Positions 1 through 64,000 of a stretch of DNA of 64,000 nt are shown here, piece by piece. The number at the start of each line of letters is the position of its first letter. The first letter of the stretch is position 1. A program made the translations under genes and the position numbers. Below the pieces are notes generated by a model. It was given only the letters and a program-made list of their open reading frames with translations. It did not search any database and was not told where the DNA came from. Location: contig NZ_ML974130.1 in NCBI RefSeq assembly GCF_004143485.2, positions 170,917 through 234,916 on the forward strand, in the 5' to 3' direction. The stretch comes from Halorussus amylolyticus. Its GTDB lineage: Archaea > Halobacteriota > Halobacteria > Halobacteriales > Haladaptataceae.

Positions 1-141
1 AACCGGCTGCAAAATGGGTTGGTACCCCGGGCGCGCTGGGAGACTGGCGACTGCCAGTCTCCGAGCGCGGCCGCTTCGAGCGGAGACGCCGTCCTGTCCG
101 ATGCGAAGGTGTTTTCGACCCTCCCGACATCTTGTGCCCTG

Positions 142-1275
142 ATGACGCGGAACACGTACGACACAATCGTTCTCGGGGTCGGCGGCATGGGGAGTTCGGC
201 GGTCTACCACCTCGCGAAGCGGGGTCTCGACGTTCTCGGAATCGAACGCTACGACGTTCCCCACGCGCGCGGGTCCTCGCACGGCGACACCCGAATATTC
301 CGACTCACGCAGCCCGAACACCCCGAGTACGTCCCGCTCGCGCGCCGAGCGCGCGAGCGCTGGCGCGACCTCGAAGCCGAGTCGGGCGCGGAGCTACTCA
401 CGACAACGGGGTCGGTCCACGCCGGTCCCGCCGACGGGCCGAAGGTCGCCGACGCCGTCGAGTCCTGTGAGGAGAACGACGTGCCGTACGAACTCCTGAC
501 CGGCGCCCAACTCGGCGAGCGGTTTCCGGGCTACCGCCTCCCGGACGACTATCGCGGGGTCTACCAACCCGACGGGGGCTTTCTCGCGTGCGAGCGAGCA
601 ATCTCGACGTTCGTGAACCGCGCTCACGTCCACGGCGGGACCGTCCGCGCTCGCGAGCGCGTCCTCGACTGGGAACCCCGAGAAGACGGTGTCCGAGTCC
701 GCACCGACCGCGACACCTACGAGGCCGACTCGCTCGTCGTGGCGACCGGCGCGTGGGCCGCCGAACACCTCGACCTGCTCTCGGGGGCGCTGACGCCTCA
801 GCGCCGAGTCATGGCGTGGCTCTCGCCCGACGAACCCGACCACTTCACGCCCGAGACGTTCCCCGTCTTCAGCGTGGACGTTCCCGAGGGAAGCTTCTAC
901 GGCTTCCCCGAGTACGAGCGACCGGGGTTCAAGTTCGGCCGGTCGCCCGAATCCCCCGAGGACATCGACCCCGACGACTGGCAGACCGAACCTACTCTGG
1001 AAGACGAACGACGCCTGCGACCCCTCGCCGAGGCGCACTTCCCCGGCGCGGCGGGACCGACGATGCGACTCGCCTCGTGCATCGTGACCAATTCGCTCGA
1101 CGGCCACTTCTACCTCGACACGCATCCGGAGTACCCCCACGTGTCGTTCGCCGCGGGCTTCACCGGTCACGGATTCAAGTTCGCCAGCGTCGTCGGCGAG
1201 GCGCTGGCGGACTTCGCAGAAATGGGCGACACCGACCTCCCAATCGACGTGCATCGAATCGACGGGCGGTTGTGA
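142..1275 (+). CDS. FAD-dependent amine oxidase (sarcosine / N-methyl-tryptophan oxidase type)
   Basis: Predicted FAD flavoenzyme of the monomeric sarcosine oxidase/SolA family, which oxidises secondary amines to release an aldehyde and H2O2. The N-terminus has a Rossmann dinucleotide fold (VLGVGGMGSSAVYHLAKRG) followed by the family's GSSHGDTRIFR. The C-terminus has CIVTNSLDGHFYLDTHPEY and GFTGHGFKF. Cys313 in ASCIVTN aligns with the cysteine that binds FAD covalently in monomeric sarcosine oxidase. I chose ATG 142 (377 aa) because an upstream in-frame extension has no homologous character and the Rossmann motif begins about eight residues after this Met. The gene stands alone. The exact amine substrate cannot be told from sequence. 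Confidence 0.88.
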   Translation: MTRNTYDTIVLGVGGMGSSAVYHLAKRGLDVLGIERYDVPHARGSSHGDTRIFRLTQPEHPEYVPLARRARERWRDLEAESGAELLTTTGSVHAGPADGPKVADAVESCEENDVPYELLTGAQLGERFPGYRLPDDYRGVYQPDGGFLACERAISTFVNRAHVHGGTVRARERVLDWEPREDGVRVRTDRDTYEADSLVVATGAWAAEHLDLLSGALTPQRRVMAWLSPDEPDHFTPETFPVFSVDVPEGSFYGFPEYERPGFKFGRSPESPEDIDPDDWQTEPTLEDERRLRPLAEAHFPGAAGPTMRLASCIVTNSLDGHFYLDTHPEYPHVSFAAGFTGHGFKFASVVGEALADFAEMGDTDLPIDVHRIDGRL

Positions 1276-1400
1276 GCTGAGTTCGGTGGGGGTCGCTTCC
1301 ACTCTTCCCGAGAACCGAAAACGGCGCATAAATCCGAAGTATCTCAGACGCAAATTATTTATGGAATAGATGGGATGTTTGACACAATCTCCTACCCAAA

Positions 1401-3050
1401 ATGACCGATTCCACGTTCACCAGACGGGAGTTCGCTACCGCCGCCTCGCTTTCGTTCGTCCCCTCCTTCACCGACCTCTCGGGGTCGTGGCCGTTCGTCG
1501 CCCGGCCCGAAACCGAGTGGTCGATACGCACCGAGAGCGGACCGTCCCTCCGCGCGGTCGCTGACGGCGACCTGTACTTTTCCGGAGACCGTTCGCTCTC
1601 GGCCGTTTCCGCGTCTCGCGGGTCGCAAAACTGGCGGGTCGAAACCTCGACCGAATCCCCGTTCGTGAGCGAACGGGCCGTCGGCGAGTCGGCCGTCTGC
1701 ACGTTCGACTCCGAGCGCGTGTCGGTTCGTCGGCGCGCCGACGGCGAGCAGTCGTTCGACGTTCCGCTCGACGGCGAGGGCGACGCCTCCGAACCGGTCG
1801 TTCGGGACGGTCGCGTGTACGTCGCCGACGGGGACGTGTCGGCGGTGTCGGTCGAACGAACCGACTCGGTGTGGTCGTTCGACCCTCCGGACGCGCTCGC
1901 GAACGAGATACTCGTCCGGTCGGATTCGGTGTACGTCGGCACCGCCGAGGGGGCGCTCCACGCGGTCTCGGCCGCCGACGGCGACGAACGCTGGAGCCTC
2001 GACGTTCCCCACGACGAGACCGACCGCTCGTACTCCCGAATCGAACCGGTCGAACGGCTTCCGGTCGGGGACGCATCTCCGGACTCGGGGGACGACGACG
2101 CGACCGTGTTCGCGTGGGCTCCCAGAGACGACGCGCTCCACGCCGTCTCGGAACCGTCGGGGACCGCGGCGTGGAGCGTCTCGCTCGACGCGAGCTACTT
2201 CGCCTTCCCCGGCGTCGTCACCGAGCAGGCGGTGTACGTGGCCGACGGCACCGACCTCCTCGCGCTCTCCCCCGACGACGGTACCGAGCGGTGGCGGTTC
2301 TCGGCCGACGACCGGCTTCGGTGGTACTTCTGGGCCTCCGGAGAAACGGTGTTCGTCCACACCGACGACGACCTGTACGCCGTCGACGCGTCGGACGGGC
2401 GGCAACGCTGGCGGTCGAACATCGAGGCGGGAACCGTGCTCGCGGTTCCGGACCACGGCGTGGCGACGACGCGACCGGACGACACTCCGAGACGGGTGAC
2501 CGCGCTCTCGCCGTCCAAGGGAGCGGTTCGATGGACGTTCGAGGGCGACGGACCGTTGACTTCCCACCTCGTTTCCGGGGGAACCGTGTACGCCGCCGCC
2601 GCCGATGGGACGGTACGAGCGCTCTCGGACCCGGCGTCCTCCGGAGCGACGGCGAAGCGACTCGCCGGGCGTTTCGGCCCCTCGGTCGCGCCCGGCGGGC
2701 TTCTGGGCGGCCTGTTGGTCGCGGGGGGGGGGGGGGGTGGTGGGGGGTTTGGCCCGGGCGCGCGGGGCCGCCGCCCCACGACCGGGAGTAGCCGAACCCC
2801 CAGAAAGACGCACACGCTTCAGAAACCCATTTACCCGCCGGTCGAAAACCAACGGGTAACATGTATCTCCAGTTCCGCGACGACGTGGAGGCGGCGCTCG
2901 TCTCCGCACTCGAAGCGCTCGACCTCCCGACCGACGACCTCGGTGTCGAGGACCCGCCGGAGGGCGTCGAGGCCGTGTTGGCATCGAGCGCGGCGTTTCG
3001 GCTCGCGAGCGAGGTCGGCGCACCGCCGCCACAGGTCGCCGGACAGATAG
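1401..3050 (+). CDS. Tat-exported PQQ-type beta-propeller protein, C-terminus frameshifted
   Basis: The N-terminus [12 protein letters not shown] is a twin-arginine leader. About residues 35-430 consist of repeated PQQ/quinoprotein-like blades (units such as [20 protein letters not shown] and DGRQRWRSN), so this is an extracellular beta-propeller of unknown ligand. Reliable coding ends near 2720, in a Gly/Leu-rich stretch ([12 protein letters not shown]) that resembles the start of a membrane helix. A run of 15 G then follows at 2723-2737. Past it the open frame reads Arg/Ser/Thr-rich nonsense and overlaps argS by 190 bases, so the last ~100 residues are almost certainly wrong. A frame change in the G tract would end the protein at 2791 or 2859. 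A paralogue at 36396 continues past its membrane helix into a kinase-like domain that is absent here. Confidence 0.7.
2721..2780. other. Poly-G/GC patch disrupting the beta-propeller gene
   Basis: There is a run of 15 G at 2723-2737, then TGGTGGGGGG, TTT and a CCCGGGCGCGCGGGG stretch. Coding character is lost across it. It resembles the patches at 16787 and 47279, and I read it as low-quality consensus or a collapsed assembly join. Confidence 0.7.
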
Positions 3051-4633
3051 CCGACGAAATCGACGCGGGCGACTACGAGTACGTCGAAGCCGCCTCGGCA
3101 CAGGGACCGTACGTGAACTTCCTGCCGAGCGACGCCTACTACGAGGGCACCGTCGAGCAGGCCCAGTCCGAAGACTTCGGCCGACTCGAACCCTCGGGTG
3201 AGCGCGTCGTGGTCGAACACACCTCCGCGAACCCGACCGGTCCGGTCCACGTCGGACGCGCGCGAAACCCCATCGTCGGCGACTCGGTGGCGCGCATCCT
3301 CGACTTCGCGGGTCACGACGTGGAGCGCCACTACTACGTCAACGACGCGGGCCGCCAGATGGCGGTGTTCACGTGGGCCTACGAGACGTTCGACGAGGAC
3401 GACCTCCCCCAACCCGACCGCGAGAAGGCCGACTACGACCTCGTGCGCTACTACCGGAAGGGCAACGATTTTCTGGAGACCGCCGACCCCGACGAGGTGG
3501 AGGCCGCCGAGGACGAGATTCAGGCCATCATGCAGGGACTGGAGGACGGCGACGAGGAGACCTTCGAGCGCGTCCGCGAGGTCGTGGACACGGTCCTGGG
3601 CGGGATGCGCGAGAGCCTCGAACGCCTCCCCGCCGCGTTCGACGAGTTCGTCAAGGAGTCCAGATTCATGCGCGACGGGTCGGTGGACGACGTGGTCGAG
3701 CGCCTGAAAGCGTCCGACGAGGCGGTGTACGAGGAAGACGCGTGGCAGCTCGAACTCGACGAGTACGGCATCGAGAAGAACTTCGTGTTCCTCCGGTCGG
3801 ACGGCACCACCCTCTACGCGACCCGCGACCTCGCCCACCACGAGTGGAAGTTCGACAACTACGACCGCGCGGTCACGGTCCTCGGAGAGGACCACAAGCT
3901 ACAGGCCGAACAGATGAACGCCACGCTCGACCTGCTCGGCAACGACACCGACAAACTCCGGCAGGTCATCTACTCCTACGTCAATCTCCCCGAAGGGAAG
4001 ATGTCCACGCGCGCAGGCACCGGAATCGACTTGGACGACCTGCTCGACGAGGCCGTCGAGCGCGCCCGCGAGGAGGTCGAAAATCGGCTCGATGACCGCA
4101 TCCGCGACGACGACCTGACCGAAGAGGACGTCTCGCGTATCGCCGAGCAGGTCGGTATCGGCGCGGTCCGATACGATATCGTCTCGAAACAGCCCACGAA
4201 GGCCATCACCTTCGAGTGGGACCGCGCGCTCGACTTCGAAGCTCAGAGCGCGCCCTACGTCCAGTACGTTCACGCCCGGACCTGCGGGATTCTGGAGGAA
4301 GCAGGGATTAGCTCGGACGCCCCCGACGCCCTCTCGGCGGAGTTCGACGCGTCCCTGCTCGAAACCGACGCCGAGCGCGAACTCCTCGAAGTCGTCGCGC
4401 GCTTCCCGGCCGTAATCGAGGAGGCCGCCGCGGACCTCGAACCCCACGTCGTCGCCACGTACACCCGGGAGTTCGCCGAGACGTTCAACCGCTTCTATCG
4501 GGAGTGTCCGGTTCTGGCCGACGACGTGGACGACGACCTGCGCGACGCGCGTCTCGCCCTCGTCGCGGCCGCCAAGCACGCGGTCGGCAACGCGCTGGGC
4601 GTACTGGGCGTGGCAGCGCCGCGGTCGATGTAG
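2861..4633 (+). CDS. argS: Arginine--tRNA ligase
   Basis: Class I aminoacyl-tRNA synthetase charging tRNA-Arg, 590 aa, normal for an archaeal ArgRS. The N-terminal Add1 domain covers about residues 1-105. The catalytic domain carries the HIGH-type motif as [10 protein letters not shown] near residue 130. The KMSKS-like loop is [10 protein letters not shown] near residue 380. The C-terminal anticodon-binding helical domain is recognisable ([13 protein letters not shown] ... [11 protein letters not shown]). The start ATG follows a spacer with no competing upstream Met. The preceding beta-propeller ORF overlaps only through its frameshifted tail. Confidence 0.97.
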
Positions 4634-4649
4634 TTCCCTTTCGGACGTC

Positions 4650-4784
4650 CTATCCCGCGACGACGAACGCGGACGACCCCAGAAGGTCGCCGCCGACGAA
4701 CAGTATCGCGCCCGCGCCGATGCCGAGTGTCAACAGCGCGAACAGGAGTATCCACCAGAACGAAACTGACGTGTCTTCTGCCAT
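4650..4784 (-). CDS. Small single-span membrane protein (44 aa)
   Basis: This 44-codon ORF starts MAEDTSVSFWW and has one hydrophobic helix, roughly residues 9-36 (WWILLFALLTLGIGAGAILF). A short GGDLLGSS turn and a hydrophobic tail follow. The acidic N-terminus, membrane helix and G/C third positions fit a genuine haloarchaeal small membrane protein. It sits in the gap between convergent argS and the MinD-type gene, with its start 42 bases from the MinD stop. Function unknown. Confidence 0.6.
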   Translation of the reverse strand: MAEDTSVSFWWILLFALLTLGIGAGAILFVGGDLLGSSAFVVAG

Positions 4785-4825
4785 AAACTATCTGCGGCTC
4801 CGGAGGTCCTTAGTTGTTGCCGACC

Positions 4826-6412
4826 CTACTTGAACAGCGACCCGAGACGACCCAACACGCCGCGACGTTTCGACTCCTCGCTCGTCCCGGATTCGTCGTC
4901 GTCCTCGCGACTCGGCGATGTCGTTCGCTCCGACTCGCCCGTCGCGCTCTCGGGGTCGGACTGGCTCCCTTCGAACGGAACCGCGCTCGACGCCTCGTCG
5001 TGCGCCGGACTCGGCGCTTCGGCGGCGTTCGACTCGCTTTCGCGCGGGTCGGTGTCTTCCCCGAACGGGTCCGCGGCGTTCGACACCGGGGTCTCGTCCG
5101 AGTCGTCGTCGGTCCCTGCGAGCGGGTCGCTTTCGGGTCCTGCGAGCGGGTCGTTTCCGGATTCAGCGAGCGGGTCGTCGGACTCCTCCTCGTCGAGCGA
5201 ATCCGGTCCGCTGCCGAGTCGCTCGTCGCTGATGTGCTCCTCGATGAGGTCGTCCACGCTCCGGGGTTCGTCGGTCCCTGATTCGTCGGTTTCGGGTTCG
5301 TCGGTCTCGGATTCGACCGGGTTGGGGGCGGACTCGACACCGGTGTCGTCGTCCAATCCGTCCGTCGCGCCGCCGGACTCGTCCGGTGACGCGCTCGAAG
5401 CCTCCGGGGTCTCGTCGGCCGAGTCGGTGGCCGACGCTTCCCGCCGGATTTCGTCGGCCGCCTTCGCGAGTTCGCCCCCGAGGAGGCCCTCGGAGTCGTC
5501 GCCCGATTTAACCGCGTCTCGGACGTTCTCGGCGACTTCGGCCCCGGCGAGCGGGTCCGCCGGAATCGAGTCACTCTCCGACTCTGATTCCGGAATGAAG
5601 TCGGACTCGACGCTCTCGGTCAAGCTCTCGGGTGTCACTCGCTCGGCGTCCTCGTCGGGCGTTTCGTCGCTTTCCTCGTCGCCGAGTCCGAGTTCGGGGT
5701 CGGGGTCCGCGTCGCCGGTCACGACCGCGGCGAGTTCGCGGTAGGCCTGTCCTGCGGGCGCGTTCGGCGCGAACGCCGCGAGGGGCCGCCCGGCGTCGAT
5801 ACCCATCGGGACGGCCTCGTCGGAGGGGACGACCGCGAGCACGTCCGTTCCGAGCGTCGATTCCACGTCGTCGGCGTTGAGGATGTTGCTCCCGCGCTGG
5901 GTTAGCACCGCGCCCGTGACCTCGCTTCCGACGCGCTCGGCGAGTTCGCCGGTCTTCGCGGTGTCTCTCACCGATGCAACGTCCGGGGTGGCGACGAGCA
6001 GGACTCTGTCGGCGAGCGCCAGCGGGACGAGGCTGTCGTAGCTCACGCCCGCACCCGTGTCGAGCAGGACGTAATCGTACTGCTCGCGGAGCGCGGCGAC
6101 GACGCCGCCGAGCGCCGCGGGATTCGACTTGGCGAACGCTTCGATGTCGGTCGCGCTCGGAAGCACGTCGATGCCGCCCGGCGCTTCGTAGACGGCCTCC
6201 TCGGCGGTCGCCTCGTCGGCCAGCACCTCGTGGAGGGTCGGCGACTCGACCTCGAAATCGAGGAAGCCCGCGAGGTTCGCCATTCCGAGGTCGGTGTCCA
6301 CCACGACGACCGAGTGGCCCCGGTCGGCCAGCATCGCGCCGAGGTTGATGGCGGTCGTCGTCTTTCCGACACCTCCTTTCCCGCTCGCTATCGCGTAAAC
6401 CGTGTCGGACAT
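4826..6412 (-). CDS. MinD/ParA-type ATPase with long acidic tail (MinD4-like)
   Basis: Deviant Walker A ATPase (ASGKGGVGKTTTAINLG, residues 8-24) with the MinD signature VVVVDTDLGMANL. The ATPase core covers about residues 1-245. It is followed by roughly 270 residues of Asp/Glu/Ser-rich disordered tail containing repeated DPLAG/DPLAE motifs. The protein ends in GVLGRLGSLFK, a basic amphipathic stretch resembling the membrane-targeting helix at the end of bacterial MinD. The haloarchaeal paralogue MinD4 has a long tail and positions archaella and chemosensory arrays, so a polar-positioning role is a reasonable inference. I chose ATG 6412 because the upstream extension is Arg-rich and non-homologous. 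528 aa. Confidence 0.85.
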   Translation of the reverse strand: MSDTVYAIASGKGGVGKTTTAINLGAMLADRGHSVVVVDTDLGMANLAGFLDFEVESPTLHEVLADEATAEEAVYEAPGGIDVLPSATDIEAFAKSNPAALGGVVAALREQYDYVLLDTGAGVSYDSLVPLALADRVLLVATPDVASVRDTAKTGELAERVGSEVTGAVLTQRGSNILNADDVESTLGTDVLAVVPSDEAVPMGIDAGRPLAAFAPNAPAGQAYRELAAVVTGDADPDPELGLGDEESDETPDEDAERVTPESLTESVESDFIPESESESDSIPADPLAGAEVAENVRDAVKSGDDSEGLLGGELAKAADEIRREASATDSADETPEASSASPDESGGATDGLDDDTGVESAPNPVESETDEPETDESGTDEPRSVDDLIEEHISDERLGSGPDSLDEEESDDPLAESGNDPLAGPESDPLAGTDDDSDETPVSNAADPFGEDTDPRESESNAAEAPSPAHDEASSAVPFEGSQSDPESATGESERTTSPSREDDDESGTSEESKRRGVLGRLGSLFK

Positions 6413-6540
6413 GGTACTCGTTGTCCCAACCGAACCGTGATACGCATATAAAATTACTCCGTCGAACCCGACAGTTTGGCGACGGTTCGGGCGAATCGCA
6501 CGGCGTGCGTCGGACGCGCGCAAGACGCTCTCGGTCTCAC

Positions 6541-6594
6541 GCGCCCGGTCCGGGCCGGGCGCGCAGGGTCGCACGCGAGCGTGCGACCCTGCGC
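6541..6594. repeat. Two adjacent perfect inverted repeats
   Basis: The first stem is GCGCCCGG/CCGGGCGC (6541-6548 with 6555-6562). The second has 15-bp arms, GCGCAGGGTCGCACG at 6561-6575 and its exact complement at 6580-6594, around the loop CGAG. Each could form a stable hairpin in DNA or RNA. No T-run follows, so a terminator role is not obvious. Confidence 0.75.
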
Positions 6595-6614
6595 TACCGA
6601 TTCGCGTAGCTGAG

Positions 6615-6690
6615 TGACGCCTTCAACCGGGAACGCCCGGTGACACCCTCAACTGGAAACGCTCGGTGATACCATCTACAAGGGTGGGAC
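6615..6690. repeat. Approximate 26-bp tandem repeat
   Basis: Units begin TGACGCCTTCAACCGGGAAC (6615-6640) and TGACACCCTCAACTGGAAAC (6641-6666). A third, degenerate copy starts TGATACCATCTACAAGGGTG at 6667. The TCAACTGGAAACG core faintly recalls archaeal origin-recognition boxes, but no initiator gene is near, so I do not call it an origin. Confidence 0.55.
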
Positions 6691-6698
6691 TGAACGCG

Positions 6699-6773
6699 AC
6701 CGGGCGGGGGCTTTCGAAGTGGTCACTGTCGCCGTGGTCGTGTTGTTTCGTACCGGGCGGGGGCTTTCGAAGT
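6699..6773. repeat. Paired 22-bp direct repeat, 53-bp spacing
   Basis: Two identical 22-bp copies, 6699-6720 and 6752-6773, contain GGGCGGGGGCTTTCGAAGT. They are separated by 31 unrelated bases. GTGGGACTGAA lies just upstream. The arrangement matches the element at 42999-43185. Confidence 0.8.
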
Positions 6774-6878
6774 CTTCACTAATTCTAGTACTCAGAAGGG
6801 CGTGACCAAATGGATGAAATCTCACCTCGACCCAAAGGTCAAAGGTTACTTACCCTCTGGACGGCCTAGAACCAGACA

Positions 6879-8120
6879 ATGAGTGAGCAGGAGGGCGAGC
6901 AGTCCGACCGGAAGAAATACGAGTTCCGAAAGGTCATCGAGGACCTCAGAGACTACGAGGGGTCGGGGACCCAGCTCGTAACAATCTACATTCCCCCGGA
7001 AAAGCAAATCAGCGACGTGGTCGCCCACGTCACCCAAGAGCACAGCGAAGCGAGCAACATCAAGTCCAAGCAGACCCGGACCAACGTGCAGGACGCGCTC
7101 ACGTCCATCAAGGACCGCCTGCGCTACTACGACACGTTCCCGCCGGAAAACGGACTGGTCATCTTCAGCGGCGCAATCGACAGCGGCGGCGGCCGAACCG
7201 ACATGGTGACGAAGGTGCTGGAGGACCCGCCACAGCCAATCGAGTCGTTCCGGTACCACTGCGATTCGGCGTTCCTGACCGAACCGCTCGAAATGATGCT
7301 GGCCGACAAGGGGCTGTACGGTCTCGTCGTCCTCGACCGCCGCGAGGCCAACGTCGGATGGCTCCGGGGCAAGCGCGTCGAACCGGTCAAGTCGGCGTCG
7401 TCGCTCGTGCCGGGCAAACAGCGAAAGGGTGGCCAGTCAGCCCAGCGGTTCGCCCGCCTCCGACTCGAAGCCATCGACAACTTCTATCAGGAGGTCGCCG
7501 AGATGGCGAACGACCTGTTCGTGCCCGAGCGCGGCGACATCGACGGCATCCTCGTCGGCGGTCCCTCGCCGACGAAAGACGAGTTCCTCGACGGCGACTA
7601 CCTCCACCACGAGATTCAACAGAAGGTCCTCGGGAAGTTCGACGTGTCCTACACCGACGAGTCGGGCCTCTACGACCTCGTGGACAACGCCGAGGACGCC
7701 CTCGCCGACGCCGAGGTGATGAAGGACAAGAACGAGATGGAGACGTTCTTCAAACAGCTTCACGAGGGCGACCGAGCCACCTACGGGTTCGAGCCGACTC
7801 GCAAGAACCTCGTGATGGGGTCGGTGGACCGCCTCCTGCTTTCCGAAGACCTCCGCAAGGACGTGGTGGTGTACGACTGTGGCGACAAGGAGGAGTTCGA
7901 GTTCGTGGACCGCCGGAAATCCACGCCCGAACACACCTGCGAGAACGGGGCCGAAGCCGAAGTACAGGAGCGCGAGGACGCCATCGAGTTCCTGATGAAC
8001 ATCGCCGACCAGCGCGGCACCGAGACGAAGTTCATCTCCACGGACTTCGAGAAAGGCGAACAGCTTCTGTCGGCGTTCGGCGGCGTCGCGGGGATTCTCC
8101 GCTACTCGACGGGCGTCTAA
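6879..8120 (+). CDS. prf1: Peptide chain release factor aRF1
   Basis: Archaeal/eukaryal class I release factor that reads all three stop codons and triggers peptidyl-tRNA hydrolysis. Domain 1 carries the stop-decoding NIKS motif (residues 60-63 in EASNIKSKQTR). Domain 2 carries the catalytic GGQ tripeptide (184-186 in RKGGQSAQRFARLR). The C-terminal domain ends normally with an FGGVAGILRY motif. The length of 413 aa is typical. The upstream sequence GGTTACTTACC is a possible TATA region. Confidence 0.97.
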   Translation: MSEQEGEQSDRKKYEFRKVIEDLRDYEGSGTQLVTIYIPPEKQISDVVAHVTQEHSEASNIKSKQTRTNVQDALTSIKDRLRYYDTFPPENGLVIFSGAIDSGGGRTDMVTKVLEDPPQPIESFRYHCDSAFLTEPLEMMLADKGLYGLVVLDRREANVGWLRGKRVEPVKSASSLVPGKQRKGGQSAQRFARLRLEAIDNFYQEVAEMANDLFVPERGDIDGILVGGPSPTKDEFLDGDYLHHEIQQKVLGKFDVSYTDESGLYDLVDNAEDALADAEVMKDKNEMETFFKQLHEGDRATYGFEPTRKNLVMGSVDRLLLSEDLRKDVVVYDCGDKEEFEFVDRRKSTPEHTCENGAEAEVQEREDAIEFLMNIADQRGTETKFISTDFEKGEQLLSAFGGVAGILRYSTGV

Positions 8121-8123
8121 CGC

Positions 8124-8255
8124 TCACTCCACGATTTCGATGTCGGTGTCGCAAATCGGACAGGCGTACTCTCCTTCTTCGCCGTCCAACTCCGACTGTC
8201 GTCCGGTCCACCCACACGTCGGACAGAGACTCGTCTCGGCGTCCATATCCGGCAT
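8124..8255 (-). CDS. Small two-CPxC zinc-finger protein
   Basis: This 43-codon ORF (MPDMDAETSLCPTCGW...) has two zinc knuckles, CPTCG and CPICD, about 20 residues apart. It matches the small zinc-finger microproteins abundant in haloarchaea. A second in-frame ATG at 8246 would give 40 aa; I kept the upstream one tentatively. The end lies three bases from the convergent aRF1 stop. Molecular role unknown; proteins of this type are implicated in regulation or protein contacts. Confidence 0.72.
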   Translation of the reverse strand: MPDMDAETSLCPTCGWTGRQSELDGEEGEYACPICDTDIEIVE

Positions 8256-8345
8256 TTGACAATCCGGACGGAAAAAGCCACGGTCCGCGGTCGTCGCCCG
8301 GAGTCGGTGTTTTTCCGGTGCTGATTCGGCTCGCGCTCACCAGTT

Positions 8346-8930
8346 CTAAGCCAACGACTGAAGGTGGTCGTGCTTCTGGTCATACTCCCGTATCTCGGTC
8401 GGTAGTTCATCAGCACCGAACCACGCGAGGTCGGATATCTCGTCGTGGGCCTTAATCTCGGCGTCGGTCAGCGCCGCCCCGCCGACAGGACGGCCGGTGA
8501 ACTCCACGACGGGCACCGGCAGCAGTTCGGGCGCTCCGAGGTCGATTTCCATCATTCGAGTGTGCAAGACGCCAGTCAGCTCACACTCGACACCGGTCTC
8601 CTCGTGCGTCTCCCTCCGAGCTGTCTCCGCCGGTTTCTCGCCGGGGTCTCCGGCACCGCCAGGCGTCTCCCACTCCTCGCGCACGGGACTGTACACGCAG
8701 AGGAGTCGGCCCGCATCGTCGGTGACGGCTGCCCCGGCAGCGTAGCGGTAGAATCGGTCGAAGAACTCCTCGACGCTCTCGGGGAACGACGGTTCCTGAT
8801 GCGGGAGCGGCGAGACGACGAGCGGGTCGAGTCGCGGAACCTCGCTCCATCTCGATTCGACGCCGGAGAGGACCTCCTCGGCGCGCTCTAGCACCTCTCG
8901 GCGGACTTCGGTGTAGATTTGCTCACTCAT
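8346..8930 (-). CDS. Nudix hydrolase
   Basis: Mg-dependent hydrolase of nucleoside diphosphates linked to X. The Nudix box is clear at residues 92-114 ([20 protein letters not shown] then TG), matching GX5EX7REUXEEXGU. The N-terminal ~60 residues are helical and acidic, as in other haloarchaeal members. 194 aa with a clean ATG start. An AT-rich stretch before it (GCTATAGCACTATAAT on the plus strand, 8945-8960) may hold its promoter. Substrate not predictable. Confidence 0.9.
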
Positions 8931-8992
8931 ACAAGAAATTGACAGCTATAGCACTATAATCCCTGCCAGTTCGAACTAATCTCGCCGAAAAG

Positions 8993-9183
8993 TCACGCCA
9001 GCGGCGTCCGCTCGACCACCTACCACGACCACCTTTTCCTGCACTCGCTCTCTCGCTTCGCTCGTTCGCTCGTTGGCAAAAGCTGGACCAAAAGCCGTCG
9101 CTCCTCCCGTTGGTCGTCGCTCGGCCGCTCGCTCACTGCGTTCGCTCGCAAAAGAATCAGGCCAGCGGCGTCCGCTCGACCAC
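8993..9183. mobile_element. Gene-end mini-element flanked by duplicated radical-SAM 3' end
   Basis: A 23-bp exact direct repeat (8997-9019 and 9161-9183) contains the last codons of the radical SAM gene. Including the stop codons it is 27 bp with one mismatch. Both copies translate on the minus strand as VVERTPLA-stop. The ~140 bp between them contains CCACCTTTTCCTG, CTTCGCTCGTTCGCTCG, AAAAGCTGGACCAAAAG and GGCCGCTCGCTCACTGCG, blocks that recur in the same order in the element at 22016-22304. Confidence 0.65.
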
Positions 9184-10149
9184 TTGCCCGTCGTAGGTCG
9201 GGTACTGCTCGACGATTTCGCCCGTCTCCACGTCGCCCTCCGCGACCATCTCTTCGAGGAGCCACCACGCGAGTTCGACGTGGTCGGACTTGACCGAGTA
9301 GAACTCCTCGGGGACGCCGAGTTTCCGGAGTCGCTGTTCGGTCTCCCACGTCTTGCCGTAGACGAGCGTGCCGTCGTCGGTCACTTCGTCGAACTCCCGG
9401 CGGATGTTCCGGGCCATCCGCTTCATCCGATTCCGGTGCTGTGCGGCGTCTTTGAAGACGGACGTGCAGAAGTACACCCGTTCGTGGTCGCCCATCGAAT
9501 CGAGAATCTCCTTCGACCCCTCGACCGCGCTCATGTGGCCGTCCTGGAGTTCGTAGCCCTTCTCCTGCATCCGCCGGAAGTTGCCGTCGCTCATCTCGAA
9601 CTCGTTGACGTTGCAGAACTCCGCCGCGCCCTCGTCCAGAAAGTCGAGGAACTCCTGTTCGGCCCGGATGCCCGGAATCTCGAACGCGGGGGTCAGGCCC
9701 TCCTCGCGGGCGATGTACAGAATCTCCTCCCACTCGGTGCCGTGCATCTCGCCCCACAGTTCGAGCGGCGGGTGGAACCGAATCTCGTCGAGTCCGGCCT
9801 CCGAGAGTCGGCGCATGTTCTCCCGGCCGCCCGTGATACCGGTGTAGAGGTGGGTGTGGTGGTCCTCGCCGAACTCGTCTTTGAGAAGCGAGAGGTATCG
9901 GCAGGTCTTCGCCATCGCCTCCTGGGGTTCACCGCCCGTGATGGAGGTTCCCAGCGCGTCCATGCGCTTGGCCTCGGTAATCACGTCCTCGTCGGACTCG
10001 ACCTTGCGCTCGTTTGCGTACACGTCAGTCACGTTCTTGCGGTTCTCGCCGAGCGGGCAGTAGAAGCAGTCCCGCTGGTCGCAGTAGCCGTAGACGAACA
10101 GCACCATCTTCCCCCCTTCGGCGCACTGTTCGCAGCCCTTCGAAATCAT
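9157..10149 (-). CDS. Radical SAM protein (pyruvate-formate-lyase-activase related)
   Basis: Iron-sulfur, S-adenosylmethionine-dependent radical enzyme of the archaeal group related to PFL activase (COG2108-like). The N-terminal cluster is C23-x4-C28-x2-C31 (YGYCDQRDCFYCPLGENRK), an offset from the usual Cx3Cx2C, with a further CEQC pair at residues 6-9. The SAM-binding GGE region is visible as SITGGEP. 330 aa with ATG start. The final eight codons are duplicated downstream at 8993-9019. Substrate unknown. Confidence 0.88.
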   Translation of the reverse strand: MISKGCEQCAEGGKMVLFVYGYCDQRDCFYCPLGENRKNVTDVYANERKVESDEDVITEAKRMDALGTSITGGEPQEAMAKTCRYLSLLKDEFGEDHHTHLYTGITGGRENMRRLSEAGLDEIRFHPPLELWGEMHGTEWEEILYIAREEGLTPAFEIPGIRAEQEFLDFLDEGAAEFCNVNEFEMSDGNFRRMQEKGYELQDGHMSAVEGSKEILDSMGDHERVYFCTSVFKDAAQHRNRMKRMARNIRREFDEVTDDGTLVYGKTWETEQRLRKLGVPEEFYSVKSDHVELAWWLLEEMVAEGDVETGEIVEQYPTYDGQVVERTPLA

Positions 10150-10289
10150 TCGTTACGCGTTCTACCCTCTCACGCTTCAAAAAGCGCACGGAACGATTTC
10201 GACGTTCACTTCTTTCTTTCCGGCGTAAGCCACTCCGTTCAACGACTCAAAATCAAATTTTATACTATTAGATTATCAAGGTGGGGATA

Positions 10290-11036
10290 ATGAGTCTAAA
10301 ATCTGGAGTATTGTCTCTATTCCTCGGAGCTATTGTTTCGGTTCTGTTCAGACTTCTCGGTGTCTTCGACACAGTACGATACGCGTACGCTGATACCGAC
10401 CGCACACTTGAGGCAACTCTCGATTTTTGGAGACCTGTCTTCATCTCGACTATCGTTCTTTTTGTGCTGATTTACGTCGCCGTGTATCTCACACCCACCG
10501 GTAAGCCTGACACAGAAGACGAGGACAAACTGCGAAAATTCGATACGATGGACTACACATTGCAGGACGCGGATGTCCTCTCTACGGCGCTCGCTCAACT
10601 ACAGTTCGTTCTCGACAATCAGTTAGAAACGTTGGCAGACATCGACGACAAAGCCCTTCGGACCGTTCGAGTTCAGGTCATCCTTCTCGGTGTAATCGCT
10701 TCCGCTGCACAAATCACGTCGCGTCCAATTCCCGTGAACATCTGGATGAAGGCCGGTGGAGTCCTGGTAATCGGGTCAGTAATTGCGGGCATATTCACTT
10801 ACACTGTTTCTGACGGTCGGGCGGGACCACGACCCGAAGATGTCTCTCGTATTTTGGCAACCCACGGTTCGAAGTCTGCTATCTATCTCCGATTGCTGGA
10901 GAAACGTCGAGCGGCAATCTCCGAAAATAGAGCCATTCTGCAGGACAACGGGCGGTACATCTTTTATACACAACTGCTGTTAGTTCTCGGAGTCCTTTTC
11001 GGTGCTGTCGGCGTTTTGCTTGCGATGAGAGCGTAG
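10290..11036 (+). CDS. Multi-span membrane protein of lower GC content
   Basis: Not assigned to a known function. 248 aa from ATG 10290, which has a GGTGG ribosome site seven bases upstream; an in-frame GTG at 10281 is less likely. Hydrophobic helices lie at about residues 5-22, 50-68, 128-145, 153-172 and 224-246, with a polar helical segment (LLEKRRAAISENRAI) before the last. Base composition is visibly more AT-rich than the neighbours, and TTTTATACTATTAG precedes it. This suggests acquisition from another replicon. A two-helix-plus-soluble-segment effector is conceivable but unproven. Confidence 0.72.
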   Translation: MSLKSGVLSLFLGAIVSVLFRLLGVFDTVRYAYADTDRTLEATLDFWRPVFISTIVLFVLIYVAVYLTPTGKPDTEDEDKLRKFDTMDYTLQDADVLSTALAQLQFVLDNQLETLADIDDKALRTVRVQVILLGVIASAAQITSRPIPVNIWMKAGGVLVIGSVIAGIFTYTVSDGRAGPRPEDVSRILATHGSKSAIYLRLLEKRRAAISENRAILQDNGRYIFYTQLLLVLGVLFGAVGVLLAMRA

Positions 11037-11091
11037 CGACGGTTGCCAAACAATTATGTGTACCCTGACCGAATTTGCGCGTACCAGACCA

Positions 11092-11190
11092 ATGTCCGAA
11101 CGCCTCTACAAGGGACCGAAGTGGCTGAGCCGACACTTCACCCGCCACGGACGAAAAGAATCGCGTGAGTCGTCTGAAGACGACGAGTAA
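11092..11190 (+). CDS. Short hypothetical protein (32 aa)
   Basis: The ORF MSERLYKGPKWLSRHFTRHG then an acidic KESRESSEDDE tail. A basic amphipathic head plus acidic tail with haloarchaeal codon use suggests a real microprotein, but 32 codons is weak support. An AT-rich CAATTATG lies about 35 bases upstream as a possible TATA box. Function unknown. Confidence 0.42.
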   Translation: MSERLYKGPKWLSRHFTRHGRKESRESSEDDE

Positions 11191-11323
11191 CACTCCCGGT
11201 ACTCCCTCGCTCTCCGAACATCACTTGTATTTCTCCCGGACCGCAGTCACTCGACTCAGCCCGATTCCGACCTCCTCCGGGCGTCCCGAAAGAAGTTAAA
11301 CCCCCGACCCGTACCCCCGGCCA

Positions 11324-12418
11324 ATGCTGCTGGTCCTCTGCGTGGACCTCGACGACGACCTCGGTCGGAAGACGGCGTTCGACACCCCCGTGGTCGGTCG
11401 CGACAACGTCGAGGAGGCCGCGGTGGCGCTCGCGACCGCAGACCCCGAGGACAGCGACGTGAACGTGCTGTTCGAGGGCGTCCACCTCGCCGACCGCATC
11501 GACGACGAGGCGGTCGAAGTCGCGGTCGTCACCGGTCTCGAAGGGAGCGACATCGCCGCGAACCGAGCGGTCGGCGAGGAGGTGGACGAGGTGCTCGCCA
11601 GCCTCTCGACCAGCGAGGAGATTCGCGCGATTATCGTGACCGACGGCGCACAGGACGAGAGCGTCATCCCAGTCATTCGGTCGCGGGTGCCGATTGACGG
11701 CGTTCGCCGGGTGGTCGTCCGGCAGGCACAGGACCTCGAATCGATGTACTACACGATGAAGCAGGTGCTCGACGACCCCGAGACTCGCGGGACCATCCTC
11801 GTCCCGCTCGGTATCCTGCTGCTCATCTACCCGATGGCGGTCATCTCGGATTGGGCCGGCCTTCCCGGCGCGGCGGTGTTCGGGTTCACCTCCGGACTCC
11901 TCGGCCTGTACGTCCTCGGTCGGGGATTGGGCGTCGAGCGCCTGCTCGACCGGTCGGCAGAGAAAGTGCGAAACGGTCTCTACGCGGGCCGGGTGACGCT
12001 CATCACCTACGTCGTCGCGACGGCCCTGCTGGTCATCGGCGGGGTTCGGGGCGTCGCGATGCTGGAGACGGTCCAGGCAGATATGGGCGACCCGGTAGGT
12101 CCCCTGCAAGTGCTGGCGGCGCTCGTCTACGGAGCCGTGACGTGGTTCACCGCCGCGGGCATCACGACTAGCCTCGGTCAGATTACCGACGAGTATCTCG
12201 CCGACCGCTTCCGGTGGCGCTACCTGAACGCGCCGTTCTACGTCCTCGCAATCGCGGTCGTCCTCCACGCCGTCAGCGCCTACTTCATCGGACGCGGAAC
12301 GCTGACGTATCTCGCCGCGATGCTCACGGCCGGGACGCTGCTCGGACTCACCAGCACGCTCACCTTCGCGATTGCGGAGTCCCGGAAGTCTCGACAGGCA
12401 GAACAGGTCGGCCAGTGA
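11324..12418 (+). CDS. DUF373 family membrane protein
   Basis: 364 aa. The N-terminal ~140 residues form a soluble alpha/beta domain beginning LLVLCVDLDDDLGRKT, with conserved VTGLEGSD and IIVTDGAQDE segments typical of the archaeal DUF373 family. The C-terminal half holds about six hydrophobic helices (for example GTILVPLGILLLIYPMAVI and YLAAMLTAGTLLGLTSTL). The family is restricted to archaea and its biochemical role is unknown. It converges on the prenyl synthase gene 43 bases downstream. Confidence 0.88.
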   Translation: MLLVLCVDLDDDLGRKTAFDTPVVGRDNVEEAAVALATADPEDSDVNVLFEGVHLADRIDDEAVEVAVVTGLEGSDIAANRAVGEEVDEVLASLSTSEEIRAIIVTDGAQDESVIPVIRSRVPIDGVRRVVVRQAQDLESMYYTMKQVLDDPETRGTILVPLGILLLIYPMAVISDWAGLPGAAVFGFTSGLLGLYVLGRGLGVERLLDRSAEKVRNGLYAGRVTLITYVVATALLVIGGVRGVAMLETVQADMGDPVGPLQVLAALVYGAVTWFTAAGITTSLGQITDEYLADRFRWRYLNAPFYVLAIAVVLHAVSAYFIGRGTLTYLAAMLTAGTLLGLTSTLTFAIAESRKSRQAEQVGQ

Positions 12419-12461
12419 GTCCCCGAAATCGGCCAATTGACGCTTCGACGAACTCGTCCGG

Positions 12462-13304
12462 CTAGTGCGTCCGATTCACGACGAACGCCGCGAGGTCTTC
12501 GAGGTAGTCGGTCGCGGTCGAGTCGGGCGTTCCCGCGCGCTCCAGCGCCGCGAGCGCCGCTTCGGACTCCTCGCGAGCCAGTTCGTCGGCCTCCTCGGCG
12601 TCAAGTTCAGTCACTCGCACAATGGAGGGTCGGCCCATCTCGGCGTCGTGGCCGGTCGGCTTGCCGAGGTCGTCGGCGTCGGCGGTCGCGTCGAGCACGT
12701 CGTCGCGAATCTGGAACGCGATGCCCACCTTCTCGGCGTACTCGCCGAACGCCTCGACCGTCGTGGGGTCGGCGTCGGCCGCGAGCGCGCCCAGTTCCGC
12801 GGCCGCGCGGAACAGCGCGCCGGTCTTCCGACGCGCCAGTTCCATGTACTCCGCCTCGTTCGTCGGCCGGGCGACCAACTCCGTCGCCTCGCCCTCGCCG
12901 AGTTCGACCATCGCGTCGGCCACGGTCTCCATCGCGCGCGGGTCGGGCGAGAACAGTTCGAACGCCTCGCCGAGCAGGCCGTCGCTCGCGATGATTGCGG
13001 AACTGTGTCCGAACTCGGCCCACGCGCTCGCGTTCCCGCGTCGCACGTCCGACCTGTCGATGATGTCGTCGACGACTAGCGACGCGTCGTGGACGAGTTC
13101 GACGCCCACCGCGAAATCCACGGCGTCCTCGGCGCTCCCTCCGGCGGCCTCGCACGCCAGCACCGTCACGGTCGGGCGAACCCGCTTGCCCCCCGACAGC
13201 GCGACGTGCCGAACTTCGTCCGCGAGTTCGGTGGGTTCAACCCGGTCGAGGACCGCTTCGAGGCGGTCCTCGACCAGCGCCCGCCGGGACTCGGCGTATT
13301 CCAT
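12462..13304 (-). CDS. Polyprenyl (geranylgeranyl-type) diphosphate synthase
   Basis: Trans-prenyltransferase that elongates allylic diphosphates with isopentenyl diphosphate, for archaeal lipids or the menaquinone side chain. The GGKRVRP substrate-binding motif is at 38-44, the first aspartate-rich motif DDIID at 79-83, and the second motif RDDVLDATAD from residue 200. At 280 aa it is shorter than many GGPP synthases, with the C-terminus ending soon after the second motif region. ATG start. Product chain length cannot be fixed by eye. Confidence 0.92.
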   Translation of the reverse strand: MEYAESRRALVEDRLEAVLDRVEPTELADEVRHVALSGGKRVRPTVTVLACEAAGGSAEDAVDFAVGVELVHDASLVVDDIIDRSDVRRGNASAWAEFGHSSAIIASDGLLGEAFELFSPDPRAMETVADAMVELGEGEATELVARPTNEAEYMELARRKTGALFRAAAELGALAADADPTTVEAFGEYAEKVGIAFQIRDDVLDATADADDLGKPTGHDAEMGRPSIVRVTELDAEEADELAREESEAALAALERAGTPDSTATDYLEDLAAFVVNRTH

Positions 13305-13437
13305 TGCTCGGGATTGAGGGCCGGTCGGAAAAGTAGGTGACGATACGTCGGAACCGACGGGGCTCGACGCCCGTAGCTAAAACCCGGAGTTAAGCTAACG
13401 TGACATCTTTTTGGCAGTGGCTCGTCTCTCGACCCGT

Positions 13438-13521
13438 ATGTCCCCGACTATCGCGACTGGAGACATCGTATCGTTTCCCTCCATCCACCGAAACCGGTTC
13501 CCGAGAGAGGTGAGGCGCTGA
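13438..13521 (+). CDS. Possible 27-codon leader ORF coupled to the surface-protein gene
   Basis: ATG at 13438 opens a 27-codon frame (MSPTIATGDIVSFPSI...) whose TGA stop overlaps the downstream ATG at 13521 by one base (TGATG). Such overlap allows translational coupling. The upstream gap has TTTTTGGC but no obvious second gene. The peptide is not recognisably conserved, so it may be chance. Confidence 0.3.
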   Translation: MSPTIATGDIVSFPSIHRNRFPREVRR

Positions 13522-14792
13522 TGGCCTTGTGCAGGACGCTGACGGTCGCGGCGTTCGCCGTCCTCCTGGCGAGCGCACCCGCGCTGGGCGTCGTCGGTGC
13601 CGACGCGGCCACGGCCGATTCGGACGACACCACTATCGGTCCCGACGGCTACGACCCCGTTCTGTCCCCCGAACCGAACCAGACGATTCACGGCGAGACC
13701 GACGTAGCGCCCGGCACCGAACTCAAAGTCCAGATGGAAGGCGATTCGAACTTCATGTCTACGACCACGACTGTCTCCGAGCAGGGCACGTTCGAGGCCA
13801 CCTTCGACCTCAGCGGCGTGTCTCCCGGCACGGAACTCGAGGTCTCCGTAATCGACGACGAGACGGAGCTCTTGAGGACCTCCGCGTCGGTGGAGTGTTT
13901 GCGCGGGTGCGAGAACGAGTCCGGGGATTCGGACGCGGACGACGCTTCGCTAGTGGATTCTGTCACGGAAGTCTCACAGAACCGGACGGCGTCCATCGAC
14001 GTCCGATTCGGTGACGCCGAGACGCTCGCCGTCTCGGTTGGCGGCCCGAGTTCCAACTACGTCGTGAACGGAACGATACGGGACACCGACGGCGACGGGC
14101 GCGCGACGGTGCTGTTCCACACCGACCGGGCGGGAACCGACGAACCGACTCTCGGCGTCGAAGACGGTGACGAGGAGCGGACGGTCGAAGCCACCGACGA
14201 AACCTCGCTCGACGACCCGCTCGCAATCGGAGCGTACGACGTGCGGCTCTACCGGGGTTCGAACACCTCCGCCGACCTCGCCGAGAAGGGTAAGCTCGTC
14301 GTCTACGAGGCCGAGACGGACGAGTCCTCGGAGGACGTCTCCCAGAAGGGGACCCGCGTCGGTCCCGCCGACGGAGAACTGGTCCTCGACCCCGAACCGA
14401 ACCAGACGATTCGGGGCGAGACCGACGTAATGCCCGGCACGGACCTCACTGTCAACGTCGAATCCGAACAGGACTACTGGTCGACAACGGTGACAGTCAC
14501 CGACCGGGGGACGTTCGAGGCGACCTTCGACATGAGCAACGTTCCGGGCCAACGGTTGGACGTTCAGGTCACCCAGGGGGGAACCGAACTGTGGTCTGGC
14601 ACCGGGCGAGTCGCCTGCGCCGACTGCGTGAGGGGGACGACTCTCGACGAGCGGACGAACGCCACCGACGCAAACGTCTCCGACTCCACCGAGTCAGAGA
14701 ACCGGCTCGTCAGCGGCCTCGGCACCATCGCGCTCGGAGGCGTCCTCGCCGTCGTCGGCATCGCCGTCCTGCTCGGCCTGTTCCGGTACTGA
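13521..14792 (+). CDS. Secreted, membrane-anchored surface protein with repeated beta domain
   Basis: 423 aa. A Sec-type signal peptide covers residues 1-28 (LTVAAFAVLLASAPALGVVG). Two copies of the same domain begin at about residues 50 and 286: PEPNQTIHGETDVAPGT and PEPNQTIRGETDVMPGT, each followed by a TVS/TVT..GTFEATFD block. This matches the beta-sandwich found in haloarchaeal surface glycoproteins (BGTF-like). A C-terminal helix (TIALGGVLAVVGIAVLLGLF) anchors it. CxxC-type cysteine pairs (CLRGC, CADC) follow each repeat. The start ATG has GAGGTGAGG upstream. Several NxT/S sites could be N-glycosylated. Confidence 0.82.
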   Translation: MALCRTLTVAAFAVLLASAPALGVVGADAATADSDDTTIGPDGYDPVLSPEPNQTIHGETDVAPGTELKVQMEGDSNFMSTTTTVSEQGTFEATFDLSGVSPGTELEVSVIDDETELLRTSASVECLRGCENESGDSDADDASLVDSVTEVSQNRTASIDVRFGDAETLAVSVGGPSSNYVVNGTIRDTDGDGRATVLFHTDRAGTDEPTLGVEDGDEERTVEATDETSLDDPLAIGAYDVRLYRGSNTSADLAEKGKLVVYEAETDESSEDVSQKGTRVGPADGELVLDPEPNQTIRGETDVMPGTDLTVNVESEQDYWSTTVTVTDRGTFEATFDMSNVPGQRLDVQVTQGGTELWSGTGRVACADCVRGTTLDERTNATDANVSDSTESENRLVSGLGTIALGGVLAVVGIAVLLGLFRY

Positions 14793-14823
14793 ACGCGCAC
14801 CGTCCGGGACCGCCCGGACCTCC

Positions 14824-15438
14824 TTATCGCTCGGTCGCGAGCGCGACGACGGCGACGACAAGGAGACAACCACAGAAGAAGACCACGCCCGGTTCGGCAA
14901 GGTCGAACACGAGCCACGCCAGCGCCTCCCGAGCGGGCTCGGCGTCCGCTCCCGGGCTGGCCGGACCGACCGTATCGGTTCGGCCGATGGCCGGACTGGC
15001 GAGTCGCTCGGCACCACGCTGAACCAGCAGACTCGCCGCGGCGAGGATACCGAGTCCGCCGACCACGTCGGCCAGCGACCGCTGGACCTGCGGTCGGATT
15101 TCACCGTCACCCACTAGCACGAGCGGGTCGGTTGCGGGCGCGTAGACCGTCATCTCGTTACCCTTCTCCGAGTAGCGAGTATCGACCGGCGCTATCAGTT
15201 CCGCTTCCTCCAGCGTCGAGAGGTGATAGTGGATGTTCTGGACCGACGTATCGATGCGGTCGGCGATTTCGGACGGCGTGCCGGGCGACTCGAACAGGGT
15301 TCGGTACACCTCCCGGCGGGTCTCAGGACTGAGCGCGTCGAGGACGGCGTCGGTCTCGGCGTTCCCGACGTCGAGTACCCGGAGCTGTTCGTTTCCGCGG
15401 ACGGTCCGGTCCTGTAGACGGTCGATGAGCCCCGACAT
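14824..15438 (-). CDS. Winged-helix transcription regulator with membrane helices
   Basis: 204 aa. An ArsR-like winged helix-turn-helix covers about residues 30-105 (LSPETRREVYRTLFESPGTP, SEIADRIDTSVQNIHYHLST). Two hydrophobic helices follow near residues 125-143 and 175-200. The architecture matches haloarchaeal membrane-bound HTH regulators. I chose ATG 15438 (MSGLIDRLQ) over an upstream TTG because the extension is short and TTG starts are rare here. It lies 63 bases downstream of the subtilase gene in the same direction, so the two could be cotranscribed. Its signal is unknown. Confidence 0.82.
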   Translation of the reverse strand: MSGLIDRLQDRTVRGNEQLRVLDVGNAETDAVLDALSPETRREVYRTLFESPGTPSEIADRIDTSVQNIHYHLSTLEEAELIAPVDTRYSEKGNEMTVYAPATDPLVLVGDGEIRPQVQRSLADVVGGLGILAAASLLVQRGAERLASPAIGRTDTVGPASPGADAEPAREALAWLVFDLAEPGVVFFCGCLLVVAVVALATER

Positions 15439-15501
15439 GGTTCTCTCGTTGTCACCTTCGGACAAGCGCCACTAAGTCCTGTCCATAGCTTAAATCCCGG
15501 T

Positions 15502-16785
15502 TTAATCGGTCGCATTTCGCGCCACTCCGAGCGCCCGGTCGGGCGCGATGCGGCCGTGGCCCGCAACTGGGTCGGTGCCGTCCTCCCCGAGGTCCCGCGC
15601 GCTCCGTTCGAGGCGACGCTCGACTCCCTCGGGCGAGAGCCCCGGTTGAACGTCGAGGACGAGTGCGGCGACTCCGCCCGCGTAGGCCGCCGCGGCGGAC
15701 GACCCCGTGAATCCGTCGGGGGCGACGGCGGGCCGGTTCGGTGCGACGACGTCGACGCCGTTTCGCCCGTCGGGCGTGGGGCCGCGGGAACTGAACGACT
15801 CGGCGCGGCCGGTTCGCTCGTCGTACGCGCCGACCGTGAACACCTCGGGCGCGCTCGCGGGGGCGACCACGCTCCCGTTGGGAACGACGTACTGGAGGTC
15901 GTGAGTCGGTGACGTCAGTTCGAGTCGGGTTCCGGTCGACTCGTTCGGCCCGCGAACGACGACGAAGTAGGTACCCGACTCGACGCTGGCGACGATGCGC
16001 TCGTTCGCCACCCCGTCGTCGGCGTACGGGAGCGACCGGGCGACCAGCCTGCTCTCGGTCCCGTCGGTCCAGTAGAGTTCCGCGGTAAAGTCCCGCCCGA
16101 CGCCGTCGTCGTCCCACGACAGCCAGACGGTCACCTCACGCCGGTCGCCCCTGAGGTAGTTGCGCGCGCTCTTCCCGAACGCGAGCGTGCCGTTCTCGAC
16201 GTTCCGATACGGACCTACCCAGTGACCGCGAGCGACGTTCCCAGCGGGCGAGACGAACACGACTCCCTCACGGGTGGCGTCCGCGGCGACTCTCGCCACC
16301 GACGAACTTCCGTCGCCGGGTTTGCCGTAGAACGATACCGGTGCGACCACGACGTCGACTTCCTCGGCGACGAGCCACTCGACTGCGCGTCGGTAGCCGT
16401 CCGAGGAGTCGAACGTCGCGACGTGGATGTCGGCGTCAGGCGCGACCCGGGCGACGGTCTCGGCCGCGGCCGTCCCGTGGGCGTTGTGACCGCCGTTCTG
16501 GACGTTCTCGCTCCCGTCGAACGCTCTGGCTTCGGTGACCCGGCCGTCGAGCGCGTCGGTCGAGGTGTCGAACCCCGTCACGTCCACGACGCCGACGGTC
16601 ACGTTTTCGCCGGTGGCGCCCGCGGCGTGGAGTCTCGACACGTCGGGACCGACTCCGTGGACGCCGTCGGGTGCCGACGACGGACTGCCGACCGACAGCG
16701 ACGTAGCGAGGAGGCCGATGCCCGCGGCGAGGGCGAACACCCCCACCGCGACCACCGTCAGCGTAGTCCGCGTTCCGTCGTCCAT
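15502..16785 (-). CDS. Subtilisin-like (S8) serine protease, membrane-anchored
   Basis: 427 aa from ATG 16785. An N-terminal helix (TLTVVAVGVFALAAGIGLLA) is a signal or anchor. The catalytic triad is visible: Asp in VGVVDVTGFD, His in NAHGTAAAE, Ser in GFTGSSAAAAYAGG. The usual GTSxAAP around the serine reads GSSAAAA. The oxyanion region is the APVSFYG stretch. The open frame could extend upstream through MWEAGHDRG..., but those codons fall in the poly-G/C patch and are not credible. Probably an extracellular protease; substrate unknown. Confidence 0.88.
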   Translation of the reverse strand: MDDGTRTTLTVVAVGVFALAAGIGLLATSLSVGSPSSAPDGVHGVGPDVSRLHAAGATGENVTVGVVDVTGFDTSTDALDGRVTEARAFDGSENVQNGGHNAHGTAAAETVARVAPDADIHVATFDSSDGYRRAVEWLVAEEVDVVVAPVSFYGKPGDGSSSVARVAADATREGVVFVSPAGNVARGHWVGPYRNVENGTLAFGKSARNYLRGDRREVTVWLSWDDDGVGRDFTAELYWTDGTESRLVARSLPYADDGVANERIVASVESGTYFVVVRGPNESTGTRLELTSPTHDLQYVVPNGSVVAPASAPEVFTVGAYDERTGRAESFSSRGPTPDGRNGVDVVAPNRPAVAPDGFTGSSAAAAYAGGVAALVLDVQPGLSPEGVERRLERSARDLGEDGTDPVAGHGRIAPDRALGVARNATD

Positions 16786-16870
16786 CCTGGGGGGGGGGGC
16801 CCCCCTGTCGTGTCCGGCTTCCCACACCCGCGGGGGGTCTGGGGCCGGGGGGGGGCGCGCGCCCCCGCCG
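16786..16870. other. Poly-G/C patch upstream of the subtilase gene
   Basis: There is a run of 11 G then 6 C at 16789-16805, and a second run of 9 G at 16847-16855 followed by CGCGCGCCCCC. It abuts the subtilase start codon and replaces its expected promoter. It resembles the patches at 2721 and 47279 and is probably a sequencing or assembly artefact. Confidence 0.7.
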
Positions 16871-17015
16871 CGCGCCCGCCTCTCACGCTCGTTCGCACCG
16901 GAAGACTCACTTCGCTCCCGCAGACCTCGCTCACGTAAAAAGTGGCATCGTCAGAGGCGACTCTGACGGGTCTCCGTTCGCTTCGCTCACGAAGAAATCA
17001 AAAACCGCGAGGATT

Positions 17016-17966
17016 CTAACTGAACTGCTCGATGAGTTCCGGAACGACCTCGAACAGGTCACCGACGATACCGTAGTCGGCGATGTCGAAGATGGGCGCG
17101 TTCGGGTCGGTGTTGACCGCGATGATGTTGTCCGCGCCCTTCATGCCCGCGACGTGCTGGACCGCGCCCGAGATGCCGATGGCGAGGTAGACGGTCGGCG
17201 TGACGACCTTGCCGGACTGGCCGACCTGCCGATTCTTCGGAAGCCAGCCGTTGTCCACGATGGGTCGCGAGGAGGCGAGCGTCGCGTCGGTCGCCTCCAC
17301 GAGGTCGCGGATGAGGTCGAGGTTCTCCTCCTCCTCGATGCCGCGGCCGATGGAGACGATGAAGTCGGCTTCGCTGATGTCCACGTCGCCGCCGCCGACC
17401 TCCTCGAAGCCGGTGACGGTCGAACCCGCGTCGGTGTCGATGTCCACGTCGAACGCCGAAATCTCGGCGTCGCCGACGCCCTCCGCGGCGGGCCACTCCG
17501 CGCCCCGGACGGTGACCGCCTGCTGGTCGCCGCCGACCTCGACTGCGGTCTCGACCTTCGAGCCGTACATCTCGCGGGTGACGGTGAGACCGCCGTCGTA
17601 CTCCATCCCAACCGCGTCGGTCGCGAGCGGGAGGTCGAGTCGGTTCGCCACCGCGGGCGCGTAGTCGAGTCCGTTGACGCTGTTGGGCATCACCACGACC
17701 TCGGGGTCGAGTTCGGCGTGGAGCGCCTCGATGGCTTGGACGTACACGTCGTGGTTGAACTCCTCGCCGTCCGAGACGGTGTGGATGTAATCGACGCCTT
17801 CGCGGTCGAGGTCCTCGGCGAATCGTTCGGTGTCGCCGCTGATGACCGCCAGATGGAGGTCGCCGCCGGTCGCGTCGGCGAGTTCGCGTCCGGCCGTGAT
17901 GACCTCGTAGCTCACGTCCCGAAGCTCTCCGCGGCGGTGTTCGGTGACGGCGAGAACGTCACTCAT
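17016..17966 (-). CDS. etfA: Electron transfer flavoprotein, alpha subunit
   Basis: Alpha chain of the FAD-containing electron transfer flavoprotein that carries electrons from acyl-CoA or other dehydrogenases to the membrane. The C-terminal FAD domain is diagnostic: PTVYLAIGISGAVQHVAGMK, then AVNTDPNAPIFDIADYGIVG. 316 aa, normal length. The ATG overlaps the etfB stop by four bases, so the pair is translationally coupled. Confidence 0.96.
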   Translation of the reverse strand: MSDVLAVTEHRRGELRDVSYEVITAGRELADATGGDLHLAVISGDTERFAEDLDREGVDYIHTVSDGEEFNHDVYVQAIEALHAELDPEVVVMPNSVNGLDYAPAVANRLDLPLATDAVGMEYDGGLTVTREMYGSKVETAVEVGGDQQAVTVRGAEWPAAEGVGDAEISAFDVDIDTDAGSTVTGFEEVGGGDVDISEADFIVSIGRGIEEEENLDLIRDLVEATDATLASSRPIVDNGWLPKNRQVGQSGKVVTPTVYLAIGISGAVQHVAGMKGADNIIAVNTDPNAPIFDIADYGIVGDLFEVVPELIEQFS

Positions 17967-18754
17967 TCTGCCACCCCCTTCTCGCGAAGCACTTCAGCCA
18001 ACTGCCCGGCCGTCTCGCCCGCGTCACCCTCGAAGATGGTGGCGTCGCTCTCGCTCTCGGGTTCGTACATGGATGTTAGGGTGAGGTCGCTCTCGACCGC
18101 TCCGGCGTCGAGACCGATGTCGCCGAGCGTCTTGGCCGCGATTTCCTTGCTCTGGGCCTGTCGGATGCCCCGGAGGCTCGCGTACCGGGGTTCGTTGATA
18201 CCCGTCTGAATCGTGAGGACCGCGGGAATCTCGATGTCGGTCAGTTCCTCGACGCCGCCTTCGAGTTCGCGGTGGACCGAGGCGACGCCTGCGTCGGCGT
18301 CGAAGTCGAGCGCGTTGACGACCGCGCCCCACTGGAAGCCGAGTTGGTCGGCCAACGAGACGCCGGTCGCGCCGAGCGCGTCGTCGCCCGACTGGACGCC
18401 GGTCAGGATGAGGTCGGGGTCCTCCTCCTCGACGACCGCCGCGAGAAGGTTCGTCTTCGTCTCCACGTCGAGCATGTCCACGTCTTCGAGGGCGTCGTCC
18501 CAAACGCGAACTGCGCGGTCAGCGCCCTTCGCCAGTGCCATTCGGATGGTCTCCTCGGCGCGCTCGGGACCGATGGTGACGGTCACGACCTCGTCGGCCG
18601 GACCGTCCTCCTTCAGCTGGACGGCCTCCTCGACCGCGTAGTCGTCCCACTCGTTCAGGTCGTATTCGAGGTAGCGCTCGTCTACCTCGGTTCCGGCTAT
18701 CTCGAAGTCGTCAGCGACTTCGGCGACCTCTTTCACTGTCACCAAGACCTTCAT
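17963..18754 (-). CDS. etfB: Electron transfer flavoprotein, beta subunit
   Basis: Beta chain of the ETF heterodimer, first gene of the etfBA operon. The adenine-nucleotide-binding alpha/beta fold shows the ETF-beta features DLNEWDDYAVEEAVQLKE, LAKGADRAVRVWD and GVQSGDDALGATG. 263 aa. ATG start. The 102-bp gap to the next gene upstream should hold the promoter. Confidence 0.96.
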   Translation of the reverse strand: MKVLVTVKEVAEVADDFEIAGTEVDERYLEYDLNEWDDYAVEEAVQLKEDGPADEVVTVTIGPERAEETIRMALAKGADRAVRVWDDALEDVDMLDVETKTNLLAAVVEEEDPDLILTGVQSGDDALGATGVSLADQLGFQWGAVVNALDFDADAGVASVHRELEGGVEELTDIEIPAVLTIQTGINEPRYASLRGIRQAQSKEIAAKTLGDIGLDAGAVESDLTLTSMYEPESESDATIFEGDAGETAGQLAEVLREKGVAE

Positions 18755-18856
18755 ACAGGATGGGTCTCCGGCGCGGGGGTAAACGTTTTCGAAACGAGCG
18801 ACATCGTGCCGACGGTTTTCGGCGTTCCGAACCCCGAGAAAGTACGGCCGACGGCA

Positions 18857-20038
18857 TCACTCCATGTCGGTCACGTCTTCGTCGGGGAGCGTAATGAGGT
18901 TCTCTCTGCCGATGCGGAGCTTGTTCACGTCGTCGCTGTCGTCCATCTTCGAGAGGAGCTGGGACACTTTCGCGTTCGACCAGTTCGTCTCGTTCACGAT
19001 GTCGGCCTGCTTCATCCGACCGTCGTTGCTCCGAAGCAGGCGGAGGACGCGCTCCTCGTCGCTGAGTAGCTCCACGTCGGTCTCGTCGTCCGCGCCGTCC
19101 GCATCATCGTCCGGGGGGTCGGCGCTCGCGTCTGTCTCGGCGCTCGGCCTCGCGGGCGGTGTGTCCACCGCGGCGTCCGGCACCTCGGTCACGTCGCGGT
19201 CGTCGCGGCGTCTCCACGCGTACGCGCCCGCGCCGCCGGCGACGACGAGCAGGAGCACGACGAGTCCGGGGACGCCCGAGATGTTCGGGAACTCCCCGCC
19301 GTTCACGTCTCCGGGAGTCGTGTTCGGCTCGGGGTTCGCGAGCGTAAAGGTCACTCGGAAGTCGTCCGGGTCGAACTCCCTCGGCCCTTCGTACCGAATC
19401 TGATTGTCGTTGTGGCCTGCGGGTGCCCTGGTGATGAAGTAGTTCGACGGCCCTTCGAGTATCAGGGTCTGTCCGTCCGACAGCTCCGGGAGCCACGTTC
19501 CCGATTCGGTCTCGAACGCGTCGCCGAGGTGGAGTTGGTCGCCATCAGTGCTGGAAAAGTTCGTCCACGTGAACGTCAGGGTCAGCGTCCCGAGCGTCCC
19601 GTTTTCGAGCAACTGTCCCGACCGATTCGCTCCCCGAATCTCCATGTCCCTGTCGGCAGTCGTGCGCTCCGCCACGCGCTCGAAGGTTTCAGGGGAGAAT
19701 CCGGTGTCGGTCTCGCCGTTCTCGTACTCGGACGCGAGCTGGCGGAACGCCGCGGTTTCGTTGTCGCTCTGTAACGGGAACCGGGCCGTGACGTCCCAGC
19801 GTGCGTCCCCGGTCTGCTGGAGCGAGATGTGTATGGTCGTTCCGGTTTCGCGTATCTGTTCGGACTCCGTTCCGTTCGGCGTCGAACCGTTCGGCGTTTC
19901 GACCTGCTCAACGCTCGGGACCCCGACTTCGCGGGGAACGTCCGTGCGCTGGTGCTGGTCGGCCTGCTGGCCGACACCGACTCCGGTCGCGGAGCCGACG
20001 ACGAGGAGGGTAACGAGGAGGGCGGCAAACCACCGCAT
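18857..20038 (-). CDS. Exported membrane protein with cytoplasmic winged helix
   Basis: 393 aa from ATG 20038. A signal peptide covers residues 1-23. An extracellular beta-rich region with NxT/S sites covers about 30-250. One transmembrane helix (GLVVLLLVVAGGAGAYAW) lies near 257-275. An acidic linker follows, then a winged-helix domain at 326-386 (SDEERVLRLLRSNDGRMKQA, DIVNETNWSNAKVSQLL). It is thus a one-component receptor-regulator with an outside sensor and an inside DNA-binding domain. It is divergent from the secreted protein at 20193 and shares a 154-bp control region with it. Ligand and targets unknown. Confidence 0.82.
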   Translation of the reverse strand: MRWFAALLVTLLVVGSATGVGVGQQADQHQRTDVPREVGVPSVEQVETPNGSTPNGTESEQIRETGTTIHISLQQTGDARWDVTARFPLQSDNETAAFRQLASEYENGETDTGFSPETFERVAERTTADRDMEIRGANRSGQLLENGTLGTLTLTFTWTNFSSTDGDQLHLGDAFETESGTWLPELSDGQTLILEGPSNYFITRAPAGHNDNQIRYEGPREFDPDDFRVTFTLANPEPNTTPGDVNGGEFPNISGVPGLVVLLLVVAGGAGAYAWRRRDDRDVTEVPDAAVDTPPARPSAETDASADPPDDDADGADDETDVELLSDEERVLRLLRSNDGRMKQADIVNETNWSNAKVSQLLSKMDDSDDVNKLRIGRENLITLPDEDVTDME

Positions 20039-20192
20039 ACAATCGCGTGAACGCGCCGACAAGAAAATACTTTCCATCCGGGGATAAAACGTCAGCGCGC
20101 TTCTTGAAACGTCTCGGACGCTCTCGTCGCTTATCTCTCGTCTTCACACATCCGCATGTATTTTAATGGTGCGGTGCGAGTACCGACACGAA

Positions 20193-21503
20193 ATGCGATT
20201 CGCCCCCGTTATGCTGGCGTTACTGCTCGCCCTCTCCCCCGGTGCGGTCGCGATGCAGGCGTCCGCGCCCACCGGACCCGCCGAGCAGAACCCCGCGGTC
20301 ACGACGGACGCGCCGGTCTCCACGAACGCGACGGAGACCGATACTGCAGCGTTGGACACCGCCCGCCCGGCGATAAGCGGAAACACGACCGCAGTGTTGA
20401 CGCTCGGAACGGAACCGGACCGCGCCGAGTTCGACTCCCCGTCGGTTTCGCTCGGCGACTCGCTCGAAGCCGACAACGGCGAGTTTCGGTCGGACCTCGA
20501 CGTGAAAACGCTCGACCAGCGACTGGACAACGCCGGCAGTAACGAAGCCGAAAAACGGATTCTAAATCAGTACCGCTACCAACTCGAAAACCGAATCATC
20601 TCGCTCGAAACCAGAGAACGACGCGCCGCGAGCGAGTTCTCGAACGGCTCGATTACCGCGAACCAGTACGTCCGGACCCTCGGGCAGATAGACGCCGAAG
20701 CGGACGAGATTCGAACCTCGATTCGGGTGCTTCGCGACCGGGTTCGTGAGGTCCCGAACTTCGCGATGCCGAACATCGAGCGGACGCTCGGCGGCAAGCT
20801 CATCTCTCTCGAAGGACCGGTTCGAGACCGAGTCGCCAAGACGCTACAGGGAGCGACCGACTCCCCTCGAATCTACGTTCAAACCGCCGAATCCGGCGTC
20901 GTACTGACGATGATTACCGACCGGCAGTACGTTCGGGAAGCGTACCGCCCCGACAACCGCGACCTCGGCTCTGGGTCGCCGCTCTCGCGCGAAGAGGCCG
21001 AGAACCAGGTCATTCGGCCGCAGTACCCGTGGGTACTCAACAATTCGCCGATTGCGAGTCACAGCGCCTACTCGTCGCTCCAGATGGTCGAATACTCCTA
21101 CGAGCACTCTCACGGGAACCTGACCGCGTACGTCGATACCGGGACCGAGGAAGTGTACCGCGAGGTACAGTACAAGAGCCTCTCGGGCACCCAGTCGCTT
21201 CCGCCGGGTCCCGGCGTCCGGAACACGACGACGAGTCAATTCGGCGATGAGAACGTCACGCTCACCGTGAACCGAACCTACGCGGGCGGGCCGCTCCGCG
21301 TCGAACTCGCGAACGAGACCGGCGAACCACTCGACGGCGAGGTGACGGTCGACGACGAATACACCATCCAAACCGGCGACGACGGCGTCGTCTGGACTCT
21401 CGGACCCTCCGAACAGTTCCGCGTCAGCGCGACGTACGAGGGCGCGACGGTCGAGGTGGACGTCGCGCCGGTCGCGCTCGAAGCGACCACGTCCGAAGAT
21501 TGA
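20193..21503 (+). CDS. Secreted coiled-coil hypothetical protein
   Basis: 436 aa. ATG 20193 gives a good signal peptide (RFAPVMLALLLALSPGAVAM). A helical, probably coiled-coil segment lies around residues 100-190 (NQYRYQLENRIISLETRERR). A beta-rich C-terminus contains a transthyretin-like stretch (ETGEPLDGEVTVDDEYTI). No enzyme motif seen. It is divergent from a membrane winged-helix protein and 27 bases ahead of a pilin gene, suggesting a shared cell-surface role. Function unknown. Confidence 0.75.
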   Translation: MRFAPVMLALLLALSPGAVAMQASAPTGPAEQNPAVTTDAPVSTNATETDTAALDTARPAISGNTTAVLTLGTEPDRAEFDSPSVSLGDSLEADNGEFRSDLDVKTLDQRLDNAGSNEAEKRILNQYRYQLENRIISLETRERRAASEFSNGSITANQYVRTLGQIDAEADEIRTSIRVLRDRVREVPNFAMPNIERTLGGKLISLEGPVRDRVAKTLQGATDSPRIYVQTAESGVVLTMITDRQYVREAYRPDNRDLGSGSPLSREEAENQVIRPQYPWVLNNSPIASHSAYSSLQMVEYSYEHSHGNLTAYVDTGTEEVYREVQYKSLSGTQSLPPGPGVRNTTTSQFGDENVTLTVNRTYAGGPLRVELANETGEPLDGEVTVDDEYTIQTGDDGVVWTLGPSEQFRVSATYEGATVEVDVAPVALEATTSED

Positions 21504-21530
21504 AGGCACAAGCCGGGACCAACCCTCGGC

Positions 21531-21992
21531 GTGTCAGGTCGCGCGCTCTCTCCGGTCCTCGGTGTCGTCTGCCTGCTCGTCGTAACCGCGGTTCTCGCGG
21601 GCGTCGTCGGGACGTTCGCGCTCGGAGTGACGCCGCCGTCGAATCCGCCTACGGCGGCGCTGGACTTGCGAATCGACGCCGACGCGAACGAACTCACGTT
21701 CGTTCACCGCGCGGGCGATTCGCTCGACGTGCGCGAGCTATCGCTTCGCGTTCGCATCGACGGCACCCCGCTCGATACGCAACCCCCGGTTCCGTTCTTC
21801 TCCGCGCGCGACTTCAAATCGGGACCGACGGGCCCGTTCAATACCGCGACGGATTCGACCTGGGAAGCGGGCGAGCGCGCGAGCTTCCGCGTGGCGGAGA
21901 CGAACGACCCCGCGCTCGCGCCGGGCGCGCACGTCACGGTAAAAATTGTCGTCGAGAACGCGGTCGTCGCGGAGGTGGACGAAACTGCGTGA
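21531..21992 (+). CDS. Type IV pilin-like protein
   Basis: 153 aa with a GTG start. The N-terminus GRALSPVLGVVCLLVVTAVL is the classic haloarchaeal prepilin motif: a basic residue, SPV and a hydrophobic helix. It is cleaved by the archaeal prepilin peptidase and assembled into adhesion pili. The remainder is a small beta-rich head. It is 27 bases downstream of the secreted coiled-coil gene, probably in one transcript. The distal copy of a duplicated methyltransferase 3' end begins 23 bases after its stop. Confidence 0.8.
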   Translation: MSGRALSPVLGVVCLLVVTAVLAGVVGTFALGVTPPSNPPTAALDLRIDADANELTFVHRAGDSLDVRELSLRVRIDGTPLDTQPPVPFFSARDFKSGPTGPFNTATDSTWEAGERASFRVAETNDPALAPGAHVTVKIVVENAVVAEVDETA

Positions 21993-22015
21993 ATTCGCTT
22001 CGGCTCGCCGCAGAA

Positions 22016-22304
22016 TCGCTGTCTACTCCTCGGGGTCGCGCGCGACAGTGGTAATTGCGATATCGGGGTCGTACGACGGTCCCTATCCCACCTTTTTTCG
22101 TCGTCGGGTGTCCTCACGGCCTCACTTCGCTCGGCCGCTGTGGCACCGCTCCTCGAAAAAATCTGGACCAAAAAAGGCCGCTCGCTCACATTCGTTCGCT
22201 CGCGGTACGATAGCTGGTGCGCTCGCTCACATTCGTTCGCTCGCTGTCTACTCCTCGGGGTCGCTCGCGACAGTGGTAATTGCGATATCGGGGTCGTACG
22301 ACGG
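22016..22304. mobile_element. Gene-end mini-element flanked by duplicated methyltransferase 3' end
   Basis: A 64-bp direct repeat with one mismatch (22016-22079 and 22241-22304) covers the last ~19 codons and stop of the methyltransferase. On the minus strand the proximal copy ends VASDPEE-stop and the distal copy VARDPEE-stop. The ~160-bp interior contains CCACCTTTTTTCG, CTTCGCTCGGCCGC, AAAAATCTGGACCAAAAAAG and GGCCGCTCGCTCACATTCG, blocks shared in order with 8993-9183. A second copy of CGCTCGCTCACATTCGTTCG follows at 22220. Confidence 0.7.
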
Positions 22305-22871
22305 CCCCATCTCGCGGTGCTCGATATCGACGTACCCCGCCTCGCGGAACATCCGGTCGGCCTCCTCGCGGTCGTAGAACAGCATGATGGCGTCGGCGAG
22401 TTTCTGCATCACGGTGGACTTCGGGTAGTTCGGGCCGACGACCAACACCTTCCCGCCGGGTTTGACGACTCTGCGGAGGTCCCGGAGGGTGGCGACCGGG
22501 TCGGGCCAGTACTCGATGGACCCCGACGACCACACCACGTCGAAGGTGTCGTCCTTGAACGGGAGGCGCTCTGCGTCCCCGCGGTAGAAGCTCACGGGGT
22601 CGTGCTTGCCGAGTTTCGCCCACGCCTTTTCGAGCTGGTGGACGCTCTGGTCGAGTCCGTGGACGTTTTCGGTGTGTTCGAGCAGGCCTTCGGTGGCGAA
22701 GCCGGTGCCGCAGCCAACGTCGAGCACCCGGTCGTCCTCGTCGATGTCGAGCATCGCGAGCGCCTCGGTTCGCATCTCCTCGTTCCAGATGAAGGGGTTG
22801 ACGGTGTCGTACACCTTCGAGAGGTACTTGTAGAACAGCCGCGCCCGGCTCTTGTCTTCGAGGATACCCAT
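22248..22871 (-). CDS. Class I SAM-dependent methyltransferase (quinone-methyltransferase type)
   Basis: 207 aa from ATG 22871. Motif I is VLDVGCGTGFATEG (about residues 49-62). The post-motif acidic residue lies in VHGLDQSVHQLEKA, motif II is FDVVWSSGSIEYWPDP, and motif III is VVKPGGKVLVVGP. It resembles the UbiE/MPBQ-methyltransferase group, so a role in menaquinone methylation is plausible; that matches its position beside the ATP synthase operon but is inference. The ORF extends upstream only through low-quality codons. Its 3' end is duplicated 225 bp downstream. Confidence 0.85.
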   Translation of the reverse strand: MGILEDKSRARLFYKYLSKVYDTVNPFIWNEEMRTEALAMLDIDEDDRVLDVGCGTGFATEGLLEHTENVHGLDQSVHQLEKAWAKLGKHDPVSFYRGDAERLPFKDDTFDVVWSSGSIEYWPDPVATLRDLRRVVKPGGKVLVVGPNYPKSTVMQKLADAIMLFYDREEADRMFREAGYVDIEHREMGPSYDPDIAITTVASDPEE

Positions 22872-23078
22872 TGGTCGCACTTCGGGCGCGCTCGCCAAAT
22901 AATCCTGCCATTTCGCGCGGTCGGGTGACCCACGGAGCGTACCAGCGGTTCTACCGCGAGCGAGGAGCGAAAGGATCAAGGAACCTTTGAGGGATGTGAC
23001 CAAGAGGCGGCTTTGCCGCCTCGACCGAACGACCGAGGAGGTGACGCTGTATCGTCGGGAGCGGAGCGACCGACGGCT

Positions 23079-23107
23079 CGTCAGAGCTTTGCTCTGACGG
23101 TGTTTTT
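23079..23107 (+). terminator. Hairpin followed by T-run
   Basis: Perfect 9-bp stem CGTCAGAGC-TTT-GCTCTGACG followed by GTGTTTTT. It has the geometry of an intrinsic terminator, but no plus-strand gene precedes it within 1 kb. It may be part of a dispersed repeat that also includes the nested inverted repeat at 23112-23168. Confidence 0.4.
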
Positions 23108-23111
23108 CATC

Positions 23112-23168
23112 AACGTTTTGCCAGAGAAGGGTCCGCCAGCGGCTGACCCGGAGCGCAGCAAAAGGTTG
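23112..23168. repeat. Nested inverted repeat with AACGTTTTGC / GCAAAAGGTT ends
   Basis: The outer arms CAACGTTTTGC and GCAAAAGGTTG pair with one mismatch. The inner segment GGGTCCGCCAGCGGCTGACCC forms its own stem. The whole can fold as a ~57-nt cruciform just upstream of the ATP synthase promoter. Confidence 0.55.
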
Positions 23169-23183
23169 GGTCGTTCCGCAAGT

Positions 23184-23192
23184 AGTTTATAG
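23184..23192 (+). promoter_or_regulatory. TATA-like box of the ATP synthase operon
   Basis: AGTTTATAG lies 29-37 bases upstream of the atpH ATG at 23221, in an otherwise GC-rich region. The distance suits a leaderless or short-leader archaeal transcript. Confidence 0.5.
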
Positions 23193-23220
23193 ACGCTCCC
23201 GCAACTTTCGCGTGATTAGT

Positions 23221-23553
23221 ATGCCGAGGCCAGAGGTTCTCGAACGAATCAAGGAGGCCGAGAGTGAGGCCGACGATATCGTCGCCGAGGCCGAGGAGGA
23301 GCGCGACCAGCGCATCTCCGACGCCCGGGAGGAAGCCGAGGAGATTCGGCGCAAAGCCGAGGCGGAGGCCGCCGAACGCCACGAACAGCGCGTCTCCGAG
23401 GTTCGCGAAGAAATCGAGGCCGAGCGCGAGGAGATTCTCGCCGAGGGCGAGCAACAGCGCGACGCACTCGAATCGTCGGCTCGGGAGAACGAGGAGGACG
23501 TGACCGAGTACGTCGTAGACCTGTTCAAGGAGGCGGTGCATGCTCAGACCTGA
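23221..23553 (+). CDS. atpH: A-type ATP synthase subunit H
   Basis: Peripheral-stalk subunit, 110 aa from ATG 23221. Nearly the whole chain is a charged heptad-like coiled coil (EVREEIEAEREEILAEGEQQ), as expected for AhaH. It is the first gene of the HIKECFABD operon. Its 3' end overlaps the atpI start by 14 bases. Confidence 0.92.
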   Translation: MPRPEVLERIKEAESEADDIVAEAEEERDQRISDAREEAEEIRRKAEAEAAERHEQRVSEVREEIEAEREEILAEGEQQRDALESSARENEEDVTEYVVDLFKEAVHAQT

Positions 23554-25708
23554 ACGAATGAGCAAGGTGTCCGTGACAGGCTCGCGAGCCGTCATGGACG
23601 ACGTTATCGAGACCGTCCACGACCTGAATCTGGTTCACCTGAACGACTACGACGGCTCGTGGGAGGGCTTCGAACCCGGCGACCCAATCGAGGGTGCCGA
23701 AACCGCGTCCGACAAGCTCGTCACGGTGCGCTCGCTCGAAAGCATCCTCGACTTGGACGCCGAGGACGCCGGACCGAGCCGCATCGTCACCGACGAAGCC
23801 CTCGAAGACGAACTCGAATCCGTCCGGAGCGAGGTCAACGAACTCGACGACCGGCGAACCGACGTCGAGAACGACCTCCGCGACGTGGAGGAGCGACTCG
23901 ATTCGATGCAGCCGTTCGCCAGCCTCGGCATCGACCTCGACCTGCTCTCGGGCTACGACAGCCTCGAAGTCGCGGTCGGCGAGGGCGACGCCGAGGAGAT
24001 TCGCGAGACGCTCGCGGCCGCCGACGAACTCCGAGAGTTCGAGCTGTTTTCCGCCGACGGCACGGTCGCAATCTTCGCGTATCCCGGCGGTGACGCGGAC
24101 GACGCGCTCGGCGATGCGCTCGTCGGCGTGGACTTCGCGGCGTTCGAGATTCCCGACGCAGAGGGAAGCCCGAGCGAGTACGTCGAGGAGCTCGAACACG
24201 AGCGCCAGAAGCTCGATTCGAAGCTCGACTCGCTCGAAACCGAACTCCACAACCTCAAGCTCGACACCGCTGGCTTCCTGCTCGCGGCCGAGGAGAAGCT
24301 GAGCATCGACGTACAGAAGGCCGAAGCGCCGCTCAACTTCGCGACCACCGACAACGCCTTCGTCGCCGAGGGCTGGATTCCGACCGAGCGATACACCGAA
24401 CTGGCGAGCGCACTCGGCGACGCGGTCGGCGACCACGTCGAGGTGGACGAACTCGAACGCGCCGAGTACACCGAGCACGGTCACGCACACAGCACGGGCA
24501 CGGTCTCCGAGGAGGCGGTCGCGACCGACGGCGGTCACGCCACGACGATGGACGACCAGCCGCCGGTCGTGCAGGACAACCCCGGCGCTGTCAAACCGTT
24601 CGAACTTTTGGTCGAGACTATCAACCGACCGAAGTACGACGAATTCGACCCGACGGTCGTCCTGTTTCTGACGTTCCCGGCGTTCTTCGGGTTCATGATT
24701 GGCGACCTCGGCTACGGTATCCTCTACATGGGGGTCGGCTACTGGCTGTACAGTAGTTTCGACAGCGACGCCATCAACAGTCTTGGCGGCATCGCGCTGT
24801 GGGCCGGTGGGTTCACCGCGCTGTTCGGCGTGCTCTACGGCGAGATATTCGGCTTACACCAGCTCGGCGAGTGGGTCTGGGGCGGCCACCCGCCAATCGA
24901 GAAGGGACTCCAGCCGGTCGGCGAGAGCTTCGCGCTGACGTGGATGGTCGTCTCGATACTGCTCGGACTCCTCCACATGACCATCGGGTACGTCTTCGGC
25001 TTCATCGAGGAAGTCGGTCACGACCCCGTCGAGGCGGTCCTCGAAAGCGGGTCGTGGGTCATGCTGTTCGCTGGCGTCTGGACGTGGATATTCAGCACGC
25101 AGGCCAGCGGGACGAAGCCGGACTTCCTCTTCACCATCTTCAACGGCGACCCGTTCGCCTTCGGATTCGCTGGCTTTTCACCCGCCATCGGTAACGTCGG
25201 TCTCGCAGTCGGCGGGGTCGGATTCCTCCTCTACGTCGCGGGTGAAGTCAAGCACCTCGGTGGTCCCGGTCTCGTCATCGGGGCGCTGGAGAGTCTGAGC
25301 GTCCTCTCGGACGCGCTCTCGTACACTCGGATTGCCGCGGTCCTGCTCGCCAAGGCGGGGATGGCCTTCGTGGTCAATCTCCTGTTCTTCGGCGTATACG
25401 CCGTCGATACGGGCAGTGGAGAGGAGTGGCACTTCCTCATCAACTACGGGCCGCAGTACGCCCTCGACCACTACGAGGGTGCGACCATCATGTTCCCCGG
25501 ACTGATGCACTCGGGCATCGCGGGGGTACTCGGTGGCCTGCTGGTGCTCGTCCTCGGCCACCTGCTGGTGCTCGCGCTCGGTATCACGAGCGCCGGACTG
25601 CAGGCGGTCCGTCTCGAATACGTCGAATTCTTCGGGAAGTTCTACGAGGGCGGCGGCGAGGAGTACGAACCGTTCGGCTACGAACGGACGCACACCACCC
25701 AAGACTGA
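23540..25708 (+). CDS. atpI: A-type ATP synthase subunit I (a-subunit)
   Basis: Membrane stator subunit that forms the proton half-channels against the c-ring. 722 aa. The N-terminal ~360 residues are soluble and coiled coil (LDSKLDSLETELHNLKLDTA). The C-terminal half holds seven or eight membrane helices (FLTFPAFFGFMIGDLGYGIL, ALSYTRIAAVLLAKAGMAF). The essential arginine lies in LSYTRIAAV. A His-rich HGHAHSTGTV loop joins the two halves. Start overlaps atpH. Confidence 0.96.
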   Translation: MLRPERMSKVSVTGSRAVMDDVIETVHDLNLVHLNDYDGSWEGFEPGDPIEGAETASDKLVTVRSLESILDLDAEDAGPSRIVTDEALEDELESVRSEVNELDDRRTDVENDLRDVEERLDSMQPFASLGIDLDLLSGYDSLEVAVGEGDAEEIRETLAAADELREFELFSADGTVAIFAYPGGDADDALGDALVGVDFAAFEIPDAEGSPSEYVEELEHERQKLDSKLDSLETELHNLKLDTAGFLLAAEEKLSIDVQKAEAPLNFATTDNAFVAEGWIPTERYTELASALGDAVGDHVEVDELERAEYTEHGHAHSTGTVSEEAVATDGGHATTMDDQPPVVQDNPGAVKPFELLVETINRPKYDEFDPTVVLFLTFPAFFGFMIGDLGYGILYMGVGYWLYSSFDSDAINSLGGIALWAGGFTALFGVLYGEIFGLHQLGEWVWGGHPPIEKGLQPVGESFALTWMVVSILLGLLHMTIGYVFGFIEEVGHDPVEAVLESGSWVMLFAGVWTWIFSTQASGTKPDFLFTIFNGDPFAFGFAGFSPAIGNVGLAVGGVGFLLYVAGEVKHLGGPGLVIGALESLSVLSDALSYTRIAAVLLAKAGMAFVVNLLFFGVYAVDTGSGEEWHFLINYGPQYALDHYEGATIMFPGLMHSGIAGVLGGLLVLVLGHLLVLALGITSAGLQAVRLEYVEFFGKFYEGGGEEYEPFGYERTHTTQD

Positions 25709-25901
25709 ACGTCAATTTTCTTTTCCCCGAGCGTTCGAGAACACCTGTTTCGAGTCCCCGTAGCTTGGCATCTGGTAGCACAAACCCCGATTCTGGCGGC
25801 GCGAGACGCCGATTCGACCAACTCTTTTGGGAAGCTTTATGATGGCAGTAGCGGGAAATACGACTGTCCGGTTACGAGAGCAATAGGAGATACCAGAAAC
25901 T
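25709..25901. promoter_or_regulatory. 193-bp gap before atpK with possible internal promoter
   Basis: This is the only long gap inside the first eight genes. GAAGCTTTATGATGG at 25831-25845 is a candidate TATA region, and CAATAGGAGATACC precedes the atpK ATG. An extra start here would boost the c-subunit, which is needed in many copies per enzyme. The promoter role is inference. Confidence 0.4.
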
Positions 25902-26183
25902 ATGTTCGATGTTATACTCGCGATGGTCGAAGTCAGTGTACTGTTTGCACAGAGCGGACTCGAAGCGCTGACCCCGCTTCAGGCGATTACCGAGAACGGG
26001 ATGGCGGCCCTCGCGGTCGGTCTCGCGGCGCTCGGTGCAGGATACGCGGAGCGCGGTATCGGTAGCGCCGCCATCGGCGCAATCGCCGAGGACGAGAGCC
26101 TCTTCGGTACGGGTCTCATCATGACGGTCCTGCCCGAGACGCTCGTCATCCTGGCACTGGTCGTCGTGTTCCTCGTCGGATAA
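25902..26183 (+). CDS. atpK: A-type ATP synthase subunit K (c-ring proteolipid)
   Basis: Rotor-ring proteolipid, 93 aa. One hairpin of two helices: about residues 33-50 (GMAALAVGLAALGAGYAE) and 68-92 (FGTGLIMTVLPETLVILALV). The ion-binding carboxylate is Glu79 in LPETLVIL. A hydrophobic ~20-residue N-terminus precedes the hairpin. The single-hairpin form indicates a ring with one carboxylate per two helices. Confidence 0.95.
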   Translation: MFDVILAMVEVSVLFAQSGLEALTPLQAITENGMAALAVGLAALGAGYAERGIGSAAIGAIAEDESLFGTGLIMTVLPETLVILALVVVFLVG

Positions 26184-26206
26184 CCACCCCCTTTCCCTCT
26201 TCATCA

Positions 26207-26788
26207 ATGAGTTTGGACACGGTAGTTGAGGATATTCGAAACGAAGCCCGCGAGCGCGCGCAGGAGATACGTTCGGAGGGCGACGAGCGCGCCGCCGACA
26301 TCGTCTCCGAGGCCGAGAGCGACGCCGAGGAGATACTCGCGGAGCAGGAGCGGGAGACCGAACAGACAATCTCCCAAGAGCGTGAGCAGAAGCTCTCCAG
26401 CGCGAAGCTGGAAGCCAAGCAGAAGCGCCTCGAAGCGCGTCGTGACGTGCTGAGCGACGTTCGCGAGCAGGTCGAAGAGTACGTCGAGACCCTCGACGGC
26501 GACGAGCGCGAGGAGCTGACGCGTGCGCTCCTCGACGCGGCCGCCGAGGAGTTCGACGACGGCGACACGGTTCGGGTCTACGGCAAGCCCGACGACGACG
26601 AGCTGTTGACCGACATCGTGAGCGACTACGACGGCTACGAGTACGCCGGAGAGTACGACTGCTTCGGCGGCGTCGTCGTGGAGAGCGACGAGTCCCGGCT
26701 TCGCGTGAACAACACGTTCGACTCGGTACTGGAGACCGTCTGGGACGACCACCTCCAGGACATCAGTACCCGGCTCTTCGACCAATGA
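26207..26788 (+). CDS. atpE: A-type ATP synthase subunit E
   Basis: Peripheral-stalk subunit, 193 aa. The N-terminal ~105 residues are a charged coiled coil (ARERAQEIRSEGDERAADIV) that pairs with subunit H. The C-terminal globular domain includes DYDGYEYAGEYDCFGGVVVE, typical of the family. It overlaps the atpC start by four bases (ATGA). Confidence 0.95.
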   Translation: MSLDTVVEDIRNEARERAQEIRSEGDERAADIVSEAESDAEEILAEQERETEQTISQEREQKLSSAKLEAKQKRLEARRDVLSDVREQVEEYVETLDGDEREELTRALLDAAAEEFDDGDTVRVYGKPDDDELLTDIVSDYDGYEYAGEYDCFGGVVVESDESRLRVNNTFDSVLETVWDDHLQDISTRLFDQ

Positions 26789-27846
26789 GTGTGAAAGAGA
26801 CGGAAGGAACGTCGAACTACGAGTACGTCACCGCGCGCGTCAAGGCGCGACGAGCGAAGCTGTTCGACGAGGAGGACTATCGGAAGCTCCTCCGGATGGG
26901 TCCCGGCGAGATTTCTCGGTACATGGAGGAGACCGAGTACGAGACCGAAATCAACGCGCTCGGCGCGCGATACTCGGGCGTGGACCTCATCGAGTACGCG
27001 CTGAACCGCAACCTCGCCAAGCACTTCGAGGACCTTCTCCAGTGGGCCGACGGACGGCTCTACACCCTCATCGCGAGGTACCTCCGGAAGTTCGACGCGT
27101 GGAACGTCAAGACGGTCATCCGGGGTCTGTACTCCGGAGCCGACAGCGAGACCATCGCGGAGGACTTCATCTACGCGGGCGAGTTCGACCGACGATTCCT
27201 CGACCGACTCGCGGAGGCCGGGTCCATCGAGGAGGCCGTCGAACTCCTCGAAGGCACGCGGTACGGCGACAGCCTCACCGAGGCGTTCGCCGATTACGAG
27301 GAGACGGGCGTCCTGATTCCGATGGAGAACGCGGTCGACCGCACGTACTACGAGGGACTCATCGGCGGCGTCAGCGACACGGACAACCGTGCGAATCAGC
27401 TGTACGCCGACTTCCTGCGCGCGGAAATCGATTTCAGGAACGTGCGTAACGTCCTTCGCATCGCGCGAAGCGGTGCGGACATCGACCCCGACGAGTACTT
27501 CATCGAGGGCGGCGACCTGTTCGGCGCGTCCGAACTCCAGCAGCTCTCGGGGAGCCTCGACGAACTCGTGACGTACATCCGGGACAGCACGTACGGCGAC
27601 GACCTCGCCGACGCGCTCGACCGACTCGAAGACGCAGACAGCCTCATCGAGTTCGAGCACGCGCTCGACGCGGCGCTCATGGAGTACTCCGACCGCCTCT
27701 CGCACGTGTTCCCGATATCGATTTGTCCCGTGCTGTCGTATATCCTCGCGAAGGAGCGCGAGGTCGAGAACATCCGCGCGGTCGCTCGCGGCCGCGAGGC
27801 GGGACTGAGCCAAGACGAGATAGAGACCGAACTGGTGATGCTATGA
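26785..27846 (+). CDS. atpC: A-type ATP synthase subunit C
   Basis: Central-stalk adaptor that seats the rotor shaft on the c-ring (V-type d-subunit family). 353 aa, largely helical, with the three-fold helical repeats of the family (HFEDLLQWADGRLYTLIARY; EIDFRNVRNVLRIARSGADI; ILAKEREVENIRAVARGREA). It overlaps atpE upstream and atpF downstream by four bases each. Confidence 0.95.
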   Translation: MSVKETEGTSNYEYVTARVKARRAKLFDEEDYRKLLRMGPGEISRYMEETEYETEINALGARYSGVDLIEYALNRNLAKHFEDLLQWADGRLYTLIARYLRKFDAWNVKTVIRGLYSGADSETIAEDFIYAGEFDRRFLDRLAEAGSIEEAVELLEGTRYGDSLTEAFADYEETGVLIPMENAVDRTYYEGLIGGVSDTDNRANQLYADFLRAEIDFRNVRNVLRIARSGADIDPDEYFIEGGDLFGASELQQLSGSLDELVTYIRDSTYGDDLADALDRLEDADSLIEFEHALDAALMEYSDRLSHVFPISICPVLSYILAKEREVENIRAVARGREAGLSQDEIETELVML

Positions 27847-28180
27847 GCCAGGAAATCGCAGTCGTCGGTAGTCCGGAGTTCACCACGGGGTTCCGCCTCG
27901 CTGGCGTCCGGAAGTTCGAGAACGTCCCGGACGACCAGAAGGACGAGGAGCTCGACGACGCGGTGACTCGCGTCCTCGGCGACGAGGAAATCGGCATCGT
28001 CGTGATGCACGACGACGACCTCGACCACCTCTCGCGCCAAGTGCGAAACGAGGTCGAGACCAGCGTCGAACCCACCATGGTCTCCATCGGTGGCGGCGCG
28101 GGGAGCGGCGGACTCCGCGAGAAAATCAAGCGCGCGATAGGAATCGACCTTATGGACGAAGACGAACAAGGTGACAACGA

Positions 28181-28184
<4 letters not shown>
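27843..28184 (+). CDS. atpF: A-type ATP synthase subunit F
   Basis: Central-shaft subunit, 113 aa from ATG 27843. Rossmann-like small fold with the family's [19 protein letters not shown] start and [13 protein letters not shown] middle. The C-terminal helix is acidic. Four-base overlaps with atpC and atpA indicate tight coupling. Confidence 0.94.
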
Positions 28185-29941
<1,757 letters not shown>

Positions 29942-29943
29942 CA

Positions 29944-31368
29944 ATGAAAGAATACCAGACTATCACCGAAATCAGCGGTCCGCTGGTGTTCGCCGAGGTA
30001 GACGAGCCCATCGGGTACGACGAAATCGTCGAAATCGAGACGCCCAACGGCGACACCAAGCGCGGACAGGTGCTCGAATCCAGCAGCGGTCTCGTCGCCA
30101 TTCAGGTGTTCGAGGGAACCGAAGGCATCGACCGGAAGTCGTCGGTCCGATTCCTCGGCGAGACGCTCAAGATGCCCGTCACCGAGGACCTGCTCGGACG
30201 CGTCCTCGACGGTTCCGGCCAGCCCATCGACGGCGGCCCCGAAATCGTCCCCGACGACCGCCACGACATCGTCGGCGCGGCAATCAACCCCTACGCTCGC
30301 GAGTACCCCCAGGAGTTCATCCAGACCGGCGTGTCGGCCATCGACGGCATGAACACGCTGATTCGCGGACAGAAGCTCCCCATCTTCTCGGGGTCCGGAC
30401 TGCCGCACAACGACCTCGCGCTCCAGATTGCGCGACAGGCGAGCGTTCCCGAAGAGGAAGAAGGCGACGACGACGAGGGTTCGGAGTTCGCAGTCATCTT
30501 CGGCGCGATGGGAATCACCGCCGAGGAGGCCAACGAGTTCATGGACGACTTCGAGCGCACGGGCGCGCTCGAACGCTCGGTCGTCTTCATGAACCTCGCG
30601 GACGACCCCGCGGTCGAGCGGACGGTCACGCCCCGGATGGCGCTGACGACCGCGGAGTATCTCGCATTCGAGAAGGGCTACCACGTGCTGGTCATCCTCA
30701 CGGACATGACCAACTACTGCGAGGCGCTCCGTGAAATCGGTGCAGCGCGTGAGGAGGTGCCCGGTCGCCGGGGCTACCCCGGTTACATGTACACCGACCT
30801 CGCCCAGCTCTACGAGCGCGCCGGTCGTATCGAGGGACGCGAGGGGTCGGTCACGCAGCTCCCCATCCTCACGATGCCCGGCGACGACGACACCCACCCG
30901 ATTCCGGACCTCACCGGCTACATCACCGAGGGTCAAATCTACATCGACCGCGACCTCAACAGCCAGGGTATCGAGCCGCCCATCGACGTGCTCCCGAGCC
31001 TGTCGCGGCTGATGGACGACGGTATCGGCGAGGGCTTCACCCGCGAGGACCACGAGGACGTCGCGAACCAGCTGTTCGCCGCCTACGCGCGCGGTGAGGA
31101 CCTGCGCGACCTCGTGAACATCGTCGGTCGCGAGGCGCTCTCGGAACTCGACAACAAGTACCTCGACTTCGCGGACCGGTTCGAGACCGAGTTCGTGGAC
31201 CAAGGCTCCGAGACGAATCGAAGCATCGAGGAGACGCTCGGCATCGGCTGGGACCTGCTCGGCGGGCTTCCCAAGCAGGAACTCAACCGTATCGACGAGG
31301 AGTTCATCGAGACGTACTACCCCGAGGACGCCGAGTCCGAGACGGCAGAAGAAGTCGCGGCGGACTGA
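29944..31368 (+). CDS. atpB: A-type ATP synthase regulatory subunit B
   Basis: Non-catalytic nucleotide-binding subunit of the head, 474 aa. The degenerate P-loop position reads [18 protein letters not shown], as expected for [35 protein letters not shown] and [19 protein letters not shown] are diagnostic. Starts two bases after the atpA stop. Confidence 0.98.
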
Positions 31369-31507
31369 GCGTTTCGGTTCCGCGTTCTACATTTTGTCCC
31401 CTGCGTTCCCGACGGCCAGCGACGCGGCTCTCGGCGTTCGAACTCTCGTCCGAGCGCCGTGCCGACTGAAAAAGGTTAACCCCCTCGAACTACAACCTTC
31501 CCTCAAG

Positions 31508-32194
31508 ATGGCGAAGGACGTTAAACCCACTCGGAAAGAGTTGATGCAGATAGACGACCGCATCGACCTCTCCGAGCGGGGTCACGACACGCTCGAAAAG
31601 AAGCGTGACGGTCTCATCATGGAGTTCATGGACATCCTCGACCAGGCACAGGACGTGCGCTCTGGCCTGGAGGCCAACTACGACCGCGCCCAGCAGACCA
31701 TCAACATGGCTCGCGCGATGGAGGGCGACGTCGCGGTGCGAGGTGCGGCCGCCGCGCTCAAAGAACACCCCGAAATCACGACCGAGTCGAAGAACATCAT
31801 GGGCGTCGTCGTGCCTCAAATCGAGTCGAGCAAGGTTCGGAAGGGACTCGACGAGCGCGGCTACGGCGTCCTCGGGACGAGCGCCCGCATCGACGAGGCC
31901 GCCGAGGCCTACGAGGAACTCCTCGAAAGCATCATCCTCGCCGCGGAGGTCGAGACCGCGATGAAGAAGATGCTGACCGAAATCGAGACCACGAAGCGCC
32001 GGGTGAACGCGCTGGAGTTCAAGCTCCTGCCCGAACTCTACTCGAACAAGGACTACATCGAGCAGAAGCTCGAAGAGCAGGAACGCGAGGAGATTTTCCG
32101 TCTCAAGAAAATCAAGGCCAAGAAGGAAGAAGAGGAGAAAGAAGAGCGCGCGGCGGCCGACGCCGAGGAAGTCGAGACGGTCACCGCCGACTGA
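31508..32194 (+). CDS. atpD: A-type ATP synthase subunit D
   Basis: Central rotor shaft, 228 aa from ATG 31508. Two long antiparallel helices ([20 protein letters not shown] at the start and [20 protein letters not shown] near the end) and a highly charged Lys/Glu C-terminus. It is separated from atpB by 139 bases containing GAAAAAGGTTAACCCC about 30 bases before the ATG, so it may also have its own promoter. Confidence 0.95.
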
Positions 32195-32259
32195 TATCCG
32201 GGTTTTTCTCAACGCCGTTTTCTCCGCACGCTTTTCACCCCCGCGACCGAGTCTCGACT

Positions 32260-32655
32260 ATGGCCTGTCCGAGGTGTGGCGGCGACCGACTCGCGTTCGC
32301 CGTCCCGACCGACCTCCGGGCGTATCTCCCCGACGAGACCGACGCCGTGACGATTTGCACTCGGTGTCTCGCGCTCGAACCCGCCGACGACGCGCCCGGC
32401 GACCGCCCCGATTTCACCGAGATAAGCCACTCGTTTCCGACCGGTGAGACCGGCGCGGCGATGGCGCTCGCGGTCGGCTTGCTCGACTCGCTCGCACTCT
32501 ACCGGTCGGAGATTTCGGCCTTGCTAGAGCGGGTCGAGCGCGGGGGTTCGGACCCGCTCCTCGTCATCGACCGCCTCGCGGCCGACCCCGACGTGGAACC
32601 GTCGTTCGACGTGGACCGGCGGCGAACGCAAGTCGAGCAGTTGCTCTACGAGTAG
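32260..32655 (+). CDS. DUF6276-type zinc-ribbon protein
   Basis: 131 aa. Two cysteine pairs, CPRC (3-6) and CTRC (33-36), form a zinc ribbon. A helical C-terminal half follows (MALAVGLLDSLALYRSEISA). It matches the haloarchaeal DUF6276 family of unknown function. Convergent with hisH. Its last bases (CTCTACGAGTAG) are repeated 21 bases further on. Confidence 0.8.
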   Translation: MACPRCGGDRLAFAVPTDLRAYLPDETDAVTICTRCLALEPADDAPGDRPDFTEISHSFPTGETGAAMALAVGLLDSLALYRSEISALLERVERGGSDPLLVIDRLAADPDVEPSFDVDRRRTQVEQLLYE

Positions 32656-32685
32656 CGACGGTCGCTCTACGAGTAGCGCTACTCG
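32643..32685. repeat. 21-bp-period repeat and 16-bp palindrome between convergent genes
   Basis: GCTCTACGAGTAGCG occurs at 32643-32657 and again at 32664-32678, duplicating the 3' end of the upstream gene. The second copy runs into the perfect palindrome CGAGTAGCGCTACTCG (32670-32685), which spans the hisH stop codon and could act as a two-way terminator hairpin. Confidence 0.6.
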
Positions 32686-33344
32686 GTGCAGATGCTCACG
32701 AAGTTCCGCAGAATCTGCAGGCCGGTCTCGCCGCTCTTCTCGGGGTGGAACTGGGTTCCGAAGACGGTCCCGGTCTCGTCGGCGACGATTGCAGGGAACT
32801 CCACCTCGTACTCGGTGGTCGCCACGGTCGCGTTCTCGTCGTCGGGCACCGCGTAGTACGAGTGGACGAAGTAGGCGTACTCCCCATCGACGCCCTCGAC
32901 GAGCGGGTGGTCGCGCTTCACTGACAGTCGATTCCATCCCATGTGGGGGACCTTCTGACCCTCGGCGAACCGGAGGTTGGTGCCCGGAATCAGGTCGAGT
33001 CCGCGGGCGTCGGCCTCGCCGGTTCGCTCGGCCTCCTCGCTCGACGTGAGCAGCATCTGCATGCCGAGGCAGATGCCGAACACGGGCGTCCCGCTCTCGG
33101 CCGCGTCGAGGAGCGGTTCGCGGTACGGTCCGGCGTTCTCGACGCCTTCGCGGAACGCGCCGACGCCCGGCAGGACGATGCCGTCGGCCGACGCGAACGT
33201 CGCGGGGTCGTCGCTGACCTCGACGTTCGCCCCGGCGCGTTCGAGACCGCGCGTGACGCTCCGCAGATTCCCCAGTCCGTAGTCCACGACTACGACCGAC
33301 GCCGCCTCGCCGCGCTCGCGCTCGCTCGCGCGCTGTGTACTCAT
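32679..33344 (-). CDS. hisH: Imidazole glycerol phosphate synthase, glutaminase subunit (copy 1)
   Basis: Class I glutamine amidotransferase that feeds ammonia to HisF in histidine synthesis. 221 aa. The nucleophile Cys lies in VFGICLGMQMLL, and the His-x-Glu pair in GTQFHPEKSGETG. The N-terminus VVVVDYGLGNLRSV is diagnostic. A 15-residue extension precedes it (start ATG 33344). No hisF neighbours it. A second complete HisH is encoded at 40860-41498. Confidence 0.93.
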   Translation of the reverse strand: MSTQRASERERGEAASVVVVDYGLGNLRSVTRGLERAGANVEVSDDPATFASADGIVLPGVGAFREGVENAGPYREPLLDAAESGTPVFGICLGMQMLLTSSEEAERTGEADARGLDLIPGTNLRFAEGQKVPHMGWNRLSVKRDHPLVEGVDGEYAYFVHSYYAVPDDENATVATTEYEVEFPAIVADETGTVFGTQFHPEKSGETGLQILRNFVSICTE

Positions 33345-33444
33345 ACTCGTACGTGGGAGTGGCTCGGAGAAGTTCCTTTCCCTCCGGGCAACTGCGCCGG
33401 TCGGCGTCGTCTCGCGTTGTCACGGTTTTGTGTTCCCCGATTGC

Positions 33445-33504
33445 TATATACTGCTATGCTAATAACATAGAAAATCATAAATAACGCCAAAGATAGTACC
33501 AACC
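33445..33504 (+). promoter_or_regulatory. Promoter and dyad ahead of the phosphonate-type ABC operon
   Basis: An AT-rich island in GC-rich DNA. It holds TATATA at 33445-33450, an inverted repeat CTATG-N7-CATAG at 33454-33470, and CATAAATA at 33476-33483, which is 22-29 bases before the ATG and fits a leaderless TATA box. The dyad just upstream of that box is a plausible regulator site. Confidence 0.5.
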
Positions 33505-34488
33505 ATGTTCGACCGCGACGGAACGGTAGCGGACCGGAGAACCTTCTTGAGAGCAGCGGGCGTCACAGGAACGGCCAGCCTCGCTGGCTGTATCGGCGAA
33601 CTAACCGGCAGTGGCGGCGGTGATAACGAGGTCCGGATGATTCTGAACCCGGCCGAGGGGTCGGTCGATATGATGGAGCAGTACGCGCCGCTGTTCGATT
33701 ACCTCGAATCGGAAACCGACGCGACTATCGAGGCGACCGAGGCCGACAGCTACACCGCGACGGTTGAGGCCATCCGAAACGAGCAGGCCGAACTCGCCGA
33801 CATCTCGCCGAGCGGCGTCATCGCGGCCCCCGACCAGATGGACATCGTCGGCATCCGCGTGGCGTACGGCGCGGAGCGATACTTCTCGCTCATCACGACG
33901 ACGCCCGACAGCGACATCGAGGAGCTTTCGGACATCGAGGGGAACGTCATCGGTCTCAGCGACCGACTCTCGGTGAGCGGGAGCCTGTTCCCGCTGTACA
34001 TGCTCAGCGAGGCGGGCCTCGAAACCGGAAGCGCCCCCGACGGCGACCCCGAGAACTTCGAGGCCGAACACTCCGACCACGACACCGCGCTCCAGACGCT
34101 GATGAACCGCGACGACGTTCACGCCGCGGGCACCGGTGCGTTCGTCTCCACGCCCCACGTTCCGGCGGACCAGTTCTCCGACCAGTTCATGGAGATTTCG
34201 GCCGAAGCCGACAACGCTGGCAGCGCAGACGAGGAACTCCAGCTCCTCGCCGAGTCTGACCCCATCCCGCGTGCGCCCATCGTGTCCCGGTCGAACTGGG
34301 ACGACTCGCTCAAAGACGACATCGAAACCGCGCTCCTCGAAGTCGAAGAGGACGACATCGTGGACCCCGACGCCGAGGAACCGCTGTGGTTCACCGGACT
34401 CGTCGAGGGTTCGGTTGACGACTACGACCCCATCGCGAACGTGATGGATTCGCTCGGTCTCGAATTCGCCGACATCGCCGACGCCTAA
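33505..34488 (+). CDS. phnD: Phosphonate/phosphate-type ABC transporter substrate-binding lipoprotein
   Basis: PhnD-type periplasmic-binding protein, 327 aa. The N-terminus DRRTFLRAAGVTGTASLAGC is a twin-arginine leader ending in a lipobox, so the protein is exported folded and lipid-anchored. PhnD family features include SYTATVEAIRNEQAELADIS and IEGNVIGLSDRLSVSGSLFP. First gene of a three-gene operon. The ligand could be phosphonate, phosphite or phosphate; sequence alone does not decide. Confidence 0.88.
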   Translation: MFDRDGTVADRRTFLRAAGVTGTASLAGCIGELTGSGGGDNEVRMILNPAEGSVDMMEQYAPLFDYLESETDATIEATEADSYTATVEAIRNEQAELADISPSGVIAAPDQMDIVGIRVAYGAERYFSLITTTPDSDIEELSDIEGNVIGLSDRLSVSGSLFPLYMLSEAGLETGSAPDGDPENFEAEHSDHDTALQTLMNRDDVHAAGTGAFVSTPHVPADQFSDQFMEISAEADNAGSADEELQLLAESDPIPRAPIVSRSNWDDSLKDDIETALLEVEEDDIVDPDAEEPLWFTGLVEGSVDDYDPIANVMDSLGLEFADIADA

Positions 34489-34540
34489 TCGCCCGGCCGA
34501 ATCCAAACGATTCTTACCGACTACCGCACAAACACCACTG

Positions 34541-35356
34541 ATGACTTATATTAGCGTCGAAAATTTAAGCAAACGATTCGGGGATACCCAGGCGCTCGAG
34601 GACGTGAGCTTCGAGATTCCCGAGGGCGAGTTCGTCGTCGTCTTGGGTGCCTCCGGTTCGGGGAAATCAACGCTTCTCCGGTGCATGAACGGGCTGACGA
34701 AGCCGACCGCGGGAACGATAACCATCGGCGAGACCGAGATTTCCGAACCGCATCCGGACATCGCGATGATTTTCCAGCAACACAACATCATCGGGCAGAT
34801 GAGCGCGTACGCCAACGCGCTGACCGGGTCGCTCCAGCGAACGAGCTTTCTCCGGAGCGTGTTCCAACTCAACGACACGGACGAAAAGTACCGCGCGCTC
34901 GACGCGCTCGAAACCGTGGGCTTGCTCGACGAGGCGCGCCAGCGCGCTCGCCAGATGAGCGGCGGCCAGCAACAGCGGGTCGGCATCGCACGTGCGCTCG
35001 TTCAGGAGCCGAACACGCTGCTCGCCGACGAACCGGTCGCGAGCCTCGACCCCGGTAGCTCCCAGCAGGTGATGGGGTATCTACTCGCGGCGGCCCAAGA
35101 GCGAAATCTGACGACGGTGGTCAGCCTCCACCAGGTCAACCTCGCCAGACAGTTCGGCCAGCGGTTCATCGGTCTGAAGGACGGCCAGAAGGTGTTCGAC
35201 GGCTACGCCGAGGACTTCTCGCTCGAAGTCGTGGACAAGATTTACGACACGGTGGACGTAGACCGACTCACCGCCGACGAGGACGACTTCGCGGACGCGA
35301 GCGACGCGACGGACGCGAGTTCGACTGCGGATTCGACCGACGAGGTGATGGGCTGA
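34541..35356 (+). CDS. phnC: Phosphonate-type ABC transporter ATPase
   Basis: 271 aa. Walker A GASGSGKSTLL, Q-loop IFQQHNIIGQ, ABC signature MSGGQQQRVGIARALV, Walker B TLLADEPVASLD and the H-loop VVSLHQVNL all match PhnC. The C-terminal ~25 residues are an Asp/Ser/Thr-rich haloarchaeal tail. The stop overlaps the phnE start by one base. Confidence 0.93.
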   Translation: MTYISVENLSKRFGDTQALEDVSFEIPEGEFVVVLGASGSGKSTLLRCMNGLTKPTAGTITIGETEISEPHPDIAMIFQQHNIIGQMSAYANALTGSLQRTSFLRSVFQLNDTDEKYRALDALETVGLLDEARQRARQMSGGQQQRVGIARALVQEPNTLLADEPVASLDPGSSQQVMGYLLAAAQERNLTTVVSLHQVNLARQFGQRFIGLKDGQKVFDGYAEDFSLEVVDKIYDTVDVDRLTADEDDFADASDATDASSTADSTDEVMG

Positions 35357-36285
35357 TGGACGTCTCCCAGCAGGTCATCGACCGGTATCAGAACATCCGG
35401 CGCAAGCGCCGGATTCGAGTGACCATCGCGCTGGTGCTGTTCGTCGTCGTGATGTCGCTGTTCTTCCAGGCGCTCGTTCGCGTCGGGTTCTCGGTGGGTG
35501 AACTCATCCGCTACGGTCCCCAGTTCCTCGATGCGCTCGACCAGTACTTCCCTCAGACGACCGTCTACGGGATTCCGTTCCTCGACGTGTGGCAGTACTG
35601 GGACTTCATCGACGAGCGGAATCTGTTCAGTCAGGCCGGAATCACCCTCGCGATGGGCTTCGCCGGAACGATTCTCGGCTTCCCGCTCGCGCTGCTGTTC
35701 GGCGTGCTCGGGTCGGGCCGCGTGACGCCGTTCCCGTTCAACTTCATCTTCCGGGGCGTCATGTCCACGATTCGCGCCATCCCGGCGCTGGTGTGGGCGC
35801 TCATCTACGTGCCGCTCGGCGGCGTCTCGCCGTTCACCGCGACGATGGCGATAGCGACCGACACCATCGGCAACCTCGGTCGTCTCTACACCGACGAACT
35901 CGAAGAGGTAGAGGACGGTCCCATCGAGGCCATCGAGACCACCGGCGCGAATCGCCTGCAGGTCATCTCGTTCGGGATGCTCTCGCAGGTCCACACGCCG
36001 TTCATCGCGTGGACGCTGTACATCTTCGAGATAAACGTCCGCATCGCGGTCACGCTCGGTATCATCGGCGGCGGCGGTCTCGGACAGGTGCTCTCGACCC
36101 AGCAGCGACTGTTCCAGTTCACGAACATGATGGCGACCATCCTCGTCATCCTGACGCTCATCATCTCGGTCGAGATATTCAGCCAGCGTGTGCGGTCGTA
36201 CATCCGGGCCGACGAGGAGCCGATGGGCATCCTCGAACTCCTCAAGGGCTTCCCCCAGCGGATGGCCGAGTCGCTCGGCAAGTGA
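35356..36285 (+). CDS. phnE: Phosphonate-type ABC transporter permease
   Basis: 309 aa membrane component with about six helices. The cytoplasmic coupling (EAA) loop is GPIEAIETTGANRLQVISFG. PhnE features FRGVMSTIRAIPALVWALIY and GIIGGGGLGQVL are present. Last gene of the phnDCE-type operon. Confidence 0.93.
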   Translation: MDVSQQVIDRYQNIRRKRRIRVTIALVLFVVVMSLFFQALVRVGFSVGELIRYGPQFLDALDQYFPQTTVYGIPFLDVWQYWDFIDERNLFSQAGITLAMGFAGTILGFPLALLFGVLGSGRVTPFPFNFIFRGVMSTIRAIPALVWALIYVPLGGVSPFTATMAIATDTIGNLGRLYTDELEEVEDGPIEAIETTGANRLQVISFGMLSQVHTPFIAWTLYIFEINVRIAVTLGIIGGGGLGQVLSTQQRLFQFTNMMATILVILTLIISVEIFSQRVRSYIRADEEPMGILELLKGFPQRMAESLGK

Positions 36286-36395
36286 CCTGACCGCCGCGTT
36301 CTTTTTTGCGCCCTGCGGTGCGGTTCTATCCCTCTTGCGGACCGACCTCGTCTCTCACCCGAAACGCCAAGAGGCCCGCGTCCCCCTTCGAAGGT

Positions 36396-38480
36396 ATGAA
36401 CCGTCGGGGAGCGAGTCGGCGACAGTTCCTCCTCGGAGCGGCGGGTGGGTCAGGCTTGCTCACGACCCCCGCCGCGAGCGTCCCCGGAATCCGAACCGAC
36501 CACGCGATTCGCTGGACGTTCGACGCCGGGACCAATACGACGGTGTATCCGCCCCACAGAGCCGATGGTCGGGTTTTCACGGTCGGGCGCGAGCGCGGGT
36601 CGAACGAACTCCCGACCCACGCGGTGTACGCGCTCGACGAGCGCTCGGGCAACGTGCTGTGGGAGCGGACGGTGGACGACCGCCCGATAGTCCCCCAAGT
36701 CGCCGACGGCGTCGTCTACCTCGACGGCAACGACTGGCTTCGGGCGCTCGACGCGACCGACGGGAGCCAGCAGTGGCGACGCGAGCAAGAACGCGGCAGG
36801 TCGAACACCGTCGTCGCCGACGACGCGGTGTTCAGCGTCGGCCGTCGGGCGGTGTCGGCGCTCGACCCCGACACCGGCGAACCCCGGTGGACGGCAGACG
36901 TGGCGGGCGGCGACGTGGTCACTGCGCCCGTCCTCGACAGCGAGCGCATCTACGTCGGCGGACGCGACGGAATATCGGCGCTCGACCGCGACGGCGGCGA
37001 CGAGCGCTGGCGCGCCTCGATTCGGGGCGACCTCCAAAGCCTCGCGGTCCGAAACGGCGTCGTCGTCGGCGTGTCGGCCGAACGCGTCCGCGGGGTCGGC
37101 GCGACCGACGGGTCGAGACGCTGGACGGCGCGGCTCGACGCCACGAACGTGGCACCCGCGACCACCGTAATCGGCGACGACGCGGTGTACGTCTGGGGCG
37201 ACCCCGCGGTCGCAATCGACATCGGCACCGGCGAGACGCGCTGGACGGCCGACTCGGCCGGAACCGGTCTCGAGCCGGTCGCGGAACCCGGAAACCTCCT
37301 CGCGGACGCTGGGGTGTACGCGACGGTCACGGACGGTGAGTTCGTGGCTCGGGACGCCGCGACCGGCCGCGAGCGGTGGCGGTTCGACACCGAGCAAGCC
37401 CACTCCTACTGGGGGGCCGTGACCGACGGTCTGGCCTACGTGGTCGACGAAACCGGAATGCGCGTATTCGACGCCGCGACCGGCCGCGAGCGGTGGGCGC
37501 TCGACAGCGGCGACCCAACCCTCTGGGCCGAGACCGCGGGCGACCTCGCGTTCGCTGGCACGTACGACGGGTCGCTGTACGCAATCGTCCGCCCGTCGCC
37601 GGTCGCCAGCGCGCCGATTGCGACGGTGGGTCGCGCGCTCGCCTCGCCGGTCGGTCTCGGACTCGCGGGGCTCGGCGGCGCGGGCCTGCTCGCCGCGGGC
37701 TATCGCCGACTCGCTCGCGAGAGACCTGCCGACGACGACGCCATCGAATTCGGTCGCCTCGAACGCCTCGGCGGCGGGCCGGTCACCGAGACCCACCTGA
37801 AACGGGTTCGAACGCCGGACGGCCCGGCGCTGGTCGCCGAGACGCGCCTGACCGACGACAGCTACCGGTCGGCGTTCGAGTCGGCGGTCGAGCGGTGGGC
37901 CGACCTCGACGCCGACGGCGTCCTTCCGATTCGGGCGTCCGGGAGCGACCCCTCCCCGTGGTTCGAGACGCCCTACTGCCCGGCGGGGTCGCTGGCCGAC
38001 TCGTGGCCGGTCGGGCACTCGGCGCGAGTCGAGGCGGCGTCGGCGACCGCGCGGGCGCTCCACGCGGCCCACCGCGAGGGCGTCGTCCACGGCCGACTCG
38101 CACCCCGGCACGTCTTCCTCGAAGCGCAGGACGGAACCCCGACCGTCCGGGTCGGCGGGTGGTTCCTCGCGGACGCGCTCGCCGACGCGCGCGGCGATTC
38201 GGACCCCTACGCGCCGCCGGAGACGGAGTCGGCTGATTCCGACACCCGAGACGGCCCCGATATCTCCGGCGACGTGTACCGACTCGGCGCGCTCGCACAC
38301 CACTTGCTCGCGGGCGCGCTCCCGTCGGCCGGGAGCGCGCCCGCGAGCGTCGATAGCTCTCGACTCGATTCTACGGTGGCGACGGTCCTCGCGCGGGCGC
38401 TCGCGCCCGACCCGGCCGACCGGTACGACTCGGCGCTCGCGTTCGACGACCGGTTCCGGTGGGCCGCGCTCGACAGGTAA
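36396..38480 (+). CDS. Tat-exported beta-propeller receptor with intracellular pseudokinase
   Basis: 694 aa. Twin-arginine leader SRRQFLLGAAGG at residues 8-19. About residues 35-390 are PQQ-like blades (DGSQQWRRE, TGEPRWTAD, TGRERWRFD). One membrane helix (SPVGLGLAGLGGAGLLAAGY) lies near 415-434. The C-terminal ~230 residues follow a protein-kinase fold, including ARALHAAHREGVVHGRLAPR and DVYRLGALAHHLLAGALP. The HRD catalytic Asp is missing (HGRLAPRHVFL), and the DFG position reads GGWFLAD, so it is probably a pseudokinase. Topology: sensor outside, kinase-like domain inside. ATG 36396 was chosen by the RR motif. Confidence 0.82.
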   Translation: MNRRGASRRQFLLGAAGGSGLLTTPAASVPGIRTDHAIRWTFDAGTNTTVYPPHRADGRVFTVGRERGSNELPTHAVYALDERSGNVLWERTVDDRPIVPQVADGVVYLDGNDWLRALDATDGSQQWRREQERGRSNTVVADDAVFSVGRRAVSALDPDTGEPRWTADVAGGDVVTAPVLDSERIYVGGRDGISALDRDGGDERWRASIRGDLQSLAVRNGVVVGVSAERVRGVGATDGSRRWTARLDATNVAPATTVIGDDAVYVWGDPAVAIDIGTGETRWTADSAGTGLEPVAEPGNLLADAGVYATVTDGEFVARDAATGRERWRFDTEQAHSYWGAVTDGLAYVVDETGMRVFDAATGRERWALDSGDPTLWAETAGDLAFAGTYDGSLYAIVRPSPVASAPIATVGRALASPVGLGLAGLGGAGLLAAGYRRLARERPADDDAIEFGRLERLGGGPVTETHLKRVRTPDGPALVAETRLTDDSYRSAFESAVERWADLDADGVLPIRASGSDPSPWFETPYCPAGSLADSWPVGHSARVEAASATARALHAAHREGVVHGRLAPRHVFLEAQDGTPTVRVGGWFLADALADARGDSDPYAPPETESADSDTRDGPDISGDVYRLGALAHHLLAGALPSAGSAPASVDSSRLDSTVATVLARALAPDPADRYDSALAFDDRFRWAALDR

Positions 38481-38529
38481 TCGCAAGTTGTGGAACGTCG
38501 CGGTCGTTAGAAGCCGTCGAACGTCACAA

Positions 38530-39120
38530 TCAGAAATCGCCGAGTTGCGACTGTCCGCTCGCGCCGTCGCCAGCTATTGTCGCCGCCTTCTCGATTGCGG
38601 CGTCGAACGTCCCCGCTTGGCTCCGGTCGTAGAGGGTCGCGGCGGGGTGGACGCAGACGAGGACCTCGCGCGCCGCGCCGCCGAGGGTCGCGCGCTCGAC
38701 CGACCCCGCTTCCGACGTGACGGCCACGTCGCGGTCGAGGAGGTGTTCGCTCGGCACCTTCCCGAGCGTCACGATGACGTCGGGGTCCACGAGTTCGATT
38801 TCGGCTTCGAGGTACCCTCGGCAGTGTTCGAGTTCCTCGGCGGTGGGGTCGCGGTTCTCGGGCGGGCGACACCGCACGCAGTTCGTGATTCGCACGTCGG
38901 CGCGGGCGAGTCCCTTCTCGCGGAGTTTGTCGTCGAGTATCGACCCGCTTCGGCCGACGAACGGTTCGCCCTCGGCGTCCTCCTGCTCGCCGGGTCCCTC
39001 GCCGACGAACAGCATGTCGGCGTCCGCCGGGCCGGTGCCGTTGACGATTCGGCTCCTGCTCTCGACGAGGTCGGGACACCGCGTGCAGTCGGTGACTTCG
39101 AGACCGTCCATGTTGTCCAT
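38530..39120 (-). CDS. udg: Type-4 iron-sulfur uracil-DNA glycosylase
   Basis: Base-excision enzyme removing uracil from DNA. 196 aa from ATG 39120. The active-site motif GEGPGEQEDAEGEPFVG and C-terminal HPAATLYDR match family 4. The cluster cysteines are CTRCPDL at the N-terminus and CVRCRPPENRDPTAEELEHC in the middle. CTTAATAC 21-28 bases upstream of the ATG (minus strand) is a good leaderless TATA box. Confidence 0.92.
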   Translation of the reverse strand: MDNMDGLEVTDCTRCPDLVESRSRIVNGTGPADADMLFVGEGPGEQEDAEGEPFVGRSGSILDDKLREKGLARADVRITNCVRCRPPENRDPTAEELEHCRGYLEAEIELVDPDVIVTLGKVPSEHLLDRDVAVTSEAGSVERATLGGAAREVLVCVHPAATLYDRSQAGTFDAAIEKAATIAGDGASGQSQLGDF

Positions 39121-39400
39121 ATCGGGTGTTTGCGGGCGGCGTATTAAGAATCGGCGGCCTTCAGTTTGGTGTGTGAATGTGGGAGACGCTGCGGTAGTCG
39201 CAATCAAAACGACCGTTATAGCTAGCTAGTCGTTTTAGCTAGCTACTCCCGGTACCTATGAGAACCGCACCACGCCCTCCCCAACCGACTGCGGTCCTCA
39301 CTTCGTTGCGGTCCTCGTCCCTCGCGCGAGAATCGCGGCCTGCGGCCGCGATTCCGCGCGCCACGATGGGAATGAATCTTTGCATGTCCACTCCTTCTAG
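39121..39400. other. 280-bp intergenic region with twin palindromes and hairpin
   Basis: No gene was found. It contains two copies of the palindrome TAGCTAGCTA (39219-39228 and 39236-39245), and a GAATCGCGGCC-TGC-GGCCGCGATTC hairpin (39330-39354) set in TTCGTTGCGG/CTCGCGCGAG low-complexity sequence. Confidence 0.65.
39219..39245. repeat. Twin TAGCTAGCTA palindromes, 17-bp phase
   Basis: Two exact 10-bp palindromes, 17 bases start to start, each followed by GTCG or CTCC. They lie ~100 bp upstream of the uracil-DNA glycosylase start, and no plus-strand gene follows for 1 kb. They could be a paired protein-binding site. Confidence 0.6.
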
Positions 39401-39961
39401 TCACCCCTCACGCCGAAAGTCGTCCGCGGCCCGCGCCGCGAGTCGGGCGACTCGGAGCGGTTCGGGTCGCCCGCCTTCGGGCGCGAACGCGCGCACGACG
39501 TCTCTCGCCTCGCTCGCCTCGACGCCGACCGAGCGCACGAAAACGGTCTCGTCGTTGATTCGGAGGCGCTCGCGGGGCGGTTGGGCGTCGAAGATGTCGA
39601 GTCGGCCTTCGAGGTCGTCGCCGTCGAATTCGGCGTCGAGCGCCTCGCGGAGACCCGGACTCGCCTCGAACGTAACCGAAATCACCGGCCGATCGATTTC
39701 GGCCGCGAGTCGCCGGAGGTCCACGACGTTGTACCACGCCAGCGCGATGCCAGCGACGAAGACGTATCTCACATCCTCACGGTCGAGGTCTCGAAAAAGG
39801 TCGATTGCGGCGTCGGTGGCGTCGAGACCCCCGACGGTGCAGGTCTCGTAGGCGAAGCCGTCGGCGACTCGGCTCGCCCTGACGACCGCACCGCCGAGCG
39901 TGCTCAGGTGTGTCCCCCGGTACGACTCGGCGAGGCCCAGCGCACGAACGCCGGGTTTCAC
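39401..39961 (-). CDS. UPF0215/DUF99 family protein
   Basis: 186 aa with GTG start at 39961. The sequence KPGVRALGLAESYRGTHLST, VRYVFVAGIALAWYNVVDL and RPVISVTFEASPGL is typical of archaeal UPF0215 (DUF99), a family related to endonuclease V folds. Catalytic activity has not been established from sequence. I chose the GTG because the longer ORF upstream reads as an Arg/Thr-rich shadow. The GTG lies a single base past the TGA of the small DUF5786 gene, so the two are probably coupled. Confidence 0.83.
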   Translation of the reverse strand: MKPGVRALGLAESYRGTHLSTLGGAVVRASRVADGFAYETCTVGGLDATDAAIDLFRDLDREDVRYVFVAGIALAWYNVVDLRRLAAEIDRPVISVTFEASPGLREALDAEFDGDDLEGRLDIFDAQPPRERLRINDETVFVRSVGVEASEARDVVRAFAPEGGRPEPLRVARLAARAADDFRREG

Positions 39962-39962
39962 G

Positions 39963-40151
39963 TCAGGTCTCGTTCTCGTCGTCTTTGATGTCTTGCAGGC
40001 GGTCGAGGAGTTCGTCGTTCGACGCGCCGATTTCGAAGTCCACAGAACCTTCGTGGGAGTTCTCCTCGGTGGAGACGCCGGTGTCGTCGTCGAGGTCGGC
40101 GTCGTACTCCTGATTGTCCTGTTCGGACTCGTCGTAGCTCCCAAATCCCAT
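39963..40151 (-). CDS. DUF5786-type small acidic protein
   Basis: 62 aa, starting MGFGSYDESEQDNQEYDADL, a signature of the haloarchaeal DUF5786 family. Extremely acidic, with a short amphipathic C-terminal helix (NDELLDRLQDIKDDE). Function unknown. It is upstream of and adjacent to the UPF0215 gene on the same strand and divergent from the MBL-fold gene. Confidence 0.8.
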   Translation of the reverse strand: MGFGSYDESEQDNQEYDADLDDDTGVSTEENSHEGSVDFEIGASNDELLDRLQDIKDDENET

Positions 40152-40235
40152 GGCTACTGAACAGTACGACCGCCGTTCACTAAAGCTTCCCGCCCGCCCG
40201 TCAAGCTTTTGAGAGGTGGGGTGAAACAGTCCAGT

Positions 40236-40844
40236 GTGCAAATCCACAACGTGACCGCCGACGCCGAGACGTTCACCTGCAACGCGTATCTCGCGGTCGG
40301 CGACCGGACCGTGTTGGTCGATGCCGGGAGCATGCCGGGCGTCGTGGACGCGGTCCGCGACCACGTCGCGGACATCGACGCCGTCGTGTTGACCCACCAG
40401 CACGGCGACCACGTCGCGGAACTCGACTCGGTCCTCGACGCCTTCGACCCCGAACTGCTGTGCTACGACGACCACCCGCACAGGACCCGAGCGCTCACCG
40501 ACGGCGACACCCTCGAAATCGGCGACGAGACGTTCGAGGCGATTTACTCGCCGGGCCACGCCGACGACCACCTCGCGTTCGTCTCGGAGACGACCATCTT
40601 CAGCGGCGACGTGGTGGTGTACAGCGACGGCGCGTTCGAGGGAGGGAGTTTCGGCCGGACCGACATGCAGGGCCAGTCGCGCGAGCGAGAAATCGAGAGC
40701 ATTCGGACGATTCTGAGCCGACTTCCCGACGGGGTGGAACACATGTACGCCGGACACGGCGACGAATTCCACGGGGACGTGCGCGGAGTAATCGAGCGCG
40801 CCTTAGAGCGCGCCGAGCGCCGCGAACCGAAATATCCGGAGTAA
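40236..40844 (+). CDS. MBL-fold metallo-hydrolase
   Basis: Metallo-beta-lactamase superfamily, glyoxalase II-like, 202 aa from GTG 40236. Metal-binding motif THQHGDH (HxHxDH), then YSPGHADDHLAF, SGDVVV and YAGHGDE supply the other ligands. GTG 40221 and TTG 40209 are alternative starts; I chose 40236 because the fold begins with VQIHNVTADAETFTCNAYLA. Substrate unknown; hydroxyacylglutathione hydrolase is unlikely in haloarchaea, which lack glutathione. Confidence 0.85.
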   Translation: MQIHNVTADAETFTCNAYLAVGDRTVLVDAGSMPGVVDAVRDHVADIDAVVLTHQHGDHVAELDSVLDAFDPELLCYDDHPHRTRALTDGDTLEIGDETFEAIYSPGHADDHLAFVSETTIFSGDVVVYSDGAFEGGSFGRTDMQGQSREREIESIRTILSRLPDGVEHMYAGHGDEFHGDVRGVIERALERAERREPKYPE

Positions 40845-40859
40845 TTGGAGAAGCGAGAG

Positions 40860-41498
40860 TCAGTCAGCAGTGGCAGCAGGCCGATACGCTTCGGCGTACC
40901 GCACGAAGTTCCGCAGAATTTTCAGCCCGGTCTCGCCGCTCTTCTCGGGGTGGAACTGGGTTCCCATCACGTTGCCCGTCTCGTTCGCGGCTATCGCCGC
41001 GAACTCGAAGCCGTAGTCGCAGGTCGCGACTGCGGCGTCGTCGGCAGGAGAGCAGTACGAGTGGACGAAGTAGGCGTAGTCGCCGTCGTCGATGCCGTCG
41101 GCGAGCGGGTGGTCGCGCTCGACGGTGAGTTCGTTCCACCCCATCTGTGGCACCTTCACGTCGCTCAGAAGTCGCTCGACTCGGCCCGGAATCAGGTCGA
41201 GTCCGTCGATGGTCTCGCCCTCGGGCGCGCCCTCCTCGCTCTCGGTGAACATAAGCTGTAGCCCGACGCAGATGCCGAGAATCGGGGTGTCCTCGGCAGC
41301 TTCGAGTAGCACGTCCCGAAACGGCTCCAGATTTCGCATGCACTCCTCGAACGCGCCCACACCGGGCAGGACGAGCGCCTCAGCGTTCGCGATTTCGTCG
41401 GGGTCGTCCGAAACCGAGACGGTCGCGTCGGCACGTTCGAGGCCCCGCCGGAGGCTTCGGAGGTTCCCGACTCCGTAGTCGATGATGGTGACGTTCAT
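40860..41498 (-). CDS. hisH: Imidazole glycerol phosphate synthase, glutaminase subunit (copy 2)
   Basis: Second complete HisH, 212 aa from ATG 41498. NVTIIDYGVGNLRSLRRGLE opens the chain, the nucleophile Cys is in ILGICVGLQLMF, and GTQFHPEKSGETGLKILRNF is nearly identical to copy 1. It lacks the 15-residue N-terminal extension of copy 1. The two share most motifs but differ throughout, so this is an old duplication or transfer rather than a recent copy. Confidence 0.93.
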   Translation of the reverse strand: MNVTIIDYGVGNLRSLRRGLERADATVSVSDDPDEIANAEALVLPGVGAFEECMRNLEPFRDVLLEAAEDTPILGICVGLQLMFTESEEGAPEGETIDGLDLIPGRVERLLSDVKVPQMGWNELTVERDHPLADGIDDGDYAYFVHSYCSPADDAAVATCDYGFEFAAIAANETGNVMGTQFHPEKSGETGLKILRNFVRYAEAYRPAATAD

Positions 41499-41603
41499 AC
41501 GCACTCTCGGGCCGAGAGCCATTTGGCTCTATCCCTCCGCACCATTCTCGCCTTCTCCGTCTTGGGTTTCGCCTTCTCCGTCTCGACTCTCACCGTTTCC
41601 GTC

Positions 41604-42110
41604 TCAGTCCTCGCCCTCCCAGTAGTCCACTGCGTCGGCCTCTCGGAAGTACGCCGAGAAGACTCGCTCCTCGGTCGGACCGCCCGGCGGCGCTCCCGCG
41701 TGGACGCCCACCTTGCCCGAGTCGGGGTAGCCCATCACGTCGGGGTCGTTCATCGTCGAGACCGCGAGATACCGGAGGGGGTCGTCGCCGTCGTTTCGAA
41801 TTCGGTGTGCGCCGTCCTCGCCCGCCGGGAGCGCGACGTAAGTGCCCGGCGAGAGGGTCGTCTCGCCGTCGGGGGTCCGGACCGTACCCGAACCCGAGAG
41901 GACGTACACCGCCTCCTCATTGCCGGTGTGGAAGTGGTAGGGCCACGCCGCCTTGCCGGGCGGGAGTTCGTAGAGGCTACACCCCAACTCCTCGCTCCCG
42001 GCGGCCCGGCCCAACTGCTTGCGGCGGAACTCGGTGTCGCCGCGCTCGGTGGTCGTCCACTCGAAGTCGTCCTCGGAGACGACCCGGGAATCGTCGGAAT
42101 CGGATGCCAT
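41604..42110 (-). CDS. Cupin-domain protein
   Basis: 168 aa. A single cupin beta-barrel with motif 1 as WPYHFHTGNEEAVYVLSGSG (His and Glu metal ligands) and motif 2 near LPAGEDGAHRIRND. The N-terminal ~35 residues (EDDFEWTTTERGDTEFRRKQ) are common in cupins of the mannose-6-phosphate isomerase-like group. Metal-dependent enzyme or sugar-binding protein; substrate not predictable. Confidence 0.85.
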   Translation of the reverse strand: MASDSDDSRVVSEDDFEWTTTERGDTEFRRKQLGRAAGSEELGCSLYELPPGKAAWPYHFHTGNEEAVYVLSGSGTVRTPDGETTLSPGTYVALPAGEDGAHRIRNDGDDPLRYLAVSTMNDPDVMGYPDSGKVGVHAGAPPGGPTEERVFSAYFREADAVDYWEGED

Positions 42111-42179
42111 ACCGGCGCTACGCAGTGAAAACAGAAGTAACTATTCGGAACGAAGCGAGCGCGGAGTCGAAACGCGAAA

Positions 42180-42329
42180 TCAGGCGTTTCGGGGTTCCTT
42201 GCTCTTGGGTCGGAGTTTGCCGTAGCCGCACTTCCGGCAGTTGTCGGCGTTCTTCGGGTTGCGGGCGTTACACCGCATGCAAATCATCTTGTCGAGGGTC
42301 CGGGCTTCCGCCTTCTCGAAACTGGCCAT
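42180..42329 (-). CDS. rpl40e: Large ribosomal subunit protein eL40
   Basis: 49 aa, the full normal length. The zinc-binding cysteines are ICMRC and CRKCGYG, and the basic tail [12 protein letters not shown] is diagnostic for archaeal L40e. It is unusually basic for this proteome, as expected for an rRNA-binding protein. It lies upstream of the cupin gene on the same strand. Confidence 0.95.
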
Positions 42330-42388
42330 ACCGCCGATTGGCCGCCACCGCGTTTAAACCTTACCGAGTCGCCGCGTCGCTTCTCAAT

Positions 42389-42910
42389 TTACGACTCCTC
42401 CTCGTCCTCTGCGTTCCCGGCGTCGAGGTACTCCCCCTGAACTTCGACCACCTCGGTCGAGTCCTCGCAGGCGGCGTACCGCCGGAGGGGTTCGGCGTTG
42501 AGTTCGAGGAACGTCTCGCCCCATCGGAACTTGGACAGAATCTCCTCGGCCTGCTCGCGCTCGCCCAGAATCGTGAGCGCCGCGGCGAACGCCTCGACGG
42601 TGTTCAACTGAAACGGCTTGCCGTAGTTGACGGGGTTGGCCGCGACGAGGAACGGGAGCGCGCGGTGGACGCCCGACATCTCGAACATCGCCCGCCCGGC
42701 GGTCTCCCACGAGCAGTCGAGCGCGACGAGCGTGTCGGTCTCGGCGCGGTCGGCCGGTGAGAGCGCCCGCTCGGCGTGGGGATTCAGTACGATTCCGTAG
42801 GGCGTCGCGCGGGCCGAGCGGTGGAGTTCGGCGAGGTCGAAGCGCGCGAGCTTTCGGGCCGTACACTTGTCGGGGTCGTCGTCGCCCTCGTACCGGACGT
42901 GAAGCTTCAC
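42389..42910 (-). CDS. tsr3: 16S rRNA aminocarboxypropyltransferase Tsr3 (DUF367)
   Basis: SAM-dependent enzyme that adds the acp group to a hypermodified uridine/pseudouridine of small-subunit rRNA. 173 aa. Family blocks are [47 protein letters not shown] and [20 protein letters not shown]. The C-terminus is acidic. It precedes rpl40e on the same strand, so both genes of this small cluster serve the ribosome. Confidence 0.93.
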
Positions 42911-42998
42911 TGATGGGGAGTAGGTGTATCGGCTTGAAAAGTCGCTCGGAGGGAACGAACGAGAGGTGAGCGCAGGAAAAAGACAGCGAAGAACGGCC

Positions 42999-43185
42999 AG
43001 AAAGCCCCCGGACGCTCGCCGCGAATCGACACGAGAATAGCAATGAAGTTTTAGAAAGCCCCCGGACGCTCGCGGTCGCTGCGGGACATATCCGCGCTCT
43101 CCGCACAGCCCGCGCGGATAGCGGTCCCGCAGACGACCAAGGTAAACGCGAGCGCCCGGCCCCTTTCAGTCCCTCCCGGCGGATG
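42999..43185 (-). repeat. Structured element with GGGACTGAAAGG and paired boxes
   Basis: Read on the minus strand, GGGACTGAAAGGGGCCGGGC is followed by a long imperfect hairpin (inner stem GCGGGAC/GTCCCGC with TATCCGCGC/GCGCGGATA). Next come two exact copies of CGAGCGTCCGGGGGCTTTCT (plus coordinates 43053-43072 and 42999-43018), 54 bp apart. The order matches the element at 6684-6773. It may be a structured RNA or a small mobile repeat. Confidence 0.65.
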
Positions 43186-43407
43186 GTTCTCCGGGCGTAG
43201 CTCCGTGGACTGGTCCACCGGACCGATTTTCCGGTGGACCGGCCGCCCGGCGCGCGCTGGCGCGCCCCCGTGGCGCGCCCAAAGCGCGCGAGGGATGAGT
43301 GAACGACTGAAAGGAGTGAGCGAATCGGTTGGGGAGGCGTGTGGCTGTCGCGGTTGCGGTGCGGTTTCTCCTAGGTACCGTGTAAGTAGTGGTCACGGTT
43401 TCAGTCG

Positions 43408-43455
43408 GACTCACGAACACCCGACAGACTCACGAACACCCGACAGACTCACGAA
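43408..43455. repeat. 19-bp tandem repeat, 2.5 copies
   Basis: The unit GACTCACGAACACCCGACA occurs at 43408-43426 and 43427-43445, with a half copy to 43455. The block is bracketed by ACGGTTT upstream and AAACCGT downstream, so the array sits in the loop of a weak inverted repeat. It lies 55 bases upstream of the next gene's start. Confidence 0.8.
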
Positions 43456-43509
43456 ACCGTTCGATTCAGAATCAGACCAATTTTGTACTCCGACGAAAAC
43501 TACTGTGGT

Positions 43510-44100
43510 GTGCCGCGGTTCGACTACCCCTGTCCCGACTGCCGGACGACGAGCAATCTCCACGGCCCCGACTGCCGTTTCGAGGGCGAGCAGTGGGCCG
43601 ACATCGAGAAGGCCTACACCGATGTCATCGCGGTCCTCTCGGGCGGTCCCCGTGGGGCCGACGACCTCCGAGAGTCGGCCCACGGGACGTGGGACAAACT
43701 CCATCAGGCTGCGTTCGACCGCCTCCAGCGCGAACAGCGCGTGATGGAGACCGGCGACGGCGGACTCCAGCTTCTGACCGCCGAGGAGTACAAAGAACAC
43801 GTCACCGACCCCACCATCGAACCCATCAAGACCGTCGCCGAGAAGGGGTCGGTGCCGGGTGCCCACGACAACGCCGTCTTCGCCATGATAGCGTGGTACG
43901 AGATGGTCGGCCTGTCGTGGGACGAGACCAGAGAGCGCGTCGTGGACTGGCTTCAGAACACCGGGACGTGGACTCGCGGGGGCTTCGAGGAGAGTTCGCC
44001 CGAGGAACTGGTCAATCGCAAGCGCCACGTCTACGAGGCTGGATACGGCTGGAAGGAGAAGGCCGAGGCCGCGAAGGCGGTCATCGACCGGAATCTCTAA
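43510..44100 (+). CDS. Conserved-type hypothetical protein with Cys-rich N-terminus
   Basis: 196 aa from GTG 43510 (a TTG at 43483 would add nine residues). The N-terminus PRFDYPCPDCRTTSNLHGPDC suggests a small zinc site. The rest is helical and acidic (EQWADIEKAYTDVIAVL; AMIAWYEMVGLSWDETRERV). I do not recognise the family. It converges on the toxin-antitoxin pair, overlapping its last codon by four bases. Confidence 0.75.
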   Translation: MPRFDYPCPDCRTTSNLHGPDCRFEGEQWADIEKAYTDVIAVLSGGPRGADDLRESAHGTWDKLHQAAFDRLQREQRVMETGDGGLQLLTAEEYKEHVTDPTIEPIKTVAEKGSVPGAHDNAVFAMIAWYEMVGLSWDETRERVVDWLQNTGTWTRGGFEESSPEELVNRKRHVYEAGYGWKEKAEAAKAVIDRNL

Positions 44101-44639
44101 TCGAGTATTTCCGTAACGCTCTCGACCGGCGACCGATACCCCGCTTCGCGCCACGTTTCGAGCCATTCGTCAGCCACGTCCATCGGAAGTTCGTCGCGCT
44201 CGACACCATCCACAAGAATCCCGACCGAACCGGTGACGGCGACATCGCAGTCTCTCGCGAGTCGTCTCGCGTCGAGGTCGTCGGTCGCGAGTATCCGATT
44301 CGGCCACGTACCACGCAGTGCGTGGGCTTCGCCAACGTCGAGTTTCGACACCGATTCCGGTACGTCCACCGTCGACGGCGGTTCCACGACAGACAGTTCG
44401 TTTGCGGGACCGTCGGGGACGGTCTCGACGTGACTCGCCCGGTCGAGCGCCGACTGAAGGTACTCGTACCCCTCTTTTCGTCCACGTTTTAGCTCTCGTT
44501 CGACGGCGGGGACGGTGACGGGAATCGAGATTGTGCGGACGAGCCACTCCATCGAGCGACTCCGAGCGTAGTTCGAGAGGACGGTCGTATCGAAGAGTAT
44601 CGGCGTCGGTCCCTCACTCGGTTGCTCGTCGGGCGACAT
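44097..44639 (-). CDS. PIN-like ribonuclease toxin
   Basis: 180 aa. A PIN-type fold with the first acidic residue in ILFDTTVLSNYAR, a central LDVGEAHALR and a third acidic cluster in ILATDDLDARRLA; the last region VTGSVGILVDG is typical of DUF3368-like nucleases. It overlaps the upstream small gene by 26 bases. With that UPF0175-like partner it forms a plausible type II toxin-antitoxin pair in which this is the RNase. Residues are intact, so it should be active. Confidence 0.82.
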   Translation of the reverse strand: MSPDEQPSEGPTPILFDTTVLSNYARSRSMEWLVRTISIPVTVPAVERELKRGRKEGYEYLQSALDRASHVETVPDGPANELSVVEPPSTVDVPESVSKLDVGEAHALRGTWPNRILATDDLDARRLARDCDVAVTGSVGILVDGVERDELPMDVADEWLETWREAGYRSPVESVTEILD

Positions 44640-44844
44640 CGACCTCTCTCCGTGCCTCGTCCTTCGTCTCCGGTCCGAGTCGTAGCTCGACGCCTGCTTC
44701 CGCGAGAATCTCCTGCATTCGAATCTCGGAGACCTCTGCGCGGTCGGCGGCCTCCCCGAGAGTTAGCTCCCCGAGCGCGTAGAGACCGACTGTGGTGGCG
44801 AGGTCGGTGTTTACGGAGTCCGAACTGCGTGAATCCAGCGACAT
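44614..44844 (-). CDS. UPF0175-type antitoxin
   Basis: 76 aa. The sequence GLYALGELTLGEAADRAEVS followed by EIRMQEILAEAGVELRLG is the helix-turn-helix-like core of UPF0175 proteins, usual partners of DUF3368/PIN toxins. It is the promoter-proximal gene and overlaps the toxin start by 26 bases, which would couple their translation. Confidence 0.8.
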   Translation of the reverse strand: MSLDSRSSDSVNTDLATTVGLYALGELTLGEAADRAEVSEIRMQEILAEAGVELRLGPETKDEARREVDVARRATE

Positions 44845-44909
44845 GACTGAACGTTGTCCCTCTTCACGTATGAATTTGAGGGGGCCGAGAAAAACGACGC
44901 GAGGAGTCG

Positions 44910-45653
44910 TCAGTCGCTCTGAATCCGCGGAGCCAGCATGAAGGTGACGTTGCCCTGCCCCTCCGCGATGTCGAAGTGAAGCTTGACCGGGAACTCCTCG
45001 CCGAGTTCGACCGTGACCTCGGCGTTGGCCGGGATGGCCTTGTCCATGTCCTTGAGGTAATCAAGGCTGAACAGCGACCGAGCGTCGCCCGCGGTGAGGT
45101 CGATGAGGTCCTCGCGGTCGAGTTCGAGGCGCACGTCGTCGGTGTCGCCCTCTGCCTCCACGACGAACGTCTCGTCGTCGGCGTTCACCGCGAGCGCGAT
45201 GTGGTCGCTCACCATGTCGGCGGCCTTGACCGAGCGGTCGATGTCCGCGCCCTCGACCACGATTTCGGCCGGGAGGTCGAGGTCCGGGATGTCGGGCTCC
45301 TGTCGAATGGAGTCGGGGTCGATGAGCGCGAGGGTGTACTCCAGCCCGTCGATTTGGATGTGGAGCTTCCGGGTCTCCTCGTCGAGTTCGAGGTGAATCG
45401 GCTCGTCGCCGCTCGCCATCCCCGCGATGTCGTCGAGACGGTCGAGGTTCACGCCGATGATGCCGCCGTCGGCTTCGTAGGATTCGAAGGCCTCCGAAGA
45501 GAGTTCGAGGTCCACCATCCCGACGTTCGCGGGGTCGACGGCGCGGATGGCGAGGCCGTCCTCTTCGAGGTGGATTTTGCACTCGTCCACCAGCACGCTC
45601 ACGGAATCGATAGCATCCCGGAGCGTGTTAGCGCTCACGATAGCCTTAAACAT
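44910..45653 (-). CDS. pcn: DNA polymerase sliding clamp (PCNA)
   Basis: Ring-forming processivity clamp. 247 aa. Two repeated clamp folds, with [20 protein letters not shown] at the start, the [16 protein letters not shown] region and the interdomain loop around [17 protein letters not shown]. The acidic outer surface is strongly enhanced. AT-rich CCAGCATAAAAAACACC (45674-45690) upstream of the start probably contains the promoter. Confidence 0.97.
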
Positions 45654-45730
45654 CTTGGCGATTGCTACGAACCCCCAGCATAAAAAACACCCGTTCGTGC
45701 GCGCACGCGAGCGAGCGCGAGAATCGACGA

Positions 45731-46504
45731 TTACCCGCGTCGGCGTCGCGTTACGTCGTCGTTACTCTCCGCCCCACCGTCCTCGGCCTCCGTGCCCTCG
45801 GTCTTCGACTCCCCGGCCCCGGCGGTCGCGCGCGTCGCGGTCGCCTTGAACGACGCGACCACCTCGGCTTCGGGTTCGAGGGCGAGTCGCTCGACGCTCG
45901 TGAGCGTGACGAGCGCTATCAGTGGTTCGTCGAATCCCACGTCCACCGCGACCCGGCCGACCGTCTCGCCGACCGAGACGCCGACCACCTCGCCGGGGAG
46001 TCGATTTCGGGCGCTCGTCGCCGTCTCGTCGGGAACCTCGCCCGTCGCGTGGAGCGTCACGGCGTCGGCCCGAATCGTGACCTGCACCCGCTCGCGTTCG
46101 GTCAACACGAGCGCGTGAACCTCCCCCGCGTCGGTCGAGACGACCGCGAGTTCGCCGTCGCGTTCGACCACCTCGCCCGCGAGGACGTTCTCGTCCGCGC
46201 TCGTCAGCCCGGAGAACTCGGCTCGAAGGCGTTCGAACTTCGCGAGGAGTTCGCGGGCGTTCGGCGTGAGTCGGCTCCCGCCGCCGTCGGTGCCGCCGCG
46301 GGTTCGCTCCACCAGCGGGCCGAAGGCGTCTTCGAGGTCGCCCAGTCGCCGGTGGGCGTGGGCGTACGACCGGCCGAGTTCGCTCGCCGCGGCGTTGAGC
46401 GATTCGGCGTCGAGAATCGCCCGGAGAAGCGCCTCGTCGCGGGCGTCGAAGGTGGTGTCGCCCGCCGCCAGTTGGGCTTCGAACTCGCGCTTCGGACTCT
46501 CCAT
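45731..46504 (-). CDS. ModE/TOBE-domain molybdate-tungstate regulator
   Basis: 257 aa. The N-terminal ~100 residues form a LysR-like winged helix as in ModE ([40 protein letters not shown]). A TOBE-type oxyanion-binding domain follows ([33 protein letters not shown]). A second, partial TOBE-like unit ([20 protein letters not shown]) and an acidic tail end the chain. It starts three bases after the tupC stop and so is the last gene of the tungstate operon, whose expression it probably controls. Confidence 0.87.
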
Positions 46505-46507
46505 GGC

Positions 46508-47215
46508 TCAGTAGACGAGCTCCCCGGTTACGAACCTTCGCGTTCTGTCGTCGGCCGGGCTCTCGAACACCTGCTCGGGCGGTCCGGTCTCGATAATCGT
46601 CCCGTCGAGCAGGACCGCCACCCGGTCGGAGATGCGCTCGGCCTGATTCATGTCGTGGGTCGCGACCACGACGCCCACGCCGCGGTCGCGGGCGTCGGCG
46701 ATGGCGTCTTCGAGGACCGCCGTGTTCCGCGGGTCGAGGTTCGAGGAGGGTTCGTCGAGCAGTAGCACGTCGGGTTCGACCGCGAGCGCTCGCGCAAACG
46801 CGACTCGCTGGGCCTCGCCGCCCGACAGCGACAGCGCGTTCTGGTCGCGGAGAGATTCGAGACCCACGGTTTCGAGCGCGTCTCGGACGCGTCGCGACGC
46901 GTCCGAGACGCCGATTGCACCCGAAATCGCGTCCCGAATCCGGTCGGACCACGGTCGTCGGACTCGAAGCCCGTACTCGGCGTTTCGCTCGACGCTCGCG
47001 TTGAACAGCGACGGCTCCTGAAACACGGTGGCGACCCGCCGCCGAACCGCGAGGCGCTCTCGGTCCGAGAGCGCCCACGCGTCGTCGCCGTCCCACGAAA
47101 TCGTCCCCTCGTCGGGCGGTCGGAACAGCGCCAGCAGGCGGAGCAGGGTCGTCTTGCCAACTCCGGAGGGACCGACGACGGTGACGACCTCGCCCGGCGA
47201 CACCGACAGCGACAC
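46508..47215 (-). CDS. tupC: Tungstate ABC transporter ATPase, N-terminus broken
   Basis: ABC ATPase with Walker A GPSGVGKTTLLR, signature LSGGEAQRVAFARAL, Walker B VLLLDEPSSNLD and H-loop VVATHDMNQAERI. The frame given opens at an internal GTG. The true start is probably GTG 47391, which overlaps the permease stop (GTGA) and begins [14 protein letters not shown]. The two parts are in different frames (884 bases), and between them lies the G17/C12 patch at 47279-47321. Repair of that patch should restore one ~295-residue ORF. Confidence 0.82.
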   Translation of the reverse strand: MSLSVSPGEVVTVVGPSGVGKTTLLRLLALFRPPDEGTISWDGDDAWALSDRERLAVRRRVATVFQEPSLFNASVERNAEYGLRVRRPWSDRIRDAISGAIGVSDASRRVRDALETVGLESLRDQNALSLSGGEAQRVAFARALAVEPDVLLLDEPSSNLDPRNTAVLEDAIADARDRGVGVVVATHDMNQAERISDRVAVLLDGTIIETGPPEQVFESPADDRTRRFVTGELVY

Positions 47216-47278
47216 GTCCGCGAACAGCGACGCGTCGGAAACTGGTGATTCGCCCGAGAACCCCGACCCGTCGGCGTC

Positions 47279-47321
47279 GGGGGGGGGGGGGGGGGCGGGG
47301 GGGCGCCAGCCCCCCCCCCCC
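47279..47321. other. Poly-G/poly-C patch inside tupC
   Basis: Runs of 17 G (47279-47295), 7 G (47297-47303) and 12 C (47310-47321) surround CGCCAG. It interrupts the reading frame of the ATPase gene and matches the character of the patches at 2721 and 16786. Confidence 0.75.
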
Positions 47322-47387
47322 GCCCCTCGAATTCGCTCTCCGTACTTCTCTCCCCGTAACCGAATCCGATTTCCTCAGCGGTCAGGC

Positions 47388-48110
47388 TCACGGCGACCGC
47401 CTCCCGCCGCCGCTCGCGCGGCCGCGCCCCCGACTCCGAATCCACGACCCGAGCCAGTTCACCCCGAGGACGAGGACGAGCAGGACCGCTCCGAGGACGA
47501 GACCCGCCTCGTACCGCCCCTGCCGGGCCTCGACCGTAATCGCGGTCGTCAGGGTCCGGGTGTAGGAGGTGCCGTCGCTGTAGACGATGTTCCCGCCGAC
47601 GATGAGGATGGACCCGACCTCGCTGATGGCCCGCCCGAATCCCGCCAGCACCGCGGTCACGATGCCGTATCTGGCTTCCTTGATGACGACGAGTGCCACG
47701 TCGGCGTCGGTGCCGCCGAGTCCGAACGCCGCGTCTCGAACGTCGTCGCCGACGCCCTCGACCGCCGAGAGCGTGATGCTCGTGATGACGGGCGTGGCGA
47801 GCACGAACTGCGACAGAACCATCGCCTCCGGCGTGAACGCGAGGTCGAGGTCGCCGAGCGGTCCCTGATTCGAGACGACCAGCAGGACCAGCAGGCCCAC
47901 GACCACGCTCGGAAAGCCCATCCCGGTGTTGATGACGGCCGTGACCGCGCGCTTGCCCGGGAACTCCGAGAAGCCGATGCCGAGCGCGACCGGCAGGCTC
48001 ACGAGCGTACTCACCGCGACGGCGAGACCGCTGACGTAGAGCGAGACGGCGACGATGCTGAAGAAGTACGTCCAACTCGCGTCGGGGAGTGTCGCGGTTA
48101 GGGGGAACAT
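47388..48110 (-). CDS. tupB: Tungstate ABC transporter permease
   Basis: 240 aa with about five to six helices. It is of the TupB/ModB type. The EAA-like coupling loop is [20 protein letters not shown], followed by [20 protein letters not shown]. The middle gene of tupABC; its stop overlaps the presumed tupC GTG start. Confidence 0.9.
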
Positions 48111-48140
48111 GGTGGTCGGTGAGTCGGAGAGCGAATCTTG

Positions 48141-49160
48141 TCAGTAGTCGTTCGAAACGTGTGTGTCCACCCAGTAAAGGAACTGGCGGTCGCGCTTCGA
48201 GAGCGAGTCGGCCTGCTCGGCGGAGTAGCCTTGCGGGACGTACTGGCCGAAGTTCGCCTCCTCGCCCAGCGCGCTCGGGAAGAACAACTGGGAACCGTTC
48301 TCGGTGTAGCTGTCGATAATGTCCTGCCCGCGCGGACTCGTGAGGAAGCCGACGTACGCCATCGCGGCCTCGTAGTTTGCGTTCCCGTGTACCTCGGGGT
48401 TGACCGGAATCACGCCGTACGGATTTTTCAGAATGGTCGGCCCGCCTTCGAGCGGTCCCTGCACGAGAATCGCGAGGTCGATTTCGTCCCGCATCGAGAG
48501 GTACGTCCCCCGGTCGGCGATGGTGTAGCCGCCGATTTGGTTCGTCTGGACCAGCGTGTCGCCCATCCCTTTCCCGACTTCTTGATACCACTCGCCGCCG
48601 GGTTCGACGCCCGACTCGTCCCAGACCGCGAGTTCCTTCTTGTTCGTACCCGAGTCGTCGCCGCGCGAGACGAACGTCTCGCCCGAGTTCGCAATCGCGG
48701 CGAACGCGTCGGTGGCGCTCTCCATCCCTTCGATTCCGGCCGGGTCGTCTTCCGACCCGGCGACGACGAAGTCGTTGAACATCACGTCGCGCCGATTCAC
48801 GCCGTAGCCCTCTTGGAGGAACTCGTCCTCCGCGCCGCGAGCGTGGACCAAGATTACGTCGGCGTCGCCGTCCTCCGCGGTTCGGATGGACGCGCCGGTG
48901 CCCTTCGCGAGCGTCTTGACGGTGATGCCGAACGCCTCCTCGAACGGCGGGTGGAGTTCGTCGAGAAGGCCGGTGTCGTACGTGCTGGTGGTCGTGGCGA
49001 GCGTGAGTTCGTCGTCGCCGATTTCCGGAGACTGCTGTGATTCGGTCTCGTCTCCGGACTCGTCGCTCTGGCTGAGGGGGTTGCTGCTGACACACCCCGC
49101 GAGTCCGAGCGCCGCCGCGACGCCTGCACCCCGTAGGAACCGACGGCGTTGTATCGCCAT
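48141..49160 (-). CDS. tupA: Tungstate-binding lipoprotein
   Basis: High-affinity oxyanion receptor, 339 aa from ATG 49160. Twin-arginine leader QRRRFLRGAGVAAALGLAGC ending in a lipobox. The TupA hallmark TTTSTYDTGLLDELHPPFEE and VILVHARGAEDEFLQEGYG, NDFVVAGSEDDPAGI and FVSRGDDSGTNKKELAVW are all present. First gene of the operon. ATTTATTA about 27-34 bases upstream (minus strand) suits a leaderless promoter. Confidence 0.92.
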   Translation of the reverse strand: MAIQRRRFLRGAGVAAALGLAGCVSSNPLSQSDESGDETESQQSPEIGDDELTLATTTSTYDTGLLDELHPPFEEAFGITVKTLAKGTGASIRTAEDGDADVILVHARGAEDEFLQEGYGVNRRDVMFNDFVVAGSEDDPAGIEGMESATDAFAAIANSGETFVSRGDDSGTNKKELAVWDESGVEPGGEWYQEVGKGMGDTLVQTNQIGGYTIADRGTYLSMRDEIDLAILVQGPLEGGPTILKNPYGVIPVNPEVHGNANYEAAMAYVGFLTSPRGQDIIDSYTENGSQLFFPSALGEEANFGQYVPQGYSAEQADSLSKRDRQFLYWVDTHVSNDY

Positions 49161-49436
49161 GTGAATAACGGTGGTGGAGTCGGCTAATAAATCTTGGCGT
49201 GGCGGCGTAACCGAAATAGGTTGCAGAACGCGTACGATACAAATACGGTAGATGGAGGTAGTCGAACGACAGTGTAGTTCCTCGGCTATCTCCGCATGTC
49301 TGGACGCGTTAGCTGATTCGGTTACGTTCGCCACTTGCGGATTGCCAGGTGGTCCGAACCGGAGCGGACCGAGCGCGTCGGGAATCGCACAAACGAAGCG
49401 CGTAAGGAGCGCGAACGGCTACGCTATCCCAAGTAA

Positions 49437-50195
49437 ATGAGCCACAAGGACCACTACTACAACAAGTCGAAGCAGGAGGGCTACCGCTCTCGCGCCGCCT
49501 ACAAGCTCAAACAGCTCGACCGTGAGGAACACCTCCTCCACGACGAGAAGACGGTCGTGGACCTCGGAGCCGCCCCCGGCGGCTGGCTCCAGGTCGCGGC
49601 CGAGGAGGTCGGCGAGGGCGGCACCGTCATCGGCGTGGACCTCCAGCGTATCGACCCAATCGACGGCGTGGAGACGGTTCGGGGCGACATGACCGACGAG
49701 GAGACGAAAGCGGAGGTCCGCGACCTCGCGGGCGACTCGGTGGACGTGGTCCTCTCGGACATGGCCCCGAACATGACCGGCGAGTACAGCGTGGACCACG
49801 CCCGGTCGGTCCACCTCGCTCGTCAAGCGTTCGAGACGGCGCTCGACGTACTCGATTCGGGCGGCGATTTGGTGGTGAAGGTGTTCGAAGGACAGGACCT
49901 CCAACCCCTCCGCGAGGAGATGGACGAGGAGTTCCAGTACGTCCGGACGATGAGCCCCGACGCCTCGCGCGATTCCTCCTCGGAGGTGTATCTGGTCGCG
50001 AAGGGTCGGCTGACCGCGCCGGTCCGCGAGGGCGACGAACTCGAAGTCGAAATCGTGGACATCGGCTCGGAGGGCGACGGCGTCGCCAAGGTCGAGGACT
50101 ATACGCTGTTCGTCTCCGACGTCGAGGAGGGAGAAACTGTCGAGGTCAGCGTCACCGAGGTCAAGCCGCGATTCGGGTTCGCGGAAGTCGTCTGA
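49437..50195 (+). CDS. rlmE: 23S rRNA 2'-O-methyltransferase RlmE/FtsJ with TRAM domain
   Basis: 252 aa. The FtsJ core covers about residues 1-200: KSKQEGYRSRAAYKLKQLDR with the catalytic Lys, VVDLGAAPGGWLQVA as SAM motif I, and VVLSDMAPNMTGEYSVDH with the catalytic Asp. A C-terminal TRAM beta-barrel (VREGDELEVEIVDIGSEGDG) aids RNA binding, a fusion usual in haloarchaea. ATG 49437. Confidence 0.95.
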   Translation: MSHKDHYYNKSKQEGYRSRAAYKLKQLDREEHLLHDEKTVVDLGAAPGGWLQVAAEEVGEGGTVIGVDLQRIDPIDGVETVRGDMTDEETKAEVRDLAGDSVDVVLSDMAPNMTGEYSVDHARSVHLARQAFETALDVLDSGGDLVVKVFEGQDLQPLREEMDEEFQYVRTMSPDASRDSSSEVYLVAKGRLTAPVREGDELEVEIVDIGSEGDGVAKVEDYTLFVSDVEEGETVEVSVTEVKPRFGFAEVV

Positions 50196-50196
50196 G

Positions 50197-50961
50197 TTAT
50201 TCGCCCGTCTGATTCTTCGCCTCGTCGAGCCACGACGGCTCTTCGACCGTCGTCTCGTTCACGTCCGAGACGTTCATCGCGAACGAGACGTTCGCCGAGG
50301 CTCCGTTCTGCTCGCTCTCTAGCGACACCTCGAAGCTGTGGATGACGCCCTGCTCGTCCACGAGCATCGTCGCGTTGTAGTCCGCGAAGCTCGCGCCCTC
50401 GGGAGCCGAGACGTTGCTCCCGTCGGCTTCGAGGACAATGAGCGTCGTGCCGTCGATTTCGCGAACGTCGGTCGGCGTGAAGTTCGCCGCGGTCTCGCCG
50501 CCGAACTGGTCGACGTACGTCGCGCCGGAGTACGACTGCGGGACGAATTGCGCGCCGTCCGAGGTGCGCTCGCTCGCGTCGTACTGAGTCTGGCCGCCCG
50601 CGCTTATTCGAGTGTACTGGGTGTTTTCGGTCAGATACATCTCGCTCTGCTGGCCCGCCGCGGAGACGTTCGCGCGCATCTGTTCGCGGTCGTCGCTGAC
50701 CGCGGCGGTCATCGCGACCGATTGGTTCCCCATCGACGTGTTCTGGGTCGAATCGACGCCGAGTGTGAAGCTACTCTCGTCGAGCGCGTCGGCGTGGGCC
50801 TGCGTGAGCGCCGTGAGGTTGGTTCCGGTCTCCGAGACGCCGTCGGGGTACTCCATGTCGTCCGTGGTCGGTTCGTCGGTCCCGCCGGGGAGCGCGCCGG
50901 TGCATCCCGCGAGCACGACGAGAGCACTGACGGCCAATAGCAGGAGGGCATTGCGTTGCAC
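50197..50961 (-). CDS. Haloarchaeal lipoprotein
   Basis: 254 aa. A signal peptide with lipobox ALVVLAGC at residues 13-20 and a Thr/Gly-rich linker. The rest is beta-rich (SSFTLGVDSTQNTSMGNQSV; TLIVLEADGSNVSAPEGASF) with many NxT/S sites. The fold resembles lipoprotein carriers of the LolA/LppX shape, but that is only an impression. It converges on rlmE, the two stops lying two bases apart. Confidence 0.8.
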   Translation of the reverse strand: MQRNALLLLAVSALVVLAGCTGALPGGTDEPTTDDMEYPDGVSETGTNLTALTQAHADALDESSFTLGVDSTQNTSMGNQSVAMTAAVSDDREQMRANVSAAGQQSEMYLTENTQYTRISAGGQTQYDASERTSDGAQFVPQSYSGATYVDQFGGETAANFTPTDVREIDGTTLIVLEADGSNVSAPEGASFADYNATMLVDEQGVIHSFEVSLESEQNGASANVSFAMNVSDVNETTVEEPSWLDEAKNQTGE

Positions 50962-51020
50962 GTCTCACGTCGAATCACGGAAGGGCAAAGAGGTGTCGGA
51001 GTCGGTTCGAGTCCTGCGAC

Positions 51021-51752
51021 TCAGTTCGCCGAGGCGGGCGCGGTCGGGACGTAGCCGCGCGAGCGCAGGTAGCCCACGACCGCGTAGACGAACGGCGTGT
51101 CCGCTACCGCGATGAGGAGCTTGAGGACGTACTGACCGACGACGAGCGCGAGCAACGCGTCGAGCGCCTGCGGGCTTCCGCCCCGAAGCGCGGGCATCAG
51201 CGCGAACCCGACGCCGACGAAGATGAGAGTGTCTATGAGTTGGCTCGACGCCGTCGAACCGACGTTGCGCGCCCAGAGGTGCGCGCCGTCCGTGTACTCC
51301 CGAATCTTGTGAAACGCGAACACGTCCCAGTTCTGGCTCACGAGGTACGCGAGCAGGCTGGCGACCACGATGTCGGTGCTCGCGCCGAGGACGCTTTCGA
51401 ACGTCGCGGGGTCCACCTGACTGAAGGGCGCGGCGGGCGCGGCGATGGTGGACCACACGAGCACGAGCAGGACGAAGTTCATCGCGAAGCCGACGTGGAC
51501 CACCTTCCGGGCCTCGGTCGGACCGTACAGCTCGGAGTAGCAGTCCGACGCGAAGAACGTCAGCGCGTACGCGAGCGCCGCGCCGGGCATCGCGAGCGAG
51601 TTCCCGGTGAACGGGAGCGACACCGGAATCGAGAACGCGAGGAGCTTCGAGGCGGTGAGTTGGGCCACCACGAGCGCGGTGATGAACAGGCCGATGAGCG
51701 CGACCCGCCCCACCGGAAGCGAATCGACCGTCTCCGCGTAGGCGTCACTCAT
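51021..51752 (-). CDS. Queuosine/archaeosine precursor transporter (YhhQ family)
   Basis: 243 aa with six to seven membrane helices. Family marks are VAQLTASKLLAFSIPVSLP, FFASDCYSELYGPTEARKVV, and SQNWDVFAFHKIREYT followed by LWARNVGSTASSQLIDTLIF. YhhQ proteins import deazaguanine precursors; in archaea these feed archaeosine in tRNA. Its start overlaps the upstream RHH gene by eight bases. Confidence 0.92.
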   Translation of the reverse strand: MSDAYAETVDSLPVGRVALIGLFITALVVAQLTASKLLAFSIPVSLPFTGNSLAMPGAALAYALTFFASDCYSELYGPTEARKVVHVGFAMNFVLLVLVWSTIAAPAAPFSQVDPATFESVLGASTDIVVASLLAYLVSQNWDVFAFHKIREYTDGAHLWARNVGSTASSQLIDTLIFVGVGFALMPALRGGSPQALDALLALVVGQYVLKLLIAVADTPFVYAVVGYLRSRGYVPTAPASAN

Positions 51753-51918
51753 TCTCCAGTCTCCCGTGACGCTCGTCTATCTCGTCGAGCACGTCGAGCA
51801 TCTTCCGGACCGACGCCCGAACTGCCTCGCTCCGGTTCACGAACTTCCCGTCGTCGCCGACGTGTTCGTCGAGGTCGGCGAGGAGTTCGTCGGGCACTTC
51901 CACGCTTATCTTGGTCAT
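51745..51918 (-). CDS. Ribbon-helix-helix regulator (CopG/MetJ type)
   Basis: 57 aa: MTKISVEVPDELLADLDEHV, then FVNRSEAVRASVRKMLD. The short beta strand (KISVEVP) and two helices are a complete RHH DNA-binding unit. It is the first gene of a two-gene operon with the YhhQ transporter. Its start codon overlaps a 12-bp perfect palindrome, a natural operator for self-repression. Confidence 0.85.
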   Translation of the reverse strand: MTKISVEVPDELLADLDEHVGDDGKFVNRSEAVRASVRKMLDVLDEIDERHGRLENE

Positions 51919-51950
51919 ACCCGGGTATTATCTCCGGAGGTGGGTTAAAC
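51917..51950 (-). promoter_or_regulatory. TATA box and palindromic operator of the RHH-yhhQ operon
   Basis: On the minus strand GTTTAACCC (about 51943-51951) lies 26-33 bases before the ATG. The perfect palindrome ATACCCGGGTAT occupies 51917-51928 and overlaps the start codon. A repressor dimer bound there would block a leaderless transcript at its first base. Confidence 0.6.
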
Positions 51951-51980
51951 TATTCGACAGTCGCCGCTCGTGGCGCACGT

Positions 51981-52358
51981 TTACTGTCGAGCGACGAACT
52001 CCTGCGGCCGATTGGGGTTCACGCCGTGGAAGACTGGCTCGTACTCTGTGACGCTCTCGGGGCCTTCGAGCACCGCCGCCATCATCTCGTCTTCGATGTC
52101 GTGAAGCGGATGGGTCGAATTCTGTCGAAACTCGATGAGTTGGTCGATATCGTCGGCCTCGATGTACCACACGAGGTAGTCGGCGTCGTCGGTCCGTTCG
52201 ATGAACAGCGACAGCGTGTGGAGGCTTTCGCCCTCCCAGATTTCGAGGACTCCGTCCTCGTCGGCGCGTGCCTCCTCGGTCATCTCGGCGAGCAACTCTC
52301 GAAGTCGCTCGGTCTTCCCCGACTGAATTCGCTGTTTTCGCACGAACGTGTCCGCCAT
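51981..52358 (-). CDS. DUF6176 family protein
   Basis: 125 aa. A ferredoxin-like alpha/beta small fold with the family's VRKQRIQSGKTERLRELLAE start, the TLSLFIERTDDADYLVWYIE core and the HPLHDIEDEMMAAVLEG helix. No catalytic residues are evident. Stands alone between the RHH gene and tatC2. Function unknown. Confidence 0.82.
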   Translation of the reverse strand: MADTFVRKQRIQSGKTERLRELLAEMTEEARADEDGVLEIWEGESLHTLSLFIERTDDADYLVWYIEADDIDQLIEFRQNSTHPLHDIEDEMMAAVLEGPESVTEYEPVFHGVNPNRPQEFVARQ

Positions 52359-52430
52359 ACGCTACGCTATCCTCGCAAAACACTTGAAATTCTTGCATCT
52401 TCGACTCGGAGAAGAACCGCTACTCGGGTC

Positions 52431-54665
52431 CTACCGCCGTCCGCCGAGCGTCACGACCCACAGGCCGCCGAGGCCGACGAGATACGCCAGCGAGAGCGGG
52501 ATGGCGATGAGGAACATCGTGTAGAGGCTATCGGGAGTCAGGAACCCGGCGGCCGCGAACACCGCGATGGTGACTTCGCGCCAGCGGTCCTTCATCGCCT
52601 CGAACGAGACGATGCCGCCGCGCTCGAACAGCCACATCGTGAGCGGTACGTCGGCCAGCAGGCCGATGCCCGCGGTAGTGAAGAACACGAGCCAGAAGAA
52701 GTTGCTGACTCGGTAGGAGATTATCATCTCGGCGCGGGTCGCGTCGGCGACCAGCCACGAGATGACGCTCGGCGCGACCAGCGAGTAGCCGAGCGCGCTC
52801 CCCGCGACCAGACCGACCGCGATGGTGCCCGCCCAGAGACCGAACACCCGGCGGTCGCCGCCCGCCAGACCGCGTTCTTTCATCGCGGGCCACGCCCAGT
52901 AGAGCACGACTGGGAGAATCGCGATGGCCGCGAGCAGGGTCGAAATCTTGACCTCGAAGATGAGCGCCTCGACCGGGTGGAGCACGACGATGTTGAGTAT
53001 CTCCTCGCCCGAACCGGGTTCGGGCCGGACTTCGGCGGGGAGTCGTTCGAGGAAGTCCTGCCGGATGTCGCCGATGCCGCCGGTGTAGAGGAACGTGAAC
53101 ACCGCGGCGAGGACCGCCATGAAGATGCCCACCAGCCAGAACATCTTCGAGGTGAGGCTTTCGAGGATGAACCGGATGTCGTAGTACCACCCGCCGATGT
53201 CCTCCTCGGTCGTCTCGTCCTCGGTGAACGCGTCGGCCATGCCCGCGGCGGTGCTCTGCATGACGTTCTCGGACTCCTCGGTCTCGGATTCGCGCGGGAA
53301 CGTCGCCTCCTCGTCCTCGTCACCGTCCTGCGCTTCCGCCTCGGTGGCTTCGTCGGCGTCCGATTCGTCGGCCTCCTCGTCGGGGTTGAATTCGTCCCAC
53401 CGGTCGAGGATGGCTTGAGCCTTCTCGGCCTCGTCGTCGTCCATCGCCTGCCGGGCGTAGTCCACCGCCTCGTCTTCGCCCATCTCCTCGAACACCTCGG
53501 GCGGGGCGGCCCGAACCGCGCCCGCGTCGAGGTTCTCGATGTCGATTTCGGCGGGTGCGCCCGAGCGCCTCGGCTCCGGCCCGGTGCCCACGTCGTCGAG
53601 GGCTTTGAACACGTAGTAGAGGGTCGCCAGCACGAACGTCGCGACCGCCACACCTCCGGCGACAGCCAGCACGGACTGGGTGCGCGGCAGTCCGACGACC
53701 GACTCGATTGGCGGAAGCTGGTACGCCGCCGGAAGCTGGCCGTTCACGTAGTCGCGACCGCCGCCGGTCAGCGCCATCCGGACGCCGACGAAGACGAGCG
53801 CCGGGAACCCGAAGATGCGAATCCAGTCGTCGCGAATCACGCCGCGAACGCTGATGCGCTCGTTGCCGCGCTTGAGCGTCACGACGAGCTTAGTGAGGTA
53901 GAGACTGAAGACGTAGAGCAGGATGAGCGGCGTCGCCCACATTATCTGAGTGAACGGGTCGGGCGGCGACGCGAGCGCTCCGAAGACGAAGATGCCCATG
54001 ATGGCGTAGCGCCACTTGTCGCGGAACGTCTCGTAGGGGACGATGCCGGTGTATCCCAGACTGCTCATCGCGAGCGGAAGCTCCGCGGCCAGCCCGAACG
54101 ACAGCGAGAGAAAGAGGATGAACTCGGTCCACTTCACGATGGAGTAGTTGGTCTGGAACCCCGCGGTGAGCGCGTTGTCCGCGAGGAACTGGAACATCAG
54201 CGGGAAGAAAACGGCGTAGCCGTAGAGGATGCCGCCGCCGAACAGACCGAGCGCGAGCAGGCCGAGCACCGCGAGCTTCCACCGGGCGATGGGTGATTCG
54301 GGATACCACGACCGGTCGCGGAACGAGTCGCGGGCGTAGTAGAGCAGCACGGGGAACGCGAGGATGATTCCGGCGATGACGCCTATCTTCGCTTGGAGCA
54401 AAATCACGTCGAACGGCGTCACCGCGACGATGTTGATGCTGTCGGCGACTTCCTCGGACATCTGGGCCTTCGTGACCTCTTCGAGGAACGGCCAACCGAC
54501 GCCGCGAAGTGCGTAGAAACAGCCTAAAAAGCCCAGCAGGAAGACGATGAACACCTTTCGAAGGTGGTCTTGGGCGGTCGAGAGCACCGCACCGATGGTT
54601 TCGCGGCCGCTGTTGACGGCGCGGGCGGTGTCCTCGTCCACGATGCTACTTCCAGTTCCGGACAT
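52431..54665 (-). CDS. tatC2: Double TatC protein (TatCt) of the twin-arginine translocase
   Basis: 744 aa carrying two TatC domains in one chain, a haloarchaeal speciality. The first spans about residues 20-370 (LRKVFIVFLLGFLGCFYALR; GLAAELPLAMSSLGYTGIV). The second spans about 490-740 (FTEDETTEEDIGGWYYDIRF; FTTAGIGLLADVPLTMWLFE). They are joined by a ~100-residue acidic linker (DEEADESDADEATEAEAQDG). It recognises RR signal peptides and exports folded proteins. Divergent from tatC at 54877. Confidence 0.95.
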   Translation of the reverse strand: MSGTGSSIVDEDTARAVNSGRETIGAVLSTAQDHLRKVFIVFLLGFLGCFYALRGVGWPFLEEVTKAQMSEEVADSINIVAVTPFDVILLQAKIGVIAGIILAFPVLLYYARDSFRDRSWYPESPIARWKLAVLGLLALGLFGGGILYGYAVFFPLMFQFLADNALTAGFQTNYSIVKWTEFILFLSLSFGLAAELPLAMSSLGYTGIVPYETFRDKWRYAIMGIFVFGALASPPDPFTQIMWATPLILLYVFSLYLTKLVVTLKRGNERISVRGVIRDDWIRIFGFPALVFVGVRMALTGGGRDYVNGQLPAAYQLPPIESVVGLPRTQSVLAVAGGVAVATFVLATLYYVFKALDDVGTGPEPRRSGAPAEIDIENLDAGAVRAAPPEVFEEMGEDEAVDYARQAMDDDEAEKAQAILDRWDEFNPDEEADESDADEATEAEAQDGDEDEEATFPRESETEESENVMQSTAAGMADAFTEDETTEEDIGGWYYDIRFILESLTSKMFWLVGIFMAVLAAVFTFLYTGGIGDIRQDFLERLPAEVRPEPGSGEEILNIVVLHPVEALIFEVKISTLLAAIAILPVVLYWAWPAMKERGLAGGDRRVFGLWAGTIAVGLVAGSALGYSLVAPSVISWLVADATRAEMIISYRVSNFFWLVFFTTAGIGLLADVPLTMWLFERGGIVSFEAMKDRWREVTIAVFAAAGFLTPDSLYTMFLIAIPLSLAYLVGLGGLWVVTLGGRR

Positions 54666-54876
54666 TCCTTGGGCGTGGTAGCCGTGTCGTAGTTATCAAT
54701 CTTCTCGTTGCGTCAGCAAACGGGCCTGTCGGCGTCGAATCTCGGCCCGACCGGCCTCTATTCTCGAAATCGAGCGAGTAATAAAATGTGCTGCGGGATT
54801 ACGCGGATATTACCGAATCGTTCGGCTCGGCCGCTCACATAAGACCTATAATACACCCGGCGCTTAGACCGACTGA

Positions 54877-55716
54877 ATGGCTGACGAACCGGAGGCGACC
54901 GCCAACAACCTCTCGCCCGCCACGAGCGACGGGACGCGCGACTCGGTGCGGGACCCCGAGCCAGCCGAGCCGCCGTCGGACCCGACCGAGCCGCTCGAAG
55001 ACGAGGAGATGCCGCTGACCGAGCACATCGAGGAGATGATAAAGCGGCTCGCGGTCGTCATCGTCGTCGCGGGGGGCATCACCGCCATCGCGCTCCCGTT
55101 CGGCGAGGAGGTCATCAACTTCCTCTGGTATCACATCATCCCGCTGGAGGAGGTCGGTCCCGAGGCTCGCCCCCGGATTTACCACCCGCTGGCGCTGGTG
55201 CTGACCGAACTCAAGGTCGCCAGCCTCGCGGGCGTCATCTTCGCGCTCCCCATCATGGTCTACCAGACCTACCTGTTCATGAAACCCGGTCTCTACCCTC
55301 ACGAGCGCCGGTACTACCTCGCGGCGGTGCCCACCAGTCTCGTGCTGGCGTTCGTGGGCGTGAGCTTCGCGTACTTCCTCGTCCTGCCCGCGATTTTCAC
55401 CTACTTCATCTACTACACCGACGACGTGGCGATTCTCGCGTTCGGCCTCTCGAAGACGTTCAACCTCATCCTGATGTTGATGGGCTATCTCGCCGTCGTG
55501 TTCCAGATTCCGCTGCTCATCATGCTCGCCATCATGATGGGGCTGACTACCCGCCAGTGGCTCGCCGACCGCCGTCTGCTGTTCTGGGGCGCGTTCCTCG
55601 GCGTCTCGTTCCTGTTCACGCCCGACCCGACCGGGATGGCTCCCATCCTCGTCACCGCGACGATGATACTGCTGTTCGAGGGGACGCTGCTCCTCCTCAA
55701 GTGGACCGGTCGCTGA
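54877..55716 (+). CDS. tatC: Sec-independent translocase TatC (TatCo)
   Basis: 279 aa with six helices. An acidic N-terminal extension of ~55 residues precedes the canonical start MPLTEHIEEMIKRLAVVIVV. PRIYHPLALVLTELKVASLA and MVYQTYLFMKPGLYPHERRY, containing the FxxPGLxxxE-type loop, are diagnostic. Works with TatA proteins (not in this window) and the double TatC encoded divergently. The 211-bp intergenic region should carry both promoters. Confidence 0.95.
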   Translation: MADEPEATANNLSPATSDGTRDSVRDPEPAEPPSDPTEPLEDEEMPLTEHIEEMIKRLAVVIVVAGGITAIALPFGEEVINFLWYHIIPLEEVGPEARPRIYHPLALVLTELKVASLAGVIFALPIMVYQTYLFMKPGLYPHERRYYLAAVPTSLVLAFVGVSFAYFLVLPAIFTYFIYYTDDVAILAFGLSKTFNLILMLMGYLAVVFQIPLLIMLAIMMGLTTRQWLADRRLLFWGAFLGVSFLFTPDPTGMAPILVTATMILLFEGTLLLLKWTGR

Positions 55717-55919
55717 CGACCGGCGCGAACCTCCCAGTCAACGAGAGCTTTCCCGCGACGTAATCGCCGTATAACTAACCGTGCGGAACTCCTACGGTGA
55801 AGTAGCGTTCGCGCCTGCCACTAGCTCGCGTGCCAGCAGCTATACATCGCAGTTCGCGTGCCAGCAAACTGCCACCCTGGGTGCGAACGCCCATGCCACT
55901 TTCTACGACCCCGAGCGAA

Positions 55920-55988
55920 CAGCGACCGTACCGAACAACGTACAGCGACCGTACCGAACAACGTACAGCGACCGTACCGAACAATACA
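55920..55988. repeat. 23-bp tandem repeat, three copies
   Basis: The unit starts CAGCGACCGTACCGAACAAC and repeats at 55920, 55943 and 55966. The first two copies are identical and the third differs only near its end. The next bases (CAGCGACGG) begin the adjoining hairpin with the same CAGCGAC start. Confidence 0.85.
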
Positions 55989-56039
55989 CAGCGACGGCCA
56001 GCGACCGCGCCGAGTCGGCGCGGTCGCTGGCCGTCGCTG
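55989..56039. terminator. Perfect 23-bp-stem hairpin between convergent genes
   Basis: Arms 55989-56011 and 56017-56039 are exact complements (starting CAGCGACGGCCAGCG) around the loop GAGTC. It sits between the tatC and larE 3' ends and could end transcription from both sides. The GC-rich stem lacks a T-run. Confidence 0.5.
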
Positions 56040-56047
56040 GCGGCTGA

Positions 56048-56944
56048 CTACTCCGCGGTGGGGTAGTCGGCGTCGAAAACGTTCTCCACCAGTGGCTCGT
56101 CGTCCGACCCGCTCTCGTCTCGTTCGCTCCCGTCGTCTCCGTCGGGACTCACGCTCCCCGTCTCGTAGCCGTGGAGGTCGAGGGTCACGTGGTCGAATCC
56201 GGCGTCGGTCAGGTGGTCGCGGGCCGCCGCCACGAAGTCGGGATTCAGTGCGGCGTCGAGTTCGTCGCGCCCGACCTCGATGCGGGCGAGGCCGTCGTGG
56301 TCGCGCACCCGGAACTGCGAGAAGCCCCACTGCCGGAGGAGGGTTTCGGCCTGCTCGACCCGCGAGAGTTTGTCCTCGGTGACTTCGAGTCCCGTGGGAA
56401 TCCGCGAGGAGAGACACGCCATCGAAGGCTTGTCAGCCACCGAGAGACCGTACCGGTCCGCTAACTCCCGAACCTCGTCCTTCGTGATGTCGTGAGCGAG
56501 CAGCGGCGAGTAGGCGTCGAGTTCCTCGACCGCCCGGAGTCCGGGTCGGTGGCCGCCGTCTGCGTCGCTGGCGTTCGTGCCGTCGCAGACGACCGGAATC
56601 CCGAGGCGTTCGGCGGTCTCGAACATCTTCCCGAGACGCATCGTCCGGCAGTGGTAACACCGGTCGTCGTCGTTGACGACGAAGTTCGGGTCGTCGAGTT
56701 CGGAGAACGAGACGATTTCGTGCCGGATGCCGATTTCCTCGGCGACCCGATTCGCGTCTTCGAGTTCGGCCGCGGGGAGCGTCTCGCTCTTGGCGGTACA
56801 CGCCACCGCGTCGTCGCCGAGCGCGTCGTGGGCGAGCGCCGCGACGACGCTCGAATCCACGCCGCCAGAGAACGCGACTACCACGCCGTCGCGCTCGGCG
56901 AGGTCAGCCCGAACCGCCTCCGCTTTCGCCTCGACTGTGGACAT
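56048..56944 (-). CDS. larE: ATP-dependent sacrificial sulfur transferase LarE
   Basis: PP-loop ATPase of the LarE family, 298 aa. AFSGGVDSSVVAAL (residues 24-37) is the PP-loop. RCYHCRTMRLGKMF and DGTNASDADGGHRPG follow. In Lactiplantibacillus LarE, Cys176 donates its sulfur while making the nickel-pincer cofactor of lactate racemase; here Cys177 in SMACLSSRIP occupies the same place. No larB or larC lies nearby, so the acceptor here is uncertain. The C-terminal ~30 residues are an acidic tail. Confidence 0.9.
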   Translation of the reverse strand: MSTVEAKAEAVRADLAERDGVVVAFSGGVDSSVVAALAHDALGDDAVACTAKSETLPAAELEDANRVAEEIGIRHEIVSFSELDDPNFVVNDDDRCYHCRTMRLGKMFETAERLGIPVVCDGTNASDADGGHRPGLRAVEELDAYSPLLAHDITKDEVRELADRYGLSVADKPSMACLSSRIPTGLEVTEDKLSRVEQAETLLRQWGFSQFRVRDHDGLARIEVGRDELDAALNPDFVAAARDHLTDAGFDHVTLDLHGYETGSVSPDGDDGSERDESGSDDEPLVENVFDADYPTAE

Positions 56945-57019
56945 AGTCGGCGCTTGGAGCGGACGGGGGAAAAGCGCATTGACCTGCGCTAGAAGCGAAC
57001 CGGCGAGCGACGACCGACC

Positions 57020-57355
57020 CTACTCCTCGGGAATGTAGTCGAGCAAATCCCACTCGAACTGCGCGAGGTCTTCGGCGGCGGGGTTGTCGCGGTTGATTTG
57101 GTACATCTGGCTGTTGCCGACCGTCCGCGTCTCCTCCACGATGTCGTAGGCCACGAGGTCGTCGATATGTTCGTAGAACGTGCTTCGGTCGATGCCTGCG
57201 AGACGCGAGATGTCGGTCGGATTGAGGTCGTGGTCGCTTTCGCCAATTAACACGGTCAGAATTTTCACTTTGGCGTGAGGACCGAGGACATCCGTTAAAA
57301 TAGTATCCTCTGCTGGAGCCTCTCCGAATTCATCTTTCGCTTTTTGGGTACTCAT
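57020..57355 (-). CDS. Winged-helix transcription regulator
   Basis: 111 aa from ATG 57355. A MarR/ArsR-like winged helix spans about residues 20-90 (LGPHAKVKILTVLIGESDHD, PTDISRLAGIDRSTFYEHID, then VEETRTVGNSQMYQIN). Found widely in haloarchaea as short single-domain regulators. An AT-rich stretch upstream (57356-57440) is shared with the divergent gene at 57493. Targets unknown. Confidence 0.82.
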   Translation of the reverse strand: MSTQKAKDEFGEAPAEDTILTDVLGPHAKVKILTVLIGESDHDLNPTDISRLAGIDRSTFYEHIDDLVAYDIVEETRTVGNSQMYQINRDNPAAEDLAQFEWDLLDYIPEE

Positions 57356-57492
57356 GTTATACAACTAGATTCACGCCTTCTACTTAATGATTGTGGTGAA
57401 AATACTGTTTTCTTATGCCCTATACACTGCTTCACTGTCGAATAGTTCCAACAAGTATAAATGCGACGTAGGTATCAGTCACGCACAAGAGA

Positions 57493-57774
57493 ATGGTCAG
57501 AGATGATAAAATACGTCTTAAGATTATACGGAAGCTCGCACGTAACAGAGTCACTGGTAGCCACAAGAAGCAGGTCGAAACCGTGAAAAATTGGGTCGCT
57601 ACGAGCGACCAAGGCCGTGCAGAGGACCTGATTCGAGACATGATTCGCGACCCGAAAGCGCCACTCGAAGGCTACGGTGGAAGCAGGGACAACGTCCGTT
57701 TGACCGGCATTGAAGACGCAAAAGAGTACATCGAGGATCGCGGCGGCGACCTTCCGTGGGGTCTCCGAGACTGA
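57493..57774 (+). CDS. Hypothetical protein (93 aa), AT-richer
   Basis: The chain is basic at the start (DDKIRLKIIRKLARNRVTGS HKK-type) and acidic later, with mostly helical character. Base composition is lower in GC than its neighbours. It is divergent from the winged-helix gene, sharing a 137-bp region. I do not recognise the family. Confidence 0.62.
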   Translation: MVRDDKIRLKIIRKLARNRVTGSHKKQVETVKNWVATSDQGRAEDLIRDMIRDPKAPLEGYGGSRDNVRLTGIEDAKEYIEDRGGDLPWGLRD

Positions 57775-57831
57775 ATCTCGACCGCACACGCTACGAACGT
57801 TTTTATCCTAAGAGTCGGTACTACGCCCCGA

Positions 57832-59868
57832 ATGGAGTTGGAGGCGATACCCGGCGTCGGGTCGAAGACGGCGGCGGCGCTCGCGGAGTTGGACGACCCC
57901 GAGGCCGCGCTCGAATCGGGCGACGTGGCCGAACTCGCGAGCGTCACCGGCATCACCGAGGGCCGGGCGGCGTCCATCGCGCGGGCCGCGGTTCGCGAGC
58001 GCCACGACGACCCCGGCGGCTTTCTGGCGACCGACCGCGCCGACGAACTCTACCGCGACGTGTTGAGCCTGCTGAAGGACCGAACCGTCACGAGCTACGG
58101 CGAGAAGCGGGTCGAAACCCTCTATCCGAGCGGCGTGGCGTCCCGAATCGAGGAGGTCCGCGAGTTCACAGCGACCGCAATCGAGCGCGAACCGGACGAG
58201 GAGGTGCTGGCCGCGCTCGCCGACGTGACGCCGCTCGCCGACCCCCGCGACGTGACGGTTCGGGACCGGTGTCTGGCGACCACCGACGCGGAGCGATACT
58301 CCGCGGCACAGCGCGAAATCCCGGAACTCAGCGTCGAGGTGGTCGAGGACGCCCGCGACCTCGCCGACCTCGCGCGTGGCTACTCGACCGTGGTCGCGCT
58401 CGACGAGGCGTTCGCGGGCGTGAGCGTCGAGGGCGACGTGCGAGTCGAACCCGACGCGCTGGAACGACCCGCCGACGTGGTCCCCGAGCGGTCGCTCGCC
58501 TTCTTCGCGGCCAACCGCGAGAGCCTGCGGGCCGCGGCGCGGGTCCACCGCGCCGCGGGCATCGACCCGCCGCTCGACCTCGACGCGCTCGATTCGGCGC
58601 TCGAACGCGTGGACTCGGACGGAACCGTGGTGGGCGACGACGAACTCGACCGGCTGACTCGCGCCATCGACGACCTCGACGCCGCGGTTTCGACCGCCGA
58701 GAGCGTGGCGAACGACCACCTCCGGGACGCCATCGAGGAGCAGGACGTGACCGTCGAGGGGTCTGACCTCCTCTCGCTGGTCGAGCAGGGCGCGGGCGTG
58801 GACTCGCTCCTCTCGCGCGAACTCAGCGACGAGTACGCCGCCGCCATCGCCGAGGCCCGCGACCACCTCGCGGAGTCGCTCGACCTCGATTCGGGCGAGC
58901 GCGAGGTCGCGCGCCGGGCGTTTCCCGAGGAGCCGACGTTTCCGGTCGAACGCGACGAGGACGCCATCTCGCGGCTCCGCGAGGACCTCGTGGCCGCGAA
59001 GGACCGCCGGGCGGCCCGCCGGAAGCGTGAACTCGCCGCCGACCTCGCCGACCGCCGCGACGCGGCCGAGGAACTGGTCCGGACCGCGCTGGAGTTGGAC
59101 GTGGAGTTGGCAGTCGCGCAGTTCGCCGCCGATTTCGACTGCACGATGCCCGAGTTCGTCGATGTCTCCGACTCGGAAACCGAGTCGGAGGCACGCCGAA
59201 CGGAGTTCCGCGCGGGCTTCGAAATCGAAGGCGGACGCTCACCCCTGCTCGACGTGGCCTTCGAGGACGTTGAGCCGGTCGAGTACGGCGTCTCGGGCGT
59301 GGCGCTCCTCTCGGGGGTCAACAGCGGCGGGAAGACCTCGACGCTCGACCTCGTAGCGGTCGTCACGATTCTGGCCCACATGGGTCTGCCCGTGCCCGCC
59401 GAGAGAGTCCGACTGGAGCGATTCGGGGAACTCCACTACCACGAGAAGACGCAGGGAACCCTCGACGCGGGCGCGTTCGAGACTACGCTCCGGGAGTTCG
59501 CCGGACTCACGAACGGCGGCGAGCAGACCGACGGAAGCGGGGACAGACTCGTCCTCGTGGACGAACTCGAAAGCATCACCGAACCCGGCGCGAGCGCCAA
59601 AATCATCGCGGGCATCTTGGAGGAACTCCGCGGAGAGGACGTGACCGGGGTGTTCGTCTCGCACCTCGCGAGCGAGATTCGGGAGGTGGCCGACTACGAA
59701 GTGGCGGTGGACGGCATCGAGGCCGAGGGACTGGCGGACGGCGAACTCGTGGTGAATCGGTCGCCGGTCAAAGACCACCTCGCGCGCTCGACGCCGGAAC
59801 TCATCGTGGAAAAGCTCTCGGAGGGCGACGAGTCGGGCTTCTACGACCGACTGCTCGAGAAGTTCTGA
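57832..59868 (+). CDS. MutS-related ATPase with helix-hairpin-helix N-terminus
   Basis: 678 aa. Two HhH motifs start the chain (AIPGVGSKTAAALAELD; SVTGITEGRAASIARAAV). A helical core and coiled coils follow. The C-terminal MutS ATPase has Walker A LLSGVNSGGKTSTLDL near residue 496, Walker B RLVLVDELESITEPGASA near 575 and the VFVSHLASEI switch. It lacks the mismatch-reading N-terminal domain, so it resembles the MutS2/MutS5-like archaeal group, whose exact DNA substrate is unsettled. Confidence 0.88.
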   Translation: MELEAIPGVGSKTAAALAELDDPEAALESGDVAELASVTGITEGRAASIARAAVRERHDDPGGFLATDRADELYRDVLSLLKDRTVTSYGEKRVETLYPSGVASRIEEVREFTATAIEREPDEEVLAALADVTPLADPRDVTVRDRCLATTDAERYSAAQREIPELSVEVVEDARDLADLARGYSTVVALDEAFAGVSVEGDVRVEPDALERPADVVPERSLAFFAANRESLRAAARVHRAAGIDPPLDLDALDSALERVDSDGTVVGDDELDRLTRAIDDLDAAVSTAESVANDHLRDAIEEQDVTVEGSDLLSLVEQGAGVDSLLSRELSDEYAAAIAEARDHLAESLDLDSGEREVARRAFPEEPTFPVERDEDAISRLREDLVAAKDRRAARRKRELAADLADRRDAAEELVRTALELDVELAVAQFAADFDCTMPEFVDVSDSETESEARRTEFRAGFEIEGGRSPLLDVAFEDVEPVEYGVSGVALLSGVNSGGKTSTLDLVAVVTILAHMGLPVPAERVRLERFGELHYHEKTQGTLDAGAFETTLREFAGLTNGGEQTDGSGDRLVLVDELESITEPGASAKIIAGILEELRGEDVTGVFVSHLASEIREVADYEVAVDGIEAEGLADGELVVNRSPVKDHLARSTPELIVEKLSEGDESGFYDRLLEKF

Positions 59869-59966
59869 GTCGGCGGCGCGGTCGGACGCTGGCTGATGCG
59901 CTCTCGGGCCAAAGTAGTTATTTCGTCGGGCGGTGTCGGTCGGGTCACCCCGGGGAGGGGGAACGT

Positions 59967-60125
59967 ATGGCTCACGAATTCGGATGTCAACAAAGCGGCT
60001 GCGACTTCATGGTCCGCGCGAACGACCAGAACGAAGTCGTGAACATGGTCGAACAGCACGCCCAGAACAAACACGGCATGTCGATGGACCGAAACGACAT
60101 CGAGAGCGAGATTAAACAGACGTGA
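59967..60125 (+). CDS. DUF1059 family small protein
   Basis: 52 aa: MAHEFGCQQSGCDFMVRAND, then EVVNMVEQHAQNKHGMSMD. Two Cys and two His (C7, C12, H31, H36) could bind zinc. It matches DUF1059, usual length, function unknown. Start ATG 59967 follows GGGGAGGGGG. Confidence 0.8.
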   Translation: MAHEFGCQQSGCDFMVRANDQNEVVNMVEQHAQNKHGMSMDRNDIESEIKQT

Positions 60126-60213
60126 ACTCGAAAACGCGGGTCTGACCCCGCCGAACCGCCGATATTTCTCACCTGCCGAAAGGTTAAGTAGCTGGACGAG
60201 CGTGGTGAAAGTG

Positions 60214-61347
60214 ATGGCAGACGACCCCGAGGAGGGGATGCTCTCGTGGGACGAGTCGGTGTTCCGCGACGAACACGTCTTCGAGATAGACTACGTCCCC
60301 GAGACGTTCGCCCACCGGGAGAGCCAGATGGAGAGCCTGAAGTACGCGCTCCGACCCGCCGCGCGCGGGTCGCGTCCGCTGAACGTCATCTCCCGCGGCC
60401 CGCCCGGCACCGGCAAGACCACCGCGGTCCAGAAACTGTTCGGCGAGCTTTCGGCCCAGACCGACGTGCGGACGGTACGCGTCAACTGTCAGGTCGATTC
60501 GACGCGCTACTCGGTGTTCTCGCGGGTGTTCGAGGGCATCTTCGAGTACGAACCGCCCTCGTCGGGCATCTCGTTCAAGAAGCTGTTCCGCCAGATAACC
60601 GAGAAACTGGTCGAGGACGACGAGGTGCTGGTGGTCGCGCTCGACGACGTGAACTACCTGTTCTACGAGGGCGAGGCGTCCGACACGCTCTACTCGCTCC
60701 TGCGCGCCCACGAGGCCCACTCGGGCGCGAAAATCGGCGTCATCGTGGTCTCGTCGGACCTCAACCTCGACGTCATCGAGGAACTCGACGGTCGGGTCCA
60801 GAGCGTGTTCCGACCCGAGGAGGTGTACTTCCCGGTGTACGACACCGAGGAAATCGCCGACATCCTCGGCGAGCGCGCCGACCGCGGCTTCCACGAGGGC
60901 GTCGTCACCGCGGACGTGCTGGACGAGGTGGCCCGACTCACGGCCGAGAGCGGCGACCTCCGGGTCGGCATCGACCTGCTCAGGCGCGCGGGCCTGAACG
61001 CCGAGATGCGCGCGAGTCGAACCGTCAGCATCGACGACGTGGAGGACGCCTACGAGAAGTCGAAGTACGTCCACCTCAGCCACAGCCTCCGGGCGCTCAA
61101 CGACAGCGAAATCCAACTCCTCGAAGTCATCGCCCGCCACGACGGCGAGCGCGCGGGCGACGTGTACGACGCCTTCCACGAGGAGACCGGACTCGGCTAC
61201 ACTCGCTACTCCGAAATCATCAACAAGCTCGACCAGCTCGACATCATCGACGCGACCTACACCAACGTCGAGGGTCGCGGTCGGTCGCGCCAGCTCTCGC
61301 TCCGATACGAACCCGACGCTGTGCTGAATCGGCTGGAAGGGAGCTAG
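60214..61347 (+). CDS. Orc1/Cdc6-type replication initiator
   Basis: 377 aa from ATG 60214. AAA+ Walker A RGPPGTGKTTAVQKL (residues ~60-74), Walker B VVALDDVNYL (~139-148), sensor-1 VIVVSSDLNLDV, sensor-2 region GDLRVGIDLLRRAGLNAEM. A C-terminal winged helix (GLGYTRYSEIINKLDQLDII) binds DNA. Haloarchaea carry many such paralogues; those next to origins have ORB repeats nearby, and I see none here, so this may be a non-origin paralogue. Confidence 0.92.
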   Translation: MADDPEEGMLSWDESVFRDEHVFEIDYVPETFAHRESQMESLKYALRPAARGSRPLNVISRGPPGTGKTTAVQKLFGELSAQTDVRTVRVNCQVDSTRYSVFSRVFEGIFEYEPPSSGISFKKLFRQITEKLVEDDEVLVVALDDVNYLFYEGEASDTLYSLLRAHEAHSGAKIGVIVVSSDLNLDVIEELDGRVQSVFRPEEVYFPVYDTEEIADILGERADRGFHEGVVTADVLDEVARLTAESGDLRVGIDLLRRAGLNAEMRASRTVSIDDVEDAYEKSKYVHLSHSLRALNDSEIQLLEVIARHDGERAGDVYDAFHEETGLGYTRYSEIINKLDQLDIIDATYTNVEGRGRSRQLSLRYEPDAVLNRLEGS

Positions 61348-61610
61348 CGGTTGCGTTCGTGGCTCTCGGCGTAGCGCCGCCAGTCGTTTTTGAGTCGGGC
61401 TACGGCTTCCCAGAGACTCACGTCGAGTGGCTCTTTCGGCTCGTCCCGGCGATAGAGCGTGTCGATATGGACGTGCCCGTGGGCGGTGTCGATGCGAGCG
61501 ATTTCGACGTTGGGACCCGTGCCGGGGTCAGCGCAATGAACGATAACTCCGAACTCTCGGGAAGTGTTCAGAGTAGCTGCTTGTCGGTGACGCCGTTGGC
61601 AGCAGTACAT
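61344..61610 (-). CDS. Hypothetical protein (DUF7718-like) with insertion-derived start
   Basis: 88 aa from ATG 61610. Residues 17-88 (SREFGVIVHCADPGTGPNVE, then TLYRRDEPKEPLDVSLWEAV) resemble a small haloarchaeal protein commonly found in accessory regions. Its first 15 codons instead read through an insertion-sequence end (CAGCTACTCTGAACACT on the minus strand), where the normal start would be. It begins five bases after the toxin stop and converges on orc1 with a four-base overlap. Function unknown. Confidence 0.5.
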   Translation of the reverse strand: MYCCQRRHRQAATLNTSREFGVIVHCADPGTGPNVEIARIDTAHGHVHIDTLYRRDEPKEPLDVSLWEAVARLKNDWRRYAESHERNR

Positions 61611-61615
61611 TTTAC

Positions 61616-61957
61616 TCAGGAAGAGATGTAGCCACTCAGTTGTCTCGCCACATCTGCGGTACGTTCGTCGATGAGGGAGGTCATATGGAGTTCTACTTCT
61701 GTAGCACTGTTGAGAGTCGCGAGCGCCCACGGGAGGACGTGACTTCGTTCCCCGAGTGGCTCGCCTTGGTAATCGTCGTCTCGGAGCGTGAGTGACTCCT
61801 CGTGATAGGTCTTCGTGGAGACCAAGACCGTAATAAGTTGCAAGCCGTGGTTCGGGAACCGAGGCGTTCCCAGAATGAGCATCGGGCGACCTTTGTCTGA
61901 GAGCGGGTCAGTTCCCCAGATGATGTCACCACGCTCTAGTTCACCGAACGCGGTCAC
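61616..61957 (-). CDS. MazF/PemK-type toxin
   Basis: 113 aa. A beta-barrel of the MazF/PemK group: ERGDIIWGTDPLSDKGRPML at the start matches the conserved GDI..-GRP pattern, then LVSTKTYHEESLTL and HVLPWALATLNSATEVELHM. Such proteins cut mRNA. The start overlaps the upstream winged-helix gene by four bases (ATGA), the usual toxin-antitoxin coupling. Confidence 0.83.
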   Translation of the reverse strand: MTAFGELERGDIIWGTDPLSDKGRPMLILGTPRFPNHGLQLITVLVSTKTYHEESLTLRDDDYQGEPLGERSHVLPWALATLNSATEVELHMTSLIDERTADVARQLSGYISS

Positions 61958-62313
61958 TGCACTTCCTCCATCTCGTCAGTTTTCAACGCCTCAAGATACT
62001 CCTCGCCGTACTGCTCGTCTGCGGTCTGGTGGTGCTGGTGAAGCCGGTACGCTGATCGGAGCCGTTCCTCATCGTTAGTAATCGCCCAGTAAGGGCGCTT
62101 GTGCCGTACGAGACCGCGTTCCTTCAGTCGCGAGAGAATCGCACTGACGGCGTCCGTATCCAACTCAAGTTGCTCGGCAATCGTCGCTGCCTTCCACGCA
62201 CGGTCGTCGTTCTCATCGAGGAACAACACGATTCGCTCGGTATCGTTCTGCTCCTCGAATTCGTCGTCGCTGGCGTTCTCGAACTCGTCGATATCGATGG
62301 TGCCACTCGACAT
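61954..62313 (-). CDS. Winged-helix antitoxin-type partner of the MazF toxin
   Basis: 119 aa. An acidic N-terminal arm, then a winged helix at about residues 25-75 (RIVLFLDENDDRAWKAATIA, LDTDAVSAILSRLKERGLVR). The C-terminal arm LRSAYRLHQHHQTADEQYGE may neutralise the toxin. It is the promoter-proximal gene of the pair. Its MarR-like fold differs from bacterial MazE, but this pairing is common in haloarchaea. Confidence 0.78.
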   Translation of the reverse strand: MSSGTIDIDEFENASDDEFEEQNDTERIVLFLDENDDRAWKAATIAEQLELDTDAVSAILSRLKERGLVRHKRPYWAITNDEERLRSAYRLHQHHQTADEQYGEEYLEALKTDEMEEVQ

Positions 62314-62421
62314 AGAAGTAGTGTTGGTACCGTTGTTCCATAGCTGTTTGGGATGTTGGCAGTGTTCAGATAAGCGCGGTCAACGACCGTTGCGCTCGAT
62401 GAATCAATCCCTTGGCCGGCC

Positions 62422-62520
62422 TGGTGGACTGAAAGGGCGAGGTCGGTCACGCTCGCGGTGCTCGCGTGACCTCGGGAGAGCTTCGCTCTCCCGGCGCTCG
62501 ACGAACCCCGGCGACGTCTT
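62422..62520 (+). repeat. GGACTGAAAGGG element with two stem-loops
   Basis: GGTGGACTGAAAGGGCGAGG is followed by GGTCACGCTCGCGGTGCTCG (able to pair with the following CGTGACC). A tetraloop hairpin GGGAGAGC-TTCG-CTCTCCC comes next. The GGACTGAAAGGG head matches the minus-strand element at 42999-43185; the CTTTC box pair is not found here. Confidence 0.45.
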
Positions 62521-62689
62521 CGGGAACGAAGTGACCGAAGGCCCGGAAGACGAGCGAAGCGACATCTTCCGGTGTAAGCACGACAGCGACTGAACGGAGC
62601 GACGCGCGCAGCGAGCCGCGGGAGTCGAGCGACCGAGGGATTTCGAGGACGTGGTCTCAGTTCCAACACGCCAATCTGAACAGTACCGT

Positions 62690-62832
62690 TGGCAGTGTTC
62701 AAAGTAGCTGATTCCATGCGAAGGCGAAGGTTTGTAGCCAGTTTTCGGCCGAGCGGTGGGTGGTGTGGCGGAAACGGTTAGCGAACTGGCCGGCTTGCGG
62801 TTTACCTCTTTGAAAAGACGTTCGACGCCGTC
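62690..62832 (-). pseudogene. C-terminal remnant of a transposase with its terminal repeat
   Basis: On the minus strand, DGVERLFKEVNRK in one frame is continued by FANRFRHTTHRSAENWLQTF then AFAWNQLL-stop in another. This reads as the tail of a haloarchaeal DDE transposase with a frameshift. The stop falls inside CTACTTTGAACACTGCCAAC, the probable terminal repeat. The remnant abuts the ABC permease stop directly, so the rest of the element has been deleted. Confidence 0.6.
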
Positions 62833-64000
62833 TCACTCGTACCGGAGCGCGTCGATGGGGTCTGTCCGCGCGGCGTTCCACGCCGGGTACAGTCCAGCGA
62901 GAACCCCGACGAGCACGCCAACGCCGACCGCGATGGCGAACCACTCCAGCGGGAAGACGAGGCTGAGACCGATGTACTCCGCGGCGGCGTACGCCCCGAG
63001 GACGCCGACCGGCGTGCCCGCGACCGCGCCGAGGACCCCGAGCATCACGGCTTCGAGCAGGAACAACTGGAGCACGTCGCGGTTCTGCGCGCCGACGGCC
63101 TTCATGATGCCGATTTCGCGGGTTCGCTCGGTCACGGAGACGAGCATGATGTTCGCGATGCCGATGGACCCCACCACGAGCGAGATGACCGCGATGCCGG
63201 TCACGAAGTTGGTGAGGGTGTCGAGCAGTTCTTCGAGTTGGTCCACCAGGTCCTGGTCGGTCCGGACCGAGAACTCGTAGTCGCCGGGCGCGAGGCTCGC
63301 GGCGTCCGACTCGTCGGCGAGGTACGCCCGAACCGACTCCTGCACCTCGGCGACCGCGCCGAAGTCGTTGGCGACCACGGTCACGGTGGGGTAGACGCGT
63401 TGGGTTTCGCCGGTCGCGGGACTCTCGATGGTGGTGTCGTAGAAGGGGTCGGTCGGCACGAACACCAGCGGTTGGGAGTCGAACCCCTCGAACGGCCCCC
63501 CGCCCGACGATGAGTTCAGCAGGCCGACCACCTCGGCGTCGGCCGACTCCCCGGAGGCGAGTCGCAGGGTGACCTCGTCGCCGACGGTGGCCTGCGACTC
63601 GAACAGTCGCGCGGCCTGCTCGTTCAACACGACCTCGCGCTCGCCCTGCTCGAACGCCCGACCCGAGACGAACGTCGCCGAGTCGAAGGAGGCGGGCGAG
63701 GTGGCGATGACTTGGCGCTGTGCCACCGTGTCACCCCCGGACGAGACTGCCGCGGTGGGGACGATTCCGCGCGGAACGACCGCCGAGACGCCCGCGACGT
63801 TTCGGAGTTCCGTGAGGTCGCGCTCGGTGAACACCGGCTGAGCGCCCGCGCCCGGCCCGGCGTTCTGCCCCTCTGGACCCGACCAGACGTAGACGTTCGG
63901 CGTGCGCTCGGCTCCGACCTGTCCGAGGATGTCGGCCTGCAGGCTCGCGCCGAGCGTGACGAAGGTGATGACCGCGCCGACGCCGATGATGATGCCGAGC
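62833..64000 (-). CDS. MacB/FtsX-type ABC transporter permease (5' end outside window)
   Basis: At least 388 codons, open to the window edge. It begins here inside the first membrane helix (LGIIIGVGAVITFVTLGASL). A MacB-like periplasmic domain follows (FTERDLTELRNVAGVSAVVP; ARLFESQATVGDEVTLRLAS). Three C-terminal helices come last (VTGIAVISLVVGSIGIANIM; VMLGVLGAVAGTPVGVLGAY), ending NAARTDPIDALRYE, the classic FtsX/MacB tail. Such permeases couple ATP hydrolysis to extracytoplasmic work such as lipoprotein or peptide release. The partner ATPase should lie just outside the window. Confidence 0.9.
   Translation of the reverse strand, partial: LGIIIGVGAVITFVTLGASLQADILGQVGAERTPNVYVWSGPEGQNAGPGAGAQPVFTERDLTELRNVAGVSAVVPRGIVPTAAVSSGGDTVAQRQVIATSPASFDSATFVSGRAFEQGEREVVLNEQAARLFESQATVGDEVTLRLASGESADAEVVGLLNSSSGGGPFEGFDSQPLVFVPTDPFYDTTIESPATGETQRVYPTVTVVANDFGAVAEVQESVRAYLADESDAASLAPGDYEFSVRTDQDLVDQLEELLDTLTNFVTGIAVISLVVGSIGIANIMLVSVTERTREIGIMKAVGAQNRDVLQLFLLEAVMLGVLGAVAGTPVGVLGAYAAAEYIGLSLVFPLEWFAIAVGVGVLVGVLAGLYPAWNAARTDPIDALRYE

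Follow-up and report, generated by a model that had tools for sequence, protein, structure and literature searches.

The methyltransferase locus

Near 22 kb of the window (the whole 64-kb stretch of DNA analysed here), a gene for a class I SAM-dependent methyltransferase and a convergent gene resembling archaeal type IV pilins flank a segment in which the 3' end of the methyltransferase gene occurs twice (Table 1). The initial annotation had described a 64-bp repeat with its copies 225 bp apart, one keeping the gene intact and the other displaced. This description holds with slight extension: the direct repeat is 68 nt long (22016-22083 and 22241-22308), has two mismatches (66 of 68 positions identical) at a spacing of 225 bp, and the copy at 22241-22308 is the true 3' end, with the stop codon at 22248-22250. 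Hereafter, D2 denotes such a working end and D1 the displaced one; at this locus the likeness of D1 to D2 may reach about 22087. The interior between them is non-coding and rich in hairpins, of which there are three. Hairpin 1 is an imperfect palindrome with conserved ends, a variable centre and a T-tract followed by C on both strands, and the core AAAATCTGGACCAAAA is followed by two CGCTCGCTCAC...GCTCGC hairpins (hairpins 2 and 3).

Table 1. Features of the methyltransferase locus and of the other family copies in the window
Feature	Positions	Strand	Details
Archaeal type IV pilin-like gene, left neighbour	21531-21992	+	Pilin_N, E 2.5e-15; convergent to methyltransferase gene
D1, displaced methyltransferase 3' end, Arg form	22016-22083	-	66/68 identical to 22241-22308
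Hairpin 1 of the element, CCACCTTTTTTC ... GAAAAAATCTGG	22088-22166	+	From sequence, family alignment and folds
Conserved core AAAATCTGGACCAAAA (family form AAAANNTNGANNAAAA)	22158-22173	+	From pattern counts in own genome and 59 genomes
Hairpin 2 (GGCCGCTCGCTCACATTCGTTCGCTCGCGGT)	22176-22206	+	In other copies, sequence differs and self-complementarity is kept
Hairpin 3 (GTGCGCTCGCTCACATTCGTTCGCTCGCTGT)	22217-22247	+	Direct repeat of hairpin 2; abuts stop codon; same layout elsewhere in family
D2, working methyltransferase 3' end, Ser form	22241-22308	-	Stop codon 22248-22250
Class I SAM-dependent methyltransferase gene (host), 207 aa	22248-22871	-	Methyltransf_11, E 1.3e-26; intact
Second site, D1, displaced 3' end of radical-SAM-type gene	8993-9019	-	26/27 identical to 9157-9183
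Second element copy	9029-9152	+	Core 9078-9093; ACCTTTT edge at 9031; second hairpin ends near 9152
Second host gene, Radical_SAM-like (just under Pfam cut-off)	9157-10149	-	Working 3' end D2 at 9157-9183
Third family member, AAAACGTTGATGAAAA subtype	23103-23166	-	No duplicated end

Orthologues of the methyltransferase are present in all 18 genomes of the genus, and the convergent pilin-like neighbour is kept at the locus in relatives of the genus. The element and the displaced end were found in two of the 18 genomes (this one and G008), and the other 16 are without both. As the core subtype and the junction differ between the two carriers, the event happened twice, independently. The spacing between the pilin-like gene and D1 is about 25 bp here and 0 in G008, and several element-less species have 29-50 bp between the pilin-like gene and the methyltransferase gene; given this likeness, D1 occupies the site of the original end. 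The amino acid difference between the two ends had been read as a Ser-to-Arg change in the displaced copy, but the direction is the reverse: Arg or Lys is found at this site in 17 of 17 relatives, and the displaced copy therefore has the ancestral Arg and the working copy a derived Ser. A simple tandem duplication of gene end and interior, named in the initial annotation as a competing account, was rejected at this locus because the sequence left of D1 is not interior and 16 relatives are without the element; some loci elsewhere in the family are arrays of element plus gene end (see below).

A dispersed element behind haloarchaeal genes

The interior blocks had been said to recur at a second gene end, and they do, near 9.03-9.15 kb, behind a radical-SAM-type gene. 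What had been missed is that this gene end is duplicated as well (8993-9019 versus 9157-9183, 26 of 27 positions identical). A scan of the 64-kb window for direct repeats of at least 24 nt at a spacing of 60-500 bp returned gene-end-type repeats at the methyltransferase and radical-SAM-type sites only. Its three other hits lie close together at 36.8-37.8 kb and perhaps belong to an internally repetitive gene. The third copy in the window has the methyltransferase gene on one side and a V-ATPase-G-like gene on the other; as these two are transcribed divergently, no terminator would be expected there.

The family has the layout ACCTTTT-hairpin-AAAA-NNTNGANN-AAAA, followed by one or two more hairpins. 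Hairpin centres vary from copy to copy with pairing kept, terminal inverted repeats are present (CCANNTTTTTTC ... GAAAAAANNTGG pair in most folds), and the right end is variable, lying 0-125 nt beyond the core and often coinciding with a stop codon. In this genome the core AAAANNTNGANNAAAA has 32 matches and its reversed pattern 0; over 59 genomes of the class the counts are 449 and 43, and the core was found in 28 of the 31 genera sampled. The ratio of 32 to 0, together with the 29 of 219 copies that have the same geometry of duplicated ends (see below), excludes chance as the explanation. An assembly artefact is unlikely, given 25 loci, some of them on multi-megabase contigs. No Rfam match at the gathering score was obtained in the window or at three family loci, and no description of such an element family was found in the open literature searched, subscription papers lying outside that search.

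Within the genus, a copy is found behind the same genes in most species, and its subtype can differ. In most copies a stop codon immediately precedes the element, and each strand has a T-tract (TTTTTTC). Copies without a duplicated end begin within 10 bp of a left-hand stop codon in 54% of cases, compared with 5% in a shifted control, and the figure for copies with a duplication is 4%; at L227, L228, L229 and L245, the element follows apparent tRNA 3' ends, recognised by eye. In Haloferax, a terminator consists of a T-stretch that ends at C (PMC7237163). The presence of such tracts on both strands and the location just behind stop codons indicate that the element is probably a haloarchaeal 3'-end module working as a bidirectional transcription terminator. 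With the intrinsic terminators of Haloferax it shares TTTTTTC, present on both element strands, and a site just behind stop codons and tRNAs, but it is much longer and has a conserved core and variable hairpins common to many loci. Its conserved position behind the same genes in many species and its terminator features show that it is no random non-autonomous insert; what stands of the initial proposal is a recurrent small element tied to duplicated ends across haloarchaeal genera.

Like REP/BIME palindromes and prokaryotic MITEs, the element is dispersed, short, non-coding, palindromic and intergenic. Unlike them, it is tied to duplicated gene ends and its orientation is fixed towards the gene with the duplicated end, and, short of an exhaustive search, neither a known REP transposase nor a known transposon family could be linked to it. 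By analogy, it may also be likened to integron attC sites, as an imperfect palindrome with conserved ends and a variable centre immediately behind a stop codon, although the present element stands behind housekeeping genes at conserved positions.

At one orthologous position behind the same gene (L183-L200), hairpin 1 and the core subtypes differ by species and the second hairpin looks orthologous, a pattern that we read as hairpin swapping or conversion. Separately, a conserved non-coding sequence, GGCTCAGCC..TTTC.GG.TAGTCGGACTGGCGG, adjoins the element at L008, L040, L062, L115 and L116, in different species; it may mark where an as yet uncharacterised non-coding RNA has its 3' end, and it had no Rfam match at the three loci scanned.

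Duplicated gene ends across the family

The survey set comprised 219 copies with a recognisable left edge, and flank repeats were accepted at an alignment score of at least 34; when left and right flanks were paired across different loci as a control, the 99th percentile score was 29. At this cut-off, 32 of the 219 copies have a flank repeat, and in 29 of these 32 (25 loci, many genera) D1 ends precisely at the edge of the element, between -13 and +4 nt from ACCTTTT. The duplications are about 25-110 bp long, with 131 bp in one tandem array. The expectation that a duplicated gene end would accompany such loci is thus borne out in 29 of 219 copies (25 loci) and fails in most. Since about 85-90% of copies have no duplicated gene end, among them all of the approximately 29 CTGGACC-type copies of G017, the duplication cannot be a built-in property of the element, contrary to the initial annotation.

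Wherever genes were assignable by eye, the gene whose end is duplicated is the one that lies on the core side. Names were given to the hosts from curated C-terminal sequences, on which the assignments rest because automatic assignment of open reading frames picks spurious GC-rich frames. Besides Spt5 and this methyltransferase, the hosts with duplicated ends include dihydroxy-acid dehydratase (L232, L271, L302), aminopeptidase-like (L118, L249, L251) and glutaredoxin-like (L259, L315, L316) genes, the PolD large subunit (L290) and ETF alpha (L260). These loci have a homologous anchor, the intact gene body, on one side and a novel, non-homologous junction at the element edge on the other.

At many single-unit loci, D1 and D2 are alike only as far as the stop codon, and D1 sometimes has a stop codon of another type, which is to be expected if element-less and element-bearing alleles, with their unrelated 3' flanks, were juxtaposed. 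At the remaining loci the likeness continues as far as the core, which would follow if the element was present in both partners or if the unit arose by tandem duplication. D1 and D2 are 94-100% identical at most loci, and the codon differences in near-identical loci (14 synonymous versus 11 nonsynonymous) do not show two selected alleles. Tandem arrays of element plus gene end, with units of 90-149 bp, are present at L118, L251, L256, L259, L271 and L302. An outer element is partly kept at L355, L289 and L118, and is whole at L256, where it stands beside the left stop codon. The orthologous aminopeptidase-like loci of G033 and G067 have a common junction, yet D1 resembles D2 within each genome, and homogenisation therefore blurs the history of these ends.

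The junction is the same at L249 and L251, from two related species, with both ends alike in each genome, which points to concerted evolution of the two ends. The glutaredoxin-like loci L259, L315 and L316 (two genomes, two of the loci in G051) all have the junction linker AGGTCGCCC before the element; despite this common linker, each displaced end matches its own gene.

Orthologous loci with the same interior and no duplicated end, which the initial annotation took as speaking against its reading, do occur, at Spt5 of G008 and G010. Elsewhere at Spt5, G000 and G004 have the arrangement D1-element-D2, G001 has several stacked end relics, and within the genus the 3'UTR exists as two alleles, with and without the element. 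Both ends of Spt5 in G015 encode VPIPVTVRGDQIRVLDSEER*, yet 17 of 63 nt differ, all of them synonymous. D1 is 95% identical to the end in G005, and its downstream flank is of the element-less type of G003, G005 and G016; D2 is nearest to G014 and has an element-type 3'UTR as in G010. The working and displaced ends at this locus are clearly two different alleles. This is hard to square with a target-site duplication, since neutral decay thereafter should have cost D1 its peptide.

Possible origins of the displaced ends

The data suggest that gene ends were swapped in together with the element and that the old end was left as a fossil. The interior would then be one copy of a 3'-end terminator module, and the duplicated end the residue of gene-end replacement with displacement, a reading to which we give a probability of roughly 0.48, just short of even odds. 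An incoming allele comprising gene end and element, from another strain, species or chromosome copy, would recombine by homology inside the gene. At its other end, an illegitimate join would link the outer edge of hairpin 1 to the resident gene, a few dozen bases short of that gene's own stop codon. The result would be an unbroken gene that has taken over the incoming end and its terminator, with the old end pushed outward. Repeated rounds would give stacks of ends, and recombination between copies could give tandem arrays of element plus end and keep the copies similar. That the module terminates transcription and that the recombination is one-sided are steps that we infer, and a break at a cruciform, which would put the junction at the hairpin edge, is a guess. 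Gene conversion and interspecies recombination are described as frequent in haloarchaea (PMC8223754, PMC4500145), and conversion between chromosome copies and species would keep D1 and D2 similar. However, one-sided illegitimate recombination is rare in bacteria (PMC5361080), and duplication inside one genome explains the 94-100% identity of D1 and D2 equally well; our confidence goes no higher because the two ends are, at most loci, too alike to tell replacement from duplication within the genome. The replacement end envisaged in the initial annotation is supported by the two alleles at G015 Spt5.

The closest known process is C-terminal displacement at rhs/T6SS effector loci, which has been attributed to homology-facilitated illegitimate recombination (PMC5361080; for the rhs case, Jackson et al., 2009, cited there). 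In both, the gene body is constant, a new 3' end comes in, the old end is orphaned downstream and repeats stack, but here the genes have housekeeping roles, the two ends encode nearly the same peptide and a short hairpin element resembling a terminator marks the junctions. We would therefore regard the present case as a known process in altered form with a new dispersed element family attached; what is new is a class-wide haloarchaeal 3'-end element tied to recurrent gene-end displacement in housekeeping genes.

The displaced ends could arise in other ways. First, a MITE-like element (ends CCA-TTTTTTC and GAAAAAA-TGG) could insert at gene 3' ends and produce long, variable target-site duplications of about 25-110 bp, with the gene surviving. 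Such an element would account for the sharp left edge in 29 cases, the inverted-repeat ends, the lineage-specific gain at the methyltransferase, the near identity of D1 and D2 at most loci and the multicopy state, with about 29 CTGGACC-type copies in G017. We nevertheless consider it doubtful, as the duplications vary several-fold in length instead of being short and constant, they accompany only 29 of 219 copies and none of those in G017, the right end is variable and often is the stop codon, the position behind one gene is kept across most genomes, G015 Spt5 has two alleles, and no association with a transposase was seen.

Second, the hairpin could be a hot spot of breakage or slippage, with repair from the sister chromosome joining its outer edge into the neighbouring gene. 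Haloarchaea are polyploid. Local tandem duplication of this kind predicts repeats of element plus gene end in which the outermost element decays, and it agrees with the arrays of 90-149 bp units and with the partly or wholly kept outer elements. It is unlikely overall, for most single-unit loci have no outer element left, G015 Spt5 stays unexplained, and the methyltransferase element, with 16 of 18 species lacking it, had to arrive from elsewhere. Third, and quite improbable in our judgement, the element could go beyond passive termination and its hairpin be a programmed break-and-join site at gene ends, with haloarchaea systematically exchanging gene 3' ends and terminators through an unknown nuclease or recombinase (a 'gene-end cassette' system). 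Finally, a site-specific integrative element, such as a provirus or plasmid, could have brought in a replacement gene end and then been reduced to a scar by loss of its interior. Formally this would yield the arrangement seen in the window, in which an interior separates a new working end from the old, displaced one. It is very improbable, however: the loci number at least 25, are spread over many genes and genera and invariably have one short hairpin element in common, no long versions are present among 219 copies, and neither integrase remnants nor a common attachment sequence were seen.

If gene-end replacement with displacement is correct, the stacks are recombination fossils, and the exchange of gene ends between strains, along with its hot spots, becomes directly testable. 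Displaced ends would also account for short gene fragments in unexpected places, which automated annotation may call wrongly. Another short hairpin insert (ttcctcggaccacgcgaacggcg...) parts the working end from a short relic, GGACTCCGAAGAGCGG, at Spt5 3' ends (L165-L182), especially in G003, G005 and G016, and the stacking of ends may therefore extend beyond this element family.
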